From the NCBI GenBank assembly GCA_018697205.1, contig JABHTG010000057.1, forward strand, positions 124,001 to 188,000: 64,000 nucleotides of DNA. Reading direction: 5' to 3'. Origin of the DNA: Nitrospina sp. GTDB lineage: Bacteria; Nitrospinota; Nitrospinia; Nitrospinales; VA-1. Position numbers and translations under genes: made by a program. Below, in pieces: positions 1-64,000 of this stretch; within the stretch, counting starts at the first letter, position 1, and each line of letters begins with the position of its first letter. The notes under the pieces were generated by a model, which was not told the DNA's origin, ran no database searches, and saw only the letters and a program-made list of their open reading frames with translations.

Positions 1-2
1 GT

Positions 3-395
3 CCTTTAGAGGCTTTCCTGAAAAACGTTTCACAAGAAAACTCAAATATACTGTTTCATGGACAAATTCAAAACCATGAATTACCAGTTTATTATAATAG
101 CGCCGATGTATTCTGTATTCCCTCTCAATATAAAGAAGGACTGGGGCGAGTAGTGATGGAATCTGTATCCTGTGGTGTTCCTGTAGTTGGATCGAATCTT
201 GGAGGAATCTCAGAAGCTGTAAATAATACAGTATCTGTTCTCATGGAGCCTACATACGATAATTTAAAACGAACCCTACTAATGCTATACAAAGACAACG
301 GTCACCTGCAGTCATTAAAATCAAATTGTAGAGAATACGCTGTTATGAATTATTCTAAAAAAAGTCTAGACTTAATTACCAAACATTATGCTTAA
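3..395 (+). CDS. Glycosyltransferase family 4, C-terminal fragment (cut by window edge)
   Basis: Frame 3 is open from the first base to the stop, so this is the 3' end of a gene whose start lies outside the window; the ORF-track ATG at 153 is internal. The visible part is the C-terminal Rossmann domain of a GT-B glycosyltransferase: a YYNSADVFCIPS strand-helix followed by KEGLGRVVMES, the E-x7-E motif that binds the donor nucleotide-sugar in GT4 enzymes, then CGVPVVGSNLGG. It probably adds a sugar to a lipid-linked glycan on the cytoplasmic face of the inner membrane. The stop overlaps the ATG of the next gene by 8 bases, so the two are translationally coupled. The donor sugar cannot be read from the sequence. 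Confidence 0.85.
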   Translation, partial: PLEAFLKNVSQENSNILFHGQIQNHELPVYYNSADVFCIPSQYKEGLGRVVMESVSCGVPVVGSNLGGISEAVNNTVSVLMEPTYDNLKRTLLMLYKDNGHLQSLKSNCREYAVMNYSKKSLDLITKHYA

Positions 396-1506
396 TCGTT
401 TTTATTTTCTAATTATAATTTCCTTGCTGTGGGTTCAATCTTACGGTTGGACTTCCTTGGCCAGAGCACAGGATTCTCCATCAATGATGGAAACATTAGC
501 CCTTCTTTCAAGCCTGAGCGAATTTTCCATAGATTCAGGTGTTTATTTTGATAAACACAACCCAAAAAAAAATAAAATTTTATTGAGCATATTATCAAAG
601 TATGGCCTAACCGAAGCAATTTTTTGGAACCAGCCAGACCAAATTCGTATTAATTTACTTTCGACAAAAAATTCTATCTCTATTCCCAATATAGAAGTTA
701 GAAAAATTCATGCTGCTAAATATCGTATTAGAATACTTAACGCGAAAGGAGACTTTCCTCTAAACTTCAACGAATCCTTTCATCAAGGCTGGCGCTTATA
801 TTTAGTACCTTGGTCTTTAGATAGTGAATTACTTGACTCCTCTGAAACCCAAGAAACACTTTCTTCCTATGAAATTCTCAAAGGAAACGAAGAAACCCAA
901 GCTACCCTAAAAGATGTAAAAAGGTTTATACAAAAGGGATGGATAACAGATGTTGACAGCGACCTACCTTCTTTTACAAATCCTTATAATTTGATTAAAA
1001 AAATAGGGCAGCGCTCATCATATTCAAAAAAGTTAAAGACTGATTTCATTTCTAAAAATATTTTCAATACCATACAAAACGAAAATCTACCCACAGGATC
1101 ATTTTGGGAAACCTGGTTTTCAGGTAGCATTTTCATAAAATGCAAAGATAAACCTTCACAACAAACAATCTGCGAAGAAACGAACGCAAAAAATTGGCAA
1201 GTAACAAGTGGGCTTTCTAACACATTCGAATGGCCGGAGCAACTTCACTGGCGGATTAACGCACAAACTAATAGCTGGTGGATTAACACGGATTTCCTTC
1301 GTCATGCATCTTTATCAGTAGACAAAAAAAGCTTATTTTATCAGATCAATAAGGACAAAAGCTTTGATTTTGAGTTGGTAATGGAATTTTGGCCTCAACG
1401 CTTATTTTATATAGGAGGAATTATTAGTGCTATAGTTTTAGTGAGCAGCCTCGCGCTATTACTCCTTCGTCGCAATCGAAAGCAATCTAAACTTGTAATC
1501 CAATGA
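388..1506 (+). CDS. Exported protein matching the C-terminal beta domain of YfhO/AftD-type membrane proteins
   Basis: 372 residues: a signal peptide (hydrophobic residues 6-20, probable cleavage after ARA), an extracytoplasmic domain, one transmembrane helix near 340-361 and a short basic tail. NESFHQGWRLYL, HWRINAQTNSWWI and FWPQRLFYIGGIIS resemble the closing beta-sandwich and last helix of large GT-C-like proteins of the YfhO/DUF3367 type, where they are normally fused behind a multi-membrane N-terminal half. Here that half is absent; the 596-residue protein at 14664-16454 ends about where this one begins, so the two may be a split version of one protein. Start at 388 overlaps the upstream glycosyltransferase by 8 bases. 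The family assignment is by eye and no catalytic role is claimed. Confidence 0.6.
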   Translation: MLNRFYFLIIISLLWVQSYGWTSLARAQDSPSMMETLALLSSLSEFSIDSGVYFDKHNPKKNKILLSILSKYGLTEAIFWNQPDQIRINLLSTKNSISIPNIEVRKIHAAKYRIRILNAKGDFPLNFNESFHQGWRLYLVPWSLDSELLDSSETQETLSSYEILKGNEETQATLKDVKRFIQKGWITDVDSDLPSFTNPYNLIKKIGQRSSYSKKLKTDFISKNIFNTIQNENLPTGSFWETWFSGSIFIKCKDKPSQQTICEETNAKNWQVTSGLSNTFEWPEQLHWRINAQTNSWWINTDFLRHASLSVDKKSLFYQINKDKSFDFELVMEFWPQRLFYIGGIISAIVLVSSLALLLLRRNRKQSKLVIQ

Positions 1507-1570
1507 TTTTTTCATCTATCTTTAAGGATGGATTAGAAAAATTTAGATTTAACTTCGAACTAACCACACG

Positions 1571-2749
1571 ATGAAAAAATTGTTTGTCATTGCCAATTGG
1601 ATGCAGGGAACTGGTTTGAGTGGGGGTGATCGTATTTTTATTGAGCTTGTGAAAAGGTGGCAACTAAAACTTAATATCACTCTGTTTTTGTCTAAAGAAG
1701 GCTCTATGATTTGTCAACATCAGGAGTTAGAAAATATCAATCAAAAAATTTGGGCCTCTGATCTTATGACTCGGTGGGGTTATTTTGCAGATATCCTTTA
1801 TCGAACCACTAACAGTATAACCAAGGCTTTTTCAGTCAAAACCTTGCCTGAAGATATAGTGTTTTCCTCATCCGACTTCTGGCCAGACTCATTTCCAGCA
1901 CTTATTCTTAAATGGAGAAATCCAAAAATCGTCTGGATTGCAGGATTTTACCTTTTCGCGCCAAAACCATGGAAAAAAAATTCTCCTTATCGAGGAAAAA
2001 ACTTTGTAACTGGACTATTTTATTGGTTAGGACAACAACCTAACTATCATCTTACAAGGAAATTTGCCGATATTGTATTTGTAACCAGTGAACCCGATGT
2101 AGATAAATTCACAACTCATATCAGATCGAAAGATAGAGTTATTGTAGTTCGCGGAGGAGTCGATACAATTTCAGCTAAAAAGTACCTAAACTCTCATGAT
2201 GTCATTCCTCCAGAAAAAAAAACATATGATGCTTGTTTTGTAGGCCGTTTTCATTATCAAAAAGGGGTTTTAGAACTTATTAAAATTTGGAAAACCGTTT
2301 GTCAAAAAATACCCCAAGCTCATTTAGTAATGATTGGAAGTGGCCCACTGGATGAAGAAGTGAAAAATTTAATCAAAAAGCTTGATCTTTTAAAAAATAT
2401 TAATATAAAAGGATTTTTGGACGGACCAGAAAAATTTGAAATATTCAAACAAAGTCGTGTAGTGGTTCACCCAGCAATTTTTGATAGTGGTGGAATGGCC
2501 GCAGCAGAGGCTATGGCTTGGGGTTTGCCAGGGGTTTCATTTGACCTTAAGGCGCTTAAAACTTATTACCCGAAAGGAATGCTTAAAACCAGTTGTTTTG
2601 ATACAGACGAATTTGCTAAAAATATCCTTAGACTTCTTTTAAGCCCTTCTCAATATAGAGATCTAAGCCTAGAAGCATTGCAATTAACTCATGAAGAATG
2701 GGAATGGGACCATCGTGCCAAGGAAATATATGCTCAAATCACTGCCTAA
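1571..2749 (+). CDS. Glycosyltransferase family 4
   Basis: 392 residues with a GT-B fold pattern. The N-terminal domain opens with LFVIANWMQGTGLSGGDRIFIEL, the acceptor-side glycine-rich loop. The C-terminal domain has CFVGRFHYQKGVLELI, the usual strand after the domain linker, and FDSGGMAAAEAMAWGLPGV, the donor-binding E-x7-E region. The first Glu of that motif is Asp here, a mild variation also found in active enzymes. There is no signal peptide or membrane helix, so it acts in the cytoplasm, presumably on the undecaprenyl-linked glycan. It lies 65 bases after the preceding gene and is followed by a 210-base gap, so it probably ends the first transcription unit. Specificity unknown. Confidence 0.85.
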   Translation: MKKLFVIANWMQGTGLSGGDRIFIELVKRWQLKLNITLFLSKEGSMICQHQELENINQKIWASDLMTRWGYFADILYRTTNSITKAFSVKTLPEDIVFSSSDFWPDSFPALILKWRNPKIVWIAGFYLFAPKPWKKNSPYRGKNFVTGLFYWLGQQPNYHLTRKFADIVFVTSEPDVDKFTTHIRSKDRVIVVRGGVDTISAKKYLNSHDVIPPEKKTYDACFVGRFHYQKGVLELIKIWKTVCQKIPQAHLVMIGSGPLDEEVKNLIKKLDLLKNINIKGFLDGPEKFEIFKQSRVVVHPAIFDSGGMAAAEAMAWGLPGVSFDLKALKTYYPKGMLKTSCFDTDEFAKNILRLLLSPSQYRDLSLEALQLTHEEWEWDHRAKEIYAQITA

Positions 2750-2810
2750 ACCTTTTTGTTTTGATAGAGCGGACCACAATTAAATAATAGTTTTCAGCTA
2801 CAACTCCTTG

Positions 2811-2851
2811 CAAGTTAACTTGTTTGGAATAATATACTATCAATATAGTAT
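2811..2851. other. Palindromic intergenic element
   Basis: The gap between 2749 and 2960 contains the perfect 12-base palindrome CAAGTTAACTTG (2811-2822), followed 11 bases later by an inverted repeat ATACTAT/ATAGTAT around a 4-base loop (2834-2851) and then TTTT. The second could be a weak terminator for the upstream unit; the first looks like an operator half-site pair. Both are AT-rich and may be chance. Confidence 0.25.
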
Positions 2852-2959
2852 TTTCGCTTTATTATGTTTAGGCTAGATTCAATTTTAGTTAGCAAAGCTA
2901 TTTTAAAGATTATTATTTTTTTTAAGTTAAAGTAAATAAAAAATATAGCTGACATTCAA

Positions 2960-4510
2960 ATGGTTAAAGTTAACTCTAAAATTCAAAAAAATAATAAAAC
3001 AGTAGTGTTGGTTTCTCCTCCATCACGAATGATGAATCATTATCGTCCTCCACTAGCGTTAATGTATATTTCAGGATATTTGAAGCAACAAGGAATACAA
3101 ACTCAAATCGTTGACTCAATAATGGAGAGTCAAACAGTCCGAGGAGAATCATTCTTTTCAAATAAAAAAGGTTTTTTTAAAATTATCGAAGATCAAACTA
3201 TTCAACAAATATCAAAAATAGATACAGATATCATTGGTATAACTTGCTACACCCCAGAAGTAGACGAAGTTGAGCAACTTGCCCACAGAATCAAATCAAT
3301 CAAACCGAATGCCAAAATTGTAGCCGGGGGCATCCATCCGACATTATACCCAGATGATTTATTGGGCCCAAATTCTGACATTGACTTTGTAATATTTGGA
3401 GAAGGCGAAATTTCATTACACGAATTAGTAGTCGCAATTCGTTTAGGAAAAGACATACATAAGCTTAAAGGTGTCGGGTTCTATGATCGTTCTACTAGCA
3501 AAAAAGTAATCACTGAAAGGCAACTACTTGATTATGAGTTAGATTCTATTTCTTGCCCAGATTATGAAGGCATTGATATGAGCTACTACACTAATGCCTC
3601 CCCCTACGCTATTCGAGGGGTCTTCACGCGAAGTATGTACCTATCAGCCTCTCGTGGATGTCCTTCATCTTGTACTTTCTGTGTAGCCCCTGAACTCAGG
3701 GACTTTAATTTTGCCAGTGGAATTAAAAAGAATGCTGGGGTTCGCTTAAGAACACCCAAACACCTATTTGAGGAAGTCGCATTTTTAAAAGAAAAATATA
3801 AAATCGACTCGTTTTATTTTATTGATGATCTATTCACCTTGGATGAAGAGATGGTATCTGGCTTTTGTGAACTAATGATTAAAAATAAAATGAACTTAGT
3901 TTGGGGTTGCTCTTCAAAGGTCAATACGGTTGACTATAATTCTCTTAAACACATGAAGGCTGCTGGCTGCATCCAACTTGATTTTGGAGTCGAAAAAGCA
4001 TCGGACGAACAAATGCATCTTTTAAAAAAAGGTACAAAAGTCCGTGAAGTAAAGGAAACTTTTAAAAACTGTCATGAATTGGGTATTCGTGCCTTTGCTA
4101 ATATGTTAATCAATACGCCTGGTGAAACGGAGCAAGATCTTAAAGATGCTGTAGGTTTGCTCGAAGAAATCAAACCTAATATTGTATCAATTAATATTTT
4201 TACTCCATACCCTGGGACAGAGATTTTTTCTGATACTCAGGGACTCACTCGAGAAGAATATCCCTTGTTGATGGAAAACCCAGCAAAGTTAGCTGCAGAG
4301 CGACCTGACAAGTTTCGCTTCGCCAAACATAATATAGATTTAGGAGCTTTTGCTTCACAAGAAATGAAAAGGCACAATAAAGTCTATCCAAATATATCTA
4401 TATTTTTTAATCCAAAATATATACGTAGCCTTTGGCATTCACAAAGAAAACTAAATTACACCAAACAAACAAATATTTTAGTACAAGAGTTTATAAATCA
4501 AAAATTCTAA
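2960..4510 (+). CDS. B12-binding domain radical SAM protein
   Basis: 516 residues. Residues about 10-165 form a cobalamin-binding Rossmann domain, with the family pattern GGIHPTLYPDDLL followed by DFVIFGEGE. The radical SAM domain follows, with the [4Fe-4S] cluster motif C234-x3-C238-x2-C241 in SRGCPSSCTFC, then FYFIDDLFTLD and the DFGVEKASDEQM strand of the partial TIM barrel. Related class B radical SAM enzymes methylate unactivated carbon or phosphorus, or rearrange carbon skeletons, using methylcobalamin and SAM. No canonical DxHxxG cobalamin-ligand motif is visible, as is common in this class. It starts a run with a methyltransferase (19-base gap) and two more B12-radical SAM genes, suggesting stepwise modification of one glycan or lipid. 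Substrate unknown. Confidence 0.9.
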   Translation: MVKVNSKIQKNNKTVVLVSPPSRMMNHYRPPLALMYISGYLKQQGIQTQIVDSIMESQTVRGESFFSNKKGFFKIIEDQTIQQISKIDTDIIGITCYTPEVDEVEQLAHRIKSIKPNAKIVAGGIHPTLYPDDLLGPNSDIDFVIFGEGEISLHELVVAIRLGKDIHKLKGVGFYDRSTSKKVITERQLLDYELDSISCPDYEGIDMSYYTNASPYAIRGVFTRSMYLSASRGCPSSCTFCVAPELRDFNFASGIKKNAGVRLRTPKHLFEEVAFLKEKYKIDSFYFIDDLFTLDEEMVSGFCELMIKNKMNLVWGCSSKVNTVDYNSLKHMKAAGCIQLDFGVEKASDEQMHLLKKGTKVREVKETFKNCHELGIRAFANMLINTPGETEQDLKDAVGLLEEIKPNIVSINIFTPYPGTEIFSDTQGLTREEYPLLMENPAKLAAERPDKFRFAKHNIDLGAFASQEMKRHNKVYPNISIFFNPKYIRSLWHSQRKLNYTKQTNILVQEFINQKF

Positions 4511-4528
4511 CTCGCTGAATCGAGAAAC

Positions 4529-5452
4529 ATGCCTACAAATTGTCGGCTTTGTTCGAGCTCAAATACCAAACTGCTGTTCATTTCAAAAAACATGCATGGT
4601 CAGCATCTTTTGAGTAATGAAGAATTTAATGTTCTCGAATGTAAAAACTGCAAGGTTACATTCACTGATGTTGATGCGAATAGCGATTTCTACAATCACT
4701 ATTACCCAGAAAACTATTATGATAAGTTTCAAGGGAATAAACTAATAGAAGGTCTTCTTGGTTTATTGGAAAAACTTAGTTTTAAAAGAAAACTAGGCCT
4801 TATTTTAAGGCATAAACCAGAGGGTAACCGAGTCTTGGAGATTGGCTGTGCTCAAGGTAAATTTTTAAACGACTTGCCTTCCACCTTTAAAAAATTTGGT
4901 GTCGAAATTAATGCTAATGGTCGTCGGTATATTCAAGAACATTATCCAGAAATAACGGTTTATCAAGATGGTATCGAGAGTGAAAACTTTAGTGGTTGCT
5001 CTGCAAAATACGACATTATTCTAATGTGGCATGTGCTGGAGCACATAAAGGACCCATCTGCATTTCTCCAACAGCTTTCTTCACTTTTAAATAAAAATGG
5101 GGTCTTTATTTTCGAGGTCCCTAATAGAAATAGCCTTGGTTTTAGATTAACTCGTGAGAAATGGTTTCATCTTGATACCCCTAGGCATCTTTTTCATTAC
5201 AACCAAATTAGTATAAAACAACTGTTAAACCACCAAGGACTTAAAATTATTGGATATTCTGGCAATGCCGTCGACTACTGGCATGACTTCGCGACAAGTA
5301 TTCGCAAATGTTTCAGCACAAAAATCCCGATAATAAATAAGGTATTATATTTTATACTTTTCCCAATTGGGTTTACAATTCGGAGTTTGGTCTCATTAAT
5401 CTCAGCTCAAACAGCTGAGATTAATACCTATGTGGTTAAACATTCGTCATAA
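4529..5452 (+). CDS. Class I SAM methyltransferase with N-terminal zinc ribbon
   Basis: 307 residues. The N-terminus carries two Cys pairs, CRLC and CKNC, spaced like the small zinc-binding domain that precedes many sugar C-methyltransferases and other surface-glycan methyltransferases. A Rossmann methyltransferase domain follows with motif I VLEIGCAQGKF, an acidic strand end, and MWHVLEHIKDPSAFL, the usual motif between the SAM site and the active site. It has no signal peptide. It sits between two B12-binding radical SAM genes with short gaps (18 and 35 bases), so it is probably co-transcribed and may act on the same substrate. Whether it methylates carbon, oxygen or nitrogen cannot be told. 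Confidence 0.85.
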   Translation: MPTNCRLCSSSNTKLLFISKNMHGQHLLSNEEFNVLECKNCKVTFTDVDANSDFYNHYYPENYYDKFQGNKLIEGLLGLLEKLSFKRKLGLILRHKPEGNRVLEIGCAQGKFLNDLPSTFKKFGVEINANGRRYIQEHYPEITVYQDGIESENFSGCSAKYDIILMWHVLEHIKDPSAFLQQLSSLLNKNGVFIFEVPNRNSLGFRLTREKWFHLDTPRHLFHYNQISIKQLLNHQGLKIIGYSGNAVDYWHDFATSIRKCFSTKIPIINKVLYFILFPIGFTIRSLVSLISAQTAEINTYVVKHSS

Positions 5453-5487
5453 AACAGTTATAGAATTTCTAATTAAAAGTTACGACT

Positions 5488-7005
5488 ATGATAAAAGAAA
5501 CTATTCTTCTCTATAATCCAAGTCCTGAACCTAAACGAAAGACGACTGACGTCCCATTATCACTACTTTGCGCGTCAAAAGTTCTTGATAAAGAAGGATA
5601 CAAAATAAAAATTGTGGCTGACAATTTATACGACAACCACATGGATATTATCAGTAAAACTGCTAAAAATAGCCGAGTTTTAGGGATTTCGTCCTTGACA
5701 GGTCATCAAATATTGGGAGGACTCGAAGCTTGCCGTGTTGCCAAACAAGCAAATAAAGATATAAAAATTATTTGGGGAGGATACCACCCATCTATTTTCC
5801 CAGCCCAGACATTAGAAAACCCCTATGTAGATATTGTTGTAAAAGGAAAAGGTGAAAAGGCATTCTACGAAGTTATTAAAAAGCTTGACGAAGGTGAGAG
5901 TTTTAATGATATGCCTGGAATCCATTGGAAGGAAGATGGCCAAATATTTTCCAATCCAGACAGACCCTTAGAGAAAATGGAGGGCTCACCTCAAATACCC
6001 TATCATTTAGTTGATGTTGAAAAATGCCTTTATCCAAGCGAGTATGGACAAAGAACAATCAGCTATGTTTCAAGCTATGGATGCCCTTATAAGTGCGGTT
6101 TTTGCTGCGAAGTTTCCGTTTATGACCAAAGATGGGTAGGCTTAGATGCAAAATCTGTTGTAGATGATTTTGAACGACTTGAAAAAGAATACAAAGTAGA
6201 CGCCATAGGCTTTTACGATAGTCTGTTTTTCACTAATATGAAACGCTCTAAAGCAATTTTTCGAGAAATGTTGGATAGAGGAGTTAAGGTTAGGTTAGGA
6301 AACCTAGATGGCAGGTCTAAACAATTAGCCGATGCAGACGATGAGTTGTGGGAGCTCATGCGAGAAACACGGACTTACAGCATATTCTGCGGAGCGGAAT
6401 CTGGCGATGATGAAACACTTGAGGCCATGACCAAGGAAATAGTGGTCGAAGATAATTATCGGTTCGCCGATAAGTGTCATAAATATGGAATAAAAGTTGT
6501 CTTCGGCTCGTTGGTAGGCTTGCCTCTCCCAAATCATTCTATCAAGGAACTAACTAAAAAAACTGGTGACCAGATTGAATCAAATATACAAATGTTTGAT
6601 ACAATCTTGTCCAAAGATACTCGCCATAGAGCTCAGATTTTTATTTACTGCCCCTACCCAGGAACTTCAATGTATGAAGATTCCATTCGCCTTGGCTTTA
6701 ACGAGCCTAAAAATTTAGTAGAATGGGGTAAAATTACCTACTTTGAAAGACCCGTTCCTTGGGTTAATAAAAATCAAGGTCGTATGGTTCCCATGATTTC
6801 GAATTACATATTTATGTTTTTGGATGCAGATACGATCGTTTGGGCGAAGGAAAAAATAAAAAATAAAATTTTTCGGGCCATTTTTATTTGTGTTTTCCAA
6901 TCTGCATCTTTTATCGCTAGATTACGATGGAAATACAAGTTTTTTCAAATCCCAATTGACTATAAATTGTTTACTCTTGCTAAAAGTGTTAATCGATGGA
7001 TTTAA
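5488..7005 (+). CDS. B12-binding domain radical SAM protein
   Basis: 505 residues. The N-terminal cobalamin-binding domain shows WGGYHPSIFPAQ and VVKGKGE. The radical SAM cluster motif is C199-x3-C203-x2-C206 in SYGCPYKCGFCC, with an extra adjacent Cys. GAESGDDETLEAMTKEI is the strand-helix typical of the middle of the barrel. The C-terminal 80 residues are basic and hydrophobic (KEKIKNKIFRAIFICVFQ), which could bring the enzyme to the membrane surface. It is one of five paralogous B12-radical SAM proteins in the locus but diverged from its neighbours outside the motifs, so the five likely catalyse different steps. Substrate unknown. Confidence 0.88.
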   Translation: MIKETILLYNPSPEPKRKTTDVPLSLLCASKVLDKEGYKIKIVADNLYDNHMDIISKTAKNSRVLGISSLTGHQILGGLEACRVAKQANKDIKIIWGGYHPSIFPAQTLENPYVDIVVKGKGEKAFYEVIKKLDEGESFNDMPGIHWKEDGQIFSNPDRPLEKMEGSPQIPYHLVDVEKCLYPSEYGQRTISYVSSYGCPYKCGFCCEVSVYDQRWVGLDAKSVVDDFERLEKEYKVDAIGFYDSLFFTNMKRSKAIFREMLDRGVKVRLGNLDGRSKQLADADDELWELMRETRTYSIFCGAESGDDETLEAMTKEIVVEDNYRFADKCHKYGIKVVFGSLVGLPLPNHSIKELTKKTGDQIESNIQMFDTILSKDTRHRAQIFIYCPYPGTSMYEDSIRLGFNEPKNLVEWGKITYFERPVPWVNKNQGRMVPMISNYIFMFLDADTIVWAKEKIKNKIFRAIFICVFQSASFIARLRWKYKFFQIPIDYKLFTLAKSVNRWI

Positions 7006-7080
7006 TATTTAACTTTACTATCTAAGTCGGTTTATCTTACATGAATGAAAAAAAACTATTACATTTAAAAGGAGTTTAAA

Positions 7081-8724
7081 ATGAAGGTCCTGTTGGTCTT
7101 TCCTTCTACCACAGTTTACGGTGACGACCCATCTGTACCTCCCGTCGTTCAACCTCTTGGGTTAGCATATCTTGCGGCGTATTTAGAAAAGGAAGGGCAT
7201 ACCGTCAAAGTTATTGATGGCCGAGGAGGTAGAGAAGACAAGACTCAAACTCCAACTTATACTAGATTTGGAATACCCGATGAAGAGATTTTCAAGCAAG
7301 TTAAAGATTTCAATCCTGCTGTTTTGGGTATAAGCAATATGTTTACAGCTTATTCTGGAGATCCTCACAGGATAGCTAAGGGTATAAAAAAAAGACATCC
7401 TAGACTTCCAATAATTTTTGGAGGATCACATCCCTCAGAATTTCCAGAGTTGGTCATGAAAGACGAAAATGTTGATATGGTTGTTAAAGGTGAAGGTGAA
7501 ATTACATTTACCGAGGTTTTAAAAAAAATACAAGACAAAGAATCTTTTTCTAATGTCCTTGGGCTGACTTACAGAGAGCGGGGAAATATTATCCAAAACT
7601 CACCTCGAGAACGAATGGCTGATATCGATTCTCTCCCTCTGCCCGCTCGCCACCTACTTCCAATGGAACATTACATTAACGAAAGTATGCGACATGATTT
7701 TATTATGCGTAAGCCCGCTGGTGCCATGGTAACTAGCCGTGGATGCCCTCAAAAATGTGTTTTCTGCACTGTTCGCGCGGTATGGGGTAGAGATTGGACA
7801 GGGCGACATCCCTCTAAAGTAGTGGATGAAATTGAATTCTTACAAGAAAAATATAACCTGCGTGAAGTTAGTTTTTTAGATGATGACCTAGGGCGAGACA
7901 TTCCAAGGCTTGGTGCTATATGTGATGAAATCATTCGCCGTAAAGTGGATATCAGGTGGACTACCCCAAATGGAGTAGCTCACTGGCTACTTAATGAAAG
8001 TCTACTTGATAAAATGAAAGCTTCTGGATGTTATCGACTTACCTTTGGAATAGAATCAGGCAACAAGGAAACCCGAAAATTTATTAAGAAAAAAGTTCCT
8101 CTTGAACAAGCTACAAGAATGATTTCACATGCAAACAAAATTGGGTTATGGACTATTTGTACTTTTATTCTTGGATTTCCTTATGAAAAAAAGGAACATA
8201 TGAGGGACTCAATTCGTTACGCAGTTGAAAGTGGAACCGATATGGCTGTATTTTATTTATTGTTACCTCATCCTACATCAGATGTATATTCGGTTTTCAA
8301 AGAAGAAGGTCTTCTGGACTTGGATCCAATTATGGATCCTACTACATACAAAGAGGCTGCAGATTTTGCCGAGATCGGGGAGGTACTTTCACAAAGAGGT
8401 GCTCAAACCAAGTATTGTTCGCCAGAAGAACTACAGGAAATGCTAAATGAAGCATACAAAACTTTTTTTAAAGCTCGATTAAAGAAATGGGCTATAAATC
8501 CTCTCCATTTCTTAAAAAAAGTTAATTCTTACGAAGATCTAAAATACACTCTAAAGGTTGGTAACGCTCTTGCAGCCCCAATCAGAAAATTTGTTACCGC
8601 TAAACAGGCACACATAAATATGCTGTGGGACAAATTTAATGAAAAAGATGCATTCTCCAAAGCCCGTATTTATAAGTCCCCCGAAGAAATAGCAGAAAAT
8701 AAGTCTGCAGCACCTCTTATATAA
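7081..8724 (+). CDS. B12-binding domain radical SAM protein
   Basis: 547 residues, preceded by a strong ribosome binding site (AAAAGGAG seven bases before the ATG). It opens with VLLVFPSTTVYGDDPSVPP and PLGLAYLAAYLEKEGH, the standard start of the B12-binding domain; FGGSHPSEFPELV and VVKGEGE follow. The cluster motif is C222-x3-C226-x2-C229 in SRGCPQKCVFC, then FLDDDLGRD and TFGIESGNKETRKF. The tail of about 120 residues is extended and charged, beyond the usual length. It ends 33 bases from the convergent membrane-protein gene, so it closes this transcription unit. It could be a methyltransferase or a ring-forming enzyme; only the family is certain. Confidence 0.9.
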   Translation: MKVLLVFPSTTVYGDDPSVPPVVQPLGLAYLAAYLEKEGHTVKVIDGRGGREDKTQTPTYTRFGIPDEEIFKQVKDFNPAVLGISNMFTAYSGDPHRIAKGIKKRHPRLPIIFGGSHPSEFPELVMKDENVDMVVKGEGEITFTEVLKKIQDKESFSNVLGLTYRERGNIIQNSPRERMADIDSLPLPARHLLPMEHYINESMRHDFIMRKPAGAMVTSRGCPQKCVFCTVRAVWGRDWTGRHPSKVVDEIEFLQEKYNLREVSFLDDDLGRDIPRLGAICDEIIRRKVDIRWTTPNGVAHWLLNESLLDKMKASGCYRLTFGIESGNKETRKFIKKKVPLEQATRMISHANKIGLWTICTFILGFPYEKKEHMRDSIRYAVESGTDMAVFYLLLPHPTSDVYSVFKEEGLLDLDPIMDPTTYKEAADFAEIGEVLSQRGAQTKYCSPEELQEMLNEAYKTFFKARLKKWAINPLHFLKKVNSYEDLKYTLKVGNALAAPIRKFVTAKQAHINMLWDKFNEKDAFSKARIYKSPEEIAENKSAAPLI

Positions 8725-8757
8725 AGCTAACTTACTTTCTCATTAAAATTGAGATGG

Positions 8758-11700
8758 CTACGCTGTTTTTTTATGCAAACCACCTTGCTTTAAGAAAAAA
8801 CAAAATAACAAAAACCAGCCCGAAAGGGTTACCAAAAAACCAATAACAAGAGAAGGTGGGGCATATTCCAGCCACACCAATTGTTTACCCTTCTCCAACT
8901 TTAATCCGATGAACCCTAAGTTTGCCTTATTTACAGGGAGTTCTTCCGATCCGGAGTAGGCCTTCCATCCATTCAAAATAGTCGTATTATAAACAAACCA
9001 ACAATGCTCATCTTGGCAGTCCACTTCGAAAACAGCCTTCGAAGCGATTATTTTTTTTATATCCACACGATTGTCGCCCTCAAAAACCTGAGGAGATTCC
9101 TGTTTATCTTTTAAACTAGATGATTCTATGATTATGGAACGCCATATATCTTTAGGAATACTTGACATGTGTTTTTCAAAATTCTTCGTAAGAACCTTTG
9201 ACCGAGGCCAAAACTTACCAAATGACAGAATCCCTTGATTAGCAAGGTTATCCTCAGTACGAATCATCTTGACCCATTTTGCAACATATGCTCGACCGTA
9301 AGATTGAGGATTAGTGAAAACCCGCATTTGGCGAATCTTAGGAAACTTTGAAGATGCATGATAAGATTGCGGAAATTTAAACTCAATAAAGCCTTGAGAG
9401 CGAAGATCCTCCAAAACTTTAGCTTTTTCCTCTGCTTCCATCTGGGCACCAAGATATATTCGAGGTAATGTAACATGATCGGCACCTGAAACATCTAAGA
9501 GTTTTCTTATAAAAGGGTTTGGCCGAAAAAAGTTAAGGAGCTTACCCTGCAAAAACATTAGATTGAAATGCCCCCTCATATTAGGATGAATTTCTGAATT
9601 AATTTGAGCTAGTAGCTCCTCATTATCATAAGCATGAAGATAAAGAGACCTGAGGTAAAAATTAATATCTTTCGAAGGATACGACTCCCCTGCCCCCCAT
9701 AAAGAAGGCCCGTACAACTCATGATTCTTTCCAAGGGGAAGTACTAATATCTCTCCTTGAATCAAGTTTGATAATACAAAAAAACTATACTCATCCGGTA
9801 AATAATATTGATAACTACTATGAGCAAGGTGTTGGATCGGTGCCACTCGGTGAGGAGCTAATGCTATTGTTGCTATTGTAAATGTGTTGCCGTCTTGAAG
9901 GTAAAAATTATCTATCGTCGGTGCTGCAACTTCGAAAAAAGCCAGTTTTTGATCTCCAAGACTAAGATATTTAAAGGCCTGCTCATACGTGCCTTGCGAA
10001 ATTTTTTCTTTTCTCCTTTGGTCATTTAAATATTTTTTAAACTCTTTAACTGGCCCATGACGCTGACGTAAAAGTTTCAATATTGACTGCTCATTTTTTT
10101 TATATTCCCTAATAGCTTTTGTACCTAACTTTTTATCCTTTAAATTAGAAGGTGCGACCTCCCAGTAATGTGCATTTAAAAAATTCATCTTGTGATGTCT
10201 CTCAGACTCAAATAGTCTTTCGAAATCCTCTACTCGTTTATCCAAATAATTGTAGCTGGCCACATCGTGTCGGTTCCCACGCAGAACAACTACCGCACTA
10301 CGAAAAGAATAAAAATTTCTACTCTTATCTAAGAGAATGACTGTTCCCTTTGTGAGATAGTCTCTAGCTGAAGGATAAAGCGTGTAGCATGAAAGTGCTC
10401 CCAAGATTATGATCAGGCCTAAAACTAACTTTTCTGAATTTATTAAGGGAAAGAAAGGTGAACCCATGGCATAAGACTTATTTTTAATCCTACCAGTGCA
10501 CCAAAAAAGAAGACTAAACAAAGAAAGAGTAGCCACAAAAAAACCAACATCCATGAGTATTTTATCTGGAATACTTTTAGGAAATAAGGGCGAAAAATAA
10601 ACTCCTATCAAAAGTAGCAGATAGGCTCCCGTAACTATGAAAAGAGTTTTTATGCTTTTTAGTTTAAGAAGATAATGTAAGCCAAGCATGGCAGCTACCA
10701 AGGCAAAAAAGAAAAAATACATACTCACTCGTAGATAATTATGAACTCTGAGAACTCCGGTAAACTCCATAAACTTAGAAAACCACCCCTGATCCCCCAT
10801 GGGAAAAGTTATCAAACAAAAAATTAGTCCGGCCAGAAAGAACGACTCACTAGATCTTATTTTAGAACCCTCGCTCGACTCCTTCGATAAATATTTTTGA
10901 TACAAAAAAATAAGAGTGCGACACAATAAAAAGAAAATCATAAATAATGAGAACTGTCCTGTATAAAAACCGATAACTGGCCCACCTAACGGGCTATACA
11001 AACCAGGAGCAAAGCTATAAAGATTTGCATCTTCGAATCGAAAGAATATAGAAGCGTAATGCTCAAGTGCCCCGCCCCACCAGAAGCCCATTGTGGATGA
11101 ATTGTCTATAACCAGATATTCCATTGATGCTATAGCTTCAATAAAAGGCACAAAGTAATAAGCCATTCCTATAAAAACAGCGACTGGGAATGTAACTACC
11201 TCCAAAACGAGCCGCTTGATGTTTGACCAGTGAAACCCTTGGTAAAATAGTTTGCCTGTAGCCATCCAACAAATATAAATAACCAGAAAGGAGAGCAACA
11301 GCGCAGTACATTCGAGGTTTACAAGCCAGACATGTTGAGATAAACTAGCGACCAGTCCAGCCAAGAATATCCACTCTAGACGACCTTTGGCATAAGCCAG
11401 GCTGACACACAACATGGCCCAGGGCAAAAAAGTGAATGGCACAATGTTTATAGGGTACTCATTGCCAAGATATGAAAGAAACGCAGAGTTGGTTAAAATG
11501 TAAGCAAACCCACCAAGAACTGAAGGAACAAAAGATAGCCTGAGCCCAAAACGAAGAAACAGGTAACATCCGAAAGACGAGAAAAGATAAAGAAAAAATA
11601 AACACCATTTTACCAAGTCGTATTTGGCGTAAACATCTGTTATTGGCGTATCTAGAATCAGGGCGACCAGCGAAAGTAGAGGACTGACCATAAAGTTACC

Positions 11701-12312
11701 CTGACTGTAACCACCTAGACGATAACTCTGAGAAAAATTACCTAAAAAATCATAGGCCTTAGCATTCTCCCATTGGTGCTCCAAATTAGTGAACATGTCG
11801 AGTCTGCCAGGAAGACTCAAAAAACTACGGTCGTAAAAGGGAGAAACCGTTTCGTAAATCCACGAAAACAAGATGAAAAACAGTAATAGAACGAGAATTG
11901 GTTCCTTGGTTCTAAGCGAGAAAAGGAACCAATTTTCCTTAATCTTCAAAAGTAAATAGCACCCGACTCCCACCACAAATAAAATAAATTGATAGAATAA
12001 CCCCAAACCAAAAACTGAAAGCGAGAAGGCAAAAAAGGGTAGCGTACAATGGAAGAAGTTTTTGCTTGTCAATGTTTGATTGTAATCAACCCATGAACCA
12101 ACTAATGCCAAGCCCAAGGCTAACGTTGCAAATAGCACTAGCGTTTGAACTACGGAGAGAGCAAATCCTGACCAAGGATAGAAATTAAGCAACTCTGGAG
12201 AAGCTATTGATAATTGCTGCGTTTTAAACCACACTCCGAACACTATAGAGGTAGCCAAAATAATAAGAAATGCCGCAATCAGATGACGTTGATAAAAATC
12301 TTTGGTTGTCAT
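8758..12312 (-). CDS. Large YfhO/GT-C-like multi-membrane protein
   Basis: 1184 residues. About the first 660 contain a dozen or more membrane helices; short acidic loops such as the one around YDRSFLSLPGRLD resemble GT-C glycosyltransferases that use polyprenyl-phosphate sugars. From about 665 to 1150 is a soluble extracytoplasmic part ending in ILNGWKAYSG, a VPLPAG-like turn (LPVNKANLGF) and WLEYAPPSLVIGF, followed by a final helix near 1155-1178. That ending is the hallmark of YfhO-type proteins, which decorate teichoic acids or other envelope polymers. It is the only gene of the locus before the flippase, together with the 209-residue gene behind it, on the minus strand. Donor and acceptor are unknown. 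Confidence 0.75.
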   Translation of the reverse strand: MTTKDFYQRHLIAAFLIILATSIVFGVWFKTQQLSIASPELLNFYPWSGFALSVVQTLVLFATLALGLALVGSWVDYNQTLTSKNFFHCTLPFFAFSLSVFGLGLFYQFILFVVGVGCYLLLKIKENWFLFSLRTKEPILVLLLFFILFSWIYETVSPFYDRSFLSLPGRLDMFTNLEHQWENAKAYDFLGNFSQSYRLGGYSQGNFMVSPLLSLVALILDTPITDVYAKYDLVKWCLFFLYLFSSFGCYLFLRFGLRLSFVPSVLGGFAYILTNSAFLSYLGNEYPINIVPFTFLPWAMLCVSLAYAKGRLEWIFLAGLVASLSQHVWLVNLECTALLLSFLVIYICWMATGKLFYQGFHWSNIKRLVLEVVTFPVAVFIGMAYYFVPFIEAIASMEYLVIDNSSTMGFWWGGALEHYASIFFRFEDANLYSFAPGLYSPLGGPVIGFYTGQFSLFMIFFLLCRTLIFLYQKYLSKESSEGSKIRSSESFFLAGLIFCLITFPMGDQGWFSKFMEFTGVLRVHNYLRVSMYFFFFALVAAMLGLHYLLKLKSIKTLFIVTGAYLLLLIGVYFSPLFPKSIPDKILMDVGFFVATLSLFSLLFWCTGRIKNKSYAMGSPFFPLINSEKLVLGLIIILGALSCYTLYPSARDYLTKGTVILLDKSRNFYSFRSAVVVLRGNRHDVASYNYLDKRVEDFERLFESERHHKMNFLNAHYWEVAPSNLKDKKLGTKAIREYKKNEQSILKLLRQRHGPVKEFKKYLNDQRRKEKISQGTYEQAFKYLSLGDQKLAFFEVAAPTIDNFYLQDGNTFTIATIALAPHRVAPIQHLAHSSYQYYLPDEYSFFVLSNLIQGEILVLPLGKNHELYGPSLWGAGESYPSKDINFYLRSLYLHAYDNEELLAQINSEIHPNMRGHFNLMFLQGKLLNFFRPNPFIRKLLDVSGADHVTLPRIYLGAQMEAEEKAKVLEDLRSQGFIEFKFPQSYHASSKFPKIRQMRVFTNPQSYGRAYVAKWVKMIRTEDNLANQGILSFGKFWPRSKVLTKNFEKHMSSIPKDIWRSIIIESSSLKDKQESPQVFEGDNRVDIKKIIASKAVFEVDCQDEHCWFVYNTTILNGWKAYSGSEELPVNKANLGFIGLKLEKGKQLVWLEYAPPSLVIGFLVTLSGWFLLFCFFLKQGGLHKKTA

Positions 12313-12476
12313 ATTTGTTGTTAGGAAAAAGCTCTACAATTTATGCAGCGCTTGATTTTAAAAACCAACTTAACTATTTGGTTCATTCCCATGCAGCCCC
12401 CCTATTTTTTTATCGGCGGATATTCTGAAGCACGCATTTATGGCATGAAAAAAATACAAGCCTTTAAGCTTTATGA

Positions 12477-13106
12477 CTATTGGACGCGTGATCTCTCACC
12501 TTTGAATAAAGGATGAAGTTCATCTACAAATGGTTTTAACCGTTGCACAATTACGCGCAGGCTCTTTATAGTTTTCTCTTGCCTCTCCAGTTCCATCGGT
12601 TTTTCCTCTGCCTTCTTGTATAGCGCTTTCTCTAAAACATCAACTTTTGCACGCCTCTCAAAGTAAGGAACTGCCCGATGTTCAACAATATCGAATGGTA
12701 AACGAATAATATCGCTAACTTCTCGTTTCGCTATCGAACTGAATTGGCTCAGACGTGTTTGTATTATTTTATCCAATTTAGGGGTAACAATCGCCGCAAC
12801 AACCACAAAGACAACAGCTAATATTACTATTTTTGCAAAAAACTCTAACAATTTTTCTGACTCAATTCTTACCCAATGCCTGAAAGAATCTTGCTTAGAT
12901 GGGTTTACAGGGATTTTGATGTTTAACTCTTCCATCATACCTACACGTTCTTTCTTTTTTTCTACCAATTCTTTATAAGCAGAACTCAAGTCATTACCTT
13001 TCACCAGCAAACCAAATTTTTGATGGCGCAAATAAAACTTTTCGTCCTTTAAGGTTAAAATGATATCTTCATTAGCATATTCTTGATTGTCTAAATTATT
13101 TTTCAT
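12477..13106 (-). CDS. Single-pass membrane protein of unknown function
   Basis: 209 residues; not recognised. The first 50 residues are beta-rich (EDIILTLKDEKFYLRHQKFGLLVKG followed by a DLSSAYKELVEKK helix), which loosely recalls a HicB-like beta-alpha fold. One strong transmembrane helix lies near residues 91-110 (IVILAVVFVVVAAIV). The C-terminal half is a charged helical region with predicted coiled-coil character (EKALYKKAEEKPMELERQEKTIK) that would lie across the membrane from the N-terminus. A very strong Shine-Dalgarno (AAGGGGGAG) precedes the ATG. It lies upstream of the YfhO-like gene on the same strand with a 164-base gap. It could be a chain-length or assembly helper of the glycan machinery; that is a guess from position. 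Confidence 0.7.
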   Translation of the reverse strand: MKNNLDNQEYANEDIILTLKDEKFYLRHQKFGLLVKGNDLSSAYKELVEKKKERVGMMEELNIKIPVNPSKQDSFRHWVRIESEKLLEFFAKIVILAVVFVVVAAIVTPKLDKIIQTRLSQFSSIAKREVSDIIRLPFDIVEHRAVPYFERRAKVDVLEKALYKKAEEKPMELERQEKTIKSLRVIVQRLKPFVDELHPLFKGERSRVQ

Positions 13107-13564
13107 AAGCTCCCCCTTAAAAGTTGAAGTACGATTATTAGATATCTGGCTCGAGAGTAGTGGCTAATCAAAATAGGAGTTGGCGAAAAACTTAAACTCT
13201 TAGTCCAAATCCAAACCAAACTCTCAGTAAAGCGCGAATAAAAACAAGTCTGCTCAGGTCTCTTAACCTAGAAAGCATATGTACTTCAGGCTTTTTTTTC
13301 ACTAGAATTGCAGTTCGATTTCTATATGATTTGATCGATTAAAAACAAGGCAGCAAAGTTTCATAGCAGAGCTGCCGATATTATAAGCAAACGTAGTCTA
13401 TTAAAAATAATATCAAGAAAAAAAACAACATTAACATGACAATTTTTATACCAAAAAAACTGACTCAAAAGAGTAACTCTAAAATAAAATTACTCTTATA
13501 CAGATTCCTCAGCAATAAAATAATTTATCCTCTTTCACTATTAAACCTTAACAGGTAGAAAGTT
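13107..13564. other. Divergent intergenic region with two inverted repeats
   Basis: 458 bases between divergently transcribed genes, so promoters for both directions must lie here; I could not pick a convincing -35/-10 pair. It holds GGCAGC/GCTGCC arms (13349-13354 and 13371-13376) and AAGAGTAA/TTACTCTT arms (13469-13476 and 13490-13497). The second repeat lies about 70 bases before the radical SAM start and could shape its leader. No ORF of credible length is present. Confidence 0.4.
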
Positions 13565-14611
13565 ATGCTCCACTGGCGGATATCATCTTACTTAATTGGA
13601 TTATGTGCAAAAGCATCGATCACAAAACCTTGGGTTTTTAAAGGTTTCTCATATGTGATAGAACTTCCCTTTCTCAAGCTAATATACGAATACATTTACT
13701 TAAAAAAAATTCGAAAAACTCTTGCTCTTTATGAGTCTTCACCTGGATTCCAAGTTGCCCTCGAACCTTTAAACGTGTGCAACTTAGAATGCACCATGTG
13801 CCCTTATCCCAGTATGGATCGTGAAAAAAGTCAAATGCCCATGGATCTTTACAAAAAAATAGTCGATGAGATTGTAGCATTTGGGCATACCCGACTAAAC
13901 TTAACTCACTACAATGAGCCTTTTCTAGATAAAAACCTTTTCGAAAGAGTTCGTTATGCAAAACAAAAGGGAATGTTCGTTGGCTTCTTTTCAAATGCTA
14001 CAGTAATGGATTCTGAAAAAGCTGAAAACACGCTTGATGCTGGAGTCGACTGGGTAAACTTTAGTATTGATGGTGCAACCAAAGAATCTTTTGAAAAAAT
14101 ACGTATTGGGGCAAATTTTGAAGAAACAATCAGCAATATTTCTCATTTAATCAAACTTCGAAGAGAACGTAATAGCACAATACCCTTGATTAATATCCAC
14201 ACTACAATTTTATCGAAGGAAAATCTAGAGTCTTCAAACCAACTTAAAGAATTACTTTGCGGAGCTGACTCGTACACAATGGGTCTTGCCGATTCGCGAG
14301 GGGACCAGAAAGACTACAACTTCATGAAAACCTTTACCTCTAACACCAATAAATCCCGTCTTTATCCTTGCTCCATCCCATGGACAACTTTAACAGTTAT
14401 GAGCAATGGGAAAGTATGCATATGCTGTAGAGATCATGATGGAGAAGTAATTCTCGGTGACTTAAACAAGCAAACAATTACTGAAGTTTTAAATTCAGAA
14501 GAAATGCTAAAAGTGAAAAAGCTTCATTTGGAAGGACAAGGAGACAAAATAGATCTTTGTAAAAATTGCGACTCTCTATACCGAGCTAACCTTAGTTGGT
14601 GGGCCAATTAG
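13565..14611 (+). CDS. Radical SAM protein with SPASM-like C-terminus
   Basis: 348 residues. Unlike the B12-binding members it has only about 70 residues before the cluster motif C72-x3-C76-x2-C79 (CNLECTMC). FSIDGATKESFEKIR is the typical barrel strand of SPASM/twitch proteins. The C-terminal Cys set (YPCSIPW, CICCRD, LCKNC) fits a SPASM or twitch domain binding one or two auxiliary [Fe-S] clusters. Enzymes of this group modify peptides, oxidise alcohols or reduce sugars, for example dehydrogenating amino-sugar alcohols; in a glycan locus a sugar substrate is plausible but unproven. It is followed after 52 bases by the 596-residue membrane protein. Confidence 0.85.
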   Translation: MLHWRISSYLIGLCAKASITKPWVFKGFSYVIELPFLKLIYEYIYLKKIRKTLALYESSPGFQVALEPLNVCNLECTMCPYPSMDREKSQMPMDLYKKIVDEIVAFGHTRLNLTHYNEPFLDKNLFERVRYAKQKGMFVGFFSNATVMDSEKAENTLDAGVDWVNFSIDGATKESFEKIRIGANFEETISNISHLIKLRRERNSTIPLINIHTTILSKENLESSNQLKELLCGADSYTMGLADSRGDQKDYNFMKTFTSNTNKSRLYPCSIPWTTLTVMSNGKVCICCRDHDGEVILGDLNKQTITEVLNSEEMLKVKKLHLEGQGDKIDLCKNCDSLYRANLSWWAN

Positions 14612-14663
14612 TTAATATACTTTCCCTTAAGTCAAAACTCTCAATACATATACATTCTCTCGT

Positions 14664-16454
14664 ATGAATACTAATTTTAACTTAATCATAAAACGAATAA
14701 TAAATAATGATTTCTTTTATCCGCTGGTGATGATCCTAGCTCTCTCTCTAGCTCTTTCAAAATATTATTCTGATGGTTCGTTAATTCTTGGAGGTGAAGG
14801 AAATACTGTCCTGAACTTCACAGAACATTTAAAGCTAACATCATATCAATGGTTTTCTATCTATGGTCAAGGGATGATTAATTTAGCTCCCTCAGGGACC
14901 GGAGTCAATATTCTCCTGTTAGCATTATTTGAAAATCTTACTAAAAGTACAGTTGCCACTAATTTTATACTTATTCTTTCATTATACTACTTACCTTTTT
15001 TAGGTATGTTTCTCGCCGCCAGGGAAATCAATCTCAATAACTTTTCAGCTTTCCTAATTGCATTATTTTATCTCATCAATCCCTCAACTCTGCAATACCT
15101 CACTAACCTTAACCAATGGAATGCATCAGTAGTGGCTTTAATGCCTTTTCTTTTCTGGATTATCCTAAAGTTTTACAAAGATAATCTTAAACTTTTTTTA
15201 TTTTATGGCACTACCACAGCAATATTCTCTTGTGCCTACTCAAATCAACCCCTGAATGCTATTGCCAACATATCATCTCTTATTTCACTTTTTATCATCT
15301 CTTTTCACCTTAATGGCAAGCTGATTTACTCTGAAATTTTAAAAAAATACATGCTACTTTTACTAGCATTTGTTCTTTTCAATTCCTGGTGGCTATTAAA
15401 TCTTTTTTACTCAGCCGTAGACGCCATAAAATTTTATCCTGAAGCCCAAGCACAATCCTGGTTATCTCAAGTCTCAAATAACACCGCCACCCCTTTATTT
15501 AAATGTCTTACTTTTACAATGTTAACCTACGATTATGGATATGATTTTATTGGCAACTTACATAACTCATTTCCTGGTCATATCATAAAATTGATTCCTA
15601 TAACTCTAGTCGTTCTGGTTTGTTTTTTTTCTAAAAAAATACGGAAGGTAAAAATCATCATTCCTGTTTTTTTTCTAGTATTAGTCGCTATGTTCTTGAC
15701 GAAAGGAGTAAGTCCACCATTCGGAGAAATTTATTTGTTTCTTTTTAAAAATATTCCACTTTTCAATATGTTTAAAACACCAACAGAGAAATTTGGGCTA
15801 CTATATATTTTTCTATTTACTCTTCTTCTGCTTTTCATTTTCCTAAACATTAAAGCCTTAAAAGAAAAAAATATTTTCCAGTTGATTTTTAGTGGTTATT
15901 TAATATTTTGTTTTACTCCAATCGCTACTGGAAATATTATCCCTGACCACAACATTGGACATTATGGAAAATCTGTTAGGAAATATGTCGAAAAGTCAGA
16001 GGAAACAAGTTTTAAAGCCACAATTAATCGGGAAAAGCTAAACTATAAAATAATGAGTCTCCCTGGAATGGGAAACTACCAAATTCTTATGAAGACTGGC
16101 CGTAAAAGTTACTACACAGGCTGGGATCCATTACTATGGACCAACAAGGGTTCTGTGCAGCCTGCTTTTAGTTCTCATATTACCGAATTTTATTGGCTTT
16201 TAGACAAAGCTCCGGTTAAAAAGCTATTTGGAATGCTTAACATTGGAAAACTTGTGGTCAATCCTAATTTGATCCCATGGTTTGGAAACGTAGGGTCGGG
16301 AAATCCTGATACTATTCGCGATCGATTAGAATTGCTTCCAGAAAAAAGATATGGGAATATTTCTGTCTTTAACAATTATAAAAATTTTCTACCTGTAGTT
16401 TATTCTCCCAAAAATATTTTCATTGTTCGGGACACCGTCCAAACCATTGACTAA
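14664..16454 (+). CDS. GT-C/YfhO-like multi-membrane protein lacking its usual C-terminal domain
   Basis: 596 residues. Around ten or more membrane helices fill residues 15-430, with extracytoplasmic loops such as GGEGNTVLNFTEHLK near the N-terminus. Residues 430-596 are soluble: MSLPGMGNYQILMKTGRKS, YYTGWDPLLWTNKGS and the LLDKAPVKKLFGMLNIGKLVV region match the middle of DUF3367/AftD or YfhO-type proteins. It stops right after LPVVYSPKNIFIVRDT, where such proteins normally continue into a beta-sandwich and a last helix. That missing part resembles the separate gene at 388-1506. A polyprenyl-sugar-dependent glycosyltransferase or polymer-handling role is likely from fold only. Confidence 0.65.
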   Translation: MNTNFNLIIKRIINNDFFYPLVMILALSLALSKYYSDGSLILGGEGNTVLNFTEHLKLTSYQWFSIYGQGMINLAPSGTGVNILLLALFENLTKSTVATNFILILSLYYLPFLGMFLAAREINLNNFSAFLIALFYLINPSTLQYLTNLNQWNASVVALMPFLFWIILKFYKDNLKLFLFYGTTTAIFSCAYSNQPLNAIANISSLISLFIISFHLNGKLIYSEILKKYMLLLLAFVLFNSWWLLNLFYSAVDAIKFYPEAQAQSWLSQVSNNTATPLFKCLTFTMLTYDYGYDFIGNLHNSFPGHIIKLIPITLVVLVCFFSKKIRKVKIIIPVFFLVLVAMFLTKGVSPPFGEIYLFLFKNIPLFNMFKTPTEKFGLLYIFLFTLLLLFIFLNIKALKEKNIFQLIFSGYLIFCFTPIATGNIIPDHNIGHYGKSVRKYVEKSEETSFKATINREKLNYKIMSLPGMGNYQILMKTGRKSYYTGWDPLLWTNKGSVQPAFSSHITEFYWLLDKAPVKKLFGMLNIGKLVVNPNLIPWFGNVGSGNPDTIRDRLELLPEKRYGNISVFNNYKNFLPVVYSPKNIFIVRDTVQTID

Positions 16455-16502
16455 ATCAAATTACCTCCACATTAAGTGGGCTAATTCCTTAGAGGATTTA
16501 AA

Positions 16503-17657
16503 TTGCAATTTAAGAGACTAGACTTAGTATCACTTAAAATGGATTCGTTTGACAGAACCTCTTTCACTCGCGATGCTCTTTTGTATAGCAAGAACTCCAT
16601 GCTCTTTTTTTATGACTTCAAGGGTATTCATCTAGTTCATCAACCCGATCATGTGAAGTGGTTCCCTAAAGTCATCAAATTTCCTTGGCTAAAAAACCGT
16701 ACAATATTAGACCTGCTACTACCCTTTCTATGGATTATTTTTTTCTCAACATTTCTACTTCTATCCGCAATTATTTGTATCGTATACCGCCCAAAGATTT
16801 GCTTAACTGAGAACACTTGGGTTGGTGCTGTTTTTGGAATAGCGCGGAAAATTGGTCTCTGCAAAATATTCATATATTGCTCTGGAGACTGGCTGGCTAA
16901 CCAAGGCAACAAAGGATATCTTAGCCGACTAGCCAACAACCATTTATTTGTCTATATGGATTATATTGCTTCTGTAACTAGTGATCTCACAAATAGTTAT
17001 TCAAAACGTTGTAATGAAGCCAGAGAACTTCATTGGGGGAAAAAAGTTTCAAAGAATATACACCATAGATACCCACCCCCCATAGAAATATTCTCTGACG
17101 CCGCATCAGCCAAAAGAATACATATTTGTTTTCTGGGTCAGGTATTATTAGATTCTGGTTTAGATTTAATCCTACCCTTATTACCTGAACTACATAGAGA
17201 AAATGGTACGAAACTAAAAATCATTGGCCCTGACTCAACAGCTAAACGAATTCAAATCGAAAAAACAATTAAAAATAAAAATTTAGAAAGCCTTACTGAG
17301 CTTTATGGTTATCTACCTGAAAATGAAATAAAAAAAGCCATGAGTGATTGCTTCTGCGGAATAAACCTAATCACAACAGCGGAAAGTTACTCTTCTTTCG
17401 CAGTCCCCGGTAAATTCATTTATTATCTTCAGATGCAGATTCCGGTACTCACAACTAAAAACAATGGCCTTGTTGAAGTAATTGAAGAAAACAAACTAGG
17501 CATTATAATTGAGCCAAACCCAAGATTGATCTTATCATCCATATACAAACTATATAATGATCAAGAAGTATACAAAATTAATATCTCAAAATATGCGAAA
17601 AAACACTCCTATCTCTCTATAAAAGACTATTTAAAAATTATCCAAGAATCTAAATAG
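16503..17657 (+). CDS. Glycosyltransferase family 4-like, membrane-associated
   Basis: 384 residues from a TTG start, chosen because AGAGGA lies six bases upstream and the frame has no earlier ATG; an in-frame ATG twelve codons later is the alternative. A hydrophobic segment at about residues 72-95 (LLLPFLWIIFFSTFLLLSAIICIVY) would anchor it in the inner membrane or bind the lipid acceptor. The C-terminal domain reads as a GT-B donor domain: HICFLGQVLLDSGLDLILPLL, KIIGPDS, and YSSFAVPGKFIYYLQMQIPVL. The canonical E-x7-E is not preserved, so the assignment rests on the overall pattern. It follows the 596-residue membrane protein after 48 bases and is likely co-transcribed with it. Confidence 0.7.
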   Translation: MQFKRLDLVSLKMDSFDRTSFTRDALLYSKNSMLFFYDFKGIHLVHQPDHVKWFPKVIKFPWLKNRTILDLLLPFLWIIFFSTFLLLSAIICIVYRPKICLTENTWVGAVFGIARKIGLCKIFIYCSGDWLANQGNKGYLSRLANNHLFVYMDYIASVTSDLTNSYSKRCNEARELHWGKKVSKNIHHRYPPPIEIFSDAASAKRIHICFLGQVLLDSGLDLILPLLPELHRENGTKLKIIGPDSTAKRIQIEKTIKNKNLESLTELYGYLPENEIKKAMSDCFCGINLITTAESYSSFAVPGKFIYYLQMQIPVLTTKNNGLVEVIEENKLGIIIEPNPRLILSSIYKLYNDQEVYKINISKYAKKHSYLSIKDYLKIIQESK

Positions 17658-17997
17658 TTTTTTACCGGGAAGAATAGTGTAACTTGGCTATTTTTTTTAA
17701 AAGTACTTTGACAAAATTATTTCAGGTTTTCCTAAATATCTGAATTCACGGCCATAAAACATCCAAGAGAAGCAAAGAAACCTTTCCGGACAAATAAATA
17801 ACCACCATTTACTAAGGATATTTATTTTCTTGGCGATAAGATTATGAAAGCACCGAACTGGGGAACCTACTAAGCAAAATATGCTATGATGAACCAAGTT
17901 GACGATGTTAACCCCAAAAAGCTCTTTGGTTTTTCTTAATATTATTGTATTTACAAGTTTTAGGTAGACATGAAGCTTTTGTTAGGAGAGATTAAAT
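17658..17997. other. Intergenic region upstream of a B12-radical SAM gene
   Basis: 340 bases without a credible gene; the 66-residue minus-strand ORF here has no ribosome site or recognisable motif. It carries a TTGACA box near 17708 without a good -10 partner, and a short hairpin followed by T residues (17914-17934, listed separately). The segment ends in AGGAGA six bases before the next ATG. I compared it by eye with cobalamin and cyclic-di-GMP riboswitch motifs and saw neither. Confidence 0.35.
17914..17934 (+). terminator. Weak intrinsic terminator-like hairpin
   Basis: CCAAA/TTTGG arms with a 6-base loop, directly followed by a run of five T. The stem is short, so termination would be weak. 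It lies 257 bases past the upstream stop and 64 before the next start, so it may end the 13.5-17.7 kb transcript or act in the leader of the next gene. Confidence 0.35.
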
Positions 17998-19425
17998 ATG
18001 TGGAGAAGTGATGCTAACCTTATTCCTAAAAACTTGGATCTGCTTCTAGTTCAACCTAGCCTCGATTTCACCAAAGATCTTAATGCTTTGATGGCCAGAA
18101 AAGTTGAACAGGATATAATAATATCTAATTGCCCTCCTCCAGGAATCGGTTATTTACTGGCAATAGCTAAAAAAAACGGTATTAAGGCAAAGTTTATTGA
18201 TATGGTGACTAGCAAAGTTCACGCCGAGGAACTTTATCATTTTATAAATATATCGAAGCCTACCTTAGTAGGTTTTGGAGCACTTACAATCCAAATCAAA
18301 CATGCAGGCGTCATAGCGAAAGAAATTAAAAATCGATTTCCTAAGACTTTAGTTTGCGCAGGAGGAATGCACCCCACTGCAATGCCAAAGGAAACTCTGG
18401 ATGAATTTTCTGCTTTAGACTTTATAATTAGTGGAGAAGGAGAGCTGGCTCTCTTAAAAATATTCGATCATCTAGATAAGAATCTTTCTCTCTCATCTAT
18501 TCCTGGAGTAGCTACGCGAGAAAACCCCGAACCTGGCGGCGAACAGATAAAAGATCTTGATAGCCTACCCTTTCCTGCATGGGACGAAATGGACCTTAGT
18601 TTATTCCATGGAATTTTTCCTCATAGGACCAAATTAGAACTCCCAATGTGGACAAGTAGAGGGTGCCCATTCCCCTGCACATTCTGCGCACGCCCACTGG
18701 GTAGAGACAGAGTAAATAGGTCTGTAGCATCGGTGATGAGTGAAATCGAGCGAAATATTGAAGAATTTGGATGTGAATCTATCGCTTTCATAGATGAAAC
18801 TTTTATTGTTAATAAAAAGTGGAGCTCAGAACTTTTTAAGGCAATGATAAAGAGAGGTTTAAACAAAAAAATTAATTGGTCATGCGAAACCCATGTAAAT
18901 ATTAGTTCACCTGAGCTTTTTGAACTTATGAAAGAGTCTGGCTGCTATTACGTTTTTTTCGGATTAGAAAATGCTGATGACTCAATGTTAAGAGATAGCG
19001 GTAAAATGTCAAAAACTGCAACCGTTAAAAATGCAGTAAAGTGGGCTAAAGATGCTGGTATTGTGGTAGCAGGAAGCTTCATTATTGGGCTACCTGGAGA
19101 AACTGACGAGACAGTTATGCATTCAATAAAACTAGCTCAAGAGCTTGGACTATATTCAGTAACCTTCCCTATAGCAATCCCCTTTCCTGGCACTCACCTT
19201 AGACAACAGGCTCTTAATGGCGAGCATGGTCTGCGCCTATTAACAGATGATTGGAATGACTACGACAAACAATACCCTGGTGTAATGGAGAGTGTTAGCA
19301 TGCCCATTGGAAGAAGATTAGAACTCCAAAAAATTGCTTATGAATTAAATCCAAAAAATAAAATTGAGGATTATATTAAAAATTTGTCAATGAGACAGCA
19401 GACTGAGACCGCAGGTTGCATTTGA
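17998..19425 (+). CDS. B12-binding domain radical SAM protein
   Basis: 475 residues with AGGAGA six bases before the ATG. The B12-binding domain has PPPGIGYLLAIAKKNG, CAGGMHPTAMPKETL and FIISGEGE. The cluster motif is C223-x3-C227-x2-C230 in SRGCPFPCTFC, preceded by the LPFPAWDEMDL linker common in this family. FFGLENADDSMLRDSGK and GSFIIGLPGETDET are the conserved barrel strands. Flanked by intergenic gaps of 340 and 324 bases, so it is probably its own transcription unit, unlike the earlier tightly packed group. The chemistry is likely methyl transfer or C-C bond formation on a glycan or lipid intermediate; nothing in the sequence fixes the substrate. Confidence 0.9.
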   Translation: MWRSDANLIPKNLDLLLVQPSLDFTKDLNALMARKVEQDIIISNCPPPGIGYLLAIAKKNGIKAKFIDMVTSKVHAEELYHFINISKPTLVGFGALTIQIKHAGVIAKEIKNRFPKTLVCAGGMHPTAMPKETLDEFSALDFIISGEGELALLKIFDHLDKNLSLSSIPGVATRENPEPGGEQIKDLDSLPFPAWDEMDLSLFHGIFPHRTKLELPMWTSRGCPFPCTFCARPLGRDRVNRSVASVMSEIERNIEEFGCESIAFIDETFIVNKKWSSELFKAMIKRGLNKKINWSCETHVNISSPELFELMKESGCYYVFFGLENADDSMLRDSGKMSKTATVKNAVKWAKDAGIVVAGSFIIGLPGETDETVMHSIKLAQELGLYSVTFPIAIPFPGTHLRQQALNGEHGLRLLTDDWNDYDKQYPGVMESVSMPIGRRLELQKIAYELNPKNKIEDYIKNLSMRQQTETAGCI

Positions 19426-19749
19426 CTCAAAAATTTCACTTCTTTTAAAATTTAGATCAAACACACTTTTAAAAAAGAAGTACTTTGTGTTTTGTTCTAT
19501 ACTTAATTAATACTTTTCTTCATGTTTATATAGCTGGGTAGTTAATCACACATACTTAAAAGCTTGATTAAGTGATAATCTTTTTTGTTTACAAAGGTAT
19601 TTTATCGCCCCCCTGTAAATGGGTCTCTCGCCCATGTCAGTTCTCGCCTAATTGAGCGATTATTTGATTAGCGATTTGAAATATCGCATTTTCGAAATAC
19701 AAACAACTGCGCTTGGCCTTTTTCCCAGGTTTCAAAACAGGAGTAATTT
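19426..19749. other. Intergenic region with inverted repeat and structured leader
   Basis: 324 bases. An inverted repeat ACTTCTTTT (19438-19446) / AAAAGAAGT (19473-19481) begins 13 bases after the upstream stop and may be a terminator, though no long T-run follows. Nearer the next gene are small complementary stretches (GGG-N7-CCC around 19620; GCGAT/ATCGC around 19670) that suggest a folded 5' leader. AGGAG lies six bases before the next ATG. No ORF of note. Confidence 0.35.
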
Positions 19750-21234
19750 ATGGCAAGAAATATTGACCTTTTGATAATCAGCCCTGGCAACAATAGAATT
19801 ATTTATCAGGGTTTGGCTAAAGAGTATTCTGCTATAGAACCTCCAGTATGGGCCGGCCTGTTAGCTAAGTTTGCTCGTAATCAAGGGTATGGCACCTATT
19901 TAATGGACCAAGAAGCTTTAGGCTTAAGTTCCGAAAAAATTGCTCAAAATACTCACGATTTAAATCCAAGACTTGTCGCCATAGTCGTTTATGGACAGCA
20001 ACCATCTGCATCTACTCAGAACATGACTATGGCTGAAGAAATTTGCTCGAAAATTCATTCTCAGTCTCCACTTATAAAAATCCTATTGGTCGGTGGACAC
20101 GTTTCGGCATTACCCGAAAAAACACTCAACGAATGTGATGCTGATTTCGTTTGCCAGGGTGAAGGCCCTCATACACTTCAGGCTCTACTTCAATTAGATG
20201 ATTTAAAAAACTCAAACCAATTAAATAAAGTTCCGGGACTTTGGTATCGGGAAAATGGGGAACCGGTTTTTAGCCAACCCTCACCCGTAATCCCTAAAGA
20301 GGAACTTTCTGTATCCTTAAATGGTGTTGCTTGGGACATGCTACCTATGGATGCTTATCGAGCCCACAATTGGCATTGTTTCGACCATATTAATGAAAGA
20401 AGCCCTTATGCCTCCATCTACACAAGTCTAGGATGCCCCTTTAAATGCTCTTTTTGTTGCATTAATGCTCCCTTTGGCAAACCCAGCATAAGATACTGGG
20501 ACCCAAATTTTGTTATAACAGAACTAGATATTCTCGCTAACAAATATGGCGTAAAAAATATTAAGATAGCTGATGAGATGTTTGTCTTACAAGAAGACCA
20601 TGTCATCCGATTATGTGATCTTATCATTGAAAGAGGATATAACTTTAATTTCTGGGCCTACGCACGAGTCGATACCGTCAAAGATAATTTTTTAAAAAAA
20701 TTAAAACAAGCCGGCTTTAACTGGCTATCTTTGGGGATTGAATCCAAAAGTAAGCACGTTCGAGACGGAACAGATAAAGGTCATTATGATGAAAAAGATA
20801 TTGTAGAAACTGTCCGCAAAGTTCAAGATGCCGGCATTTATATAATTGCTAATTATATATTTGGGTTACCTGATGATAATTATGAATCTATGAATGAAAC
20901 ATTGATCCTTTCGAAAGAATTAAATTGTGAATGGGCAAATTTTTATTCCGGAATGGCATATCCTGGATCAAAACTTTACGATATAGCACTGCAAAAGGGA
21001 TGGGACCTTCCAAAAAAATGGCACGACTTTTCCCAGCACTCATACGAGCAACTTCCCCTTGCCACAGATCACTTGACAGCAGGACAAGTTTTGAGCTTTC
21101 GCGATAATGCGTGGCAAGAATATTTTACCAACCCAACATATACTACTATGGTAAAAACAAAATTTGGGGAAGAAGTACTCGATCATATTAATAAGTTGTC
21201 CTTACATAAACTCAAGAGAAAATATTCCGCTTAA
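19750..21234 (+). CDS. B12-binding domain radical SAM protein
   Basis: 494 residues with AGGAG six bases before the ATG. The N-terminal domain reads PPVWAGLLAKFARNQGY, LVGGHVSALPEKTL and FVCQGEGP. The cluster motif is C229-x3-C233-x2-C236 in SLGCPFKCSFCC, again with a trailing Cys. FKNIKIADEMFVL-type strands and LSLGIESKSKHVRDGTDKG follow, the latter with an unusually charged loop. The C-terminal stretch (YPGSKLYDIALQKGWDLP) is the standard end of the barrel in this family. It is the fifth B12-radical SAM gene of the locus and precedes a GT2 gene. Function beyond family membership is unknown. Confidence 0.9.
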   Translation: MARNIDLLIISPGNNRIIYQGLAKEYSAIEPPVWAGLLAKFARNQGYGTYLMDQEALGLSSEKIAQNTHDLNPRLVAIVVYGQQPSASTQNMTMAEEICSKIHSQSPLIKILLVGGHVSALPEKTLNECDADFVCQGEGPHTLQALLQLDDLKNSNQLNKVPGLWYRENGEPVFSQPSPVIPKEELSVSLNGVAWDMLPMDAYRAHNWHCFDHINERSPYASIYTSLGCPFKCSFCCINAPFGKPSIRYWDPNFVITELDILANKYGVKNIKIADEMFVLQEDHVIRLCDLIIERGYNFNFWAYARVDTVKDNFLKKLKQAGFNWLSLGIESKSKHVRDGTDKGHYDEKDIVETVRKVQDAGIYIIANYIFGLPDDNYESMNETLILSKELNCEWANFYSGMAYPGSKLYDIALQKGWDLPKKWHDFSQHSYEQLPLATDHLTAGQVLSFRDNAWQEYFTNPTYTTMVKTKFGEEVLDHINKLSLHKLKRKYSA

Positions 21235-21253
21235 AAAAAAGTATAAACCACCG

Positions 21254-21343
21254 ATGATACGATTCTTTAAAACTATAAATTATTTAGGATTTCAAGACCC
21301 CAATGTTGAGTTAAAGCGTTTGGTGGCCGAACCCGTTAAATAA
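21254..21343 (+). CDS. Possible 29-residue small ORF
   Basis: An ATG frame absent from the track encodes 29 residues (MIRFFKTINYLGFQDPN then VELKRLVAEPVK) in the 154-base gap before the GT2 gene. Its amino acid composition looks protein-like, but there is no Shine-Dalgarno and no known match. It may be chance or the remnant of a lost gene. Confidence 0.15.
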   Translation: MIRFFKTINYLGFQDPNVELKRLVAEPVK

Positions 21344-21388
21344 ATAGGTATATACTCTTCAACAAAAAATATTACTGGAGAACTTTTG

Positions 21389-22384
21389 ATGGGTAAGGTA
21401 AGTATTGTTGTTGCGACTAGAAATAATGAAGCCATCATTAAAAAGTGTCTAGACCATATTTATGCTCAAAAATTCAAAGATTTTACTTGTTATGTTGTAG
21501 ATGATGGGTCGACTGACCAAACATTAAAAATTATTAAACAAGAATACCCAAAAACAAAGATCATTGAATGCAAAGAATCACTGGGGCCATCACACAACAG
21601 AAATCTAGCCCTTAAAGATTCTAGTGATGAGTTCTTTGCTTTTGTTGATAGTGATGCCTTTATTGATAAGTGCTGGTTAGAAAAAGCAATCACAAAAATG
21701 GAGACTGATAAAACCATTGGCCTTATTGGCGGAAAAGTTTATGACTATCATACAAAAAAAATTCAATCTATTGGAGGTCAAACCCATTTTGGAGGGACCG
21801 TCTGGCTTGAGGACTGCCCTCTTAATGATGAACGCGCTAAGATCAAAGAAAAGTTTTGCCACTGGCTTCCAAGCTCAACTTTCATGATAAGAGCTCATGT
21901 TGCTAAAGATATTGGCGGGTTTGACTCCGACTATGGTTACTTGTACGAGGATATTGATATTTCTTGGCGGGTTTGGTTGGCGGGACATACAGTTCTATAT
22001 TTTTCCGCTCTTGAATCGGTTCATATGATGTCCGTAACAGCTTCGTCATCATATTCCGACTCAAAAAGACAGTTTATGTCTAAGAGAAATAAAGCGGTAA
22101 CATTTTTAAAAAATTTGGAGTGGATAACCTTAATAAGGTTTTTCCCTGTTTTTTTTGCAGTTTTGTTGGTTGAACTCATTATATTAAAACCTAAAGGTGC
22201 CATCCTCATGGGAAACATTGACCCCTTTTTAAATTTAAAAAAAATTTTACAAAAACGCAAAGAGATAAAAAAATTTAGAAAGATTCGTGACAAAGAAATA
22301 CTTCCCTTTTTTGTTACAGATCATTGGAAAGTAATCAAACGGTGTATAGGGGATAACTATGCCTTCCTTCCGAGGAGAAACTGA
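21389..22384 (+). CDS. Glycosyltransferase family 2
   Basis: 331 residues from the ATG at 21389; GGAG lies eight bases upstream, and the TTG three bases earlier in the track is less likely. GT-A fold signatures are clear: SIVVATRNN, VVDDGSTDQTL (nucleotide binding), FVDSDAFID (the DxD metal site) and GYLYEDIDISWR (the ED motif with the catalytic base). A hydrophobic segment near residues 250-268 (FFPVFFAVLLVELIIL) would hold it at the inner membrane, as for rhamnosyl- and other transferases acting on polyprenyl-linked glycans. Its TGA shares one base with the ATG of the next radical SAM gene, so the two are translationally coupled. Donor sugar unknown. Confidence 0.9.
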   Translation: MGKVSIVVATRNNEAIIKKCLDHIYAQKFKDFTCYVVDDGSTDQTLKIIKQEYPKTKIIECKESLGPSHNRNLALKDSSDEFFAFVDSDAFIDKCWLEKAITKMETDKTIGLIGGKVYDYHTKKIQSIGGQTHFGGTVWLEDCPLNDERAKIKEKFCHWLPSSTFMIRAHVAKDIGGFDSDYGYLYEDIDISWRVWLAGHTVLYFSALESVHMMSVTASSSYSDSKRQFMSKRNKAVTFLKNLEWITLIRFFPVFFAVLLVELIILKPKGAILMGNIDPFLNLKKILQKRKEIKKFRKIRDKEILPFFVTDHWKVIKRCIGDNYAFLPRRN

Positions 22385-23490
22385 TGAATTTAAGTAACCT
22401 AGCGGTCCTCAAATCGGTTCTGGGAAATATGATTAAAAGAGATTATTTGGGCTTCACTCTATTTGTCACTACAATATGCAACCTCAGGTGCCAATACTGC
22501 TTCAATCTTGAAAACTTGGGCAAAGGAACAGACGATTTGACTTTTGAGGAAATTGAAAAACTTTCCAATTACCTACCCCCAATGAATGGAGTTTTATACT
22601 CTGGGGGAGAACCCTTGATTCGGCAGGATATTGTAGAAATATCGAATCTTTTCATACAAAAAAACCACTTCAAAGGCTTCATTATTCCCACTAATGCCGT
22701 GGATATGGAAAACACTCTTTTAAAGATAGAAGCTATTTCAAATTTAAACCCTACTCCAGAAATCGTTGCCTGCTGCGGGTTGGATGTGTTTGAGGATACC
22801 CATGACAGGCTAAGAGGTAAAGGTACCTACAAAAAAGTGACCGAAACGATCCAAGAGTTGGTCAAATTAAAGCAGTCAAAAAAAAATATTTCCATCCTAA
22901 TAAATAGCGTTCTTGGGAAAAGCTCAATCCCTCAACTAAATGATTTTATTCGCTTTGCAAGAACTTTGAATCCAGATTTGCATAGCCTAGAGGTTGTAAG
23001 GGATGAAAAAATTCAAATCTATGACGGAATTTTTCATGGTAATAATAAAGCCCTAAATACGGAAACTATATTTCAAACAATGAATTCTGATGATTTTGAT
23101 ATTGTAAAACAAGCTCGGCTTTTAATTGACGAACTTTATCGCAAGGAAGACATACTTTACGGGCTTTATAAGCTACGTAGTAATATGATGACTGATTTAC
23201 AAAGAGATACGCTACTATATAACAAAAAATGGCCTGCCGCATGCATGGCAGGCCGAACTGGATTTGTTGTTCAAAGCAATGGCGATATCTCGGTTTGCGA
23301 AAATCTTTCCCCTTTGGGAAATTTAAGAAAGGATGGTTTTGACCCGATAAAAATAATTAAAGACCGAGGTGGTGCTCAGTTCCAGGGCATCCAAAATCAT
23401 GCCTGTGACTGCGCACATTACGTTTATGTCAAAGACATGTTAGAGCATAATTTTCCAGGAGCGTTGGCGAAGTATCTAACACAAAAATAA
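22384..23490 (+). CDS. Radical SAM protein, SPASM/twitch type
   Basis: 368 residues. Cluster motif C32-x3-C36-x2-C39 (CNLRCQYC) lies close to the N-terminus, so there is no B12 domain. YSGGEPLIRQDI is the classic GGE motif that contacts SAM. The C-terminal part has Cys residues in CMAGRTGFVVQSNGDISVCENLSPLGNL and HACDCAHY, the pattern of a shortened SPASM (twitch) domain with an auxiliary cluster. It begins inside the stop codon of the GT2 gene, so the two products are made together and probably act on the same glycan. Related proteins include sugar-alcohol dehydrogenases and peptide-modifying enzymes. Confidence 0.88.
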   Translation: MNLSNLAVLKSVLGNMIKRDYLGFTLFVTTICNLRCQYCFNLENLGKGTDDLTFEEIEKLSNYLPPMNGVLYSGGEPLIRQDIVEISNLFIQKNHFKGFIIPTNAVDMENTLLKIEAISNLNPTPEIVACCGLDVFEDTHDRLRGKGTYKKVTETIQELVKLKQSKKNISILINSVLGKSSIPQLNDFIRFARTLNPDLHSLEVVRDEKIQIYDGIFHGNNKALNTETIFQTMNSDDFDIVKQARLLIDELYRKEDILYGLYKLRSNMMTDLQRDTLLYNKKWPAACMAGRTGFVVQSNGDISVCENLSPLGNLRKDGFDPIKIIKDRGGAQFQGIQNHACDCAHYVYVKDMLEHNFPGALAKYLTQK

Positions 23491-23604
23491 CCTATTTAAT
23501 TGATAGGTTTAGTCCTAGTATATGTTTCCTTTATCTGAATGAGAGCCAAAAGTACTGTCAGAAAACTATTAATCAGTATAAGCCTAATATCCATAATTAA
23601 TTAA

Positions 23605-24603
23605 ATGATCATTAGCAAAACTCCATTTAGAATTTCTTTGTTCGGAGGAGGAACTGACTATCCAAGCTGGTACCGTCAGAATGGCGGTAGCGTATTAGCC
23701 GCAGCGATCGACAAATACTGTCACATCAGCTGCCGCCATCTACCACCATTTTTTGATCATAAACACCGCATAGTTTACTCTAAAGTTGAATCTGTAAAAA
23801 CAATTGAAGAAATTCAACACCCATCAGTTCGCGCAGTTTTATCTACACTTGGAATTAGTGCTGGGCTTGAAATCCACCACGATGGTGATCTCCCTGCTCG
23901 CTCTGGTATAGGTTCAAGCTCTTCGTTTACTGTGGGTTTAATAAATGTGGTTAATGCACTCAAAGGACAACAAACCTCTAAAGAGGATCTAGCTAAACAA
24001 GCGATCTTTATAGAGCAAGAAGTTTTAAAAGAATCTGTTGGAAGTCAAGATCAGATTCTAGCCGCATTTGGCGGTTTTAACAGAATTGACTTTAATCCCG
24101 ATGACTCATTTAATATCGCTCCAGTAATTATAAATAAAGACTTGATGAACCAACTACAAGATCACATGTTAATTTTTTTTACTGGATTATCTCGTTTTTC
24201 ATCTGATATTGCTAAGGATAAAATAAATAACTTTACAAGTCGTTTTAGAGAACTAACTCAGATCAAAGAAATAGTAGATGAAGCAATGTCTATTCTACAA
24301 AGCACATCAGTTCCAATTGAAAATTTAGGAAAATTATTACACGAGTCATGGAAACTCAAACGTAGTTTATCTGCCAAGATTTCTACCCCTTATATAGATG
24401 AAATCTATGAAGCAGGCATTAGTGCAGGTGCAATTGGTGGTAAAATTCTTGGTGCCGGAGGAGGGGGATTTATTCTTTTTTTTGCCAAGCCCGAAAACCA
24501 TAAAAATATTCGATTGCGACTCAAAGACTTAGTTCATGTTTCCTTTCGTTTCGATAATATGGGTAGTAAAATTGTGGTCTACGAACCTAACGGGTTTAAA
24601 TAA
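23605..24603 (+). CDS. hddA: GHMP kinase, D-glycero-D-manno-heptose 7-phosphate kinase-like
   Basis: 332 residues, normal for HddA. It opens with ISKTPFRISLFGGGTDYPSWY, the substrate-side motif 1 of sugar GHMP kinases. Motif 2, the phosphate loop, is DLPARSGIGSSSSFTVG; motif 3 is GGKILGAGGGGFILFF. HddA phosphorylates C1 of D-glycero-alpha-D-manno-heptose 7-phosphate on the way to GDP-heptose. The matching guanylyltransferase (HddC-like) lies 4.4 kb downstream in the same run of genes, which supports heptose rather than fucose or galactose as substrate. The isomerase (GmhA) and the phosphatase (GmhB) that complete the route are not in the window. Confidence 0.85.
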   Translation: MIISKTPFRISLFGGGTDYPSWYRQNGGSVLAAAIDKYCHISCRHLPPFFDHKHRIVYSKVESVKTIEEIQHPSVRAVLSTLGISAGLEIHHDGDLPARSGIGSSSSFTVGLINVVNALKGQQTSKEDLAKQAIFIEQEVLKESVGSQDQILAAFGGFNRIDFNPDDSFNIAPVIINKDLMNQLQDHMLIFFTGLSRFSSDIAKDKINNFTSRFRELTQIKEIVDEAMSILQSTSVPIENLGKLLHESWKLKRSLSAKISTPYIDEIYEAGISAGAIGGKILGAGGGGFILFFAKPENHKNIRLRLKDLVHVSFRFDNMGSKIVVYEPNGFK

Positions 24604-24708
24604 AAAAACGATACAAAATCTACTTCCTAAAATCAATCTCTTTTAAGACGATGATGCAAAAATAAGTTTCTAAAAATACCGAAACTTTGAAACCCTTTTG
24701 GAATCCTA

Positions 24709-25698
24709 ATGAAAATATCAAAAGTACTCATCACGGGAATCGCTGGATCGGGTGGCAGTTATCTTGCCGAATATATAGCTAGCAACCATCCAGAGGTAGA
24801 AATTCATGGCCTTGCATATTCTAGAAGCACACGGATCAATTTGAAGCCACTCGGGACAAAAGTCACCCGACATGAATCCGACTTAATGGACTTTGGGTCT
24901 GTATTCTCAGTATTAGAAAAGCTTAAACCAGATGTTATATTTCATCTGGCATCTTTCGCAAATGTTCGTGCTTCGTTTCACACTCCCAATACTTTTTTAA
25001 GTAATAACATTCTCGGAACAAGCAATCTATTTGAAGCTGTTAGAGCAACCCACCTTGATCCTATTATTCAACTTTGTAGCACTTCTGAAGTTTATGGCCA
25101 AGTTGACCCAAAGGATGTCCCTATTAAAGAAACCGCTCCGCTAAAACCAGCTAGTCCCTATGCTGTTTCCAAAACAACTCAAGATCTTTTGGGTTGGAGC
25201 TATTTTACTAGCTATCAAATGCGCATTATCCGTACCCGCATGTTCACTTATTTAAATCCTAGACGCGTGGATCTTTTTGCAAGTTCATTTGCCAAACAAG
25301 TAGCATGGATTGAGCGAGGTCTCCAAAAAGAATTGACCCATGGAAACCTTGATTCTATTCGGTCAATCATTGATATGCGAGACGCTATGCGAGCCTATTG
25401 GCTTGCTATTCTTCATTGTCGCCCAGGAGAAGTTTATAATATTGGAGGTACCACTTCAGTAAAAGTGGGGGATTTTCTGGATAGGCTAATTGCCTTGAGT
25501 AGCGTTACTATTAATACGCGTTGCGATCCAAACTTACTAAGACCAGCTGACGTCACTTTGCAAATCCCATGTATAGATAAGTTTTATAAAGAAACAAAAT
25601 GGGAACCACAATATAGTTTTGAAGAAAGTGTATCGCACTTACTGGAATATTGGCGGAAAAAAGCTGAGGAAGAAGCCCAAAGCCGATCTCTAGTTTAA
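24709..25698 (+). CDS. GDP-sugar 4,6-dehydratase or reductase, extended SDR family
   Basis: 329 residues. NAD(P)-binding motif TGIAGSGGSYLAEYI at the N-terminus (G-x2-G-x2-G), HLASFANVRASFHTP, then the catalytic CSTSEVYG and PYAVSK (Y-x3-K). This layout matches the GDP-mannose 4,6-dehydratase / GDP-6-deoxy-4-keto-mannose reductase branch. Next to HddA- and HddC-like genes it probably works on GDP-D-glycero-D-manno-heptose, removing water to give the 4-keto-6-deoxy sugar, as DmhA does in Yersinia and Campylobacter 6-deoxyheptose pathways. A Thr precedes Ser in the active-site triad as usual. It could instead be the reductase; the second SDR at 29731 would then take the other role. Confidence 0.8.
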   Translation: MKISKVLITGIAGSGGSYLAEYIASNHPEVEIHGLAYSRSTRINLKPLGTKVTRHESDLMDFGSVFSVLEKLKPDVIFHLASFANVRASFHTPNTFLSNNILGTSNLFEAVRATHLDPIIQLCSTSEVYGQVDPKDVPIKETAPLKPASPYAVSKTTQDLLGWSYFTSYQMRIIRTRMFTYLNPRRVDLFASSFAKQVAWIERGLQKELTHGNLDSIRSIIDMRDAMRAYWLAILHCRPGEVYNIGGTTSVKVGDFLDRLIALSSVTINTRCDPNLLRPADVTLQIPCIDKFYKETKWEPQYSFEESVSHLLEYWRKKAEEEAQSRSLV

Positions 25699-25734
25699 TT
25701 TAAATATTCTAGCCCATACCATTTAGAGCTCTGC

Positions 25735-26691
25735 ATGAAAAATAGAGATATTGAATTATATCAAACTATGTATTTAATACGGACGTCCGAAGAAAAAATT
25801 CGGATTCACTACCCAAGTGACAAACTTAAAACCCCCGTCCATTTATGCATAGGTCAGGAAGCTATAGCCACAGGTGCTATTTACCCACTTAGACCAGAGG
25901 ATCAAGTTTTTGGCACTTACAGAAATCATGGCATATACCTTGCCAAATGTGGAAATACTGATCGTTTCTTTGGAGAACTATTTGGTAAAGAAACAGGGGA
26001 GTTTCGAGGCAAAGCTGGTTCTATGCACCTTTGCTCTCCTGAAAGTGGGTTCATGGGTTCCTCTGCAATTGTTGGGACAACCATTCCACTAGCTCTAGGC
26101 TGCGCTTTTGTTAATCAGCAAAAAAAAAACGACCGTATTACTGCCGTTTTTTTTGGGGACGGCGCTATTGATGAAGGTGTTTTCTGGGAAAGCCTAAATT
26201 TTGCCTGCCTAAAAAAAATCCCACTGCTTTTCATTTGTGAAGACAACCATCTTGCAATCCATTCTAAAAGTTCTGAAAGACAAGGATATAGGTCTATCAC
26301 AGATATTATTAATCGATTTGACTGTCATGTTATCCAAAGCGAATCAACTGATCCCGAAGTAATTGCCGAATTAACTACTCAGGGAATAACCCATATTTTA
26401 AAAAATGATGGTCCAGTTTTTTTTCATTTTAAATATTATCGTTACCTAGAGCACGTTGGAGTTAACGAAGATTTTCAGTTTGGCTATCGTTCACGGGATG
26501 AATTTAAACACTGGCAAGCGATTGACCCTGTCGATCTACAAAGAAAAAAATTATTAGACAATGGACATCAAGAAACCTCCATAAGAAAAATAGAAACCGA
26601 AATTCTGAAACGGATTGAAACAAGTATTCTCCAAGCAATCCAAGCACCCTTCCCTCCGGACGCTGATTTAAGCAAGGATGTCTTAGCATGA
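25735..26691 (+). CDS. Thiamine diphosphate-dependent E1 component, alpha subunit
   Basis: 318 residues, the size of acetoin/pyruvate dehydrogenase E1 alpha. The TPP and Mg2+ motif is FFGDGAIDEGVFWESLNFA through EDNHLAIHSK (GDG...N). HLCIGQEAIATGAIYPLRPEDQVFGTYRNHG and GSMHL are conserved substrate and cofactor contacts. The gene overlaps the beta-subunit gene by 4 bases (ATGA). No lipoyl E2 or E3 gene is nearby, so the pair is unlikely to be a normal 2-oxoacid dehydrogenase here. In a deoxysugar operon it may transfer a two-carbon unit from pyruvate to a keto-sugar, a job done by the unrelated TPP enzyme YerE in yersiniose synthesis. That role is inference. Confidence 0.85.
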   Translation: MKNRDIELYQTMYLIRTSEEKIRIHYPSDKLKTPVHLCIGQEAIATGAIYPLRPEDQVFGTYRNHGIYLAKCGNTDRFFGELFGKETGEFRGKAGSMHLCSPESGFMGSSAIVGTTIPLALGCAFVNQQKKNDRITAVFFGDGAIDEGVFWESLNFACLKKIPLLFICEDNHLAIHSKSSERQGYRSITDIINRFDCHVIQSESTDPEVIAELTTQGITHILKNDGPVFFHFKYYRYLEHVGVNEDFQFGYRSRDEFKHWQAIDPVDLQRKKLLDNGHQETSIRKIETEILKRIETSILQAIQAPFPPDADLSKDVLA

Positions 26692-27737
26692 TTAAAAATC
26701 TAAGCTATCGAGATGCAATAAATCTAGCCATGATCCAAGAAATGGACCGAGACTCAAATATCTTTGTTTATGGATTGGATGTGTCTGACCACAAGCGAAT
26801 CTTTGGAAGCACCATAGGCTTGGTCGAAAAGTTTGGCTCTGAACGCTGCTTTGGAACGCCTTTAGCAGAGGATGCTATGACTGGCTTTGCACTTGGTTCT
26901 GCAATTAATGGAATGCGCCCAATTCACATCCACATACGGGCCGATTTTCTTATGTTAGCTATGAACCAGATTATTAATATGATTTCCAACTTTCGGTACA
27001 TGACCGGAGGTAAATTGCAAATACCACTTGTAATTCGTGCCATCATTGGACGAGGGTGGGGACAGTCTGCACAACACAGCAAAAGCCTCCATTCTTTTTT
27101 TGCTCATGTACCAGGGCTAAAAGTAGTTATGCCAACAACGCCTGCAGATGCTAAAGGGCTGCTCGCATCATCTATCCGCGACGACAATCCTGTTATCTTT
27201 CTGGAACATCGATGGCTGTATGATATTGTCGATGAAGTAAACACTGATCCGGAAGCTTTACTTCCATTAGGCGAACCTAATTTATTAAGAAATGGAAATG
27301 ACATAACGGTCGTAGCAACTTCATGGATGAATGTAGAAGCTATGAAAGCTGCCGAAGTATTAAAAAAATATTACGGAATAAATGTAGAGATCATTGATCC
27401 ACGCACAATAGCTCCGCTCGACTTTAGTATGATGTACGACTCAGTGAATAAAACGAAGTACTGCATCGTCGCCGATTATGATTGGCTTTACTGTGGCTTT
27501 AGCGCCGAAGTAGCTGCAAGAATTTCAGAACACTGCTTTAATAAACTTCAAGCTCCTGTTGCGCGATTAGGATTCAGTCCAACACCATGCCCAACCTCAA
27601 GACCTCTTGAAAATAAGTTTTACTCAAATGCTATTGATATTATTCGACTAGTAGAAAAAATATTAAATTTAAAATCTGTAGAGTTGACTAAAGAAGAGTT
27701 TTACAACTATGAAAATAAGTTCAAAGGTCCATTTTAA
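26688..27737 (+). CDS. Thiamine diphosphate-dependent E1 component, beta subunit
   Basis: 349 residues: a transketolase-like pyrimidine domain (FGTPLAEDAMTGFALGSAING, with the Glu that activates TPP) and a C-terminal transketolase domain (DITVVATSWMN, EIIDPRTIAPLD-like strand). GWGQSAQHSKSLHSFFAHVPGLKVVMP is the conserved E1-beta stretch with the active-site His pair region. It is translationally coupled to the alpha gene by an ATGA overlap, so an alpha2-beta2 tetramer is expected. Like its partner it has no E2/E3 companions, and it sits directly before a ColD-like dehydratase gene 43 bases away. Together these suggest a carboligase acting on a nucleotide-linked keto-sugar. Confidence 0.87.
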   Translation: MIKNLSYRDAINLAMIQEMDRDSNIFVYGLDVSDHKRIFGSTIGLVEKFGSERCFGTPLAEDAMTGFALGSAINGMRPIHIHIRADFLMLAMNQIINMISNFRYMTGGKLQIPLVIRAIIGRGWGQSAQHSKSLHSFFAHVPGLKVVMPTTPADAKGLLASSIRDDNPVIFLEHRWLYDIVDEVNTDPEALLPLGEPNLLRNGNDITVVATSWMNVEAMKAAEVLKKYYGINVEIIDPRTIAPLDFSMMYDSVNKTKYCIVADYDWLYCGFSAEVAARISEHCFNKLQAPVARLGFSPTPCPTSRPLENKFYSNAIDIIRLVEKILNLKSVELTKEEFYNYENKFKGPF

Positions 27738-27780
27738 TCAAATCTAATAAAATTTTTACCGAACATCTTTGAGAGAAATA

Positions 27781-28950
27781 ATGTTTTATCCGTTAAGTTC
27801 AAATACCTGGGGCGAAGAAGAAGTAGCAGTTTTTCAAGAGGTGCTGGGAAAAGGTCGCTTTACTATGGGAGAAAGTGTAAAAAAGTTTGAGTCGGCTTTT
27901 GCAGATAAAATAGGCATTAAAAATGCACTCATGGTCAGTTCTGGTTCCATGGCAAACCTGGTAGGCCTTGCAGCATTATTTTATAAAAAAAATAACCCAC
28001 TAAAGCGCGGAGATGAAGTTATTGTACCTTCTATTTCTTGGGCTACGACCTACTACCCTTTGCAACAATACGGCCTAAAATTAAAGTTTCTCGACGTTGA
28101 GATAGATACATTAAATATAGATGTATCTCGACTCGAAGAGGCACTAACTTCAAAAACTCGTATGGTTGTCGCGGTCAGCATTCTTGGCAATCCCTGCGCT
28201 CTAAATATTTTACGCAAATTTTGTGATAGGAATGGATTATACCTTTTTGAAGATAATTGCGAATCTATGGGAGCAACTCTTGATGATAAGCCTTGCGGCA
28301 CTTTTGGAGATATCGCTACATTCAGCACCTTTTTTTCTCACCACATCTCAACTATGGAGGGTGGAATAATTGTTACTAAAGATGAAGAAATCTATCATCT
28401 CGCTAAATCATTGAGAGCTCATGGTTGGACTAGAGACATACCCTCAGGCACATCAATTTATGAGAAAGGTGACGATGATTTTTACGAGGCCTACCGCTTT
28501 ATTCTTCCAGGCTACAACGCACGGCCATTAGAGTTAAGTGGGGCCCTAGGAATAGAGCAACTTAAAAAACTTGACTCTCTGTTAGATATTAGGCGGCAAA
28601 ATGCCCGCCTTTTCGTTGACTTGTTCGCTGACGATGAGCGCTTTATAATTCAAAAAGAGAACGGTTCAAGCAGTTGGTTTTCCTTCACTATTGTTCTCAA
28701 TCCTAAAATTTCCATAAAAAGATCAAAAGTGATTCATGCATTGAGAGATGCTAAAATTGAATTTCGTATCATCACTGGAGGTTGCTTTCTTCGCCATGAC
28801 GTAATTCGTTACTTCGACTATGAAACAGTAGGCAATATTGTCAATGCCAATATTATTCATGACCGTGGTTTTTTTGTTGGCAATCACCCCATGAATCTCG
28901 AGCCTCAAATCAAGAAACTTAAAGATGTTCTTGATAGCGCCACTTGTTAA
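27781..28950 (+). CDS. colD: ColD-like GDP-4-keto-6-deoxy-sugar 3-dehydratase (DegT fold, PLP lysine replaced by His)
   Basis: 389 residues from the ATG at 27781; GAGAG lies just upstream and the earlier in-frame TTG has none. The fold is that of DegT/DnrJ/EryC1/StrS aminotransferases: NALMVSSGSMANLVGLAAL, PSISWATTYYPLQQYG and EDNCESMGATLDDKPCG. At the PLP-lysine position the sequence is FSHHISTMEGG, with His in place of Lys. ColD and RfbH (E1) make the same swap and dehydrate at C3 instead of transaminating. RAHGWTR and LPGYNARPLELSGALGIEQLKKL also agree with ColD as I remember it. No extra Cys set for an RfbH-like [2Fe-2S] cluster is evident, favouring the ColD type. Likely product: a GDP-3,6-dideoxy-4-keto sugar, here perhaps a heptose. 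Confidence 0.82.
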   Translation: MFYPLSSNTWGEEEVAVFQEVLGKGRFTMGESVKKFESAFADKIGIKNALMVSSGSMANLVGLAALFYKKNNPLKRGDEVIVPSISWATTYYPLQQYGLKLKFLDVEIDTLNIDVSRLEEALTSKTRMVVAVSILGNPCALNILRKFCDRNGLYLFEDNCESMGATLDDKPCGTFGDIATFSTFFSHHISTMEGGIIVTKDEEIYHLAKSLRAHGWTRDIPSGTSIYEKGDDDFYEAYRFILPGYNARPLELSGALGIEQLKKLDSLLDIRRQNARLFVDLFADDERFIIQKENGSSSWFSFTIVLNPKISIKRSKVIHALRDAKIEFRIITGGCFLRHDVIRYFDYETVGNIVNANIIHDRGFFVGNHPMNLEPQIKKLKDVLDSATC

Positions 28951-28996
28951 GTTGATAATATTTTCCGATTTCACAATGAAAGGTTAAATTAAAAAA

Positions 28997-29698
28997 GTGG
29001 AAGCAATTATTCTTGCAGGTGGCCTTGGCACTCGATTAAGGTCAGCTGTCCCCAATTTACCAAAACCAATGGCGCCAATTAATGGAAAGCCTTTTTTAGA
29101 ATATCTTTTCGATTACTGGCTACAGCAGGGAATCAAACGTTTTATTTTATCAGTAGGATATAAAGGGGAAGTGATCCGCGAACAATTTGGGACAAAATAT
29201 AAAGATGTAGATTTAAATTATGCAATCGAAAAGGAACCGCTTGGGACCGGAGGAGGTCTTCTTCTTTCAATTAAGCAACTTAAATCACAAAAACCATTTT
29301 TACTCCTTAATGGAGATACGTTTTTTGCTGTGAACCTTAAAAATCTTTTTAAACACCATAATGATTGTAATTCAGATATAACCTTATCACTAGTTAAGAT
29401 TCCCAACAATAAAAGGTATAGTGCTATTTTATTAAACAAATATGGATTGATTAATTCGATTGAACGACGCATAGAATCTTCCAAAGAAGATTTATCCAAT
29501 GGCGGTGTCTATGTAATGAAAAAAAATCTTTTTGAAGAATGCAAATTAACATCAAAAAAAAAATGCTCCCTGGAAAACAACCTTATACCAGACCTATTAA
29601 GCCAAAAGAGACGTGTGTCAGGATTTGTCAGTTCTGCTAAGTTTATCGACATAGGAGTTCCAAGTGATTATAACCGTGCAGAAAAAATTCTTACTTAA
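28997..29698 (+). CDS. hddC: Sugar-1-phosphate guanylyltransferase, HddC-like
   Basis: 233 residues from a GTG start; the frame has no good ATG before the catalytic loop. AIILAGGLGTRLRSAVPNLPKPM is the nucleotide-binding signature (GxGTR...PK) and LLLNGDTFF holds the metal-binding Asp. FIDIGVPSDYNRAEKIL is the typical closing motif. The length is that of the short heptose-1-phosphate nucleotidyltransferases (HddC, about 230 residues), not of the longer glucose or mannose enzymes. With the HddA-like kinase upstream, the expected reaction is D-glycero-alpha-D-manno-heptose 1-phosphate + GTP to GDP-heptose + PPi, supplying the substrate of the dehydratases in this operon. Confidence 0.85.
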   Translation: MEAIILAGGLGTRLRSAVPNLPKPMAPINGKPFLEYLFDYWLQQGIKRFILSVGYKGEVIREQFGTKYKDVDLNYAIEKEPLGTGGGLLLSIKQLKSQKPFLLLNGDTFFAVNLKNLFKHHNDCNSDITLSLVKIPNNKRYSAILLNKYGLINSIERRIESSKEDLSNGGVYVMKKNLFEECKLTSKKKCSLENNLIPDLLSQKRRVSGFVSSAKFIDIGVPSDYNRAEKILT

Positions 29699-29730
29699 GG
29701 TAATAAGAAACTTTAAAAGAGGAATCATTG

Positions 29731-30669
29731 ATGGGTAATAATATTCTGGTGACAGGAGGAGCGGGATACATAGGTTCAATAATGATTCCGGAGCTTTTGC
29801 ACGCAGGGCACAAAGTAACAGTCCTTGATAATCTCATGTATGGTCAGAATAGTCTTGCACATGTTTGCCACAATCCAAACTTTAATGTAGTTCGCGGAGA
29901 TGTCCGACTCAAAGATACGATTGCACCTCTCCTTAAAAAAGCAGAGATTATAATCCCTCTAGCAGCTCTCGTTGGAGCGCCACTTTGTGACTCTGATCCT
30001 ATAGGAGCTAGATCCGTCAATCACGACTCAACGTTAGCTTTACTAAAAATGATTGGAAATGATCAGTGTGTTTTAATGCCCACTACAAACAGCGCATATG
30101 GCACTGGCGACCAAAACAACCATTGTACCGAAGAATCCGAATTACGTCCCATTTCAAGATATGCAAAAGAAAAGGTTGCAGTCGAAAAGGCTCTTATGAG
30201 GCGAAAAAACTCTATAAGTTTTCGTCTAGCCACCGTTTTTGGCATGTCACCACGAATGCGAATTGATCTCCTAGTTAACGACTTTATGTACCGTGCCACA
30301 CATGACGGGTTTATTGTCCTATTCGAGAGCCATTTTAAAAGAAATTTTATCCATATACGCGACGTATCTCGAGTATTTTTACATGCGATTAATAATTATG
30401 AAAAAATGCAGGGAGAAATTTATAATGTCGGCCTTCCTGATACCAACCTATCAAAAAAAGAACTTTGCGAATTAATCCAAAAGTATGTACCAAATTTTGT
30501 GTTTCATGAAGCCCCTATAGGGAAGGATCCTGATCAACGAAACTATATTGTTGCAAATAAAAAAATAAAGGCCTCAAACTTCTCCCCTATTCATTCCCTA
30601 AATTCTGGAATACAAGAACTAGCTAAAGGGTACACTATGATCAAAAACTCCAACTACAGGAACATATAA
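29731..30669 (+). CDS. Extended SDR: nucleotide-sugar epimerase or reductase
   Basis: 312 residues from the ATG at 29731; AGAGGA lies seven bases upstream, so the track's TTG three bases earlier is rejected. ILVTGGAGYIGSIMIPELL is the NAD(P) site (G-x2-G-x2-G). PLAALVGAPLCDSDP, PTTNSAYGTG and SRYAKEK (Y-x3-K) give the catalytic Ser/Thr-Tyr-Lys set. NEPTN-like and GEIYNVG motifs close the domain. In this operon it is the natural candidate for the last step, reducing or epimerising the 4-keto intermediate left by the ColD-like enzyme and the E1 pair, analogous to YerF or ColC. It could also be an independent UDP-hexose epimerase; family-level certainty only. Confidence 0.8.
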   Translation: MGNNILVTGGAGYIGSIMIPELLHAGHKVTVLDNLMYGQNSLAHVCHNPNFNVVRGDVRLKDTIAPLLKKAEIIIPLAALVGAPLCDSDPIGARSVNHDSTLALLKMIGNDQCVLMPTTNSAYGTGDQNNHCTEESELRPISRYAKEKVAVEKALMRRKNSISFRLATVFGMSPRMRIDLLVNDFMYRATHDGFIVLFESHFKRNFIHIRDVSRVFLHAINNYEKMQGEIYNVGLPDTNLSKKELCELIQKYVPNFVFHEAPIGKDPDQRNYIVANKKIKASNFSPIHSLNSGIQELAKGYTMIKNSNYRNI

Positions 30670-30818
30670 TCAGGCTAAACGCTAAAGCTGGGGTAAATGC
30701 TAAATATCTACTCCTGAGCTTTTACCTAAACTTATTTTCTTTAATTCGAAAAAGTGTCTTACTGGGTAAAGTCTACATCAGTAATAAAATTCCTAAATCA
30801 AGAGAAGAAATCAGACAT

Positions 30819-32393
30819 ATGATTCAAGTTTTTAAAAATAAAGAATGGTTATTGTTTTTTTGCATGTTTATAACCATAGCAATAATGTCTTCGCTTAAGT
30901 ACCACAATCTAAACACCACATTTTTCGATTTAGGCTTATTTCTAAATAATTTTTCAATGATTGCCTCAGGCCAGTGGCAATCTTTATTTTTAAGCCACAT
31001 ACAACCATTAGGACTATTTTGGGCTATCCCATTTTATTTTTTTTCTACAGATTTGGCTGCAACAATTATCTTAACTTTTCAGGCGGCATTTTTAGTTTTA
31101 CCAGTAGTCGGTTTATATCGCCACTTCGGGTTAGTTTCTGCTCTCGCCTTCTCATTCTATTTTCCTCTTTGGTACAATGCATTATTCGATTTTCATATGG
31201 ATCATCTTGCTATTCCCATACTATTTGGATTCTTTTTTTATGAACGAAAAGGAAAGTTGTATCAAGCCATTTCCCTAGCAGTGCTTTTATCCTTAGTTAA
31301 AGAACCATTCGCCTTGCAAACGGCATTTTGTGGACTCTATCTGTTAGCCAGAAAAAATTACCTATCCGGTTTTTTCTTAACTCTATTTGGGGTAGCTTAT
31401 TTCACTCTGGCTACTCAATATATGCAGCAATACTTTAATTCGCCTTTCATTAGCATAGTGGGTGGGTGGGATTTAGTCTCGGAAAACACAGCATTTGGCT
31501 GGTTAGGTAATAGCAAGCAAGAAATTATTCTATCTCTTATCACCCAACCTTATTTTGTTCTTTTGGAAATTTTAAATAATGAAGACAAAGTTAAATACTT
31601 TATGTATGTTTTTGGAGCGTTAGGATTTATTCCTCTTTTACGGCCAATTATATTGTTACCTGCAATTCCTATACTTCTAATTTCTCTATTATCAAATATT
31701 CCTGTGCACCACGCTTATAATAATCATTATACAGCAGGGTTAGTTGCACCTATGATCATAGCATTTTCTGAAGGCTTGCCCTCTGCCAAAAATTTATGGC
31801 AAAAAATAAACTTCCCCAAATATCTATTTACCCCAATTTTAATTGGTGGTCTTTTGCTATGCCATATTTTAGCTTCCCCTTCACCTATAAGTAGAATCTT
31901 TTTTATAGAAAAGTCATGGTTTTATCATTACACAGTTTATTTACCGTCTAAACGTACCCAGATGATTAAATCAGCATTAACCAAATATATACCGACAAAC
32001 TCTGAGATTGTAGTCACTACGCAAAATACATTAAACTCAGGTTATCTAAGCAAACATAAAACTATTTTTGTGTTTCCTGATGGCGCTATCGAAAAAGGGT
32101 CTATTCCTAGAATTAATCAGTTAAACTTGGATGGATTTTGGAAATTTATAAAGAACCAAAAGTTAGAAAAAAGTACTACCTCTTCGGCTTGGGCAGACTA
32201 TGTAGTTTTAGACATAAAAAAACCTTGGTTTATTATTAGTCTAGGTTGCTATTGGGTGCAAGGTACATGCCTTAAAGGTCAACAAGAATTCGCAAATAGA
32301 TTTTCTAGTTTAGTTGCAAAAACTAAAGAACATTTTGAAATGGTCTATGAAAATGATGGGTTTATAATTTTAAAATACCGAGGAAGCCTTTAA
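30819..32393 (+). CDS. DUF2079 multi-membrane protein, GT-C-like
   Basis: 524 residues with about nine membrane helices in the first 370. TTFFDLGLFLNNFSMIASGQW and SHIQPLGLFWAIPFYFF match the DUF2079 start, where an acidic DLG loop and a His-containing loop (HIQP) mimic a GT-C active site facing the periplasm; HMDHLAIPILFGFFF is a second signature. The C-terminal 150 residues are soluble (IPTNSEIVVTTQNT, ADYVVLDIKKPWF). Members of this family are thought to move sugars from polyprenyl phosphates, but no member I know has a fixed function. The frame stays open for 150 bases upstream of this ATG without an ATG, GTG or TTG codon; this start has only a weak ribosome site. Confidence 0.75.
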   Translation: MIQVFKNKEWLLFFCMFITIAIMSSLKYHNLNTTFFDLGLFLNNFSMIASGQWQSLFLSHIQPLGLFWAIPFYFFSTDLAATIILTFQAAFLVLPVVGLYRHFGLVSALAFSFYFPLWYNALFDFHMDHLAIPILFGFFFYERKGKLYQAISLAVLLSLVKEPFALQTAFCGLYLLARKNYLSGFFLTLFGVAYFTLATQYMQQYFNSPFISIVGGWDLVSENTAFGWLGNSKQEIILSLITQPYFVLLEILNNEDKVKYFMYVFGALGFIPLLRPIILLPAIPILLISLLSNIPVHHAYNNHYTAGLVAPMIIAFSEGLPSAKNLWQKINFPKYLFTPILIGGLLLCHILASPSPISRIFFIEKSWFYHYTVYLPSKRTQMIKSALTKYIPTNSEIVVTTQNTLNSGYLSKHKTIFVFPDGAIEKGSIPRINQLNLDGFWKFIKNQKLEKSTTSSAWADYVVLDIKKPWFIISLGCYWVQGTCLKGQQEFANRFSSLVAKTKEHFEMVYENDGFIILKYRGSL

Positions 32394-32438
32394 AAAAACT
32401 AGCTCCTGACATCCAATCATACTTAACCTTAGATCAAA

Positions 32439-35400
32439 ATGAATTTCAAAAAAAAATATTTTCTTTTTTTTTATTTAATAACATTTTTTATTTTTTTACC
32501 AAGTTTTGGACTAACAGAAAATTTAACACTCGGAAAAACAAAACTCATAAAAAAAGAAGACGAGGTTAAAAAGTATAATTTATCCGCAAAGGTTATTCCT
32601 ATACAACCTTTATTTAGACTCGAGAAAACCTCATCTCTAAATTGGTCAAAAGATATCCAATCACCTTCATCAAATTGGAAGGGAAAACACAGTGAATATA
32701 ATTGGAAGCCTGATGACCATATGGCATTTATAAATATCCCATTGCACAATAATTTCACTAAAGAAGATAAAACACCCAAAAGCTTAGATGGAATTCAAAT
32801 TGAATATCATGACCTTTTCCCTGAAAACCCATCCCAATTTTCTCTTGAAATGGACGTATTGGATAAAGAAACTACTGGAACAGAAGTAAATAAGTCTATA
32901 TGGAAAAACAAAAGTGTCATCGCGACTTCGAAACAACTTTCATCAAATATTGATAAAGCGCGGACAGTAAGAGATCTCTCTTTGGAAAGCCTATCAAGTT
33001 TCTGGCGACCTGGTTTTATGACTGCAAAAGAAGATCTATTTTCCGCCCCGATGAAAAAAAAGAACAGTATTTACTTATTTAAAAGATCATTAGGCCTTCC
33101 CTTCAAACCAACCTGGAGATACATTCAAGATGATATGATTGCAGAAAACTATGGGGACCACACCGTTGTCCAAAGACGATTTCACATGGATCTCAGGTTT
33201 ATTGAGTTTATTGACATAGTTTTTCGAGATGATGCGACCGAAATAGATTTGCAAAATTTTCGCTGTAATTTTCGAATCGCTTATGCCAAATCACCTAAAA
33301 CGTTGAAAGTTGTTCCGCATTACAAGTTAGCACATGGATTTAACTATGCGGAGTCAACAAACCAAATTCTAAGTATTGGAGGAAAAAAAACTATCCGATT
33401 CAACATTGGTAGTTTCGTTCGCAATGCTTATAAGAATAAAAATGTAGTATTTTTGAAAGAAATGATTATTTTTCTTCCCGGACTTACTGACCAAGTTTTG
33501 TTTAAGCGACCAATTCAATCAATCAAATTTTTTCAAAATGACCAAACAAAGCAACGCATACCCGAAACATTTTTGGATATTTCTTCAACTCAATGGGTTA
33601 AAAAGGATATTGTTTATCTGTTAAAACACGAAATGGGTTTTCCCACTCCTCCAAACTGGCGTTACTCCCAAGATAAAAAGTTTTCTGTATTTGAACGGGC
33701 TTTACATAAAGACTTACATGAAATAAAAAGTATGGACTTTATTTTAAATAAGGGAGTTACGATACCTGATAAAATATTCTGTCAGCTTCAGGTCGGATTT
33801 TCTAATCGCCCTTTTCCTTCTAAAACTATTAATTGCAATAACCTTTCAAAGGAAATTAAAACGATTGATGGGCAACGTTTACTACGAATTCAAATTCATG
33901 ACCTAGTTCACCAGTTTTATGCACAAGGCAAAAAAAGAGTATTTCTTGAAGGGCTAACCTTCTATCTAGCCGGATCCATAAATTACTATATAGAAAACCC
34001 GCCTTTAAAAACCATTCAGTTTTTTAAATTACCCGATCATGAAAGTCGTAAAATATGTTTTAACTCTTCAAAAACCTGTTCACAAACCGAATTTCTATCG
34101 CGGACACATAAACGTTATATAGTAAACATGGCCATGATGAGCGAGTTAATTGGTCCAAGTGCAAAATTGACTGGACTTACTCTTAAAATAAAACCACAAA
34201 TCGCAAAAGCTCCTAGCGGTTTTAAGCTTATAAAAGCTAGAGCAACCCTTCGAACAAAAAATAACAAACTACATTTAAATGACGGTAAAGACTTAGTCCG
34301 GAGGTGGGGAGGACCTTTTTATGATCTTTCAAAACACAGAGATCTTATTGAAAAAGTTCGAGTCAATACATTTTATTCGTTTCAAAGTATCGACAAAAAT
34401 ATCTCCTATGAATCTGGCATAAGTCGGAATTCAGACATTACGATCTTTTCTTCAAAGAATACCCTACACCGCCTGAGGAATAGTAGAGAAGGAATAAACT
34501 GCGATTTTATATTTTTTTCAAAGGATGCCACTCTATTTTTGGAGTTACCATCAATAGGGCCATTTCTGGAAAGCCGTCTGGTCCAATTAGATATAAAGAC
34601 TGACGGTCCATTTAACTTAGTGCCGACAGATCCTTTAATGTCTTGGTCACAAAGTGATGGCAGGATACGGTTCCAGCTAAAAAAGGGAACCACTCCAAAG
34701 TTTAAAATCAATGTATCCTCTGACTTCAGCAATACTTCTCTACGAGATAACCTGCTCTTGAATTTCAAACAGGCTTCTAGCAAATCAATAGCTTCTTTTG
34801 AGACCCGAGGCTTGATAAATATCAAGAAAGTCAAAGTACACGGTATGTCCCCCTTTAGTCAGGACCTTACTGTGTCTTTTTCTAAGCCTAATTCTAGTTC
34901 CTCCAATAAGCCAACCAAAGTAGTTCAGAGTGGTGGCATGAAAATAAGCACACAAAAATATTTTGACAAGTGGAACCTTACAAATAAAGGATTACTATTG
35001 GAAGGGAACGGAAAATGGATTGAGATTGACTGGAAACTTAACTCAAGGTTACATAAAAACTCAAGATTTTTCTTAAAAACTTCTAAAAATACAGACTCTG
35101 TCCTTTCCTCTAAAATCACCCCTTTTTCCGGGGGACAACCACTTCCGCCAATAAAGGCACTCTTAAACCAGCCAATTCAGCTCGGAAGTTCAATTCCGGG
35201 AAATATCGATTCGCTTAAAATTCATTTAAAACTTAATGAAAAGCCATTTAAACTAATTCTCAAAGAGATGGCCATATTTGAACCAATATCTGCGTCAACT
35301 GACCAAATCATTGACCTCTCATCTTTTTTTCATACCTCTTTGCCATTAACCCCTTCAAAAGTTAAAAACGTTCTACCTTCCGAAGTGTCCGTCAAGAAAG

Positions 35401-36575
35401 GTCAATTAAAGGCAACTCTTTTGACAAACCGTGGTATTTCTCAAGTTCTCGACTGGTCGACAGAGGTAAACCAAAAGCTTAGCCAAATCAAGTGGGTCAA
35501 AATTAAATATTTAGTTTCGCCATCGATACACGCAAACAACTCCTGCTGGCTTAAATTATTTTTTTTAAGCTCAAATCAAAAATTCGAAAAAACTATCTGT
35601 ACCAAAAGTTACGATGGTGAAATTTGGATACCTGTCACCAATTACTTTACAAACAAAACTCTTAAGTCCATTCATTGGACAGCCCAGGTAGACAACCAAA
35701 AAAAACCTCTTCCACTTTTTGTGACTCTTGATCTAACTATGTCTATACACGGTTTAAGCATTGACACTATCCGCAATAACACCGTAATAACTCCAATAGT
35801 GGAAGTGGAAGGTAAAAGAATTCTACCTGTGTTCTTAAAAAATCTTCCGGCCAATAAGGCGGCTAATCTTGATAGCTGGTGGGACTTGGGTGTTATATCC
35901 ACAAATCCAAAATTCGACTTTAATACAAACCTTCGTTTGCTGACTTCCCCTTATTTGTCGACACAAAATCTTTTTCTGGAAAGAGTCACAGCTGCTACTA
36001 GTTTAAGAAAACTTACATTTAAAGAAAAAAATTCCCCAACCCCAAACTCACCGGCTATTCAAATTAGCATCTGGGAAAGACTCTTTATTATTTTTATTTC
36101 AATTTTTGTTTTTGCATGGGCTGCGAATACCAGAAAAGTAAAAGAACATTCATATAAGTTTTTTTCGGTTATGTTAACCGTTATTCGATTATCAAAAATT
36201 GAAAAATATCCTCACCTATACCTTCTAATAGCAGCGACAGTATATTTTCTTGGGCTACTCACAACACTAAGACCATACCAAAGTCAGCTTTATACTTTGG
36301 GAGCAATTATTTCCTCTTTGGCATCATATAATTTTGCGAAGCTTAATTACTACAAAGTTGCTAATTCCTTACCACCGTCTTTGGAGAAAATTTTCACTCA
36401 AAAAGAAATGTTACTAACCAGTCTGTTTTTATTTTTTCTGACTACGGCTTCCTTTTTAAAAATAATAACTTTAGATCAAGTGGCAGAACAAGCTACAATC
36501 ATAGGGTTTATTATGCTATGTAGCGTAATTTACCTACGAATGTTTAAGCCCTTCAAAGAAACCCATAACCTATAG
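32439..36575 (+). CDS. Giant envelope protein with tandem modules and C-terminal membrane domain
   Basis: 1378 residues; family not recognised. A signal peptide or anchor (residues 6-24) leads into about 1190 extracytoplasmic residues rich in beta patterns. Two homologous modules lie in tandem at about 209-370 and 389-532: both start YLxKxxxGxPxxPxWRYxQD, continue with a DLxxIxxxDxIxxx strand and end in xPLKTIxFFxxxD-like (PIQSIKFFQND / PLKTIQFFKLPD). They resemble carbohydrate-binding or F5/8-type beta-sandwich repeats, by pattern only. The last 165 residues hold about five membrane helices (from IWERLFIIFISIFVFAW). It lies between a DUF2079 gene and the flippase gene, suggesting a structural or assembly role in the surface glycan. 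Confidence 0.7.
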   Translation: MNFKKKYFLFFYLITFFIFLPSFGLTENLTLGKTKLIKKEDEVKKYNLSAKVIPIQPLFRLEKTSSLNWSKDIQSPSSNWKGKHSEYNWKPDDHMAFINIPLHNNFTKEDKTPKSLDGIQIEYHDLFPENPSQFSLEMDVLDKETTGTEVNKSIWKNKSVIATSKQLSSNIDKARTVRDLSLESLSSFWRPGFMTAKEDLFSAPMKKKNSIYLFKRSLGLPFKPTWRYIQDDMIAENYGDHTVVQRRFHMDLRFIEFIDIVFRDDATEIDLQNFRCNFRIAYAKSPKTLKVVPHYKLAHGFNYAESTNQILSIGGKKTIRFNIGSFVRNAYKNKNVVFLKEMIIFLPGLTDQVLFKRPIQSIKFFQNDQTKQRIPETFLDISSTQWVKKDIVYLLKHEMGFPTPPNWRYSQDKKFSVFERALHKDLHEIKSMDFILNKGVTIPDKIFCQLQVGFSNRPFPSKTINCNNLSKEIKTIDGQRLLRIQIHDLVHQFYAQGKKRVFLEGLTFYLAGSINYYIENPPLKTIQFFKLPDHESRKICFNSSKTCSQTEFLSRTHKRYIVNMAMMSELIGPSAKLTGLTLKIKPQIAKAPSGFKLIKARATLRTKNNKLHLNDGKDLVRRWGGPFYDLSKHRDLIEKVRVNTFYSFQSIDKNISYESGISRNSDITIFSSKNTLHRLRNSREGINCDFIFFSKDATLFLELPSIGPFLESRLVQLDIKTDGPFNLVPTDPLMSWSQSDGRIRFQLKKGTTPKFKINVSSDFSNTSLRDNLLLNFKQASSKSIASFETRGLINIKKVKVHGMSPFSQDLTVSFSKPNSSSSNKPTKVVQSGGMKISTQKYFDKWNLTNKGLLLEGNGKWIEIDWKLNSRLHKNSRFFLKTSKNTDSVLSSKITPFSGGQPLPPIKALLNQPIQLGSSIPGNIDSLKIHLKLNEKPFKLILKEMAIFEPISASTDQIIDLSSFFHTSLPLTPSKVKNVLPSEVSVKKGQLKATLLTNRGISQVLDWSTEVNQKLSQIKWVKIKYLVSPSIHANNSCWLKLFFLSSNQKFEKTICTKSYDGEIWIPVTNYFTNKTLKSIHWTAQVDNQKKPLPLFVTLDLTMSIHGLSIDTIRNNTVITPIVEVEGKRILPVFLKNLPANKAANLDSWWDLGVISTNPKFDFNTNLRLLTSPYLSTQNLFLERVTAATSLRKLTFKEKNSPTPNSPAIQISIWERLFIIFISIFVFAWAANTRKVKEHSYKFFSVMLTVIRLSKIEKYPHLYLLIAATVYFLGLLTTLRPYQSQLYTLGAIISSLASYNFAKLNYYKVANSLPPSLEKIFTQKEMLLTSLFLFFLTTASFLKIITLDQVAEQATIIGFIMLCSVIYLRMFKPFKETHNL

Positions 36576-36617
36576 CTCTCTCAAGTGATAATAAATATCT
36601 AGAAAACAAAACCTCCA

Positions 36618-37874
36618 ATGCGTAGATTTATTCGTAACAATATTATCATTCTAGCTTTCTTTAATTCCGCTAGTGTATTTAATTATCTTTTTCAAGTGGT
36701 TGTGGGAAGATCAATATCAACTATTGATTATGGTATTTTTAATTCTCTTTTTGCAATGGTTAGTATTTTCTCAGCTCCTGTATCCATTCTGCATATCGTT
36801 TTTTCTAGATTCATAGTCAACCTATCTCTATCCGGAATGGGAAAAGTCAAAACCCTACTCGTTAAAAGTTTTAAAATTATGCTCGTATTTTCGGGAGTGA
36901 TCCTTTTAAGTGGAATTGTAGCAATTCCTTTGATAAAAGATTTTTTCCACATAGAAGAGGCAACCCCCATACTTTTGCTTCTTGCTACAATTTGCTTCTC
37001 GTTATTATTCCCTATCCCGTTTGCAATACTTGAAGGTTTGCATAGGTTTACACGGTTGGGCATAGGCTCAGGTTGTTCTCCATTAACTAGATTTTTAGGT
37101 GCCCTCCTTTTTGTGACAGTATTAGGGTGGGGAGTCAATGGAGCTTTATTAACTGCATCGGTTGCCAGCGCTTTTACCCTTGCATTTGGCATATGGAGCC
37201 TAAAAGATATTCTCAAAAGTTCTTCCGAATCGTTGCCCGACGGGATGTTTCGCGATATGGCAAGGTATTCTGGACCAGTTCTAATCGCCACAACTATGAC
37301 TATGGTTTTAGGAAATATCGATATCTCTTTAGTAAGACACTATTGCACACCGGAAGAAGCAGGCCTCTATGCTACTGCAGCAATTTTAGGAAGAATTGCC
37401 TTATTTCTTCCAAGTACCCTGCTCACAGTACTTTTTCCTTCTATAGCTAAGGCACGAGAATTAGGAGAAAAAGATAAATATCTACTTTGGACAAGTTTAT
37501 CCTTAACTGCCTTTTTAGCATTAGCGGTAGTTCTTTTATTTAACCTCTGGCCTGAACAGTTAATATCTCTTTTTTTAGGGGATAAACACCGAGAAGCTGC
37601 ATCGCTTCTTAAAATTATTTCAATAGCTATGGGTATTCTTTCACTAGCTAATGTCATAGTTTCATATAGCCTAGCTAGGTCTAACTACGATTTCCTCTTC
37701 CCTCTTGTTGCAGGCGTTATACTAATGATTATTCTTATACTAAACTACCATGATACAGCGACAACCATTGCTTACATTATGCTCTTATCTGTTAGCTCTA
37801 TATTCATAATAATTTTTGTACAACTTTTTTTTAAAACAATTAACGCATCAACTGCAACTCAAAAAAGAATATAA
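36618..37874 (+). CDS. Wzx-type oligosaccharide-lipid flippase
   Basis: 418 residues with about twelve evenly spread membrane helices and no large loop, as in MVF-superfamily polysaccharide exporters. The start NSASVFNYLFQVVVGRSISTIDYGIFNSLFA is typical of the family's first two helices, and DISLVRHYCTPEEAGLYATA matches the conserved stretch before helix 8. It would flip the undecaprenyl-linked glycan from the cytoplasmic to the periplasmic face. It is the last gene of the surface-glycan locus. No clear Wzy polymerase or WaaL ligase is identifiable, although one of the multi-membrane proteins in the locus may take that role. Confidence 0.88.
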   Translation: MRRFIRNNIIILAFFNSASVFNYLFQVVVGRSISTIDYGIFNSLFAMVSIFSAPVSILHIVFSRFIVNLSLSGMGKVKTLLVKSFKIMLVFSGVILLSGIVAIPLIKDFFHIEEATPILLLLATICFSLLFPIPFAILEGLHRFTRLGIGSGCSPLTRFLGALLFVTVLGWGVNGALLTASVASAFTLAFGIWSLKDILKSSSESLPDGMFRDMARYSGPVLIATTMTMVLGNIDISLVRHYCTPEEAGLYATAAILGRIALFLPSTLLTVLFPSIAKARELGEKDKYLLWTSLSLTAFLALAVVLLFNLWPEQLISLFLGDKHREAASLLKIISIAMGILSLANVIVSYSLARSNYDFLFPLVAGVILMIILILNYHDTATTIAYIMLLSVSSIFIIIFVQLFFKTINASTATQKRI

Positions 37875-37959
37875 CAAAACATCAAAACTTTTTCGGAGTT
37901 TCAAAATAAATAAAAATTTTATTTAACAAAAATATCTAGCTCTTTGTAATGGCTACTTT

Positions 37960-38751
37960 TTAAGGGCCGGGAAGAAGCGTTAATGTAGCTCCAATCGCTC
38001 TATAAACGAACAATCCCAACCATTCTCGGATTCCTAGGGAAAGTCTCCCAATTTCTCTAAAATCAAACTTCAAACTAAAGTGCTTAGTTGTTTGAAAATC
38101 TACAGGATAAGGAATAATATTCCAACCAGCCTTTCTAAAAAGTCCAACTGCTCGCGGCATATGAAATGCAGAAGTAACTAGTATCCAGCGTTGACCAGGG
38201 ATTGGCTTAATTAACGCATATGAATTCAAAGCATTCTCCTCTGTATTTTTTGAATCCGATTCAAACGTTACTCTCCCTGAGTCCAGACCAATTTGATTGA
38301 AAATCTTGCGAGCCGTATCTGCAGGCTTATATTTCTGTTCAGTTAAAGATCCAGACCCTCCTGAAAACAACAAAACTGCATCTGGATAAGTATGCGCCAA
38401 CCAGGCAAAGGTGGTCAAACGTTCTCCCCCATCATAAACTGATGGTTGACCTCGTGCTGCTGTAACAGAAACATTCTCTGCTCCTGCAAGAACAATTATT
38501 CCGTCTACTACGCTTGGTAATTCTTTAGGAATAGGAAAACGATCCTCTAGAGGACGTAAAATCCAGGATGAAAAAGGAAGAATAGAAACCAGAGTAATAA
38601 TAAAAACAGTTGCCCCAATCAAAATACGGCCTTGTTTATTATACCGAGTCCATAATAAACCAGTGCTCAAGATCAACAAAAAGAGTAATAATGTTTCCGG
38701 AGCAATAAAAGCCCACATAATTTTTGACATAACCCAAAAAAGACTTTCCAT
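37960..38751 (-). CDS. ElyC/SanA/YdcF-like DUF218 membrane protein
   Basis: 263 residues from the ATG at 38751; the track's TTG four codons earlier is possible but also lacks a good ribosome site. Two N-terminal membrane helices are followed by a DUF218 domain: GIIVLAGAENVS, LLFSGGSGSLTEQK, VTFESDSKNTEENALNSYALI and WILVTSAFHMPRAVGLFRKAGW. This matches E. coli ElyC, which affects the undecaprenyl-phosphate carrier and peptidoglycan assembly at low temperature. It sits convergently at the end of the glycan locus, so a link to lipid-carrier supply is reasonable but unproven. The gene lies just beyond the terminator of the tRNA operon. Confidence 0.82.
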   Translation of the reverse strand: MESLFWVMSKIMWAFIAPETLLLFLLILSTGLLWTRYNKQGRILIGATVFIITLVSILPFSSWILRPLEDRFPIPKELPSVVDGIIVLAGAENVSVTAARGQPSVYDGGERLTTFAWLAHTYPDAVLLFSGGSGSLTEQKYKPADTARKIFNQIGLDSGRVTFESDSKNTEENALNSYALIKPIPGQRWILVTSAFHMPRAVGLFRKAGWNIIPYPVDFQTTKHFSLKFDFREIGRLSLGIREWLGLFVYRAIGATLTLLPGP

Positions 38752-38786
38752 TTCACTGATCAATTTTCATTGATTAAAGAATAGGT

Positions 38787-38816
38787 TAAAAATATTCTTG
38801 CGTACCACAAGAATAT
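38787..38816 (-). terminator. Intrinsic terminator of the tRNA operon
   Basis: Read on the minus strand, ATATTCTTG, a 7-base loop and CAAGAATAT form a 9-bp stem followed at once by TTTTT. It lies about 140 bases downstream of tRNA-Glu and just before the DUF218 gene, so it separates the two units. Confidence 0.55.
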
Positions 38817-38952
38817 AGTCAGTTTTTATCAAAAGTATTTTTTAAAATACACAAAAGAATGTTTTAGAAGGCCTAAAAATATTATCTTTTTCTAAAAAAT
38901 TAAGCCAAAAAAAACATCACAGGCCTTTTAGATTTTTTTAGAAACCAAAAAG

Positions 38953-39030
38953 TGGCGTCCCCAGGGGGATTCGAACCCCCGTCGCCGCCGTGAAAGGGCG
39001 GTGTCCTGGGCCAGGCTAGACGATGGGGAC
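38953..39030 (-). tRNA. tRNA-Glu (anticodon UUC)
   Basis: On the minus strand the sequence starts GTCCCCATCGTCTAG, has an anticodon arm CCGCC-CTTTCAC-GGCGG with anticodon TTC, a T arm GGGGGTTCGAATCCCCC and ends TGGGGACG plus an encoded CCA. The 7-bp acceptor stem (GTCCCCA/TGGGGAC) is perfect. It lies 31 bases downstream of tRNA-Lys in the same orientation. Confidence 0.95.
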
Positions 39031-39061
39031 TTTTTCGGGAAATACCATAAAATAAGAAAAG

Positions 39062-39134
39062 TGAGCCGCGAAGGGATCGAACCTTCGACCACTTGATTAA
39101 AAGTCAAGTGCTCTACCAACTGAGCTAGCGGCCC
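39062..39134 (-). tRNA. tRNA-Lys (anticodon UUU)
   Basis: On the minus strand it starts GGGCCGCTAGCTCAGTTGG, has an anticodon arm CTTGA-CTTTTAA-TCAAG with anticodon TTT, and a T arm CGAAGGTTCGATCCCTTCG. The acceptor stem GGGCCGC/GCGGCTC has one G-U pair; the discriminator is A and CCA is not encoded, unlike in the neighbouring tRNA-Glu. A TTGACA promoter lies just upstream. Confidence 0.95.
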
Positions 39135-39151
39135 ATAGTAAGCAAACGGAG

Positions 39152-39180
39152 AAACTAGCAAACCCATTGTAACATGTCAA
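39152..39180 (-). promoter_or_regulatory. Sigma-70-type promoter of the tRNA-Lys/Glu operon
   Basis: Minus strand: a perfect -35 TTGACA, a 17-base spacer ending in TGC, and -10 TAGTTT. The TGC just before gives an extended -10, which offsets the poor hexamer. The predicted start lies about 11 bases before the 5' end of tRNA-Lys. Confidence 0.5.
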
Positions 39181-39261
39181 TTATTTATTATCTTGATTTT
39201 AATAGAAACGACTAATATCATTAACTTTCACACGAACTAACCTATATCGAAAGGTCTTTAG

Positions 39262-40179
39262 TTGGAAAAAACAGAAAAAATTTGGCTCGATGGGAAGCTT
39301 GTACCATGGGGTGAAGCTAATGTGCATATCCTTACCCACACACTTCACTATGGATTAGGCGTTTTTGAAGGTATTCGTTGCTACCAAACAAAAAAGAAAA
39401 AACCTGCTATTTTTCGTTTACACGAACATGTAGATCGTTTATTTAACTCCGCTGTAGTATTGGGAATCGATATCCCATTTTCACCGGAAGAAATTTTTAC
39501 GGCTATCCAGCTTGTTGTACGAAAAAACAAATTAAAGGAATGTTATATTCGCCCGATAGTTTTTCTAGGGCATAACCAAATGGGCCTTAACCCAAGCGGC
39601 GTTGATGTTCGTGTTGCTATTGCTGCCTGGCCATGGGGGACCTACCTAGGCGATGAAGGAATCAGCAATGGCATTCGCTCTCGGATTTCATCATTTACAA
39701 GACATCACGTTAATATAACTATGACTCGAGCTAAAGCCTGTGGACATTACGTTAACTCAATCCTTGCTAAAACTGAAGCTGTTCGTGATGGATACGATGA
39801 GGCAATATTGCTAGACCCTCAAGGATACGTATCAGAAGGCTCTGGCGAGAATATATTTCTTTTATCCAAAGGTCGCCTTAAAACTCCAGCATTGTCATGT
39901 TCCAATCTGGAAGGAATCACTCGTGATTCTGTCTTTGATATCGCAAAACATTTAAAAATTGAAGTAGAAGAAGGCCTTATTACCAGGGATGAGCTTTATC
40001 TAGCCAATGAAGTTTTTCTAACTGGGACTGCAGCTGAAATTACACCTGTTCGAGAAATTGATAATCGTAAAATTGGTATTGGGAAAAGAGGAAAAACCAC
40101 AGCCCGTATTCAAAAAATGTTTTTCGAAATCGTTCAAGGTAATCATACTAAGTTTAACAAATGGCTATCTGAAGCATAA
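39262..40179 (+). CDS. ilvE: Branched-chain amino acid aminotransferase
   Basis: 305 residues from a TTG start; AAAGG lies seven bases upstream and no ATG precedes the fold-type IV core. It opens [36 protein letters not shown], the class IV aminotransferase signature start. K158 in [12 protein letters not shown] is the PLP lysine; the usual GNY reads GHY here. [14 protein letters not shown] and [17 protein letters not shown] bind cofactor and substrate. It transfers the amino group between glutamate and the 2-keto acids of Val, Leu and Ile in the cytoplasm. The gene stands alone between the tRNA operon and the FmdB gene (80-base gap), not in an ilv operon. Confidence 0.93.
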
Positions 40180-40259
40180 TTTTCACCCTAAATAATTTTA
40201 ATAAAATTGGCTTCTAAACAAGCGAGAAAAAATTTATTTAATTAAGGAGCCATCACTCG

Positions 40260-40646
40260 ATGCCTATTTATGAATATGAATGTGAAAAATGCAAGACTGT
40301 GTTTGAGGCTATGCAATCGGTTTCAGCTAAACCATTAAAAATATGCAATAAATCTAGTTGTAAAGGAAAAGTGCATCGTTTAGTTTCCGCCTCTGGATTT
40401 ATCTTCAAAGGGTCTGGTTGGTTCACTTCAGAGTATCCGTCAGATGCCAGAAAAAAAGGATGGGAATCTGAAGGCAAGGGTTCCGCAGCTCCCAACAGTA
40501 AAGAAGCTGAATCTAGTGAAAAAAAACCTGCGCCTAAAACAACTGTCTCTGATGAAAAAACAACCGCTAAACCAGCTCCAAAAAAATCTACCCAAAAAAA
40601 CCCGTATTCAAAGGGTAAAAAACCCAGTACAAAAACCTCCACCTAA
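40260..40646 (+). CDS. FmdB-family zinc ribbon protein with basic tail
   Basis: 128 residues with AAGGAG before the ATG. The N-terminal 60 residues are an FmdB/CxxC_CxxC_SSSS domain: MPIYEYECEKCKTVFE, then CNKSSCKGKVHRLVS and GFIFKGSGWFTSEY. The two Cys pairs should bind one zinc. The remaining 65 residues are low-complexity Lys/Ser/Pro/Ala (EKKPAPKTTVSDEKTT, KKSTQKNPYSKGKKP), probably disordered and suited to contacting nucleic acid or acidic protein. It lies 16 bases before the histidine kinase gene. The family is often described as putative regulatory; its molecular role is unsettled. Confidence 0.88.
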   Translation: MPIYEYECEKCKTVFEAMQSVSAKPLKICNKSSCKGKVHRLVSASGFIFKGSGWFTSEYPSDARKKGWESEGKGSAAPNSKEAESSEKKPAPKTTVSDEKTTAKPAPKKSTQKNPYSKGKKPSTKTST

Positions 40647-40662
40647 CATCCACGGAGGCTAG

Positions 40663-41748
40663 ATGACAGAGCCTGAAAGTTTTTACAAAAATATTTTTGC
40701 CTCTCTTGCGGATGGTATTCTTATTTTTTCATCCGATCTTAAGGTAACCAAAGTTAACCAATCTGCGGAAGAAATTTTTCAGCGCTCAAAAAATTCCTTT
40801 GAAGGAGAGCACCTTTCCAAACTATTCCCCAACCAACCAAATATAATTGAAAAAGCAAACTATTCTATTGTTTCTCAAATCTCATACCATCATGTCGAAG
40901 GTATTGGGTATCGAAAATCTATTAAAAAATCCTTCCCAGTCAATCTTACCTTTTCACCATTGGTAAAAAATAGCCCCAACATCACAGCGGGAATCATCCT
41001 AATACAGGACACAAGCCTACACCAAGAGCTTCAAGAAAATTCTCAGCAAACAGATCATTTATCCGCTCTAAGTTCCCTTACCTCTGGCATGGCGCATGAA
41101 ATTAGAAATCCTCTCAGTGGCATCAGAGGTTCAGCACAGCTACTTTTAAAAGATTTGAAAAATTCCGACCAACGTGAGTATATGGAAATCGTAATCGAAG
41201 AAGTAGATCGAATAGCTCGTCTAGTAAAAAAAATGATGGATCTAACCCGCCCAACTCTCCAAGATTTTAAACAGACTAATATCCATCAGGTACTGAAGGA
41301 AATTCTTATTCTTGAACAGGAAACTCTTGAAAGAAAAGAGGGTGTATTCATTCAAAGCTATGACCCTAGCCTCCCAACTATCAAAGCAAATAAAGATGAA
41401 CTAAAACAGGTATTTTTAAATTTAATTAAAAATGCTGTAGAAGCCTCACCCAAAGGGGGGCAAGTTCATATTTCCACTCTATATAATACTGACTACTCCT
41501 TTCGGAAAAAACAGGACTCCTTATCTCCACATAGCATAATTGTAAAGATTGTTGATTCTGGTCCAGGAATGACCGATGCTACCATGAAAAAAATATTCAC
41601 ACCTTTTTTTACAACAAAAAAAAGAGGCACTGGCTTGGGGATGGCAATCTCACTTAAGATTATAGAAAATCATAAAGGAAAAATAAAAATCACTTCAAAT
41701 GAAAGTATTGGAACAATAATCCAGGTATTTTTCCCAGTAAATAAATAA
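40663..41748 (+). CDS. NtrB-like PAS-domain sensor histidine kinase
   Basis: 361 residues, GGAGG five bases before the ATG. A PAS domain (residues about 8-125: ADGILIFSSDLKVTKVNQSAEEIF) precedes the HisKA domain with H145 in SGMAHEIRNPLSGIRG, the phospho-accepting His. The ATPase domain has QVFLNLIKNAVEAS (N box), VDSGPGMTDATMKKIFTPFFTTK (G1/F box) and GTGLGMAIS (G2). There are no membrane helices, so it senses a cytoplasmic signal, like NtrB. The response regulator gene follows after 16 bases, so the pair should work together. The signal cannot be read from the sequence; NtrB itself uses PII, but the similarity is only domain-level. Confidence 0.9.
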   Translation: MTEPESFYKNIFASLADGILIFSSDLKVTKVNQSAEEIFQRSKNSFEGEHLSKLFPNQPNIIEKANYSIVSQISYHHVEGIGYRKSIKKSFPVNLTFSPLVKNSPNITAGIILIQDTSLHQELQENSQQTDHLSALSSLTSGMAHEIRNPLSGIRGSAQLLLKDLKNSDQREYMEIVIEEVDRIARLVKKMMDLTRPTLQDFKQTNIHQVLKEILILEQETLERKEGVFIQSYDPSLPTIKANKDELKQVFLNLIKNAVEASPKGGQVHISTLYNTDYSFRKKQDSLSPHSIIVKIVDSGPGMTDATMKKIFTPFFTTKKRGTGLGMAISLKIIENHKGKIKITSNESIGTIIQVFFPVNK

Positions 41749-41764
41749 ATGGTAGGATAGTCTA

Positions 41765-43222
41765 ATGAATAATACGAAAAAAATCCTTATTGTCGATGAT
41801 GAAGAAAATATTCGTCGGATATTTAAAAAAGCGCTTGAAAAAAGAAATTATATTGCCCATACCGCCCCAAATGCCGAAGACGCTATTCAAAAAATAAAAA
41901 GTCATGAATATCTTCTCATTTTTTCAGATATATTCATGGATGAGATGAGTGGACTTACCCTGATTAAAGAAGTTAAAAAAATTAACCCACAAATTGAAGT
42001 CGTTATTATGACTGCTCAAGATACTATGAATAACACTATCGAAGCCATGCGAATAGGTGCTTACGACTATATAAGCAAACCATTTGACTTTGAAGTTGTC
42101 TACTCGTTAATTACGAGAATTGAGTCAAATAGAGAAAACCAAGCTCCATCAAAACCAGAAATAATCGAAAAATTAGATGGCGGTCCTGTTGAATCAATTG
42201 TAGGCAAAAGTAAGGTAATGCACGATATTTTCAAAACTATCGGTAAGTCCGCCACATCTGACCTTTCGGTTCTAATTACAGGAGAAAGCGGCACTGGAAA
42301 AGAAATGATAGCTGAGGCAATGCATTATTACTCCAAGCGCAAAGAGTTGCCATTTGTTTGCATTAACTGTGCCGCTATCTCAAAGGAACTTCTTGAATCA
42401 GAGCTATTTGGGCATGAAAAGGGGTCTTTCACCGGAGCAATAGATCTCAAAAAAGGGAAATTCGAAATAGCTAAAGGAGGTACCCTTTTTTTAGATGAAA
42501 TTGGTGATATGGAACTCGCTCTTCAAGCAAAAATACTGCGCGTCCTTCAAAATAAAGATTTTTACCGTATTGGAGGAAAAGAAGTTCTTGAAGCAGATGT
42601 AAGAATCATTGCTGCTACCAATCAAAACCTAGAAGAACAGATGAAACAAAAACAATTCCGCGAGGACTTATTCCACAGGCTCAACGTTATTAATATTTCG
42701 ATACCACCACTTCGTGACCGAATGGAGGATGTGACACTTTTAGCAAACCATTTTTTAGATAAACACGCAACTGACTTATCGCAAGGAGAGATATACCTGG
42801 CTTTAGAAACTATAAAAATTCTTAATGATTATTCTTGGAGGGGAAATATTCGTGAGCTTGAAAACGTCATTAAGCGCGCTGTTGTTTTAGCTAGAACGGG
42901 ACCTATTCTTTCTGAACATCTTCCAGAGCATATAATATCAGAAAGTCTTAAAAGTACAGAAACAGATGGGATCATGGAAAATCACTTTAAACAATTAATT
43001 CATAAATATCTCCTAAAAAATCAAGATGCTCAGGATGGACATATATACGAGAGTATTATTCAACTGGTTGAAAGACAACTCATTGAAATCACTCTCGAAA
43101 AATACTCTGGGAAACAAGTCTCTGTAGCACAAGCACTTGGAATTAATCGTAACACTCTGAAACGAAAAATAGACGCGATGAAAATTGAGATAAAAAAAAT
43201 CAACCCAAATAACCTCGTATAA
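41765..43222 (+). CDS. NtrC-family sigma-54-dependent response regulator
   Basis: 485 residues. Receiver domain with ILIVDDEENIRRIF and phospho-acceptor D55 (FSDIFMDEMSG). The AAA+ domain has Walker A GESGTGKE, the sigma-54 contact loop as GSFTGA (Ala replaced by Ser, a known variant), Walker B GGTLFLDEIGDM, and the arginine-finger region FREDLFHRLNVI. A Fis-type helix-turn-helix ends the protein (YSGKQVSVAQALGINRNTLKRKI). It activates promoters that need sigma-54 once phosphorylated by the kinase encoded next to it. I looked for TGGCAC-N5-TTGC promoters in the larger gaps of this window and found no convincing one, so its targets are probably elsewhere. Confidence 0.93.
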   Translation: MNNTKKILIVDDEENIRRIFKKALEKRNYIAHTAPNAEDAIQKIKSHEYLLIFSDIFMDEMSGLTLIKEVKKINPQIEVVIMTAQDTMNNTIEAMRIGAYDYISKPFDFEVVYSLITRIESNRENQAPSKPEIIEKLDGGPVESIVGKSKVMHDIFKTIGKSATSDLSVLITGESGTGKEMIAEAMHYYSKRKELPFVCINCAAISKELLESELFGHEKGSFTGAIDLKKGKFEIAKGGTLFLDEIGDMELALQAKILRVLQNKDFYRIGGKEVLEADVRIIAATNQNLEEQMKQKQFREDLFHRLNVINISIPPLRDRMEDVTLLANHFLDKHATDLSQGEIYLALETIKILNDYSWRGNIRELENVIKRAVVLARTGPILSEHLPEHIISESLKSTETDGIMENHFKQLIHKYLLKNQDAQDGHIYESIIQLVERQLIEITLEKYSGKQVSVAQALGINRNTLKRKIDAMKIEIKKINPNNLV

Positions 43223-43232
43223 GGAAAATCTT

Positions 43233-44192
43233 TTGCACGACCAAACAATCTTTTCTTACCAAACACCATCAGGACAAAGAGTAGAAATTCTCAAACAATC
43301 ATTTCCGTCATCTCGAAAACGACCGGTCAAAAAAATTGCTTTTGTTTCAGGAATTCATGGAAATGAATTAGAAGGTATTTACATTTGTCACCTTATCAAC
43401 AAATTCTTAAAAGAATTAAAGAAAGGTAACCCTGAAGCTTTTCTTGGCGAAGTTCATATTTATCCAACAGTTAATCCACAAGCAACTGCTAGCGGAACTC
43501 GCTTGTGGCCCTTTCTTTCAATTGACTTCAATCGCCAGTTTGGAAATTCGACGGGAGATTCCCCAGCAGCTAAATGCGCTGAAGCATTAATAAAAGACCT
43601 AAAGCTCTCTGCTGATATTGTGGTTGATTTTCATGCTAGTAATCTACACCTCAAAGAAACGCCTCAAATTAGAATCACTGAAGGTTTTCATAAAAAACTT
43701 ATTCCTCTTAGTGTTCATTGCAATGTTGATCTTGTATGGGTTCATCCTCTATCCCCTATGTTTAAATCCACATTAGGTTACAACATGAATCAATGCAAAG
43801 TTCCCACGTTGGTCATTGAAACTGGGATCGCCTTACGTATAAATCAAAAATTTGCAAATCGTATTTTTTTAGGCATGGTAAACCTTCTTCATCACTTAGG
43901 AGTCATTGCGACTAACGACCCTCCACCACAAGTTAATCATCCAATAATTGCTCACCCTTCTCAAGTTGTTTCAATTCATTCTGAACATGCAGGGCTATTT
44001 ATTGGACATACTGATATAAAAAAAAATACTACTAAGGGAGAAACACTTGGGGAGATAGTGGACGCAAAAAATGGAAAAACTTTACAGGAAGTAACAGCAA
44101 CTGAAAATGGATTTCTTTTCACTATAAGAGAGCATCCCTTAGTTTACCCAAACTCACTTCTATACAGAATTGCTAAAGATATATTGACATGA
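43233..44192 (+). CDS. Succinylglutamate desuccinylase/aspartoacylase family protein
   Basis: 319 residues from a TTG start with AAGGA about eight bases upstream. Zinc-peptidase fold of family M14: FVSGIHGNELEGIY has the metal ligands H42 and E45; SIDFNRQFG holds the substrate-binding Asn-Arg; VVDFHASNLHL supplies the third ligand, His. Residues 225-319 form a beta-rich barrel tail (SEHAGLFIGHTDIKKNTTKGETLGEIVD) like that of AstE/AspA deacylases. It should cleave an N-acyl or amide bond of a small metabolite in the cytoplasm. It overlaps a degenerate paralogue by 4 bases (ATGA) and follows the NtrB/NtrC pair after 10 bases, so it may be a partner or target of that system. Confidence 0.85.
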   Translation: MHDQTIFSYQTPSGQRVEILKQSFPSSRKRPVKKIAFVSGIHGNELEGIYICHLINKFLKELKKGNPEAFLGEVHIYPTVNPQATASGTRLWPFLSIDFNRQFGNSTGDSPAAKCAEALIKDLKLSADIVVDFHASNLHLKETPQIRITEGFHKKLIPLSVHCNVDLVWVHPLSPMFKSTLGYNMNQCKVPTLVIETGIALRINQKFANRIFLGMVNLLHHLGVIATNDPPPQVNHPIIAHPSQVVSIHSEHAGLFIGHTDIKKNTTKGETLGEIVDAKNGKTLQEVTATENGFLFTIREHPLVYPNSLLYRIAKDILT

Positions 44193-45157
44193 AAAAAAAT
44201 ATTCTTTCAATTCGCTCGCCCTTTGGACCTCCTATCGAATTATCACAATTCACTTGGGAAGGAACTGGAATTAAAAATAATATTTCTATTGTTTCTGGAA
44301 TTCAAGGCCATCATATCAACGGAATTTACATTTGCTCACGGCTCATTCGTTTTCTCAACTTAGTAGAGTCTAGAAAAGAATTAGGTTATTATTTAAAAGG
44401 TATAGTAAAAATCATACCTACCGTTAATATTCCCGCTATTGAAGAAGATAAGAGTCTGTGGTCACTCCACGATATGGATATGAATCTTGCTTTCCCGGGA
44501 AATAACCAAGGTGAAGTCATTGAACAAATTGCCGCCTTTGCTTATCAGCATACAAAAAATTCTAAATTTGGACTCATTCTTCAAAGTGCCAATATTCATT
44601 ATGATGATGCACCACAAATTTTTTGCTTAAAACCGGATGGGATTACTAAAGATTTTGCAAGAAGCTTAGGGCCTAAAAATGCACGTGAACCCACTGTTTT
44701 ATCTACCTTTGGACTTTCCCTTTATAGTCAGTGGATAGATCAAATGATGACTTCTGCTATTTTATCTGCAGGAAAACCAAATCACCTAGACATAGCACTT
44801 TGCGAAACTCTACTTAATGGAATAATCAACTGCCTTTTATGGACAGACGTGCTAGGCAATGACTACAAAAAGCCAATAAAATATCACTTAAAGTTCAACA
44901 AACCTAATAAAGAGCAGTTTATAACATCTCATGCAGGTGGTTTTTTTTTACCCACAGTAAAGCTAGGTACAGAAATTAAAAAAGGGGAAAAGATAGGAGC
45001 TATTGTTGACATACACTCGAACAGTACACTCGAAACAGTTTTAGCTGATTCGGATGGGTATTTAGCCACCTTACGCAATCACCCTATAGTTTATCAAAAA
45101 GAAATATTAGCTATTTTGTTAAGGAAATCAGGACTTTCTTTTTGGCCCACGAAGTAA
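44189..45157 (+). CDS. Catalytically degenerate aspartoacylase-family paralogue
   Basis: 322 residues, similar along its whole length to the preceding protein: SIVSGIQGHHINGIYIC, KIIPTVNIPAI, and a C-terminal HAGGFFLPTVKLGTEIKKGEKIGAIVD barrel tail. Each catalytic motif is changed, however. The HGNE metal site reads QGHH, the DFNRQFG substrate motif reads DMNLAFP, and the DFHAS zinc ligand reads LQSAN. The frame is intact and coding quality looks normal, so it is not an obvious pseudogene. It overlaps the active copy by 4 bases (ATGA). It may be a regulatory or structural partner in a heteromeric complex; that is inference. Confidence 0.85.
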   Translation: MKKNILSIRSPFGPPIELSQFTWEGTGIKNNISIVSGIQGHHINGIYICSRLIRFLNLVESRKELGYYLKGIVKIIPTVNIPAIEEDKSLWSLHDMDMNLAFPGNNQGEVIEQIAAFAYQHTKNSKFGLILQSANIHYDDAPQIFCLKPDGITKDFARSLGPKNAREPTVLSTFGLSLYSQWIDQMMTSAILSAGKPNHLDIALCETLLNGIINCLLWTDVLGNDYKKPIKYHLKFNKPNKEQFITSHAGGFFLPTVKLGTEIKKGEKIGAIVDIHSNSTLETVLADSDGYLATLRNHPIVYQKEILAILLRKSGLSFWPTK

Positions 45158-45255
45158 ATGAACTATCTTTTAAATGATAGAGAAAGTCATATAATAAATG
45201 AATTTAGAAAATTTTATTTTTCTTAAATAGATATCACGTTTAATTTAAAAGCACT

Positions 45256-46005
45256 ATGCACACATTTAACTTATCAAGTCAGCTCATGATAGAACAATCA
45301 ACTGATGGCTACCGTTACTCTATTGAACCGTTTTTATTAGTTCACTTTTCAAAATTATTAACCGGCACCCGCCTTTTAGATGTTGGGGCGGGATGCGGTA
45401 TTATCCCTCTTCTCGTAGCAATGCAAACAAGTATAAAAGAAATCGTAGGAATAGAAATTCAAAAAAGTCTTTATGACATCGCCGTTAACAATATATCAAG
45501 AAACGATTCCTCTGATAGAATAAGACTAATTCATGGTAACTTTATCAATGCAGGCTTAATTTCTACGCTTAACTTATTTGATACAATAATTTCAAATCCA
45601 CCATACCGAAAATTGAATACAGGGCGTATTAACCCTAATCATGAAAAAGCGATAGCGAGGCACGAGATATCCATAGACTTAAATTCACTTCTTTCCAAAA
45701 CAAGCAGTTTGTTAAAATACAAGGGGAAATTTATTATGGCTTATCCACCATTAAGGCTTAGAGAAGTGCAGGAAAGACTCTATTTTTACAAATTATTTCC
45801 CTCAAGACTTCGTTTTATACATAGTTCAAGTGAGGCTGATTCTCGGATATTTCTAATTGAAGCAGTAAAAAACCAGCAAGTAGAATGTATAATCGAACCT
45901 CCTCTATTTGTTTATAATAAAGATGGCTCTTTTACAAAAGAAATGGAAAAAATTTATGCTTCCTTTAATTATTTTAGCCGGTCCCACCACATCAAAGAAA
46001 AGTGA
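45256..46005 (+). CDS. TrmN6-like SAM-dependent N6-adenine methyltransferase
   Basis: 249 residues. Motif I is LLDVGAGCGIIPLLVA, and IISNPPYRKLNTGR holds the NPPY motif that flips and methylates exocyclic amines. The N-terminal LMIEQSTDGYRYSIEPFLL is the characteristic start of the YfiC/TrmN6 group, which makes m6A37 in tRNA1-Val. Its 3' end overlaps the next gene's start by about 50 bases. That gene encodes MiaA, which modifies the same position class (A37) in other tRNAs, a sensible pairing. An alternative is a HemK/RsmC-like methyltransferase, but the N-terminal motif favours TrmN6. Confidence 0.82.
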   Translation: MHTFNLSSQLMIEQSTDGYRYSIEPFLLVHFSKLLTGTRLLDVGAGCGIIPLLVAMQTSIKEIVGIEIQKSLYDIAVNNISRNDSSDRIRLIHGNFINAGLISTLNLFDTIISNPPYRKLNTGRINPNHEKAIARHEISIDLNSLLSKTSSLLKYKGKFIMAYPPLRLREVQERLYFYKLFPSRLRFIHSSSEADSRIFLIEAVKNQQVECIIEPPLFVYNKDGSFTKEMEKIYASFNYFSRSHHIKEK

Positions 46006-49000
46006 TACGGCAATCGAGTTAGCCGAAAAAATTAATTCAGAAATTATTAGTGCTGACTCTATGCAAGTTTATAAATATTTTAATATAGGAACAGCAAAAG
46101 TAACACCTGCGGATAGAGCTAGAGTCCCTCACCACCTAATTGACATTCTAGAACCTGACCAAAGTTTTTCTGCCTTTGACTTTAAATCTAAGGCTTTAAG
46201 GCAAATAAGAAAAATACATAAACAAGGTAAAGTCCCGATAATAACTGGAGGCACTGGACTCTACATTAAAGTCTTATGCGAAAACTATGATTGCGCAGTC
46301 CAAATAAATCCAGAAATAAAAAAACAAGTCAAAGCTGATATCCAATCAAAAGGACTTCCCGAAGTACACAAGGAACTCCAACAAATTGATCCCAATTCTG
46401 CAAAGCGGATTTCCTCTTTAGACACACAACGTATTGAACGTGCCATCTCTGTGTACCGCCAAACAGGTATACCTTTTTCAGATTTCAGCAAAACGCAACC
46501 AAATCCAAATTATGAATTCCCCATTTATACTTTTCTCATAGAACGAGACCGAGAAGAACTTTATACAAGCATCAACCAGCGAGTCGAGAAAATGATAAAT
46601 ATAGGATGGATTGAAGAAGTAAAAGCTATTTTAGCCCAGGGTTTCTCTGAAAAGCTAAAACCTTTTCAAAGTATTGGATACGCACAAATCATAAGGTTTC
46701 TACATGAGAAACAGTCCCTAGAGAAAACCACTGACTTAATCAAGCAAGACACTCGGAATTATGCGAAACGACAGATTACCTGGTTTAAAAAACTTTGCAA
46801 TACCAAAATAATTAAAGCAACTATATCCGATAACCCAGCTTCCATCAGAGACCGATTACTACCTCTGCTTCCAAAGTCATTAATCATAATTGCCTTTTTT
46901 CTTATACTCTCTCTTATTAATCCAGGGAAAACAATTGGAAGTGAGAATAAGGGATATTCTTTTGCTTTGTTACAGTTTCAAAATAAAAATTTTCACCAGG
47001 CCGCCCTTTTATTTCGTTCTATTTATTCTTCAACCCCCAATTCCATAGAGAAAAAAAGAGCCTATTACCTTCTCGCTCATAGTTTAGTTCATACAGGTAA
47101 GTTAAATGAACCAATTGAAATCTTCTTAGCCTCTATCAAAAATTATCCAGAAATAGAAGACTACATTCGATTTCACTTATCAGAGGTATTTTTTCGTTCT
47201 GGGAAAACTAAAGAAGCCTTGGAACAAGTTCACATAATACAACAAAAATTTCCAAAAACTCTATTACTAACTAAAACTAACATTCTATTAGCAAAAATTT
47301 TAGAAAGAAAAAACGAAATCAAAACTGCTCTTAAATTACTTGCCAAAACAGAAAAAAAAATATCAAAGCTTTCCAAATCCTCTGAAGAAAGATTACACCT
47401 GCCGCAAATTATATATCACCAAGGAATTCTAAACAAAAAATCTGGAGAATTTACTAAATCTTATAACCGCTATCGATTTCTCCATATTGCCTTCCCAACA
47501 AACCGATTAACAAAACTTGCAAAAAAAGAAATGAAAAAACTCGCTAACGAATTTTCATTTAATATAGAACCTTTAACACTCGATGAATATGAACAACGAA
47601 TTAAAGCACTCCTCCAAGATGTGCAATACCAACAAGTAGTTAATGAAGTTTCTGAGTTGCTTAAAGAAAAAATTTCGCTTCCAGCTAATTTCTATTTCTA
47701 TTTAGCTAAAGCACAAAAAGGCCTTCGCAATAGAGATCTCTCTATTTTTTCGCTTAGAAAATTTCTACAGCACTATCCAAACCATAAACGAACTCAAGAG
47801 GCTTTATTCAATATTGGGCGAAATCTTTGGAACACTGGATATTATAGTGACGGACTAAAAAACTTTAAAGACTCAATCAATATAAATACTAACCCTGGTC
47901 TAACTAACCAAGCGATTTTTTTTGTTGGGAAAATGCATGAAGAGAAAAAACGCTATACCCAAGCAACTAAATATTACTCAATTTTATCTGATAAATTTAA
48001 TGGAGAATATGCCGAACGTGCTATATGGCAGCTTGGATGGATGAACTATACAACAGGAAATTTCCAAAAATCTTTTGACTACTTTGGTGACAGTATCAAA
48101 AAATATCCAACTGGCCTTTTTGCCGAAAGCAGCATGTTCTGGAGCGCAAAATCAGCTGAAAAATTAAAACACAAGGATCTTTCCCAAAAAATTTTCACAG
48201 ACGTTAATATATTATTTCCTTACACCTACTATGGAATTAGGGCGGAAAACATCATAGCCGACAAGAAGATTTTTCCAACTGCAATCAAAAGTCAAGCGTC
48301 GCCTGATATGACACATAATCTATCAAGTGCTGTGCGCTTTCACTATTATCGAGGAGTTGAGTTATCAGCAACTGGTTTTTTTGAAGAAGCAAGACTTGAA
48401 ATCAAAAAGGTAGAAATTGCCACACGAAAAAACCTGTCCGGAGTAATTTGGCTAACCAAACTTTATAATGATGCTAACGCTTATTCTGACACTCAAAGGA
48501 TTATGCAACTATATAAAAACTATAAAACCAAAATCAGAGAAAAAGAACTTTCTGATAATTTTTGGAAAAACTTTTATCCACTAGCCTATGCAAAAGCTAT
48601 TCACGACAGTTCAAAATTTTTTAATGTGGATCCATACTTCGTGAAAGGGCTTATTCGACAAGAAAGTTTATTTAATGCACAAGTCCAATCTCGTGCTGGA
48701 GCGATTGGATTAATGCAAATTATGCCAGCAACTGGGCGGAACCTATACGCTAATTCAAAAAACAAAGAACCATTCACTACCGAAATATTATTTAACCCTG
48801 AAAAAAATATTCAATTGGGGGTCCAATACATTCACCAACTAAATAAACGTTTTAATAAAAATAAAGCACATATTTTAATTTCATATAACGCCGGCCCTCA
48901 TAATTTAAAAAAATGGTTAAAAAGGTTTAAACATATTAATGACCCTGACGTGTTTATAGAATCTATTCCATATCCCGAAACCAGAAAATACGTTAAAAAA

Positions 49001-49060
49001 GTGCTCAGAAACTACGGGATTTACCAATCTTTATATCCAAAAAATTCTTTAGCTAATTAA
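45956..49060 (+). CDS. miaA: Fusion: MiaA tRNA dimethylallyltransferase - membrane helix - TPR lytic transglycosylase
   Basis: 1034 residues from the ATG at 45956, which starts MLPLIILAGP at the MiaA P-loop; the track's ATG 16 codons earlier gives an atypical N-terminus. Residues 1-305 are MiaA: ISADSMQVYKYFNIGTAK, PHHLIDILEPDQSFSAF, IITGGTGLYIK, YAKRQITWFKKL. The Walker A reads GPTTSKKS, with Lys where the family has Gly. In the same frame a hydrophobic helix follows (LIIIAFFLILSLI, about 310-322), then TPR repeats and an SLT domain with RQESLFNAQVQSRAGAIGLMQIMPATG and YNAGPHNLKKW. Topology would put MiaA in the cytoplasm and the murein-cleaving domain in the periplasm. No ATG, GTG or TTG lies just ahead of the helix for a separate start; a CTG does. 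Confidence 0.85.
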   Translation: MLPLIILAGPTTSKKSDTAIELAEKINSEIISADSMQVYKYFNIGTAKVTPADRARVPHHLIDILEPDQSFSAFDFKSKALRQIRKIHKQGKVPIITGGTGLYIKVLCENYDCAVQINPEIKKQVKADIQSKGLPEVHKELQQIDPNSAKRISSLDTQRIERAISVYRQTGIPFSDFSKTQPNPNYEFPIYTFLIERDREELYTSINQRVEKMINIGWIEEVKAILAQGFSEKLKPFQSIGYAQIIRFLHEKQSLEKTTDLIKQDTRNYAKRQITWFKKLCNTKIIKATISDNPASIRDRLLPLLPKSLIIIAFFLILSLINPGKTIGSENKGYSFALLQFQNKNFHQAALLFRSIYSSTPNSIEKKRAYYLLAHSLVHTGKLNEPIEIFLASIKNYPEIEDYIRFHLSEVFFRSGKTKEALEQVHIIQQKFPKTLLLTKTNILLAKILERKNEIKTALKLLAKTEKKISKLSKSSEERLHLPQIIYHQGILNKKSGEFTKSYNRYRFLHIAFPTNRLTKLAKKEMKKLANEFSFNIEPLTLDEYEQRIKALLQDVQYQQVVNEVSELLKEKISLPANFYFYLAKAQKGLRNRDLSIFSLRKFLQHYPNHKRTQEALFNIGRNLWNTGYYSDGLKNFKDSININTNPGLTNQAIFFVGKMHEEKKRYTQATKYYSILSDKFNGEYAERAIWQLGWMNYTTGNFQKSFDYFGDSIKKYPTGLFAESSMFWSAKSAEKLKHKDLSQKIFTDVNILFPYTYYGIRAENIIADKKIFPTAIKSQASPDMTHNLSSAVRFHYYRGVELSATGFFEEARLEIKKVEIATRKNLSGVIWLTKLYNDANAYSDTQRIMQLYKNYKTKIREKELSDNFWKNFYPLAYAKAIHDSSKFFNVDPYFVKGLIRQESLFNAQVQSRAGAIGLMQIMPATGRNLYANSKNKEPFTTEILFNPEKNIQLGVQYIHQLNKRFNKNKAHILISYNAGPHNLKKWLKRFKHINDPDVFIESIPYPETRKYVKKVLRNYGIYQSLYPKNSLAN

Positions 49061-49393
49061 TCTGACCAAAATTTACAGTAATCTCACTAAAATTTTATCA
49101 AATATTATAACAGTAGTTTTTATTACAAAATTTCAATTATTATTTGGATTTTATTCAAAGTTTAAAAAAATGTATAATAACTACTCAACCTTAATCAATC
49201 ATTAAACAATTATTAATAAAGGTTATCCTGATAAGTTTTATTTTTTAATTAAACATATTAATTATATTTTTTTAAAGCATAAAACATCAATCATTCAACG
49301 TAAAACCAACATATAACAACATGTCAGATTTAAGGTAAATAATATTTTGGCTGGTCGTTTAATTAATCATACAAAGGAATGAAAGGAAAAAAA
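49061..49393. other. Very AT-rich intergenic region before the arsM-like gene
   Basis: 333 bases of strongly AT-rich sequence with long A and T runs and no ORF. It must hold the promoter of the arsM-like gene, but I could not settle on a -35/-10 pair, and I saw no ArsR-type palindrome. AAAGGA six bases before the ATG at 49394 decides that start; the track's ATG at 49379 has its AAGGA directly abutting it. Confidence 0.4.
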
Positions 49394-50380
49394 ATGAATG
49401 ACATAGAGCCGTGCTGTGACAACGATTCAGACAAAGAAGACGTATCTAGAAAAGATGTTCAAAATTTTTACTCAAATGCTGCGGTTACTACTCAGGAAAG
49501 TTTATGCTGCCCTACAGACTATAATATGAATGATGTTTCACATATACCTAATGAAGTTTTGAAAGTCTCATATGGTTGTGGAAGTCCTGTTGGTAGAGCT
49601 GGTCTTCAAGAAGGTCAGACAATGGTCGACCTTGGCTCTGGTGGAGGTATAGATTGCTTTATAGCCGCTAAGCTCGTAGGAAAGACAGGTCATGTTTATG
49701 GCATAGACATGACTGAAGAAATGCTGAACATAGCTAGAAAAAATGCGAAGCAGGTAGTTAATAACCTTGGTTATAATAATTTAGAGTTTATGCAAGGTTT
49801 TCTTGAAAACATTCCTATTGCAGATATGTCTGTTGATCTTGTCACATCAAATTGTGTCATCAATCTTTCTACAAAAAAAAATGATGTCTTTAAAGAAGTT
49901 TATAGAATTTTAAAACCAGGGGGTCACTTTCTAATTGCTGATATTATTTCAGAGGTTGAAGTCCCAGAAAAAATGAGGAATAACAAAGCTCTTTGGGGGG
50001 AATGTATCTCAGGAGCACTTACGCTTAAAGATTTCCTTAATTATGCATATAATAATCAGTTCCAAGGATTACATATCCAAAAAGACTACTTATGGAAGGA
50101 GGTAGAAGGGATTAAATTCTATTCTTATACGATAGAGGGTTATAAATTTTCTTCCAAAGAAAAATCATCTGAAGATAATTCTATTTTTGCTACCTACGCA
50201 GGACCTTTTGAGAGTGTAGTTTTTCAAGGAACTAAATTTCTACTTGGTGACGCCGTTAAAATTGATCATAAGATAGCAAAAATAATGTCTTCACACTCCT
50301 ATTCTGGGCAATTTATAATAACTGACTCGAATATTGAAAAACCAGCTGGAGTTAACACTGAGATTACCTGTTGTAATTAA
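49394..50380 (+). CDS. arsM: ArsM-like arsenite S-adenosylmethyltransferase
   Basis: 328 residues from the ATG at 49394 (see the upstream gap). The SAM domain has MVDLGSGGGIDCFIAAKLVG and HVYGIDMTEEMLNIA. The As(III)-binding cysteines of ArsM appear in ESLCCPTDYN, TSNCVINLS and LWGECISGAL. The YGCGSP motif before motif I is also typical. Extra Cys pairs sit at both ends: EPCCDN and the last four residues TCCN. The enzyme would add methyl groups to trivalent arsenic stepwise to give mono- to trimethyl products, some volatile. No arsR, arsB or arsC lies nearby, so it is an orphan gene. About 60 C-terminal residues (KSSEDNSIFATYAGPFESV) extend past the core. Confidence 0.88.
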   Translation: MNDIEPCCDNDSDKEDVSRKDVQNFYSNAAVTTQESLCCPTDYNMNDVSHIPNEVLKVSYGCGSPVGRAGLQEGQTMVDLGSGGGIDCFIAAKLVGKTGHVYGIDMTEEMLNIARKNAKQVVNNLGYNNLEFMQGFLENIPIADMSVDLVTSNCVINLSTKKNDVFKEVYRILKPGGHFLIADIISEVEVPEKMRNNKALWGECISGALTLKDFLNYAYNNQFQGLHIQKDYLWKEVEGIKFYSYTIEGYKFSSKEKSSEDNSIFATYAGPFESVVFQGTKFLLGDAVKIDHKIAKIMSSHSYSGQFIITDSNIEKPAGVNTEITCCN

Positions 50381-50490
50381 GAAGGTCTATTATTTTAGGC
50401 AGCATGAATTAGGTAATCCGGGTTTACTGTGTCTAATTTTAGTCGCTTAATAAAAATCGAAGCAACTCTGAGAATTTAAACTTTTTAAAA

Positions 50491-51156
50491 TCACTTTTTC
50501 ACGAATCGGTAAAGAGCTGGAATCAAGCTAAAAATACCTAATAAAACTAAAGCTCCAAATACTTTTGGAGACGTAATGTCAGAGACACTATTTATGCGAG
50601 CCAAGTTACTGCCAGCATTAGCGTAAATAAACGAACCTGGAATAATTCCTAGCATTGTTACAAAAAAATAAATCGAGATTCTAACCTGCGTTAACCCTAA
50701 AATAAGATTAATTAGAAAAAATGGGAATAAAGGGACTAATCTTAAAAAAAGCATATAGCTAACAGCACTTTCTGATATCCCCTTATTAATAGGCTCTAAT
50801 TTATCACCAAATTTGCCCGTGACCCAATCACGAAAAATAAAACGTGCACTTAAAAAAGAAGCTGTCGCCCCCAACGTAGCCCCAATATTCACAACAAATG
50901 TCCCCGGGAGTGCCCCAAAGATTGCACCAGCAGCCAGAGTTAGCACCGTTGCTCCGGGCAACGAAAGGGCAACTGTTAAAAAGTAAACCCCAATAAACCA
51001 GGATATAAAAACTATTGAATTTTCCTGATATACAACATTCAATTTATCTCGATTGATTTTCAAACTTTCGAATGACAAATAATGTTCAATATCAAAGTAA
51101 TAAAATGAAGCAACCCCTAATCCAATGAGTATAAGCAAGAATATTTTTTTATTCAT
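50491..51156 (-). CDS. TVP38/TMEM64 (VTT domain) membrane protein
   Basis: 221 residues with about five or six membrane helices. The VTT/SNARE-associated core is visible: ALSLPGATVLTLAAGAIFGALPG, then GATLGATASFLSARFIFRDWV and LRLVPLFPFFLINLILGLTQV, with the re-entrant proline loops. DedA/VTT proteins act as lipid scramblases or undecaprenyl-phosphate transporters in bacteria; which substrate applies here is not shown. It converges on the arsM-like gene. Members next to mercury or selenium genes exist, but no metal-resistance operon is apparent here. Confidence 0.85.
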   Translation of the reverse strand: MNKKIFLLILIGLGVASFYYFDIEHYLSFESLKINRDKLNVVYQENSIVFISWFIGVYFLTVALSLPGATVLTLAAGAIFGALPGTFVVNIGATLGATASFLSARFIFRDWVTGKFGDKLEPINKGISESAVSYMLFLRLVPLFPFFLINLILGLTQVRISIYFFVTMLGIIPGSFIYANAGSNLARINSVSDITSPKVFGALVLLGIFSLIPALYRFVKK

Positions 51157-51294
51157 TTTTTTAATTAAAATATTTTTTATACACTAGACATAATTAAATC
51201 CGATTAATTGATGCCGCATGTTAAAAATAGTTACGTTGAATTTAATGTTTTTATAAAGAGCATATATTTTGGTTGAAAATAAAATACTTTTTTT

Positions 51295-52869
51295 TTATTT
51301 TACGCGCATTGCTCTAACCCTCTCGAGTCGATCAAAGTCTTCTAACTTAATATAAAGTTTCTCTGCCTTATTAAGGTGATAGGTTCCTTTTTCTATATCG
51401 GAGAGATTTTCTAAGTATGTATAACCTAACATGAAGTGACCTTCGGCGAAATCTGGCTTAATACGAACTGCTTCATTAAAAGCATCGCATGCGCTCTGAA
51501 AATTTTTACAATCAATTAAAACAAGGCCTAAAAAATATTGTATCTGCAATGAATCAGGTTTTAATAAGACTGATGTAGATAGGGAGACTGCTGCTTTTTC
51601 AAATTCCTTTGTTGCCCGGCAGGCTACTCCGATATAATAATGTGCGTTTGGATTTTTTGCGTCAATTAATATTGCTTGTCTCAAAACATCTAAGGCACTT
51701 TTAAAGTCTTCCTTCCTAATATAAGCTGCACCAAGTGCAATATACCCATGAATGAAAGTAGAGTTTAAACGAATAGATTGTTTTAATGCCCCTACTGCAT
51801 TATCAAGAACATCACCCCCCCCCTCTTCCAATGTTCCGTATGCAATTCCCATATTGTAATAAGCATCAAGATAGTCACGTTTAAACGATATAGCTATTTT
51901 GTATGCATCTACGGCCCCCTGATTTAGACTTAACTGTTGAAGCCGCAATCCTTCTTTTAACCAATCTTCTGCAGCCTTATCTTGATCTACTGGAAGCTCG
52001 GATGTATTAAAAATTAGCTGTATCAGCTTTGCCCTTTGAAATTCTTTATTCTCTTGTAGTAAATATTCTGCGGTTTGTAAATACTTCTCTGCTCGCTTTG
52101 AGTTTCTCAATTTTTTTATATGCACAAAGCCTAATTGACAATATGCTTCTGCGAATTCTGGGAGAAGTTGAGTAGCTTTTTTGAAGGCTTGGCGTGCATC
52201 TGAGTTATGGCCATACTCTATTAACTCTAAGCCGATCATGTAATATAATTTAGATAGAACACGTTTTTTTTCGATTGTATTTTTATCTCCTGTACCATTG
52301 TTTTGCGCCGGATAACGATTGAGTTTTTCAAATGTCAGCGTGAACCAAAATTCCGGAACATTAAACTCCGGGGTCATTGGAACAGCAACATGGAATGCTG
52401 CCATTGCTTTTTTTTCACGCCCTGCTAATAAGTAACTCATTCCAAGGCTATAATAGAGATGAGGGTAGTAATTCCTTAATTTTATAATTTTTCGATAACA
52501 ATCTATTTCTTCTTTATAATTCCCCATACAACCGTACACATGCCCTAAAAGATGATAAGCTGGATAAGCATCTGGACTCATTTCTATAGCCCCTCTTAAA
52601 GATTCAACCGCTTCCTCAAATTCGCATGCAAAAATATTGATAATAGCTTCACCTAGCAACTCGGTATCTTTCCAAGCATAAGGAAATAAATCGAAAATTA
52701 CTTCCATTACCCACTCAGCAGGCGACTCAATACCTTGAAGAGCTTTGAATCTAATAGCCATGTCTGGAGAGAGCTCCCGCAAAGCATCTCCAATAGTTGA
52801 CAAACCTTCTTCTAAAATAGGTTTCTCACTAATTATTCGCTTTTTATTCTTATTTTTTTTATTTGACAA
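51295..52869 (-). CDS. TPR repeat protein
   Basis: 524 residues from a TTG start; the ribosome site AAAGGA is 12 bases away, which is long, and the next ATG is 34 codons in. There is no signal peptide; the N-terminus is basic (NKKNKNKKRIISEKP). Ten or more tetratricopeptide motifs run from about residue 90 to the end, for example YPAYHLLGHVYGCMGNYKEEIDCY, YPHLYYSLGMSYLLAGREKKAM and PNAHYYIGVACRATKEFEKAA. It is therefore a cytoplasmic protein-protein scaffold; partners are unknown. It lies behind and divergent from the methyltransferase gene at 53075. Confidence 0.85.
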   Translation of the reverse strand: MSNKKNKNKKRIISEKPILEEGLSTIGDALRELSPDMAIRFKALQGIESPAEWVMEVIFDLFPYAWKDTELLGEAIINIFACEFEEAVESLRGAIEMSPDAYPAYHLLGHVYGCMGNYKEEIDCYRKIIKLRNYYPHLYYSLGMSYLLAGREKKAMAAFHVAVPMTPEFNVPEFWFTLTFEKLNRYPAQNNGTGDKNTIEKKRVLSKLYYMIGLELIEYGHNSDARQAFKKATQLLPEFAEAYCQLGFVHIKKLRNSKRAEKYLQTAEYLLQENKEFQRAKLIQLIFNTSELPVDQDKAAEDWLKEGLRLQQLSLNQGAVDAYKIAISFKRDYLDAYYNMGIAYGTLEEGGGDVLDNAVGALKQSIRLNSTFIHGYIALGAAYIRKEDFKSALDVLRQAILIDAKNPNAHYYIGVACRATKEFEKAAVSLSTSVLLKPDSLQIQYFLGLVLIDCKNFQSACDAFNEAVRIKPDFAEGHFMLGYTYLENLSDIEKGTYHLNKAEKLYIKLEDFDRLERVRAMRVK

Positions 52870-53074
52870 AATATTCTATTATCCTTTTTTTCTCGTATTA
52901 TAGTGCTTTGAAGAATTTTTAAAAGTGCTGTTAAATGCTATACTTCTAATGTCAATAAACACGGAATCATTTTATTCCCTCCGTTCTTAGCCTTTTCTTA
53001 TTTTTTTATTATGACTTAGATCATCTCCTAAATTTTTGTTTGATTATTTATAATACCTTCATTTTAAATCAGTC

Positions 53075-53899
53075 ATGAAAAATTTTATTCCCCCAAATTC
53101 GCCGTTTTTAAAAGCTGACACACGTACTAAACGCTGGGCTATCCCCTATCATTCTGAATGCATCAACGGTCGTATCGATATTTTGTTGAATAACAACCGC
53201 CAATCCCTTCAAAATAAATCTATTCTTGATGTTGGATCTCATACTGGAATTTTTTCTTGGTCGGCGTTACAGCTCGGAGCTAAGTTTGTCCATGGCATTG
53301 ATGTCGAAAAACGTACAGTTAAGCGCTGCATGGATTTATTTTTGAAAGAAAAAATAAGCCCTTCAAAGTATAAATTTGGAACTGACAATATTATTAATTT
53401 TTTAGAAAAGGTAGATAAAAAGTCATTCAATACTGTCTTTTGTTTCGGTGTTCTTTATTACATAACTGAACCTCTTCGTTTAATTAAACTCATGGCTCGT
53501 GCAGCAAAAGAAACTATTCTCATTGACACGTTTACAGCTTCTTATTCGGCAATACAGGGAAAGGACGCCTCCAAAATTCATCCTTATCTATCAGATAAAA
53601 TTCTAGAATTACCTCTAATGATAACGTCTCCTACTCAAACAGAAAAAAAGGACTACCATCTTCCCGAATCCTTTATCCGCAAAGGGCGTAATCTAAGTTT
53701 AACCTCTTTACCTACACAAGCAATGCTTGAATTGTGGTTTGAATCCTTAGATTTAACTTGGGAAAAGCTTGACTGGTCTAAACACACTACTAAACCTTGC
53801 TCCTTTCGAGACTTACTAACACCTGAGCAAAAACTGGCTTCTCATTGGGCGGATATTTACGCGAGTGGAATTCGTGTGTCTTATATGCTGCACATCTAA
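53075..53899 (+). CDS. SAM-dependent methyltransferase, DUF1698/CmoB-like
   Basis: 274 residues. Motif I is ILDVGSHTGIFSWSALQLGA, followed by VHGIDVEKRTV and VFCFGVLYYITEPLRLIKLMA, which matches the CmoB/DUF1698 methyltransferase core. It lacks the N-terminal extension and the arginine set with which CmoB binds carboxy-SAM, so it is better called a generic class I methyltransferase. No signal peptide. The divergent TPR gene lies 205 bases away and the next gene starts 113 bases downstream. Substrate unknown; a sugar, lipid or small metabolite are all possible. Confidence 0.75.
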   Translation: MKNFIPPNSPFLKADTRTKRWAIPYHSECINGRIDILLNNNRQSLQNKSILDVGSHTGIFSWSALQLGAKFVHGIDVEKRTVKRCMDLFLKEKISPSKYKFGTDNIINFLEKVDKKSFNTVFCFGVLYYITEPLRLIKLMARAAKETILIDTFTASYSAIQGKDASKIHPYLSDKILELPLMITSPTQTEKKDYHLPESFIRKGRNLSLTSLPTQAMLELWFESLDLTWEKLDWSKHTTKPCSFRDLLTPEQKLASHWADIYASGIRVSYMLHI

Positions 53900-54012
53900 A
53901 TTAACTAAACATAACTTTAATCATTTTTTTAATTTCCCTTATTTATAAAGAGCGTTTAAAATAGGCTAACTTTATTTCTATTTAACTCAAACCCTTCGAG
54001 AGAATATAGAAT

Positions 54013-54510
54013 ATGAAAACCCCCCTGTTTGATAAGTTTAGTAGTAACTTAGATTTGGAATCAATTAAATTTTCTCTTACTCAGCGAAACGATGGCCCAA
54101 ATTGGACGCTGGATAAAACTGAACTTGTGGAGGTCTGGTATCGTAGATTTCTGTATATGTCGTATATTTATGATGATAAAGTAATTGTTCCTAGTAAAGA
54201 CATCGACACTTTCTGGCACGCCCACATTCTCGACACCCAAAAATACATGTCTGACTGTGACAATCTTTTCGGTAGATACATTCATCATTTTCCATACTTT
54301 GGCATGCGCGGTGAAAACGATCGAATTGAGCTTGCAAAGTCATTTCGTGAGACCGAGGAATTATTCTTGCTTCATTTTAACGAATCACCTGTAAGTGTTG
54401 GAATTGCCGATTGTGGATCACTATGCAATGAACCAACACCGAAGTTTAACCAAAGTGAGTTTTCTTCTAGCGAACGCCCAACTTTAAATAGCTCTGTGGT
54501 GACACACTAA
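54013..54510 (+). CDS. Glycine-rich domain-containing protein (GRDP/DUF1399)-like
   Basis: 165 residues. The core KDIDTFWHAHILDTQKYMSDCDNLFGRYIHHFPYFG is the signature of the GRDP family, best known from plants and fungi: WHxH, DTxxY, and HHxP. The clustered His and Asp residues could bind a metal, but the activity of the family is unknown. It has no signal peptide, and the C-terminal 30 residues are Ser/Glu-rich and probably disordered. It lacks the long glycine-rich region of plant members. It stands between the methyltransferase and a TPR gene with gaps of over 100 bases on each side, so it is probably expressed alone. Confidence 0.75.
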   Translation: MKTPLFDKFSSNLDLESIKFSLTQRNDGPNWTLDKTELVEVWYRRFLYMSYIYDDKVIVPSKDIDTFWHAHILDTQKYMSDCDNLFGRYIHHFPYFGMRGENDRIELAKSFRETEELFLLHFNESPVSVGIADCGSLCNEPTPKFNQSEFSSSERPTLNSSVVTH

Positions 54511-54638
54511 ACTTGAAAAAATTTTTGTTTTTATATTTTTAATAGAACTATTAAAATTTTCTATTCAATCTATTTATATAAATCGCTATACCCTATAGAT
54601 AAGACATCAACGTTATATGTTCCCCATTTTTTCAATAT

Positions 54639-55049
54639 ATGAACTCTTCTAATCGCATTTTTTATCTTTCTATAATCATCTTTATTTTTTTAATTATAGG
54701 CCAATGCTCATCCGAGAATAGTGCCGAATTAGTTAAGGAAGGAGAAATGTATAGTCAAAAAGGAAATTACGGCAAATCATTTGATGCTTTTTTTAAAGCA
54801 GCGGAGTTGGACCCAAAAAATGTGACTGCCCTTTATGGACTTGGTGGAATTTATAATTACCGAAACGAGCATGAAAAAGCAGCCCAAGCTTTTAAAACAG
54901 TAATCAAATTGGACCCCACTCATTTTAATGCTCGATATAGTTTGGGGTTTACCTATGAGAAGCTCGGGAAACCTGGGTTAGCAAAAATAGAATTCGATCG
55001 CTACCAGAGTTTGAAGAAAAGATTTGAATCTATGATTACGAAGGAATAG
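54639..55049 (+). CDS. Exported TPR protein
   Basis: 136 residues. A signal peptide or lipoprotein signal covers residues 7-22 (YLSIIIFIFLIIGQCSS); the Cys is preceded by Gln, so the lipobox is not canonical and lipidation is uncertain. The rest is two to three TPR motifs (GNYGKSFDAFFKAAELDPKN, ALYGLGGIYNYRNEHEKAAQAF, FNARYSLGFTYEKLGKPGLA). It ends 5 bases before the FGE-fold lipoprotein gene, whose ribosome site lies in its last codons, so the two should be co-translated and may form a periplasmic complex. Confidence 0.78.
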   Translation: MNSSNRIFYLSIIIFIFLIIGQCSSENSAELVKEGEMYSQKGNYGKSFDAFFKAAELDPKNVTALYGLGGIYNYRNEHEKAAQAFKTVIKLDPTHFNARYSLGFTYEKLGKPGLAKIEFDRYQSLKKRFESMITKE

Positions 55050-55054
55050 TTGCC

Positions 55055-56020
55055 TTGAAAACCCTACTTGCCTTTATACTACTCACTTTAATTTTTATTT
55101 CAGCATGTAGTTCAGGCATAAGCAAACATCAGAAGCGCTCTAAAAAATACTCCTCACAAGTTAAAGAAAACAGCTTACAACTTCAGCCCCATACTAAATT
55201 AGATAAAAGAAAGCCAAAAAAATATAGAAAGCATAAAAAACGAACTAAAAAACATAAAAGGCAATTTAAAAAATATAAGAGACAATCTAAAAAATATAAG
55301 GAACAAAGCAAAAAATTTCCTTTATTTTCTAGCTCTGGTCCGATGCTATTACCAACTGTAATTCATAAAGTTGATAGCACCCTAATGGTTTTAATTAATC
55401 CATTAGTGGACAAAACCTACCAATCAAAATCGCAACAACGTAATTTGGAATCTCCTATTGATTTATCAATTAACCAAAAGAAGATGCATATTTTTTATAT
55501 TGACCACACTGAAGTTACGACTGACCAATACAAAAAAACACACCCATCTCACAATCCAATCTCCATTAATGGGGAAATTTGTCTACTCTGCCCTGCGATG
55601 AGCGTTGATTGGATTAGCGCAAAAAAACATTGCCAAACCGTAGGGAAGCGTTTGCCAACAGAAGCTGAGTGGGAATTGGCGGCGTTAGGCTCACCTTGGA
55701 ATAAGGGTATCAAGAAATTTGCCAATCTTATTGGAGATAATGACGGATTTTCCGCAGTCGCTCCGGTAGGGTCTTTTCCTGCAGGGGCCGGATCGTATGG
55801 GGTACTAGATATGATTGGCAACGTATGGGAATGGGTAGATACCCCCCATTCTCCTCTTCCGAAAAAATCAAAACTTCATGAAAACAAAAATTATAAAATT
55901 GTCAAAGGAGGTGGTTGGACAAGCCCATCTAGTTTTGCATCTATCGACTATCGAAATATTGTAGCTCGCGACATTAAAAATCCAACCTTTGGCTTTCGTT
56001 GCGCCAAGTCGCCAAGCTAG
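55055..56020 (+). CDS. Lipoprotein with Lys-rich repeats and a formylglycine-generating-enzyme fold
   Basis: 321 residues from a TTG start (AAGGA nine bases upstream). Lipobox FISACSS gives a lipidated Cys near residue 18. Residues about 50-90 are short basic repeats (KKHKRQFKKYKRQSKKYKE), which could bind peptidoglycan, LPS phosphate or nucleic acid. The C-terminal 190 residues are an FGE-sulfatase/SUMF1 fold: FYIDHTEVTTDQYKK, CPAMSVDWISAKKHC, GKRLPTEAEWELAALG, MIGNVWEWVDT and NPTFGFRCAK. The paired catalytic Cys of true formylglycine-generating enzyme is missing, so it is more likely a binding or structural domain. Probably co-translated with the TPR protein upstream. Confidence 0.82.
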   Translation: MKTLLAFILLTLIFISACSSGISKHQKRSKKYSSQVKENSLQLQPHTKLDKRKPKKYRKHKKRTKKHKRQFKKYKRQSKKYKEQSKKFPLFSSSGPMLLPTVIHKVDSTLMVLINPLVDKTYQSKSQQRNLESPIDLSINQKKMHIFYIDHTEVTTDQYKKTHPSHNPISINGEICLLCPAMSVDWISAKKHCQTVGKRLPTEAEWELAALGSPWNKGIKKFANLIGDNDGFSAVAPVGSFPAGAGSYGVLDMIGNVWEWVDTPHSPLPKKSKLHENKNYKIVKGGGWTSPSSFASIDYRNIVARDIKNPTFGFRCAKSPS

Positions 56021-56047
56021 CTTAGTGCCATACGCTAAGGATTAAGA

Positions 56048-59000
56048 TTATGAGCAGCCAGAAGTGGCCCCACAAGTTTGACATTTGAGGCAGGTGCCGT
56101 TTCGAACAAGAGTAAGTTGCCCACAATCTGCACAGGGATCTCCCTCATAACCCTTTAGTTTAGCTATTGCTGCCGTGGAAACCAGTTTTCGAGCAGCGAC
56201 AGCCTGCCCTCCTCCATTTCCATTACCTCGGACCGGAATTACCTCGACAGGCTTAGTAGAGTGCCCTTTGTTTCCACTTACTTTGACATTTAAGCCCGGA
56301 GTAGCTCTAGGCTCATTCTTCTCTTGTTTTACTTTGGTTATCTCCGACAGCTCCTTAAAGTTTTGATTAGCTGTTTCATCAGGCTCTGACTCATCGTTCT
56401 TACCAATGGCATCTGCCCGAAGGTCATCCGGAGTCACCTGAGCCAGGTCAGTTCGATCAAGGTAATGAATAGCCAAGTCTCTAAATATGTAGTCGATGGT
56501 GGATGTAGCCATAGTGATACGTTCGTTACCCGTGACTATCCCATTTGGCTCAAATCTAGTGAACACGAAGGCATCAACAAACTCTTCAAGAGGAACACCA
56601 TGTTGTAATCCTAGGGAAATGGCAATAGCAAAACAGTTCATTAGGCTGCGATAGGCAGCGCCTTCTTTATGCATATCAATAAATATTTCGCCCAGCGTCC
56701 CATCCGAGTACTGACCTGTTCGCAGATAAACTTTATGTCCACCAATAACTGCTTTCTGGGTATAGCCCGCTCGTCGATGAGGCAGTGTTTTACGTTTTTT
56801 CTCACGCACGATTTCAATTATTTTCTTAGCAATTTTAAGAGGCTGCTTTTCCTCAACATCCTCAACTTTAAGCATCTTAAAATCATCACTAACAGTATTA
56901 TTAAGTGGTTGACTTAGTTTTGATCCATCTCTGTATACTGCAGTGCCTTTCAACATAAGTTTCCAGCAAAGCGTATGAGCTTTTTCCATATCTTCAAGAG
57001 TTGCTTCGTTGGGCATATTGATTGTCTTTGAAATAGCACCTGAGAGAAATGGTTGTGCTGCAGCCATCATATGAATATGAGCTTCTGACTTAATAAAACG
57101 CTTCCCATACTTACCGCAAGTATTAGCACAATCAAAAATTGAGTAATGCTCACCTTTAAGATGAGGTGAGTTCTCTAATGTCATGGTACCGCAAATAATA
57201 TTGTTTGCCTCTTCAATATTTTGATCTGAAAAACCAAGATGGTTTAGCATATTAAAGTCGAAGGAATCGAGTTCTTCGTTACAAATACCTAAAGTCTCCT
57301 TACAAAAAGACTCACCCAAAACAAATTTATTGAAGGCAAAAGTAATATCGAATACTTTAGGCAGCTCATCTTCAATTTTAGCTAGAACATCTTCTGTAAA
57401 ACCCTTAGCCTTTAGAGTATCAAGATTAATGTGTGGCGCTCCATTCAAACTGGCTGTCCCAACGCAATAATCTATTATCGATCGTATTTCGTCAGACTCG
57501 TAGCCTAGTCGCCGAAGGGCCGAGGGTACTGACTGATTAATGATTTTAAAATACCCCCCACCTGCAAGTTTTTTATATTTAACTAAAGCGTAGTCTGGCT
57601 CAATACCCGTAGTATCACAGTCCATCAACAAACCAATAGTTCCAGTAGGGGCAATACAAGTAGTTTGCGCATTACGAAAACCAAATCTTTCACCCAGAGT
57701 TAAGGCGTCACCCCATGCCTTTTTAGCTGCCACCACAAGACTATTAGGGCAGTGTTCCGCAGAAACTCCTTGAGGGAAAATAGATAACCCTTCGTACTCA
57801 GTTTGGTCAGAATTTAATAAAGCTCTTTGATGATTACGCATAACACGCATCATATGTTTCTTGTTTTTTTCATACTGGGAGAAAGGCCCATGTTCTGAAG
57901 CCATTTCGGCTGACGCTGCATAGGATGAACCAGTTAACAGCGCTGTGAGCGCACCAGTTATGGCTCGACTTTGCTCCGAGTCATAAGGAATCCCCATTAT
58001 CATCAATAGCGCACCCAGATTGGCATACCCTAATCCTAACGTGCGATACTCATAGCTTTTACGTGCAATCTCAGAGTTAGGGAATTGTGCCATGGCCACT
58101 GAGATCTCGAGTGTTAGTGTCCACACACGGCAAGCATGCCGAAAGCTGTCCACATCAAAAACTCCCGTCTTAGCATCATAAAATTTCATCAAATTAATGG
58201 ATGCGAGATTACAAGCCGTGTCATTCAGAAACATATATTCTGAACAAGGATTAGACGCATGAATACGATCCTCTTCAGGGCAGGTATGCCACTCGTTAAT
58301 AGTTGTATCGAACTGTAACCCTGGATCAGCACTGGCCCAAGCGGCTGTATTTATAGACTGCCAAAGTTCACGGGCTTTTAAACGACGAATGGCTTTCCCA
58401 TTGGTACGTTGACGAAGCTCCCAATCACCATCACCTTCCACAGCACGCAAGAAATCATTAGTCAAGCGAATAGAATTATTGCTATTTTGACCAGAAACGG
58501 TGCCATAAGCTTCAGAGTTCCAATTAGTGTCATACTCTTCAAACTCAAATTCCTTAATCCCCTGCTGAGCCAGTTGAATTACTCGATAAATATAGTTTTC
58601 AGGAATAAAATCTTCTATAGCCTTTCTCACCGCTTTCTTAAGTTTGATATTTTCCTTAACATCAAAACGAACATCTTTTTTCTCCCCCTCATCCCAACAT
58701 GCAAGAAAAACTTCCTTCAGACGCCGCTTTAGGATGCGACTACCTGTTACTATTGAAGCTACTTTACGTTCTTCCTTAGCTTTCCAATTAATAAATTCTT
58801 CAATATCAGGGTGGTCAATATCAAGGGTTACCATCTTAGCAGCACGCCTTGTTGTTCCTCCAGATTTTATCGCTCCTGCTGCGCGATCGCCAATTTTAAG
58901 AAAACTCATAAGGCCTGATGACTTGCCACCGCCAGAGAGGGATTCTCCTTCACCACGAAGCTTAGAAAAATTGGTTCCGGTACCCGAACCAAATTTAAAC

Positions 59001-59680
59001 AGCCGTGCCTCCTGTTGCCAAAGATCCATAATGCCACCACTACCGACCAAGTCATCCTTGACAGAAAGGATGAAGCAAGCATGAGGTTGAGGTCGTTCGT
59101 AGGCATTTTTTGATTTTTCAACCTGACCAGTTTCATCGTTGAAAAAATAATGGCCCTGGGCTGGTCCTTCGATACCATATGCCCAATTGAGACCTGTATT
59201 AAACCATTGAGGGGAGTTTGGAGCGGCCATCTGGCTTGATAGCATGTAACACATTTCTTGATAATAGTTGCGCGCCTGATCTTCGTTTGCGAAGCTTTGG
59301 TTCTTCCAACCCCAATAGGTCCAACAACCCGCTAATCTATGAAATACTTGACGTGAATCTTCTTCGCCTCTCATTCGTTCTGACTCTGGAAGTTTGGATA
59401 ATGCTTCCGCATCTCCTTCGGATGGGCAAAGCCACTCGGGAACTCCCTCTTCTATTTTTTTCTTGAGCCTAGCGGGAACACCTGCTTTTCTAAAATACTT
59501 TTGGGATATAATATCTACAGCCACTTGTGACCAGGAGGATGGCACTAACACTCGCTCTGCTTGGGAAACAACAGAACCATCAGCATTAGTGATTTTTGAA
59601 GCTCTTTCTACAAACTCTATTTCGCTATAGGGATCGTCCTGATCTTCCGCAAACTTAGTAAACACTCGATCTATATGCAC
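56048..59680 (-). CDS. nrdJ: Vitamin B12-dependent (class II) ribonucleotide reductase
   Basis: 1210 residues from a GTG start with GGAGG five bases upstream. [21 protein letters not shown] carries the active-site Asn, thiyl-radical Cys and Glu. [16 protein letters not shown] and [29 protein letters not shown] are further landmarks of the large NrdJ type. The C-terminus ends in a zinc-ribbon ([15 protein letters not shown]) that carries the reducing Cys pair. It reduces ribonucleotides to deoxyribonucleotides using adenosylcobalamin, with or without oxygen. A promoter with two NrdR boxes lies upstream. The gene is visibly less AT-rich than the glycan locus. Its 3' end lies 27 bases from the convergent lipoprotein gene. 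Confidence 0.97.
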
Positions 59681-59765
59681 ACAAACCTCCGCTACAATTC
59701 AAAAACTTAAAAAAATTCAGGACACACTGGATACAGGTTTTTGTGATGTCGATTAGGGCTCTCAA

Positions 59766-59781
59766 CATCTATATCTAGTGT
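59766..59781 (-). promoter_or_regulatory. NrdR box 2 of nrdJ
   Basis: CATCTATATCTAGTGT on the + strand agrees with the NrdR-box form ACACTATATATAGTGT at 12 of 16 positions. Its start lies 31 bases from that of box 1, three helical turns, the spacing known for paired NrdR boxes. It lies downstream of the predicted -10. Confidence 0.6.
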
Positions 59782-59789
59782 CAGGTAAC

Positions 59790-59818
59790 AAAATATATAC
59801 AATATATTGGGTTGTCAA
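59790..59818 (-). promoter_or_regulatory. Predicted nrdJ promoter
   Basis: Minus strand: -35 TTGACA, 17-base spacer, -10 TATTTT. The spacer contains NrdR box 1, so repressor binding would block RNA polymerase. It lies about 110 bases before the GTG start. Confidence 0.5.
59797..59812 (-). promoter_or_regulatory. NrdR box 1 of nrdJ
   Basis: ATACAATATATTGGGT on the + strand matches ACACAATATATTGTGT at 14 of 16 positions, with a perfect inner palindrome CAATATATTG. It lies between the -35 and -10 of the predicted nrdJ promoter. NrdR is the ATP/dATP-sensing repressor of ribonucleotide reductase genes. Confidence 0.65.
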
Positions 59819-60208
59819 ACAAAAACCGACCCCATCCTCTACTTTTTTTAATTTATTGATATTTAATGACTTAAACTGTTTTTTTTAGGTCATTTTTAAG
59901 CATATAATCTAACATTCTCAACCCCCAGTGATTATAGGCTTCCAGAGACTTATTCATGAAATAAAGCCTTTAATTGAGGGTGTTCGTGCCTACCCAAATC
60001 GCTCATTTTATGTTGGATAATCAAAATTTGATGAATCTGAGGAAGTTTTTCGCAATCATATATGATAAGCGTTGGTACATTTTCTGGGTTAAAAAAGATG
60101 AATTATTCAAAAAAAACCATTTAAAAAAAATCAAATAGACTAATTCAAAGGCTTAAATTTGTTAAACATGAGAATTGAGACTCTGGAAATACATCACCTG
60201 GAGGGAAA
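59819..60208. other. Intergenic region between nrdJ and msrAB
   Basis: About 390 bases beyond the nrdJ promoter, very AT-rich toward msrAB. It holds a 42-codon ATG frame (60010-60138) with no ribosome site and basic low-complexity composition, which I do not call. No cobalamin riboswitch motif was visible on either strand. GGAGGG precedes the msrAB start. Confidence 0.35.
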
Positions 60209-61354
60209 ATGAAAAATTATTATATTAATATTTTTAGTATATTGACCGTTTTGGCAGGTGTACTTTTTGTAACAATCAACGGGTCTAGCGAGTCTGGGAA
60301 TAAAAATAAATCTTCTTCACCACACCCAGAATTGAAAAAAGCAACCTTCGCAGGTGGGTGCTTCTGGTGTATGGAACCGCCATTTGAAAAACTTCCGGGT
60401 GTCTCAAAGGTCATCTCTGGATACACCGGAGGTAAAAAAGAAAACCCCAGTTATAAAGAAGTTGCAACCGGCTCAACAAACCATGCAGAAGCCATAGAGA
60501 TCCATTATGACTCTTCAATCATTTCCTATAATAATTTACTGGAAGTATTGTGGAGGAATATTGATCCTACTGATGGAGGCGGGCAATTCGTGGATCGGGG
60601 AAAGCAATATAGACCCGCCATCTTCTATCATAATAAGGATCAAAAAAAACGAGCAGAAAAATCTAGAGACAAGCTTGAAAAAAGCAAGCGCTTTAAAAAT
60701 AAGATAGCGGCAACGATTATTAAGGCAACCACATTTTATGCCGCCGAAGAATATCATCAAGATTTCTACAAAAAGAGCACAGTTCGTTACAAAATATACC
60801 GAATGGGATCGGGAAGAGACCAATTTTTGAAAAAATATTGGGGCGAAAGTCTTGAGTATAAGGTGACAACAGCCTCAAAAAAAGAAAATGCTGGCAACAA
60901 GCAATCTCTTGATACTAAGTTTATAAAACCACCTAAAAATGAATTGAAAAAACGACTGACCTCTCTTCAATATCGAGTCACGCAGGAAAATGGGACTGAG
61001 CCCCATTATATAAACGATTACTGGAACAATAAAAAACAAGGCATTTATGTGGATATTGTTTCCGGAGAACCACTTTTCAGTTCTCAGGACAAATTTAAAT
61101 CTGGTACTGGTTGGCCGTCTTTCACCAAGCCTCTTGTATCTAATAATATTACTACCAAAAAAGATAATACCTTAGGTATGGGCCGTACAGAAGTTAAATC
61201 AAGAAATGCCGATTCCCACTTAGGTCACTTATTTAAAGATGGGCCCAAACCAACAGGGCTTAGGTATTGCATCAATTCTGCTTCACTAAGGTTTATACCT
61301 AAAGAAAGTCTTGCCGATGAGGGCTATGGAAGGTTTGCGTCAGTATTTAAATAA
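60209..61354 (+). CDS. msrAB: Exported bifunctional methionine sulfoxide reductase MsrA-MsrB
   Basis: 381 residues. A signal peptide or N-terminal anchor (residues 6-24, [18 protein letters not shown]) puts the enzyme in the periplasm. The MsrA domain (46-205) has the catalytic C51 in [17 protein letters not shown], with EEYHQDFY. The MsrB domain (245-378) has [28 protein letters not shown] and catalytic C354 in [11 protein letters not shown]. The zinc-binding CxxC pairs of MsrB are missing, so it is the metal-free form. MsrA reduces the S and MsrB the R sulfoxide of methionine, so the fusion repairs both. It stands alone in the window, with no thioredoxin-like electron donor next to it. Confidence 0.95.
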
Positions 61355-61471
61355 GTTCAAATAAATGAACCCCTTTTGTACTTATATAATGTAATATCAT
61401 AGGCAATTAAGGCTCAGTTCTATGCATTCGTTTAAGTTAACCAGAATTTAAAAAATAAGAAGGTATTTCTT

Positions 61472-62080
61472 ATGGCTAATCATGGGTCAGAAGGTGAACA
61501 CACTTTGCAGGAAAGATTTGGAACCAAGCAAAGTGCTTCCGCCTTTTACGATAAACAAATGTTAAACCACTTAAATTCTTCTATGCGTGATTTTATCTCT
61601 AAGCAGGAAATGGTTTTCATTGCGACTGCGGACTCTAAAGGCGAGTGCGATTGCTCTTTTCGTGCAGGTAAGTCAGGCTTTGTAAGAGTACTTAGTGACA
61701 AAACTCTTGCCTGCCCTGAATATAGAGGTAATGGCGTCATGGCCAGTTTAGGCAATATACTTGAAAATCAAAATATCGGGATGACCTTTATAGATTTTTT
61801 TGAAAACACCATAGGATTGCACGTAAATGGGACGGCTCAAGTCATTGAACATGAAGAATTCCTTAAAACTATAAAACAAGAGAAAGAAATAGGGCATGCA
61901 GTTCAAGAGAACGAGGAGAAAATTCCTGAGCGTTGGATTTTTATCACCGTAAAGGAAGCCTACATTCACTGTTCAAAACATATTCCTCTTCTTAAAAAAC
62001 TTGATAAAGAAATACACTGGGGGACAGACAAGGAAGTCTATAAAGGGGGGGACTTTTTTAAAGCAAAAAAAACCGACTGA
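61472..62080 (+). CDS. Pyridoxamine 5'-phosphate oxidase-fold protein
   Basis: 202 residues with AGAAGG before the ATG. The split-barrel flavin-binding fold is visible: DFISKQEMVFIATADSKGECDCSFRAG, FVRVLSDKTLACPEYRGNGVMASLGNI, IGMTFIDFFENTIGLHVNGTAQVIE. The pattern is that of the PNPOx-like family whose members use FMN, F420 or heme. The residues specific to genuine PdxH are not there, so it should not be called PdxH. The N-terminal 35 residues (HTLQERFGTKQSASAFYDKQM) match a family extension. It may detoxify a small molecule. It converges on the TPR lipoprotein gene. Confidence 0.82.
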   Translation: MANHGSEGEHTLQERFGTKQSASAFYDKQMLNHLNSSMRDFISKQEMVFIATADSKGECDCSFRAGKSGFVRVLSDKTLACPEYRGNGVMASLGNILENQNIGMTFIDFFENTIGLHVNGTAQVIEHEEFLKTIKQEKEIGHAVQENEEKIPERWIFITVKEAYIHCSKHIPLLKKLDKEIHWGTDKEVYKGGDFFKAKKTD

Positions 62081-62189
62081 CATTAACTTCTCATTAAAAA
62101 ACTACCCAATGCAGTTTTATGCAAAGTCTTTTTCAAAACCTCCAAAACTTTTAAACAAAAAAAGGTGCACAAGAAAATATAAAGCGCGT

Positions 62190-62927
62190 CTAGTCAAAAG
62201 GTGGCTCGGATTTCCTTTTTATATCTTTCTTTGTTAGGTTCATCCTTCCCTCAATAAACCTGAATTTGTTTTCCGCGATTTTCATAGTTTGCTGATTATT
62301 AGTTTTTTGCGACAGTTTTTTAACAATCGCAATTTCCTCAATAGCCTTTTCCCAATTTTTCATTCGTTCATATACACTAATTAAATTTAAATGTGCCTGC
62401 AAATGTTCTGGGTTAAATTCTATCACCTTAATGTAATGTTCCGCTGTTTTTGGGATATCTTGAAGGTACCAGTATTCCAATGCAATTTTAAAATGGATTG
62501 TCGGGTCATTAATTCTTGTTTCTGCAACTTTAAGATATTGCTCCAAAGCAAGTTCATTGAGCACTGATTTATCGTAAAGCGATGCAAGGCCAAGTCGAGC
62601 CTCATCATAGGTTGGATTTATTTCAACTGCCTTGTTGTATGATGCTAGAGCTTCTTCCCTTCTATCCCATTCTTCATAAATCAAGCCTTTTTGATAATGG
62701 GCTGGCGCATAAAAAGCGTTAACTTCTAAGGCTTTGTCAAGAATATCTATTGCCTCATCATAAGCACCTGTCTCTTGTTTACTGACAGCAAGCTTTATTG
62801 ACTCAGCAGGATCCTTTATTTGCTCAGAGCCTGACATTCCCACCACATTTTTTTTCTGTTCATTGCATCCAAAAAGCAATAAAAGTAGGCACAGGAAAAA
62901 AATCTTAATTTGAAATACCTTAACCAT
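62190..62927 (-). CDS. TPR lipoprotein
   Basis: 245 residues. A lipoprotein signal peptide (KIFFLCLLLLLFGCNEQ, lipobox LFGC) places it on a periplasmic membrane face. Four or five TPR motifs follow: GAYDEAIDILDKALEVNAFYA, APAHYQKGLIYEEWDRREEAL, YDEARLGLASLYDKSVLNELAL and LQAHLNLISVYERMKNWEKAI. It is probably a scaffold for an envelope complex. It lies 63 bases downstream of the unrecognised gene at the right edge, on the same strand, so it may be co-transcribed with it. Confidence 0.82.
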   Translation of the reverse strand: MVKVFQIKIFFLCLLLLLFGCNEQKKNVVGMSGSEQIKDPAESIKLAVSKQETGAYDEAIDILDKALEVNAFYAPAHYQKGLIYEEWDRREEALASYNKAVEINPTYDEARLGLASLYDKSVLNELALEQYLKVAETRINDPTIHFKIALEYWYLQDIPKTAEHYIKVIEFNPEHLQAHLNLISVYERMKNWEKAIEEIAIVKKLSQKTNNQQTMKIAENKFRFIEGRMNLTKKDIKRKSEPPFD

Positions 62928-62990
62928 TTTAAACTCTACAACAGATTGTTTTCCCGACTATAAAAAAAAAGTCTAGAAGGGCCGCTCTTA

Positions 62991-64000
62991 TTATTTTGAT
63001 TTCGCTTGTTCCTTTTCCCAGTTTTTGGTTGCTTCCTCAGCATTCATAATCTGAAAACACTGCCGATTGAGCACCGGATGTAAGGAAAATATCGGTGTAT
63101 TGAATGGTACGATAGCTCGTTCTTCCCCAGGAAGGAGCTGAAGGTGCATGTTGACAAAATTAAAACTAAGACCTTCCTGCCAAGGTTCCTTTGACAACTC
63201 AGCATAGGCAGGTATTTTGTCTGATGCATGTGTTCTAGTCATTAATCCGGACCCTCCCTGCAGACCATATTCATGGAGGTCAGGGGCCCCTTGAATTAAA
63301 ACGGAAACACGAGAGGAGTCAAACCATACCTTGAAGTTATTAACAACCTGCAAAAATGGACCTAGGCTCCCCATTCGTTCTAGAACAGCACGAGGATAAC
63401 TTAATTCAAGAGGATTTTCAGGTGAAGGAGCACCAACCTGATATTTACATTCTCGTTCTTTAACTTGAGATGCAGAAACAAATAAAAGGTTTGGATCTTC
63501 TAAATCTATTGGGAGCACTTGTGCATCATTGTAGCTCACGAGTTTATCCATATCATAAGCTAAGGGAAATGAGTATCCCTCCTTAGAATAAAACACACGC
63601 ACTCCGGCCTCCAAAGGGTCTTCAGGTTTGCGTGTTATTTTTAGATCAAAAGGAAGCATTAAATGAAAGGCGTTGGTCCGCGAATTCATAAAGGGGGCAC
63701 AAGCTCCCGGGAATTCACGGTGCACATCTTTGTTGTCCGGTTCGAACTTTCTTGGCCCACCGGTAAAATGCTGTCCTGCCTTTGCCTCTTTTGTCAGGTG
63801 ATATTTCCCCTGATAGTAAGCTCCTGCTCGTTTTTGTGCGATATCTAAAATATAATCAGGCACATCGGACTGCACGATAATTAATTGCTTTTCCAGAGGC
63901 GAACCTGCTGGCCGCATAGCGTCATTATAGATATCTAATTCCGCCTGAGTTTTTCGAATATCATAATCCAACTGACGTGCAAGATCTGGGTTCGAATAAC
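62991..64000 (-). CDS. Unrecognised protein, 5' end cut by window edge
   Basis: At least 336 residues. The track starts at a TTG (63971), but the frame stays open to the window end, reading YSNPDLARQLDYDIRK, so the true start is probably outside. I do not recognise the family. It has no membrane helix or signal sequence in the visible part. Mixed alpha/beta composition with short motifs HLMLPFDLKITRKPEDPLEAGVRVFY, LLFVSASQVKERECKYQVG and YGLQGGSGLMTRTHAS. The last 20 residues are charged. It lies upstream of the TPR lipoprotein gene in the same direction. Confidence 0.75.
   Translation of the reverse strand, partial: YSNPDLARQLDYDIRKTQAELDIYNDAMRPAGSPLEKQLIIVQSDVPDYILDIAQKRAGAYYQGKYHLTKEAKAGQHFTGGPRKFEPDNKDVHREFPGACAPFMNSRTNAFHLMLPFDLKITRKPEDPLEAGVRVFYSKEGYSFPLAYDMDKLVSYNDAQVLPIDLEDPNLLFVSASQVKERECKYQVGAPSPENPLELSYPRAVLERMGSLGPFLQVVNNFKVWFDSSRVSVLIQGAPDLHEYGLQGGSGLMTRTHASDKIPAYAELSKEPWQEGLSFNFVNMHLQLLPGEERAIVPFNTPIFSLHPVLNRQCFQIMNAEEATKNWEKEQAKSK

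Follow-up and report, generated by a model that had tools for sequence, protein, structure and literature searches.

A conserved tandem of a predicted zinc hydrolase and its probable pseudoenzyme partner in the aspartoacylase/AstE family

Introduction

The aspartoacylase/AstE hydrolases, which include the Canavan-disease enzyme, and the M14 carboxypeptidases belong to a related metallopeptidase clan. Within M14, several inactive homologues are described: domain III of CPD, AEBP1, CPXM1/2 and Ecm14 have lost metal or base residues (PMC11266112). In other families, an inactive homologue is a working partner of an active enzyme. The TldD/TldE (PmbA) metalloprotease is a heterodimer of an active metallo-subunit and a homologue without metal ligands, and both are needed for activity (PMC5810440). 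Similarly, the live enzyme AdoMetDC is activated by prozyme, a dead paralogue (PMC5201418).

Here we analyze a tandem of two aspartoacylase/AstE-type genes, A and B, found in a stretch of 64,000 nucleotides (the window) from a Nitrospinaceae (Nitrospinota) MAG with an assembly of 2.48 Mb. An earlier note on this DNA had described the pair as one intact copy and one copy stripped of all catalytic motifs, and had suggested an enzyme/pseudoenzyme heterodimer next to an NtrB/NtrC pair.

Results

Gene A keeps a complete active site and gene B does not

Both reading frames lie where the earlier note placed them, and the overlap of four bases that it reported is an ATGA start/stop overlap (Table 1), raising the possibility that translation of the two genes is coupled. 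In profile searches against PF24827, A scores 74.6 bits and B scores 25.3 bits, the latter a marginal match that lies above the cut-off of 25. Because the two proteins share 27% identity across nearly their full length (E 3e-28), their homology is not a product of chance.

Table 1. Features of the A/B locus, with positions in the window
Feature	Position	Strand	Details
ntrB-like sensor kinase	40663-41748	+	profile match below NtrB equivalog
ntrC-like sigma-54 activator	41765-43222	+	ends 10 bases upstream of A; below NtrC equivalog
gene A, predicted active zinc deacylase/amidohydrolase, aspartoacylase/AstE family	43233-44192	+	319 aa; PF24827
ATGA start/stop overlap of A and B	44189-44192	+	4 bases
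gene B, probable pseudoenzyme paralogue of A	44189-45157	+	322 aa; PF24827, AlphaFold2 model, dN/dS
MiaA-SLT reading frame	45908-49060	+	1050 aa

A contains the motifs GIHGNE, DFNR and VDFHAS and the catalytic-glutamate motif VIETG, so that HGNE, DFNR and DFHAS, from which the upstream copy had been read as catalytically intact, are all present. Its catalytic set is complete: H42, E45 and H134, which we take to be the zinc ligands; R90, N100 and R101, presumably the substrate residues; and E196, presumably the catalytic base. Both its profile match and this set (HxxE, NR, H and base Glu) place A in the aspartoacylase/AstE family. The matching columns of B read GIQGHH, DMNL, LILQSAN and ILSAG, with Q39, H42, S89, N99, L100, Q132 and S193 at the catalytic positions. 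The window's B belongs to PF24827 by sequence and fold and has none of the three zinc ligands, nor the substrate arginine or the base glutamate, of an aspartoacylase/AstE enzyme. This is also a warning for annotation, as B exceeds the threshold of an enzyme family yet cannot be an ordinary enzyme of that family.

For A, activity as a zinc amidohydrolase is very likely. It scores far below the equivalog cut-offs for DoeB (45.1 versus 402.7 bits), AspA (34.7 versus 180) and AstE (18.7 versus 170). We looked for a link to cyanophycin, which a CphZ-like role would imply, and found none: cyanophycin synthetase is found in 0 of 31 genomes above the TIGR02068 cut-off.

An AlphaFold2 model of the window's B, built from 49 alignment rows, is confident (pLDDT 89.2, pTM 0.88). 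Its closest solved fold is 3CDX (TM 0.79), with DoeB (6TWM) and CphZ (8EIN/8EIP) also near it, and identity of B to the best solved structures is only about 13-20%. Profiles of both A (E 1e-19) and the B family (E 5e-16) match 3CDX. We also modeled a fused A-B chain from one locus (L006) by translating through the in-frame stop that separates A from B as if it were a residue, with a small and balanced alignment. The domains of this chain fold (pLDDT 77.6), and their relative placement is undefined (pTM 0.51), so that the model supports no interface; with so thin an alignment (11 rows, only 3 for A) it weighs neither for nor against a heterodimer.

The pair is kept or lost as a unit in Nitrospinota

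We surveyed 77 Nitrospinota genomes, 64 from the host order and 13 from outside it. Of the former, 56/64 carry the A-B tandem, compared with 0/13 of the latter. A and B are neighbors in all carriers where the contig permits, and the exact four-base overlap is found in 39 of 49 pairs. Among genomes with complete sequence, we saw none with A alone or B alone.

The pair is missing from eight genomes of the order. In two of these, the congeners G001 and G007, both genes are absent while fmdB-ntrB-ntrC, a methyltransferase gene and miaA are retained in order, with about 50 bases separating ntrC from the methyltransferase gene. Five of the other six also have no ntrC orthologue, a pattern consistent with gaps in the assemblies or with the entire locus having been lost. 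G038, where the pair is also absent, belongs to a different family and has only distant ntrC paralogues.

Loss or breakage of the second copy in close relatives had been named beforehand as the outcome that would speak against the pairing. Instead, the survey finds the B reading frame intact in nearly all carriers and B absent only jointly with A. In pairwise comparisons B has dN/dS values of 0.06-0.32, matching those of A (0.06-0.23), from which it follows that B is under purifying selection as a protein. We nevertheless asked how far the data allow B to be a duplicate in decay, retained by chance or through non-adaptive entrenchment of a paralogue complex. Two carriers have an interrupted B, namely G035, a 59%-complete MAG in which B is split over two frames, and G731; B also changes more quickly (mean column identity 53%, versus 63% for A). 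However, the low dN/dS values, the frame kept open nearly everywhere and the confident fold prediction all speak against decay, as do the residues invariant in B and its persistence in several phyla since one duplication (see below). Decay is thus largely refuted by the conservation data, and we give it very little credence.

The tandem occurs in at least three other bacterial groups

Using the A alignment as a query against one genome per species, we find A in Desulfuromonadales, Clostridium and Spirochaetes, and in every case a second copy follows it immediately. Tandem pairs are present in about 33 of the 244 genomes from the class to which the Desulfuromonadales record belongs, in 22/227 genomes of the Clostridium order and in 4/248 genomes of the spirochaete class. 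The tandems of Desulfuromonadia, Clostridia and Spirochaetes have the same A-B order as those of Nitrospinota and often the identical four-base overlap (for example, L128 and L129). Since at least four bacterial groups retain or lose the two genes jointly, B is very probably a working partner of A and not debris.

In Desulfuromonadia, A-B directly follows genes for a circularly permuted ATP-grasp protein, an Alpha-E protein and a transglutaminase in 17/17 loci (L128, L210-L218, L230-L234, L241 and L242), and three spirochaete loci have ATP-grasp and transglutaminase genes near the pair. Genes of these three types are frequent company of the proteasome-like Anbu (PMC5666114). We noticed no Anbu gene along the stretch at L128, and it is possible that A-B replaces Anbu in the Desulfuromonadia cassettes. 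A/B does not need the cassette, because the window's genus has no Alpha-E gene at all; a dependence of the pair on Alpha-E is rejected there.

Two further observations concern relatives of the pair. At one Desulfuromonadia locus (L216, genome G141), a third related copy lies near 3892 on the minus strand; it has an A-type beginning (LPVFDTDLNR) followed by B sequence, the HxxE region is gone, and it looks as if it were the product of recombination between A and B. Separately, in G042:C65, G048:C27 and other Nitrospinota, a single-copy active-type aspartoacylase relative adjoins an ATP-grasp-like gene; this relative shares a contig with Alpha-E in G042 and G022.

The NtrB/NtrC-like neighbors are a local arrangement

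The adjacency to an NtrB/NtrC pair is real, and within the host order the ntrB-ntrC genes stand beside A-B nearly universally. In 40/47 loci the start of A falls somewhere from 4 bases before the ntrC end to 52 bases past it, and the gene that follows B starts at least 94 bases downstream of it. The ntrB- and ntrC-like genes are probably co-transcribed with A and B in one operon. Neither regulator reaches its equivalog cut-off (NtrB, 176.1 versus 240 bits; NtrC, 512.5 versus 558.6 bits), so by sequence we call them NtrBC-like, and a nitrogen role is unproven. Sigma-54 sites in the window are about as frequent as chance predicts (25 found versus 23.9 expected), and scans for sigma-70 promoters and terminators were uninformative. 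The adjacency is not general, since G001 and G007 keep ntrBC alone and the pairs of other phyla have different surroundings with no ntrBC beside them. Given the scores below cut-off, the retention of ntrBC without A/B and its absence beside the pair elsewhere, we regard the ntrBC link as a local arrangement of Nitrospinota and not as a part of the system.

These data bear on a second explanation, in which B would be no structural partner but would sense or titrate a ligand, binding the substrate or product of A uncut and relaying a signal, in Nitrospinota perhaps to the PAS-containing NtrB-like kinase. Such a role would suit both the position of ntrB-ntrC in Nitrospinota and a mirror-tree analysis in which the partial correlation is higher for B-NtrB (0.58) than for A-B (0.47). 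The same analysis is not specific as evidence for an A-B interaction, and we rejected it for that use. The survival of ntrBC in genomes without A/B, and the pairs elsewhere that have no such neighbors, argue against a sensor, which we consider unlikely.

Downstream of the pair, the window holds a single reading frame (Table 1) that encodes MiaA (tRNA dimethylallyltransferase; PF01715, residues 53-295), a hydrophobic stretch, TPRs and, at residues 901-1009, a lytic transglycosylase domain of the SLT type (PF01464). One reading frame covers both halves in every Nitrospinota locus of sufficient length. This joining of a cytoplasmic tRNA-modifying enzyme to a cell-wall hydrolase is an unusual fusion.

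A probable single duplication and a graded loss of the active site

In a maximum likelihood tree, a single clade (SH-aLRT 100) holds the As of every lineage, and B was therefore not made anew by each lineage. A separate origin of B per lineage is rejected, as the As group with one another and not with the B of their own lineage. Constraining all Bs to one clade improves the likelihood by 7 log-units over the free search, and this tree is not rejected (p-AU 0.675). We favor a single B clade, in which one ancient duplication would have given rise to A and B; because the B branches are long, the tree is support for this history and not proof.

We compared catalytic residues across 110 As and 111 Bs from the four lineages. 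The H/E/N/R/H residues are present in 110/110 As, and the base glutamate in 106. The four with aspartate at this column come from rumen spirochaete loci (L135-L138), where A itself may thus be altered. The base glutamate is found in 0/111 Bs, and the remaining losses differ by lineage. Bs from Desulfuromonadia keep the zinc ligands and the N100, R101 and R90 positions and carry Arg, Gln or Thr in place of the base; Bs from Clostridia and Spirochaetes have lost both zinc histidines; and Bs from Nitrospinota have lost nearly all active-site residues, the exceptions being the zinc glutamate in one, the arginine in one and a histidine at the third ligand column in three, with the complete set in none. 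The description of the second copy as stripped of all catalytic motifs is therefore exact for the window's B, but across the B family the loss is graded and the Desulfuromonadia zinc site survives.

A B that retains its ligands and substrate residues and has exchanged only the base, as in Desulfuromonadia, could bind a ligand as the sensor explanation requires; the solved structure of a base-glutamate mutant (E251A) of CphZ, a relative, holds a bound ligand (8EIP). In Nitrospinota, however, the pocket residues that such a sensor would use are largely gone.

B also has residues of its own. W182 is present in 109/111 Bs, where A has Leu or Met, and W91 in 105/111, at a column that is mixed in A, though Nitrospinota As mostly have Trp too. 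The near-invariance of these two residues makes B a definable family with its own signature. It could also point to a different, relocated chemistry in the same pathway as A, and since the metal site of the Desulfuromonadia Bs looks intact, B may indeed do other chemistry there. Against such an enzyme in general, the conserved B-specific set is mostly Gly, Pro, Trp and Leu and contains no new candidate metal-ligand or acid/base cluster common to all lineages. We consider relocated chemistry improbable.

Discussion

Co-occurrence, adjacency and selection on an inactive partner mark A and B as an obligate pair. We propose, with reasonable though not high confidence, that they form one functional unit derived from a single ancient tandem duplication, in which A is the catalytic and B the non-catalytic subunit, most likely of an A:B heteromer. 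In this proposal an aspartoacylase/AstE-type zinc amidohydrolase would have been duplicated once in tandem. The substrate of A would be small, an N-acylated amino acid or dipeptide-like molecule from which A takes off an acyl or aminoacyl group. B would have lost the catalytic glutamate first and would now shape or gate the active site of A, or bind a ligand to control A. The physical complex, the order of the losses, the direction of regulation and the substrate are what we infer. Thus, of the enzyme/pseudoenzyme heterodimer suggested at the outset, the pairing stands, as B is conserved, selected and absent only with A, whereas the heterodimer stays inferential given the pTM of the fused chain.

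A broader and more tentative reading is that A/B represents a cross-phylum family of two-subunit hydrolases, in which one duplication gave a dead subunit now seen at stages of decay, with the metal site kept in Desulfuromonadia, both zinc histidines lost in Clostridia and Spirochaetes, and almost everything lost in Nitrospinota. In some lineages the pair would work with an ATP-grasp/Alpha-E/transglutaminase peptide system, replacing Anbu. Pseudoenzymes at several stages of site loss beside an unchanged active twin make the needs of a dead subunit directly testable.

We found no description of an enzyme-pseudoenzyme pair in the aspartoacylase/AstE family in the open-access literature that we searched or among solved structures. 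The solved PF24827 relatives 3CDX, DoeB and CphZ (a cyanophycin dipeptide hydrolase) have the fold common to A and B, and A has all of the catalytic residues; unlike A/B, none of the three has an obligate inactive paralogue that we could find on record. The inactive M14 homologues differ from B in being eukaryotic, in belonging to a separate subfamily and in having no two-gene operon with an active twin. The Amidoligase/Anbu-type cassette resembles the Desulfuromonadia loci in the three genes that A-B follows. AdoMetDC/prozyme is also a live enzyme with a dead paralogue; the enzyme and the organism differ, and B is only a putative activator. By analogy, A:B is probably a heteromer like TldD/TldE, with which it shares a live and an inactive homologue, though the fold is unrelated and the A:B complex is putative. 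Inactive-paralogue partners are therefore already known in other families, and the aspartoacylase/AstE pair, as read from its sequences, would be a new instance.
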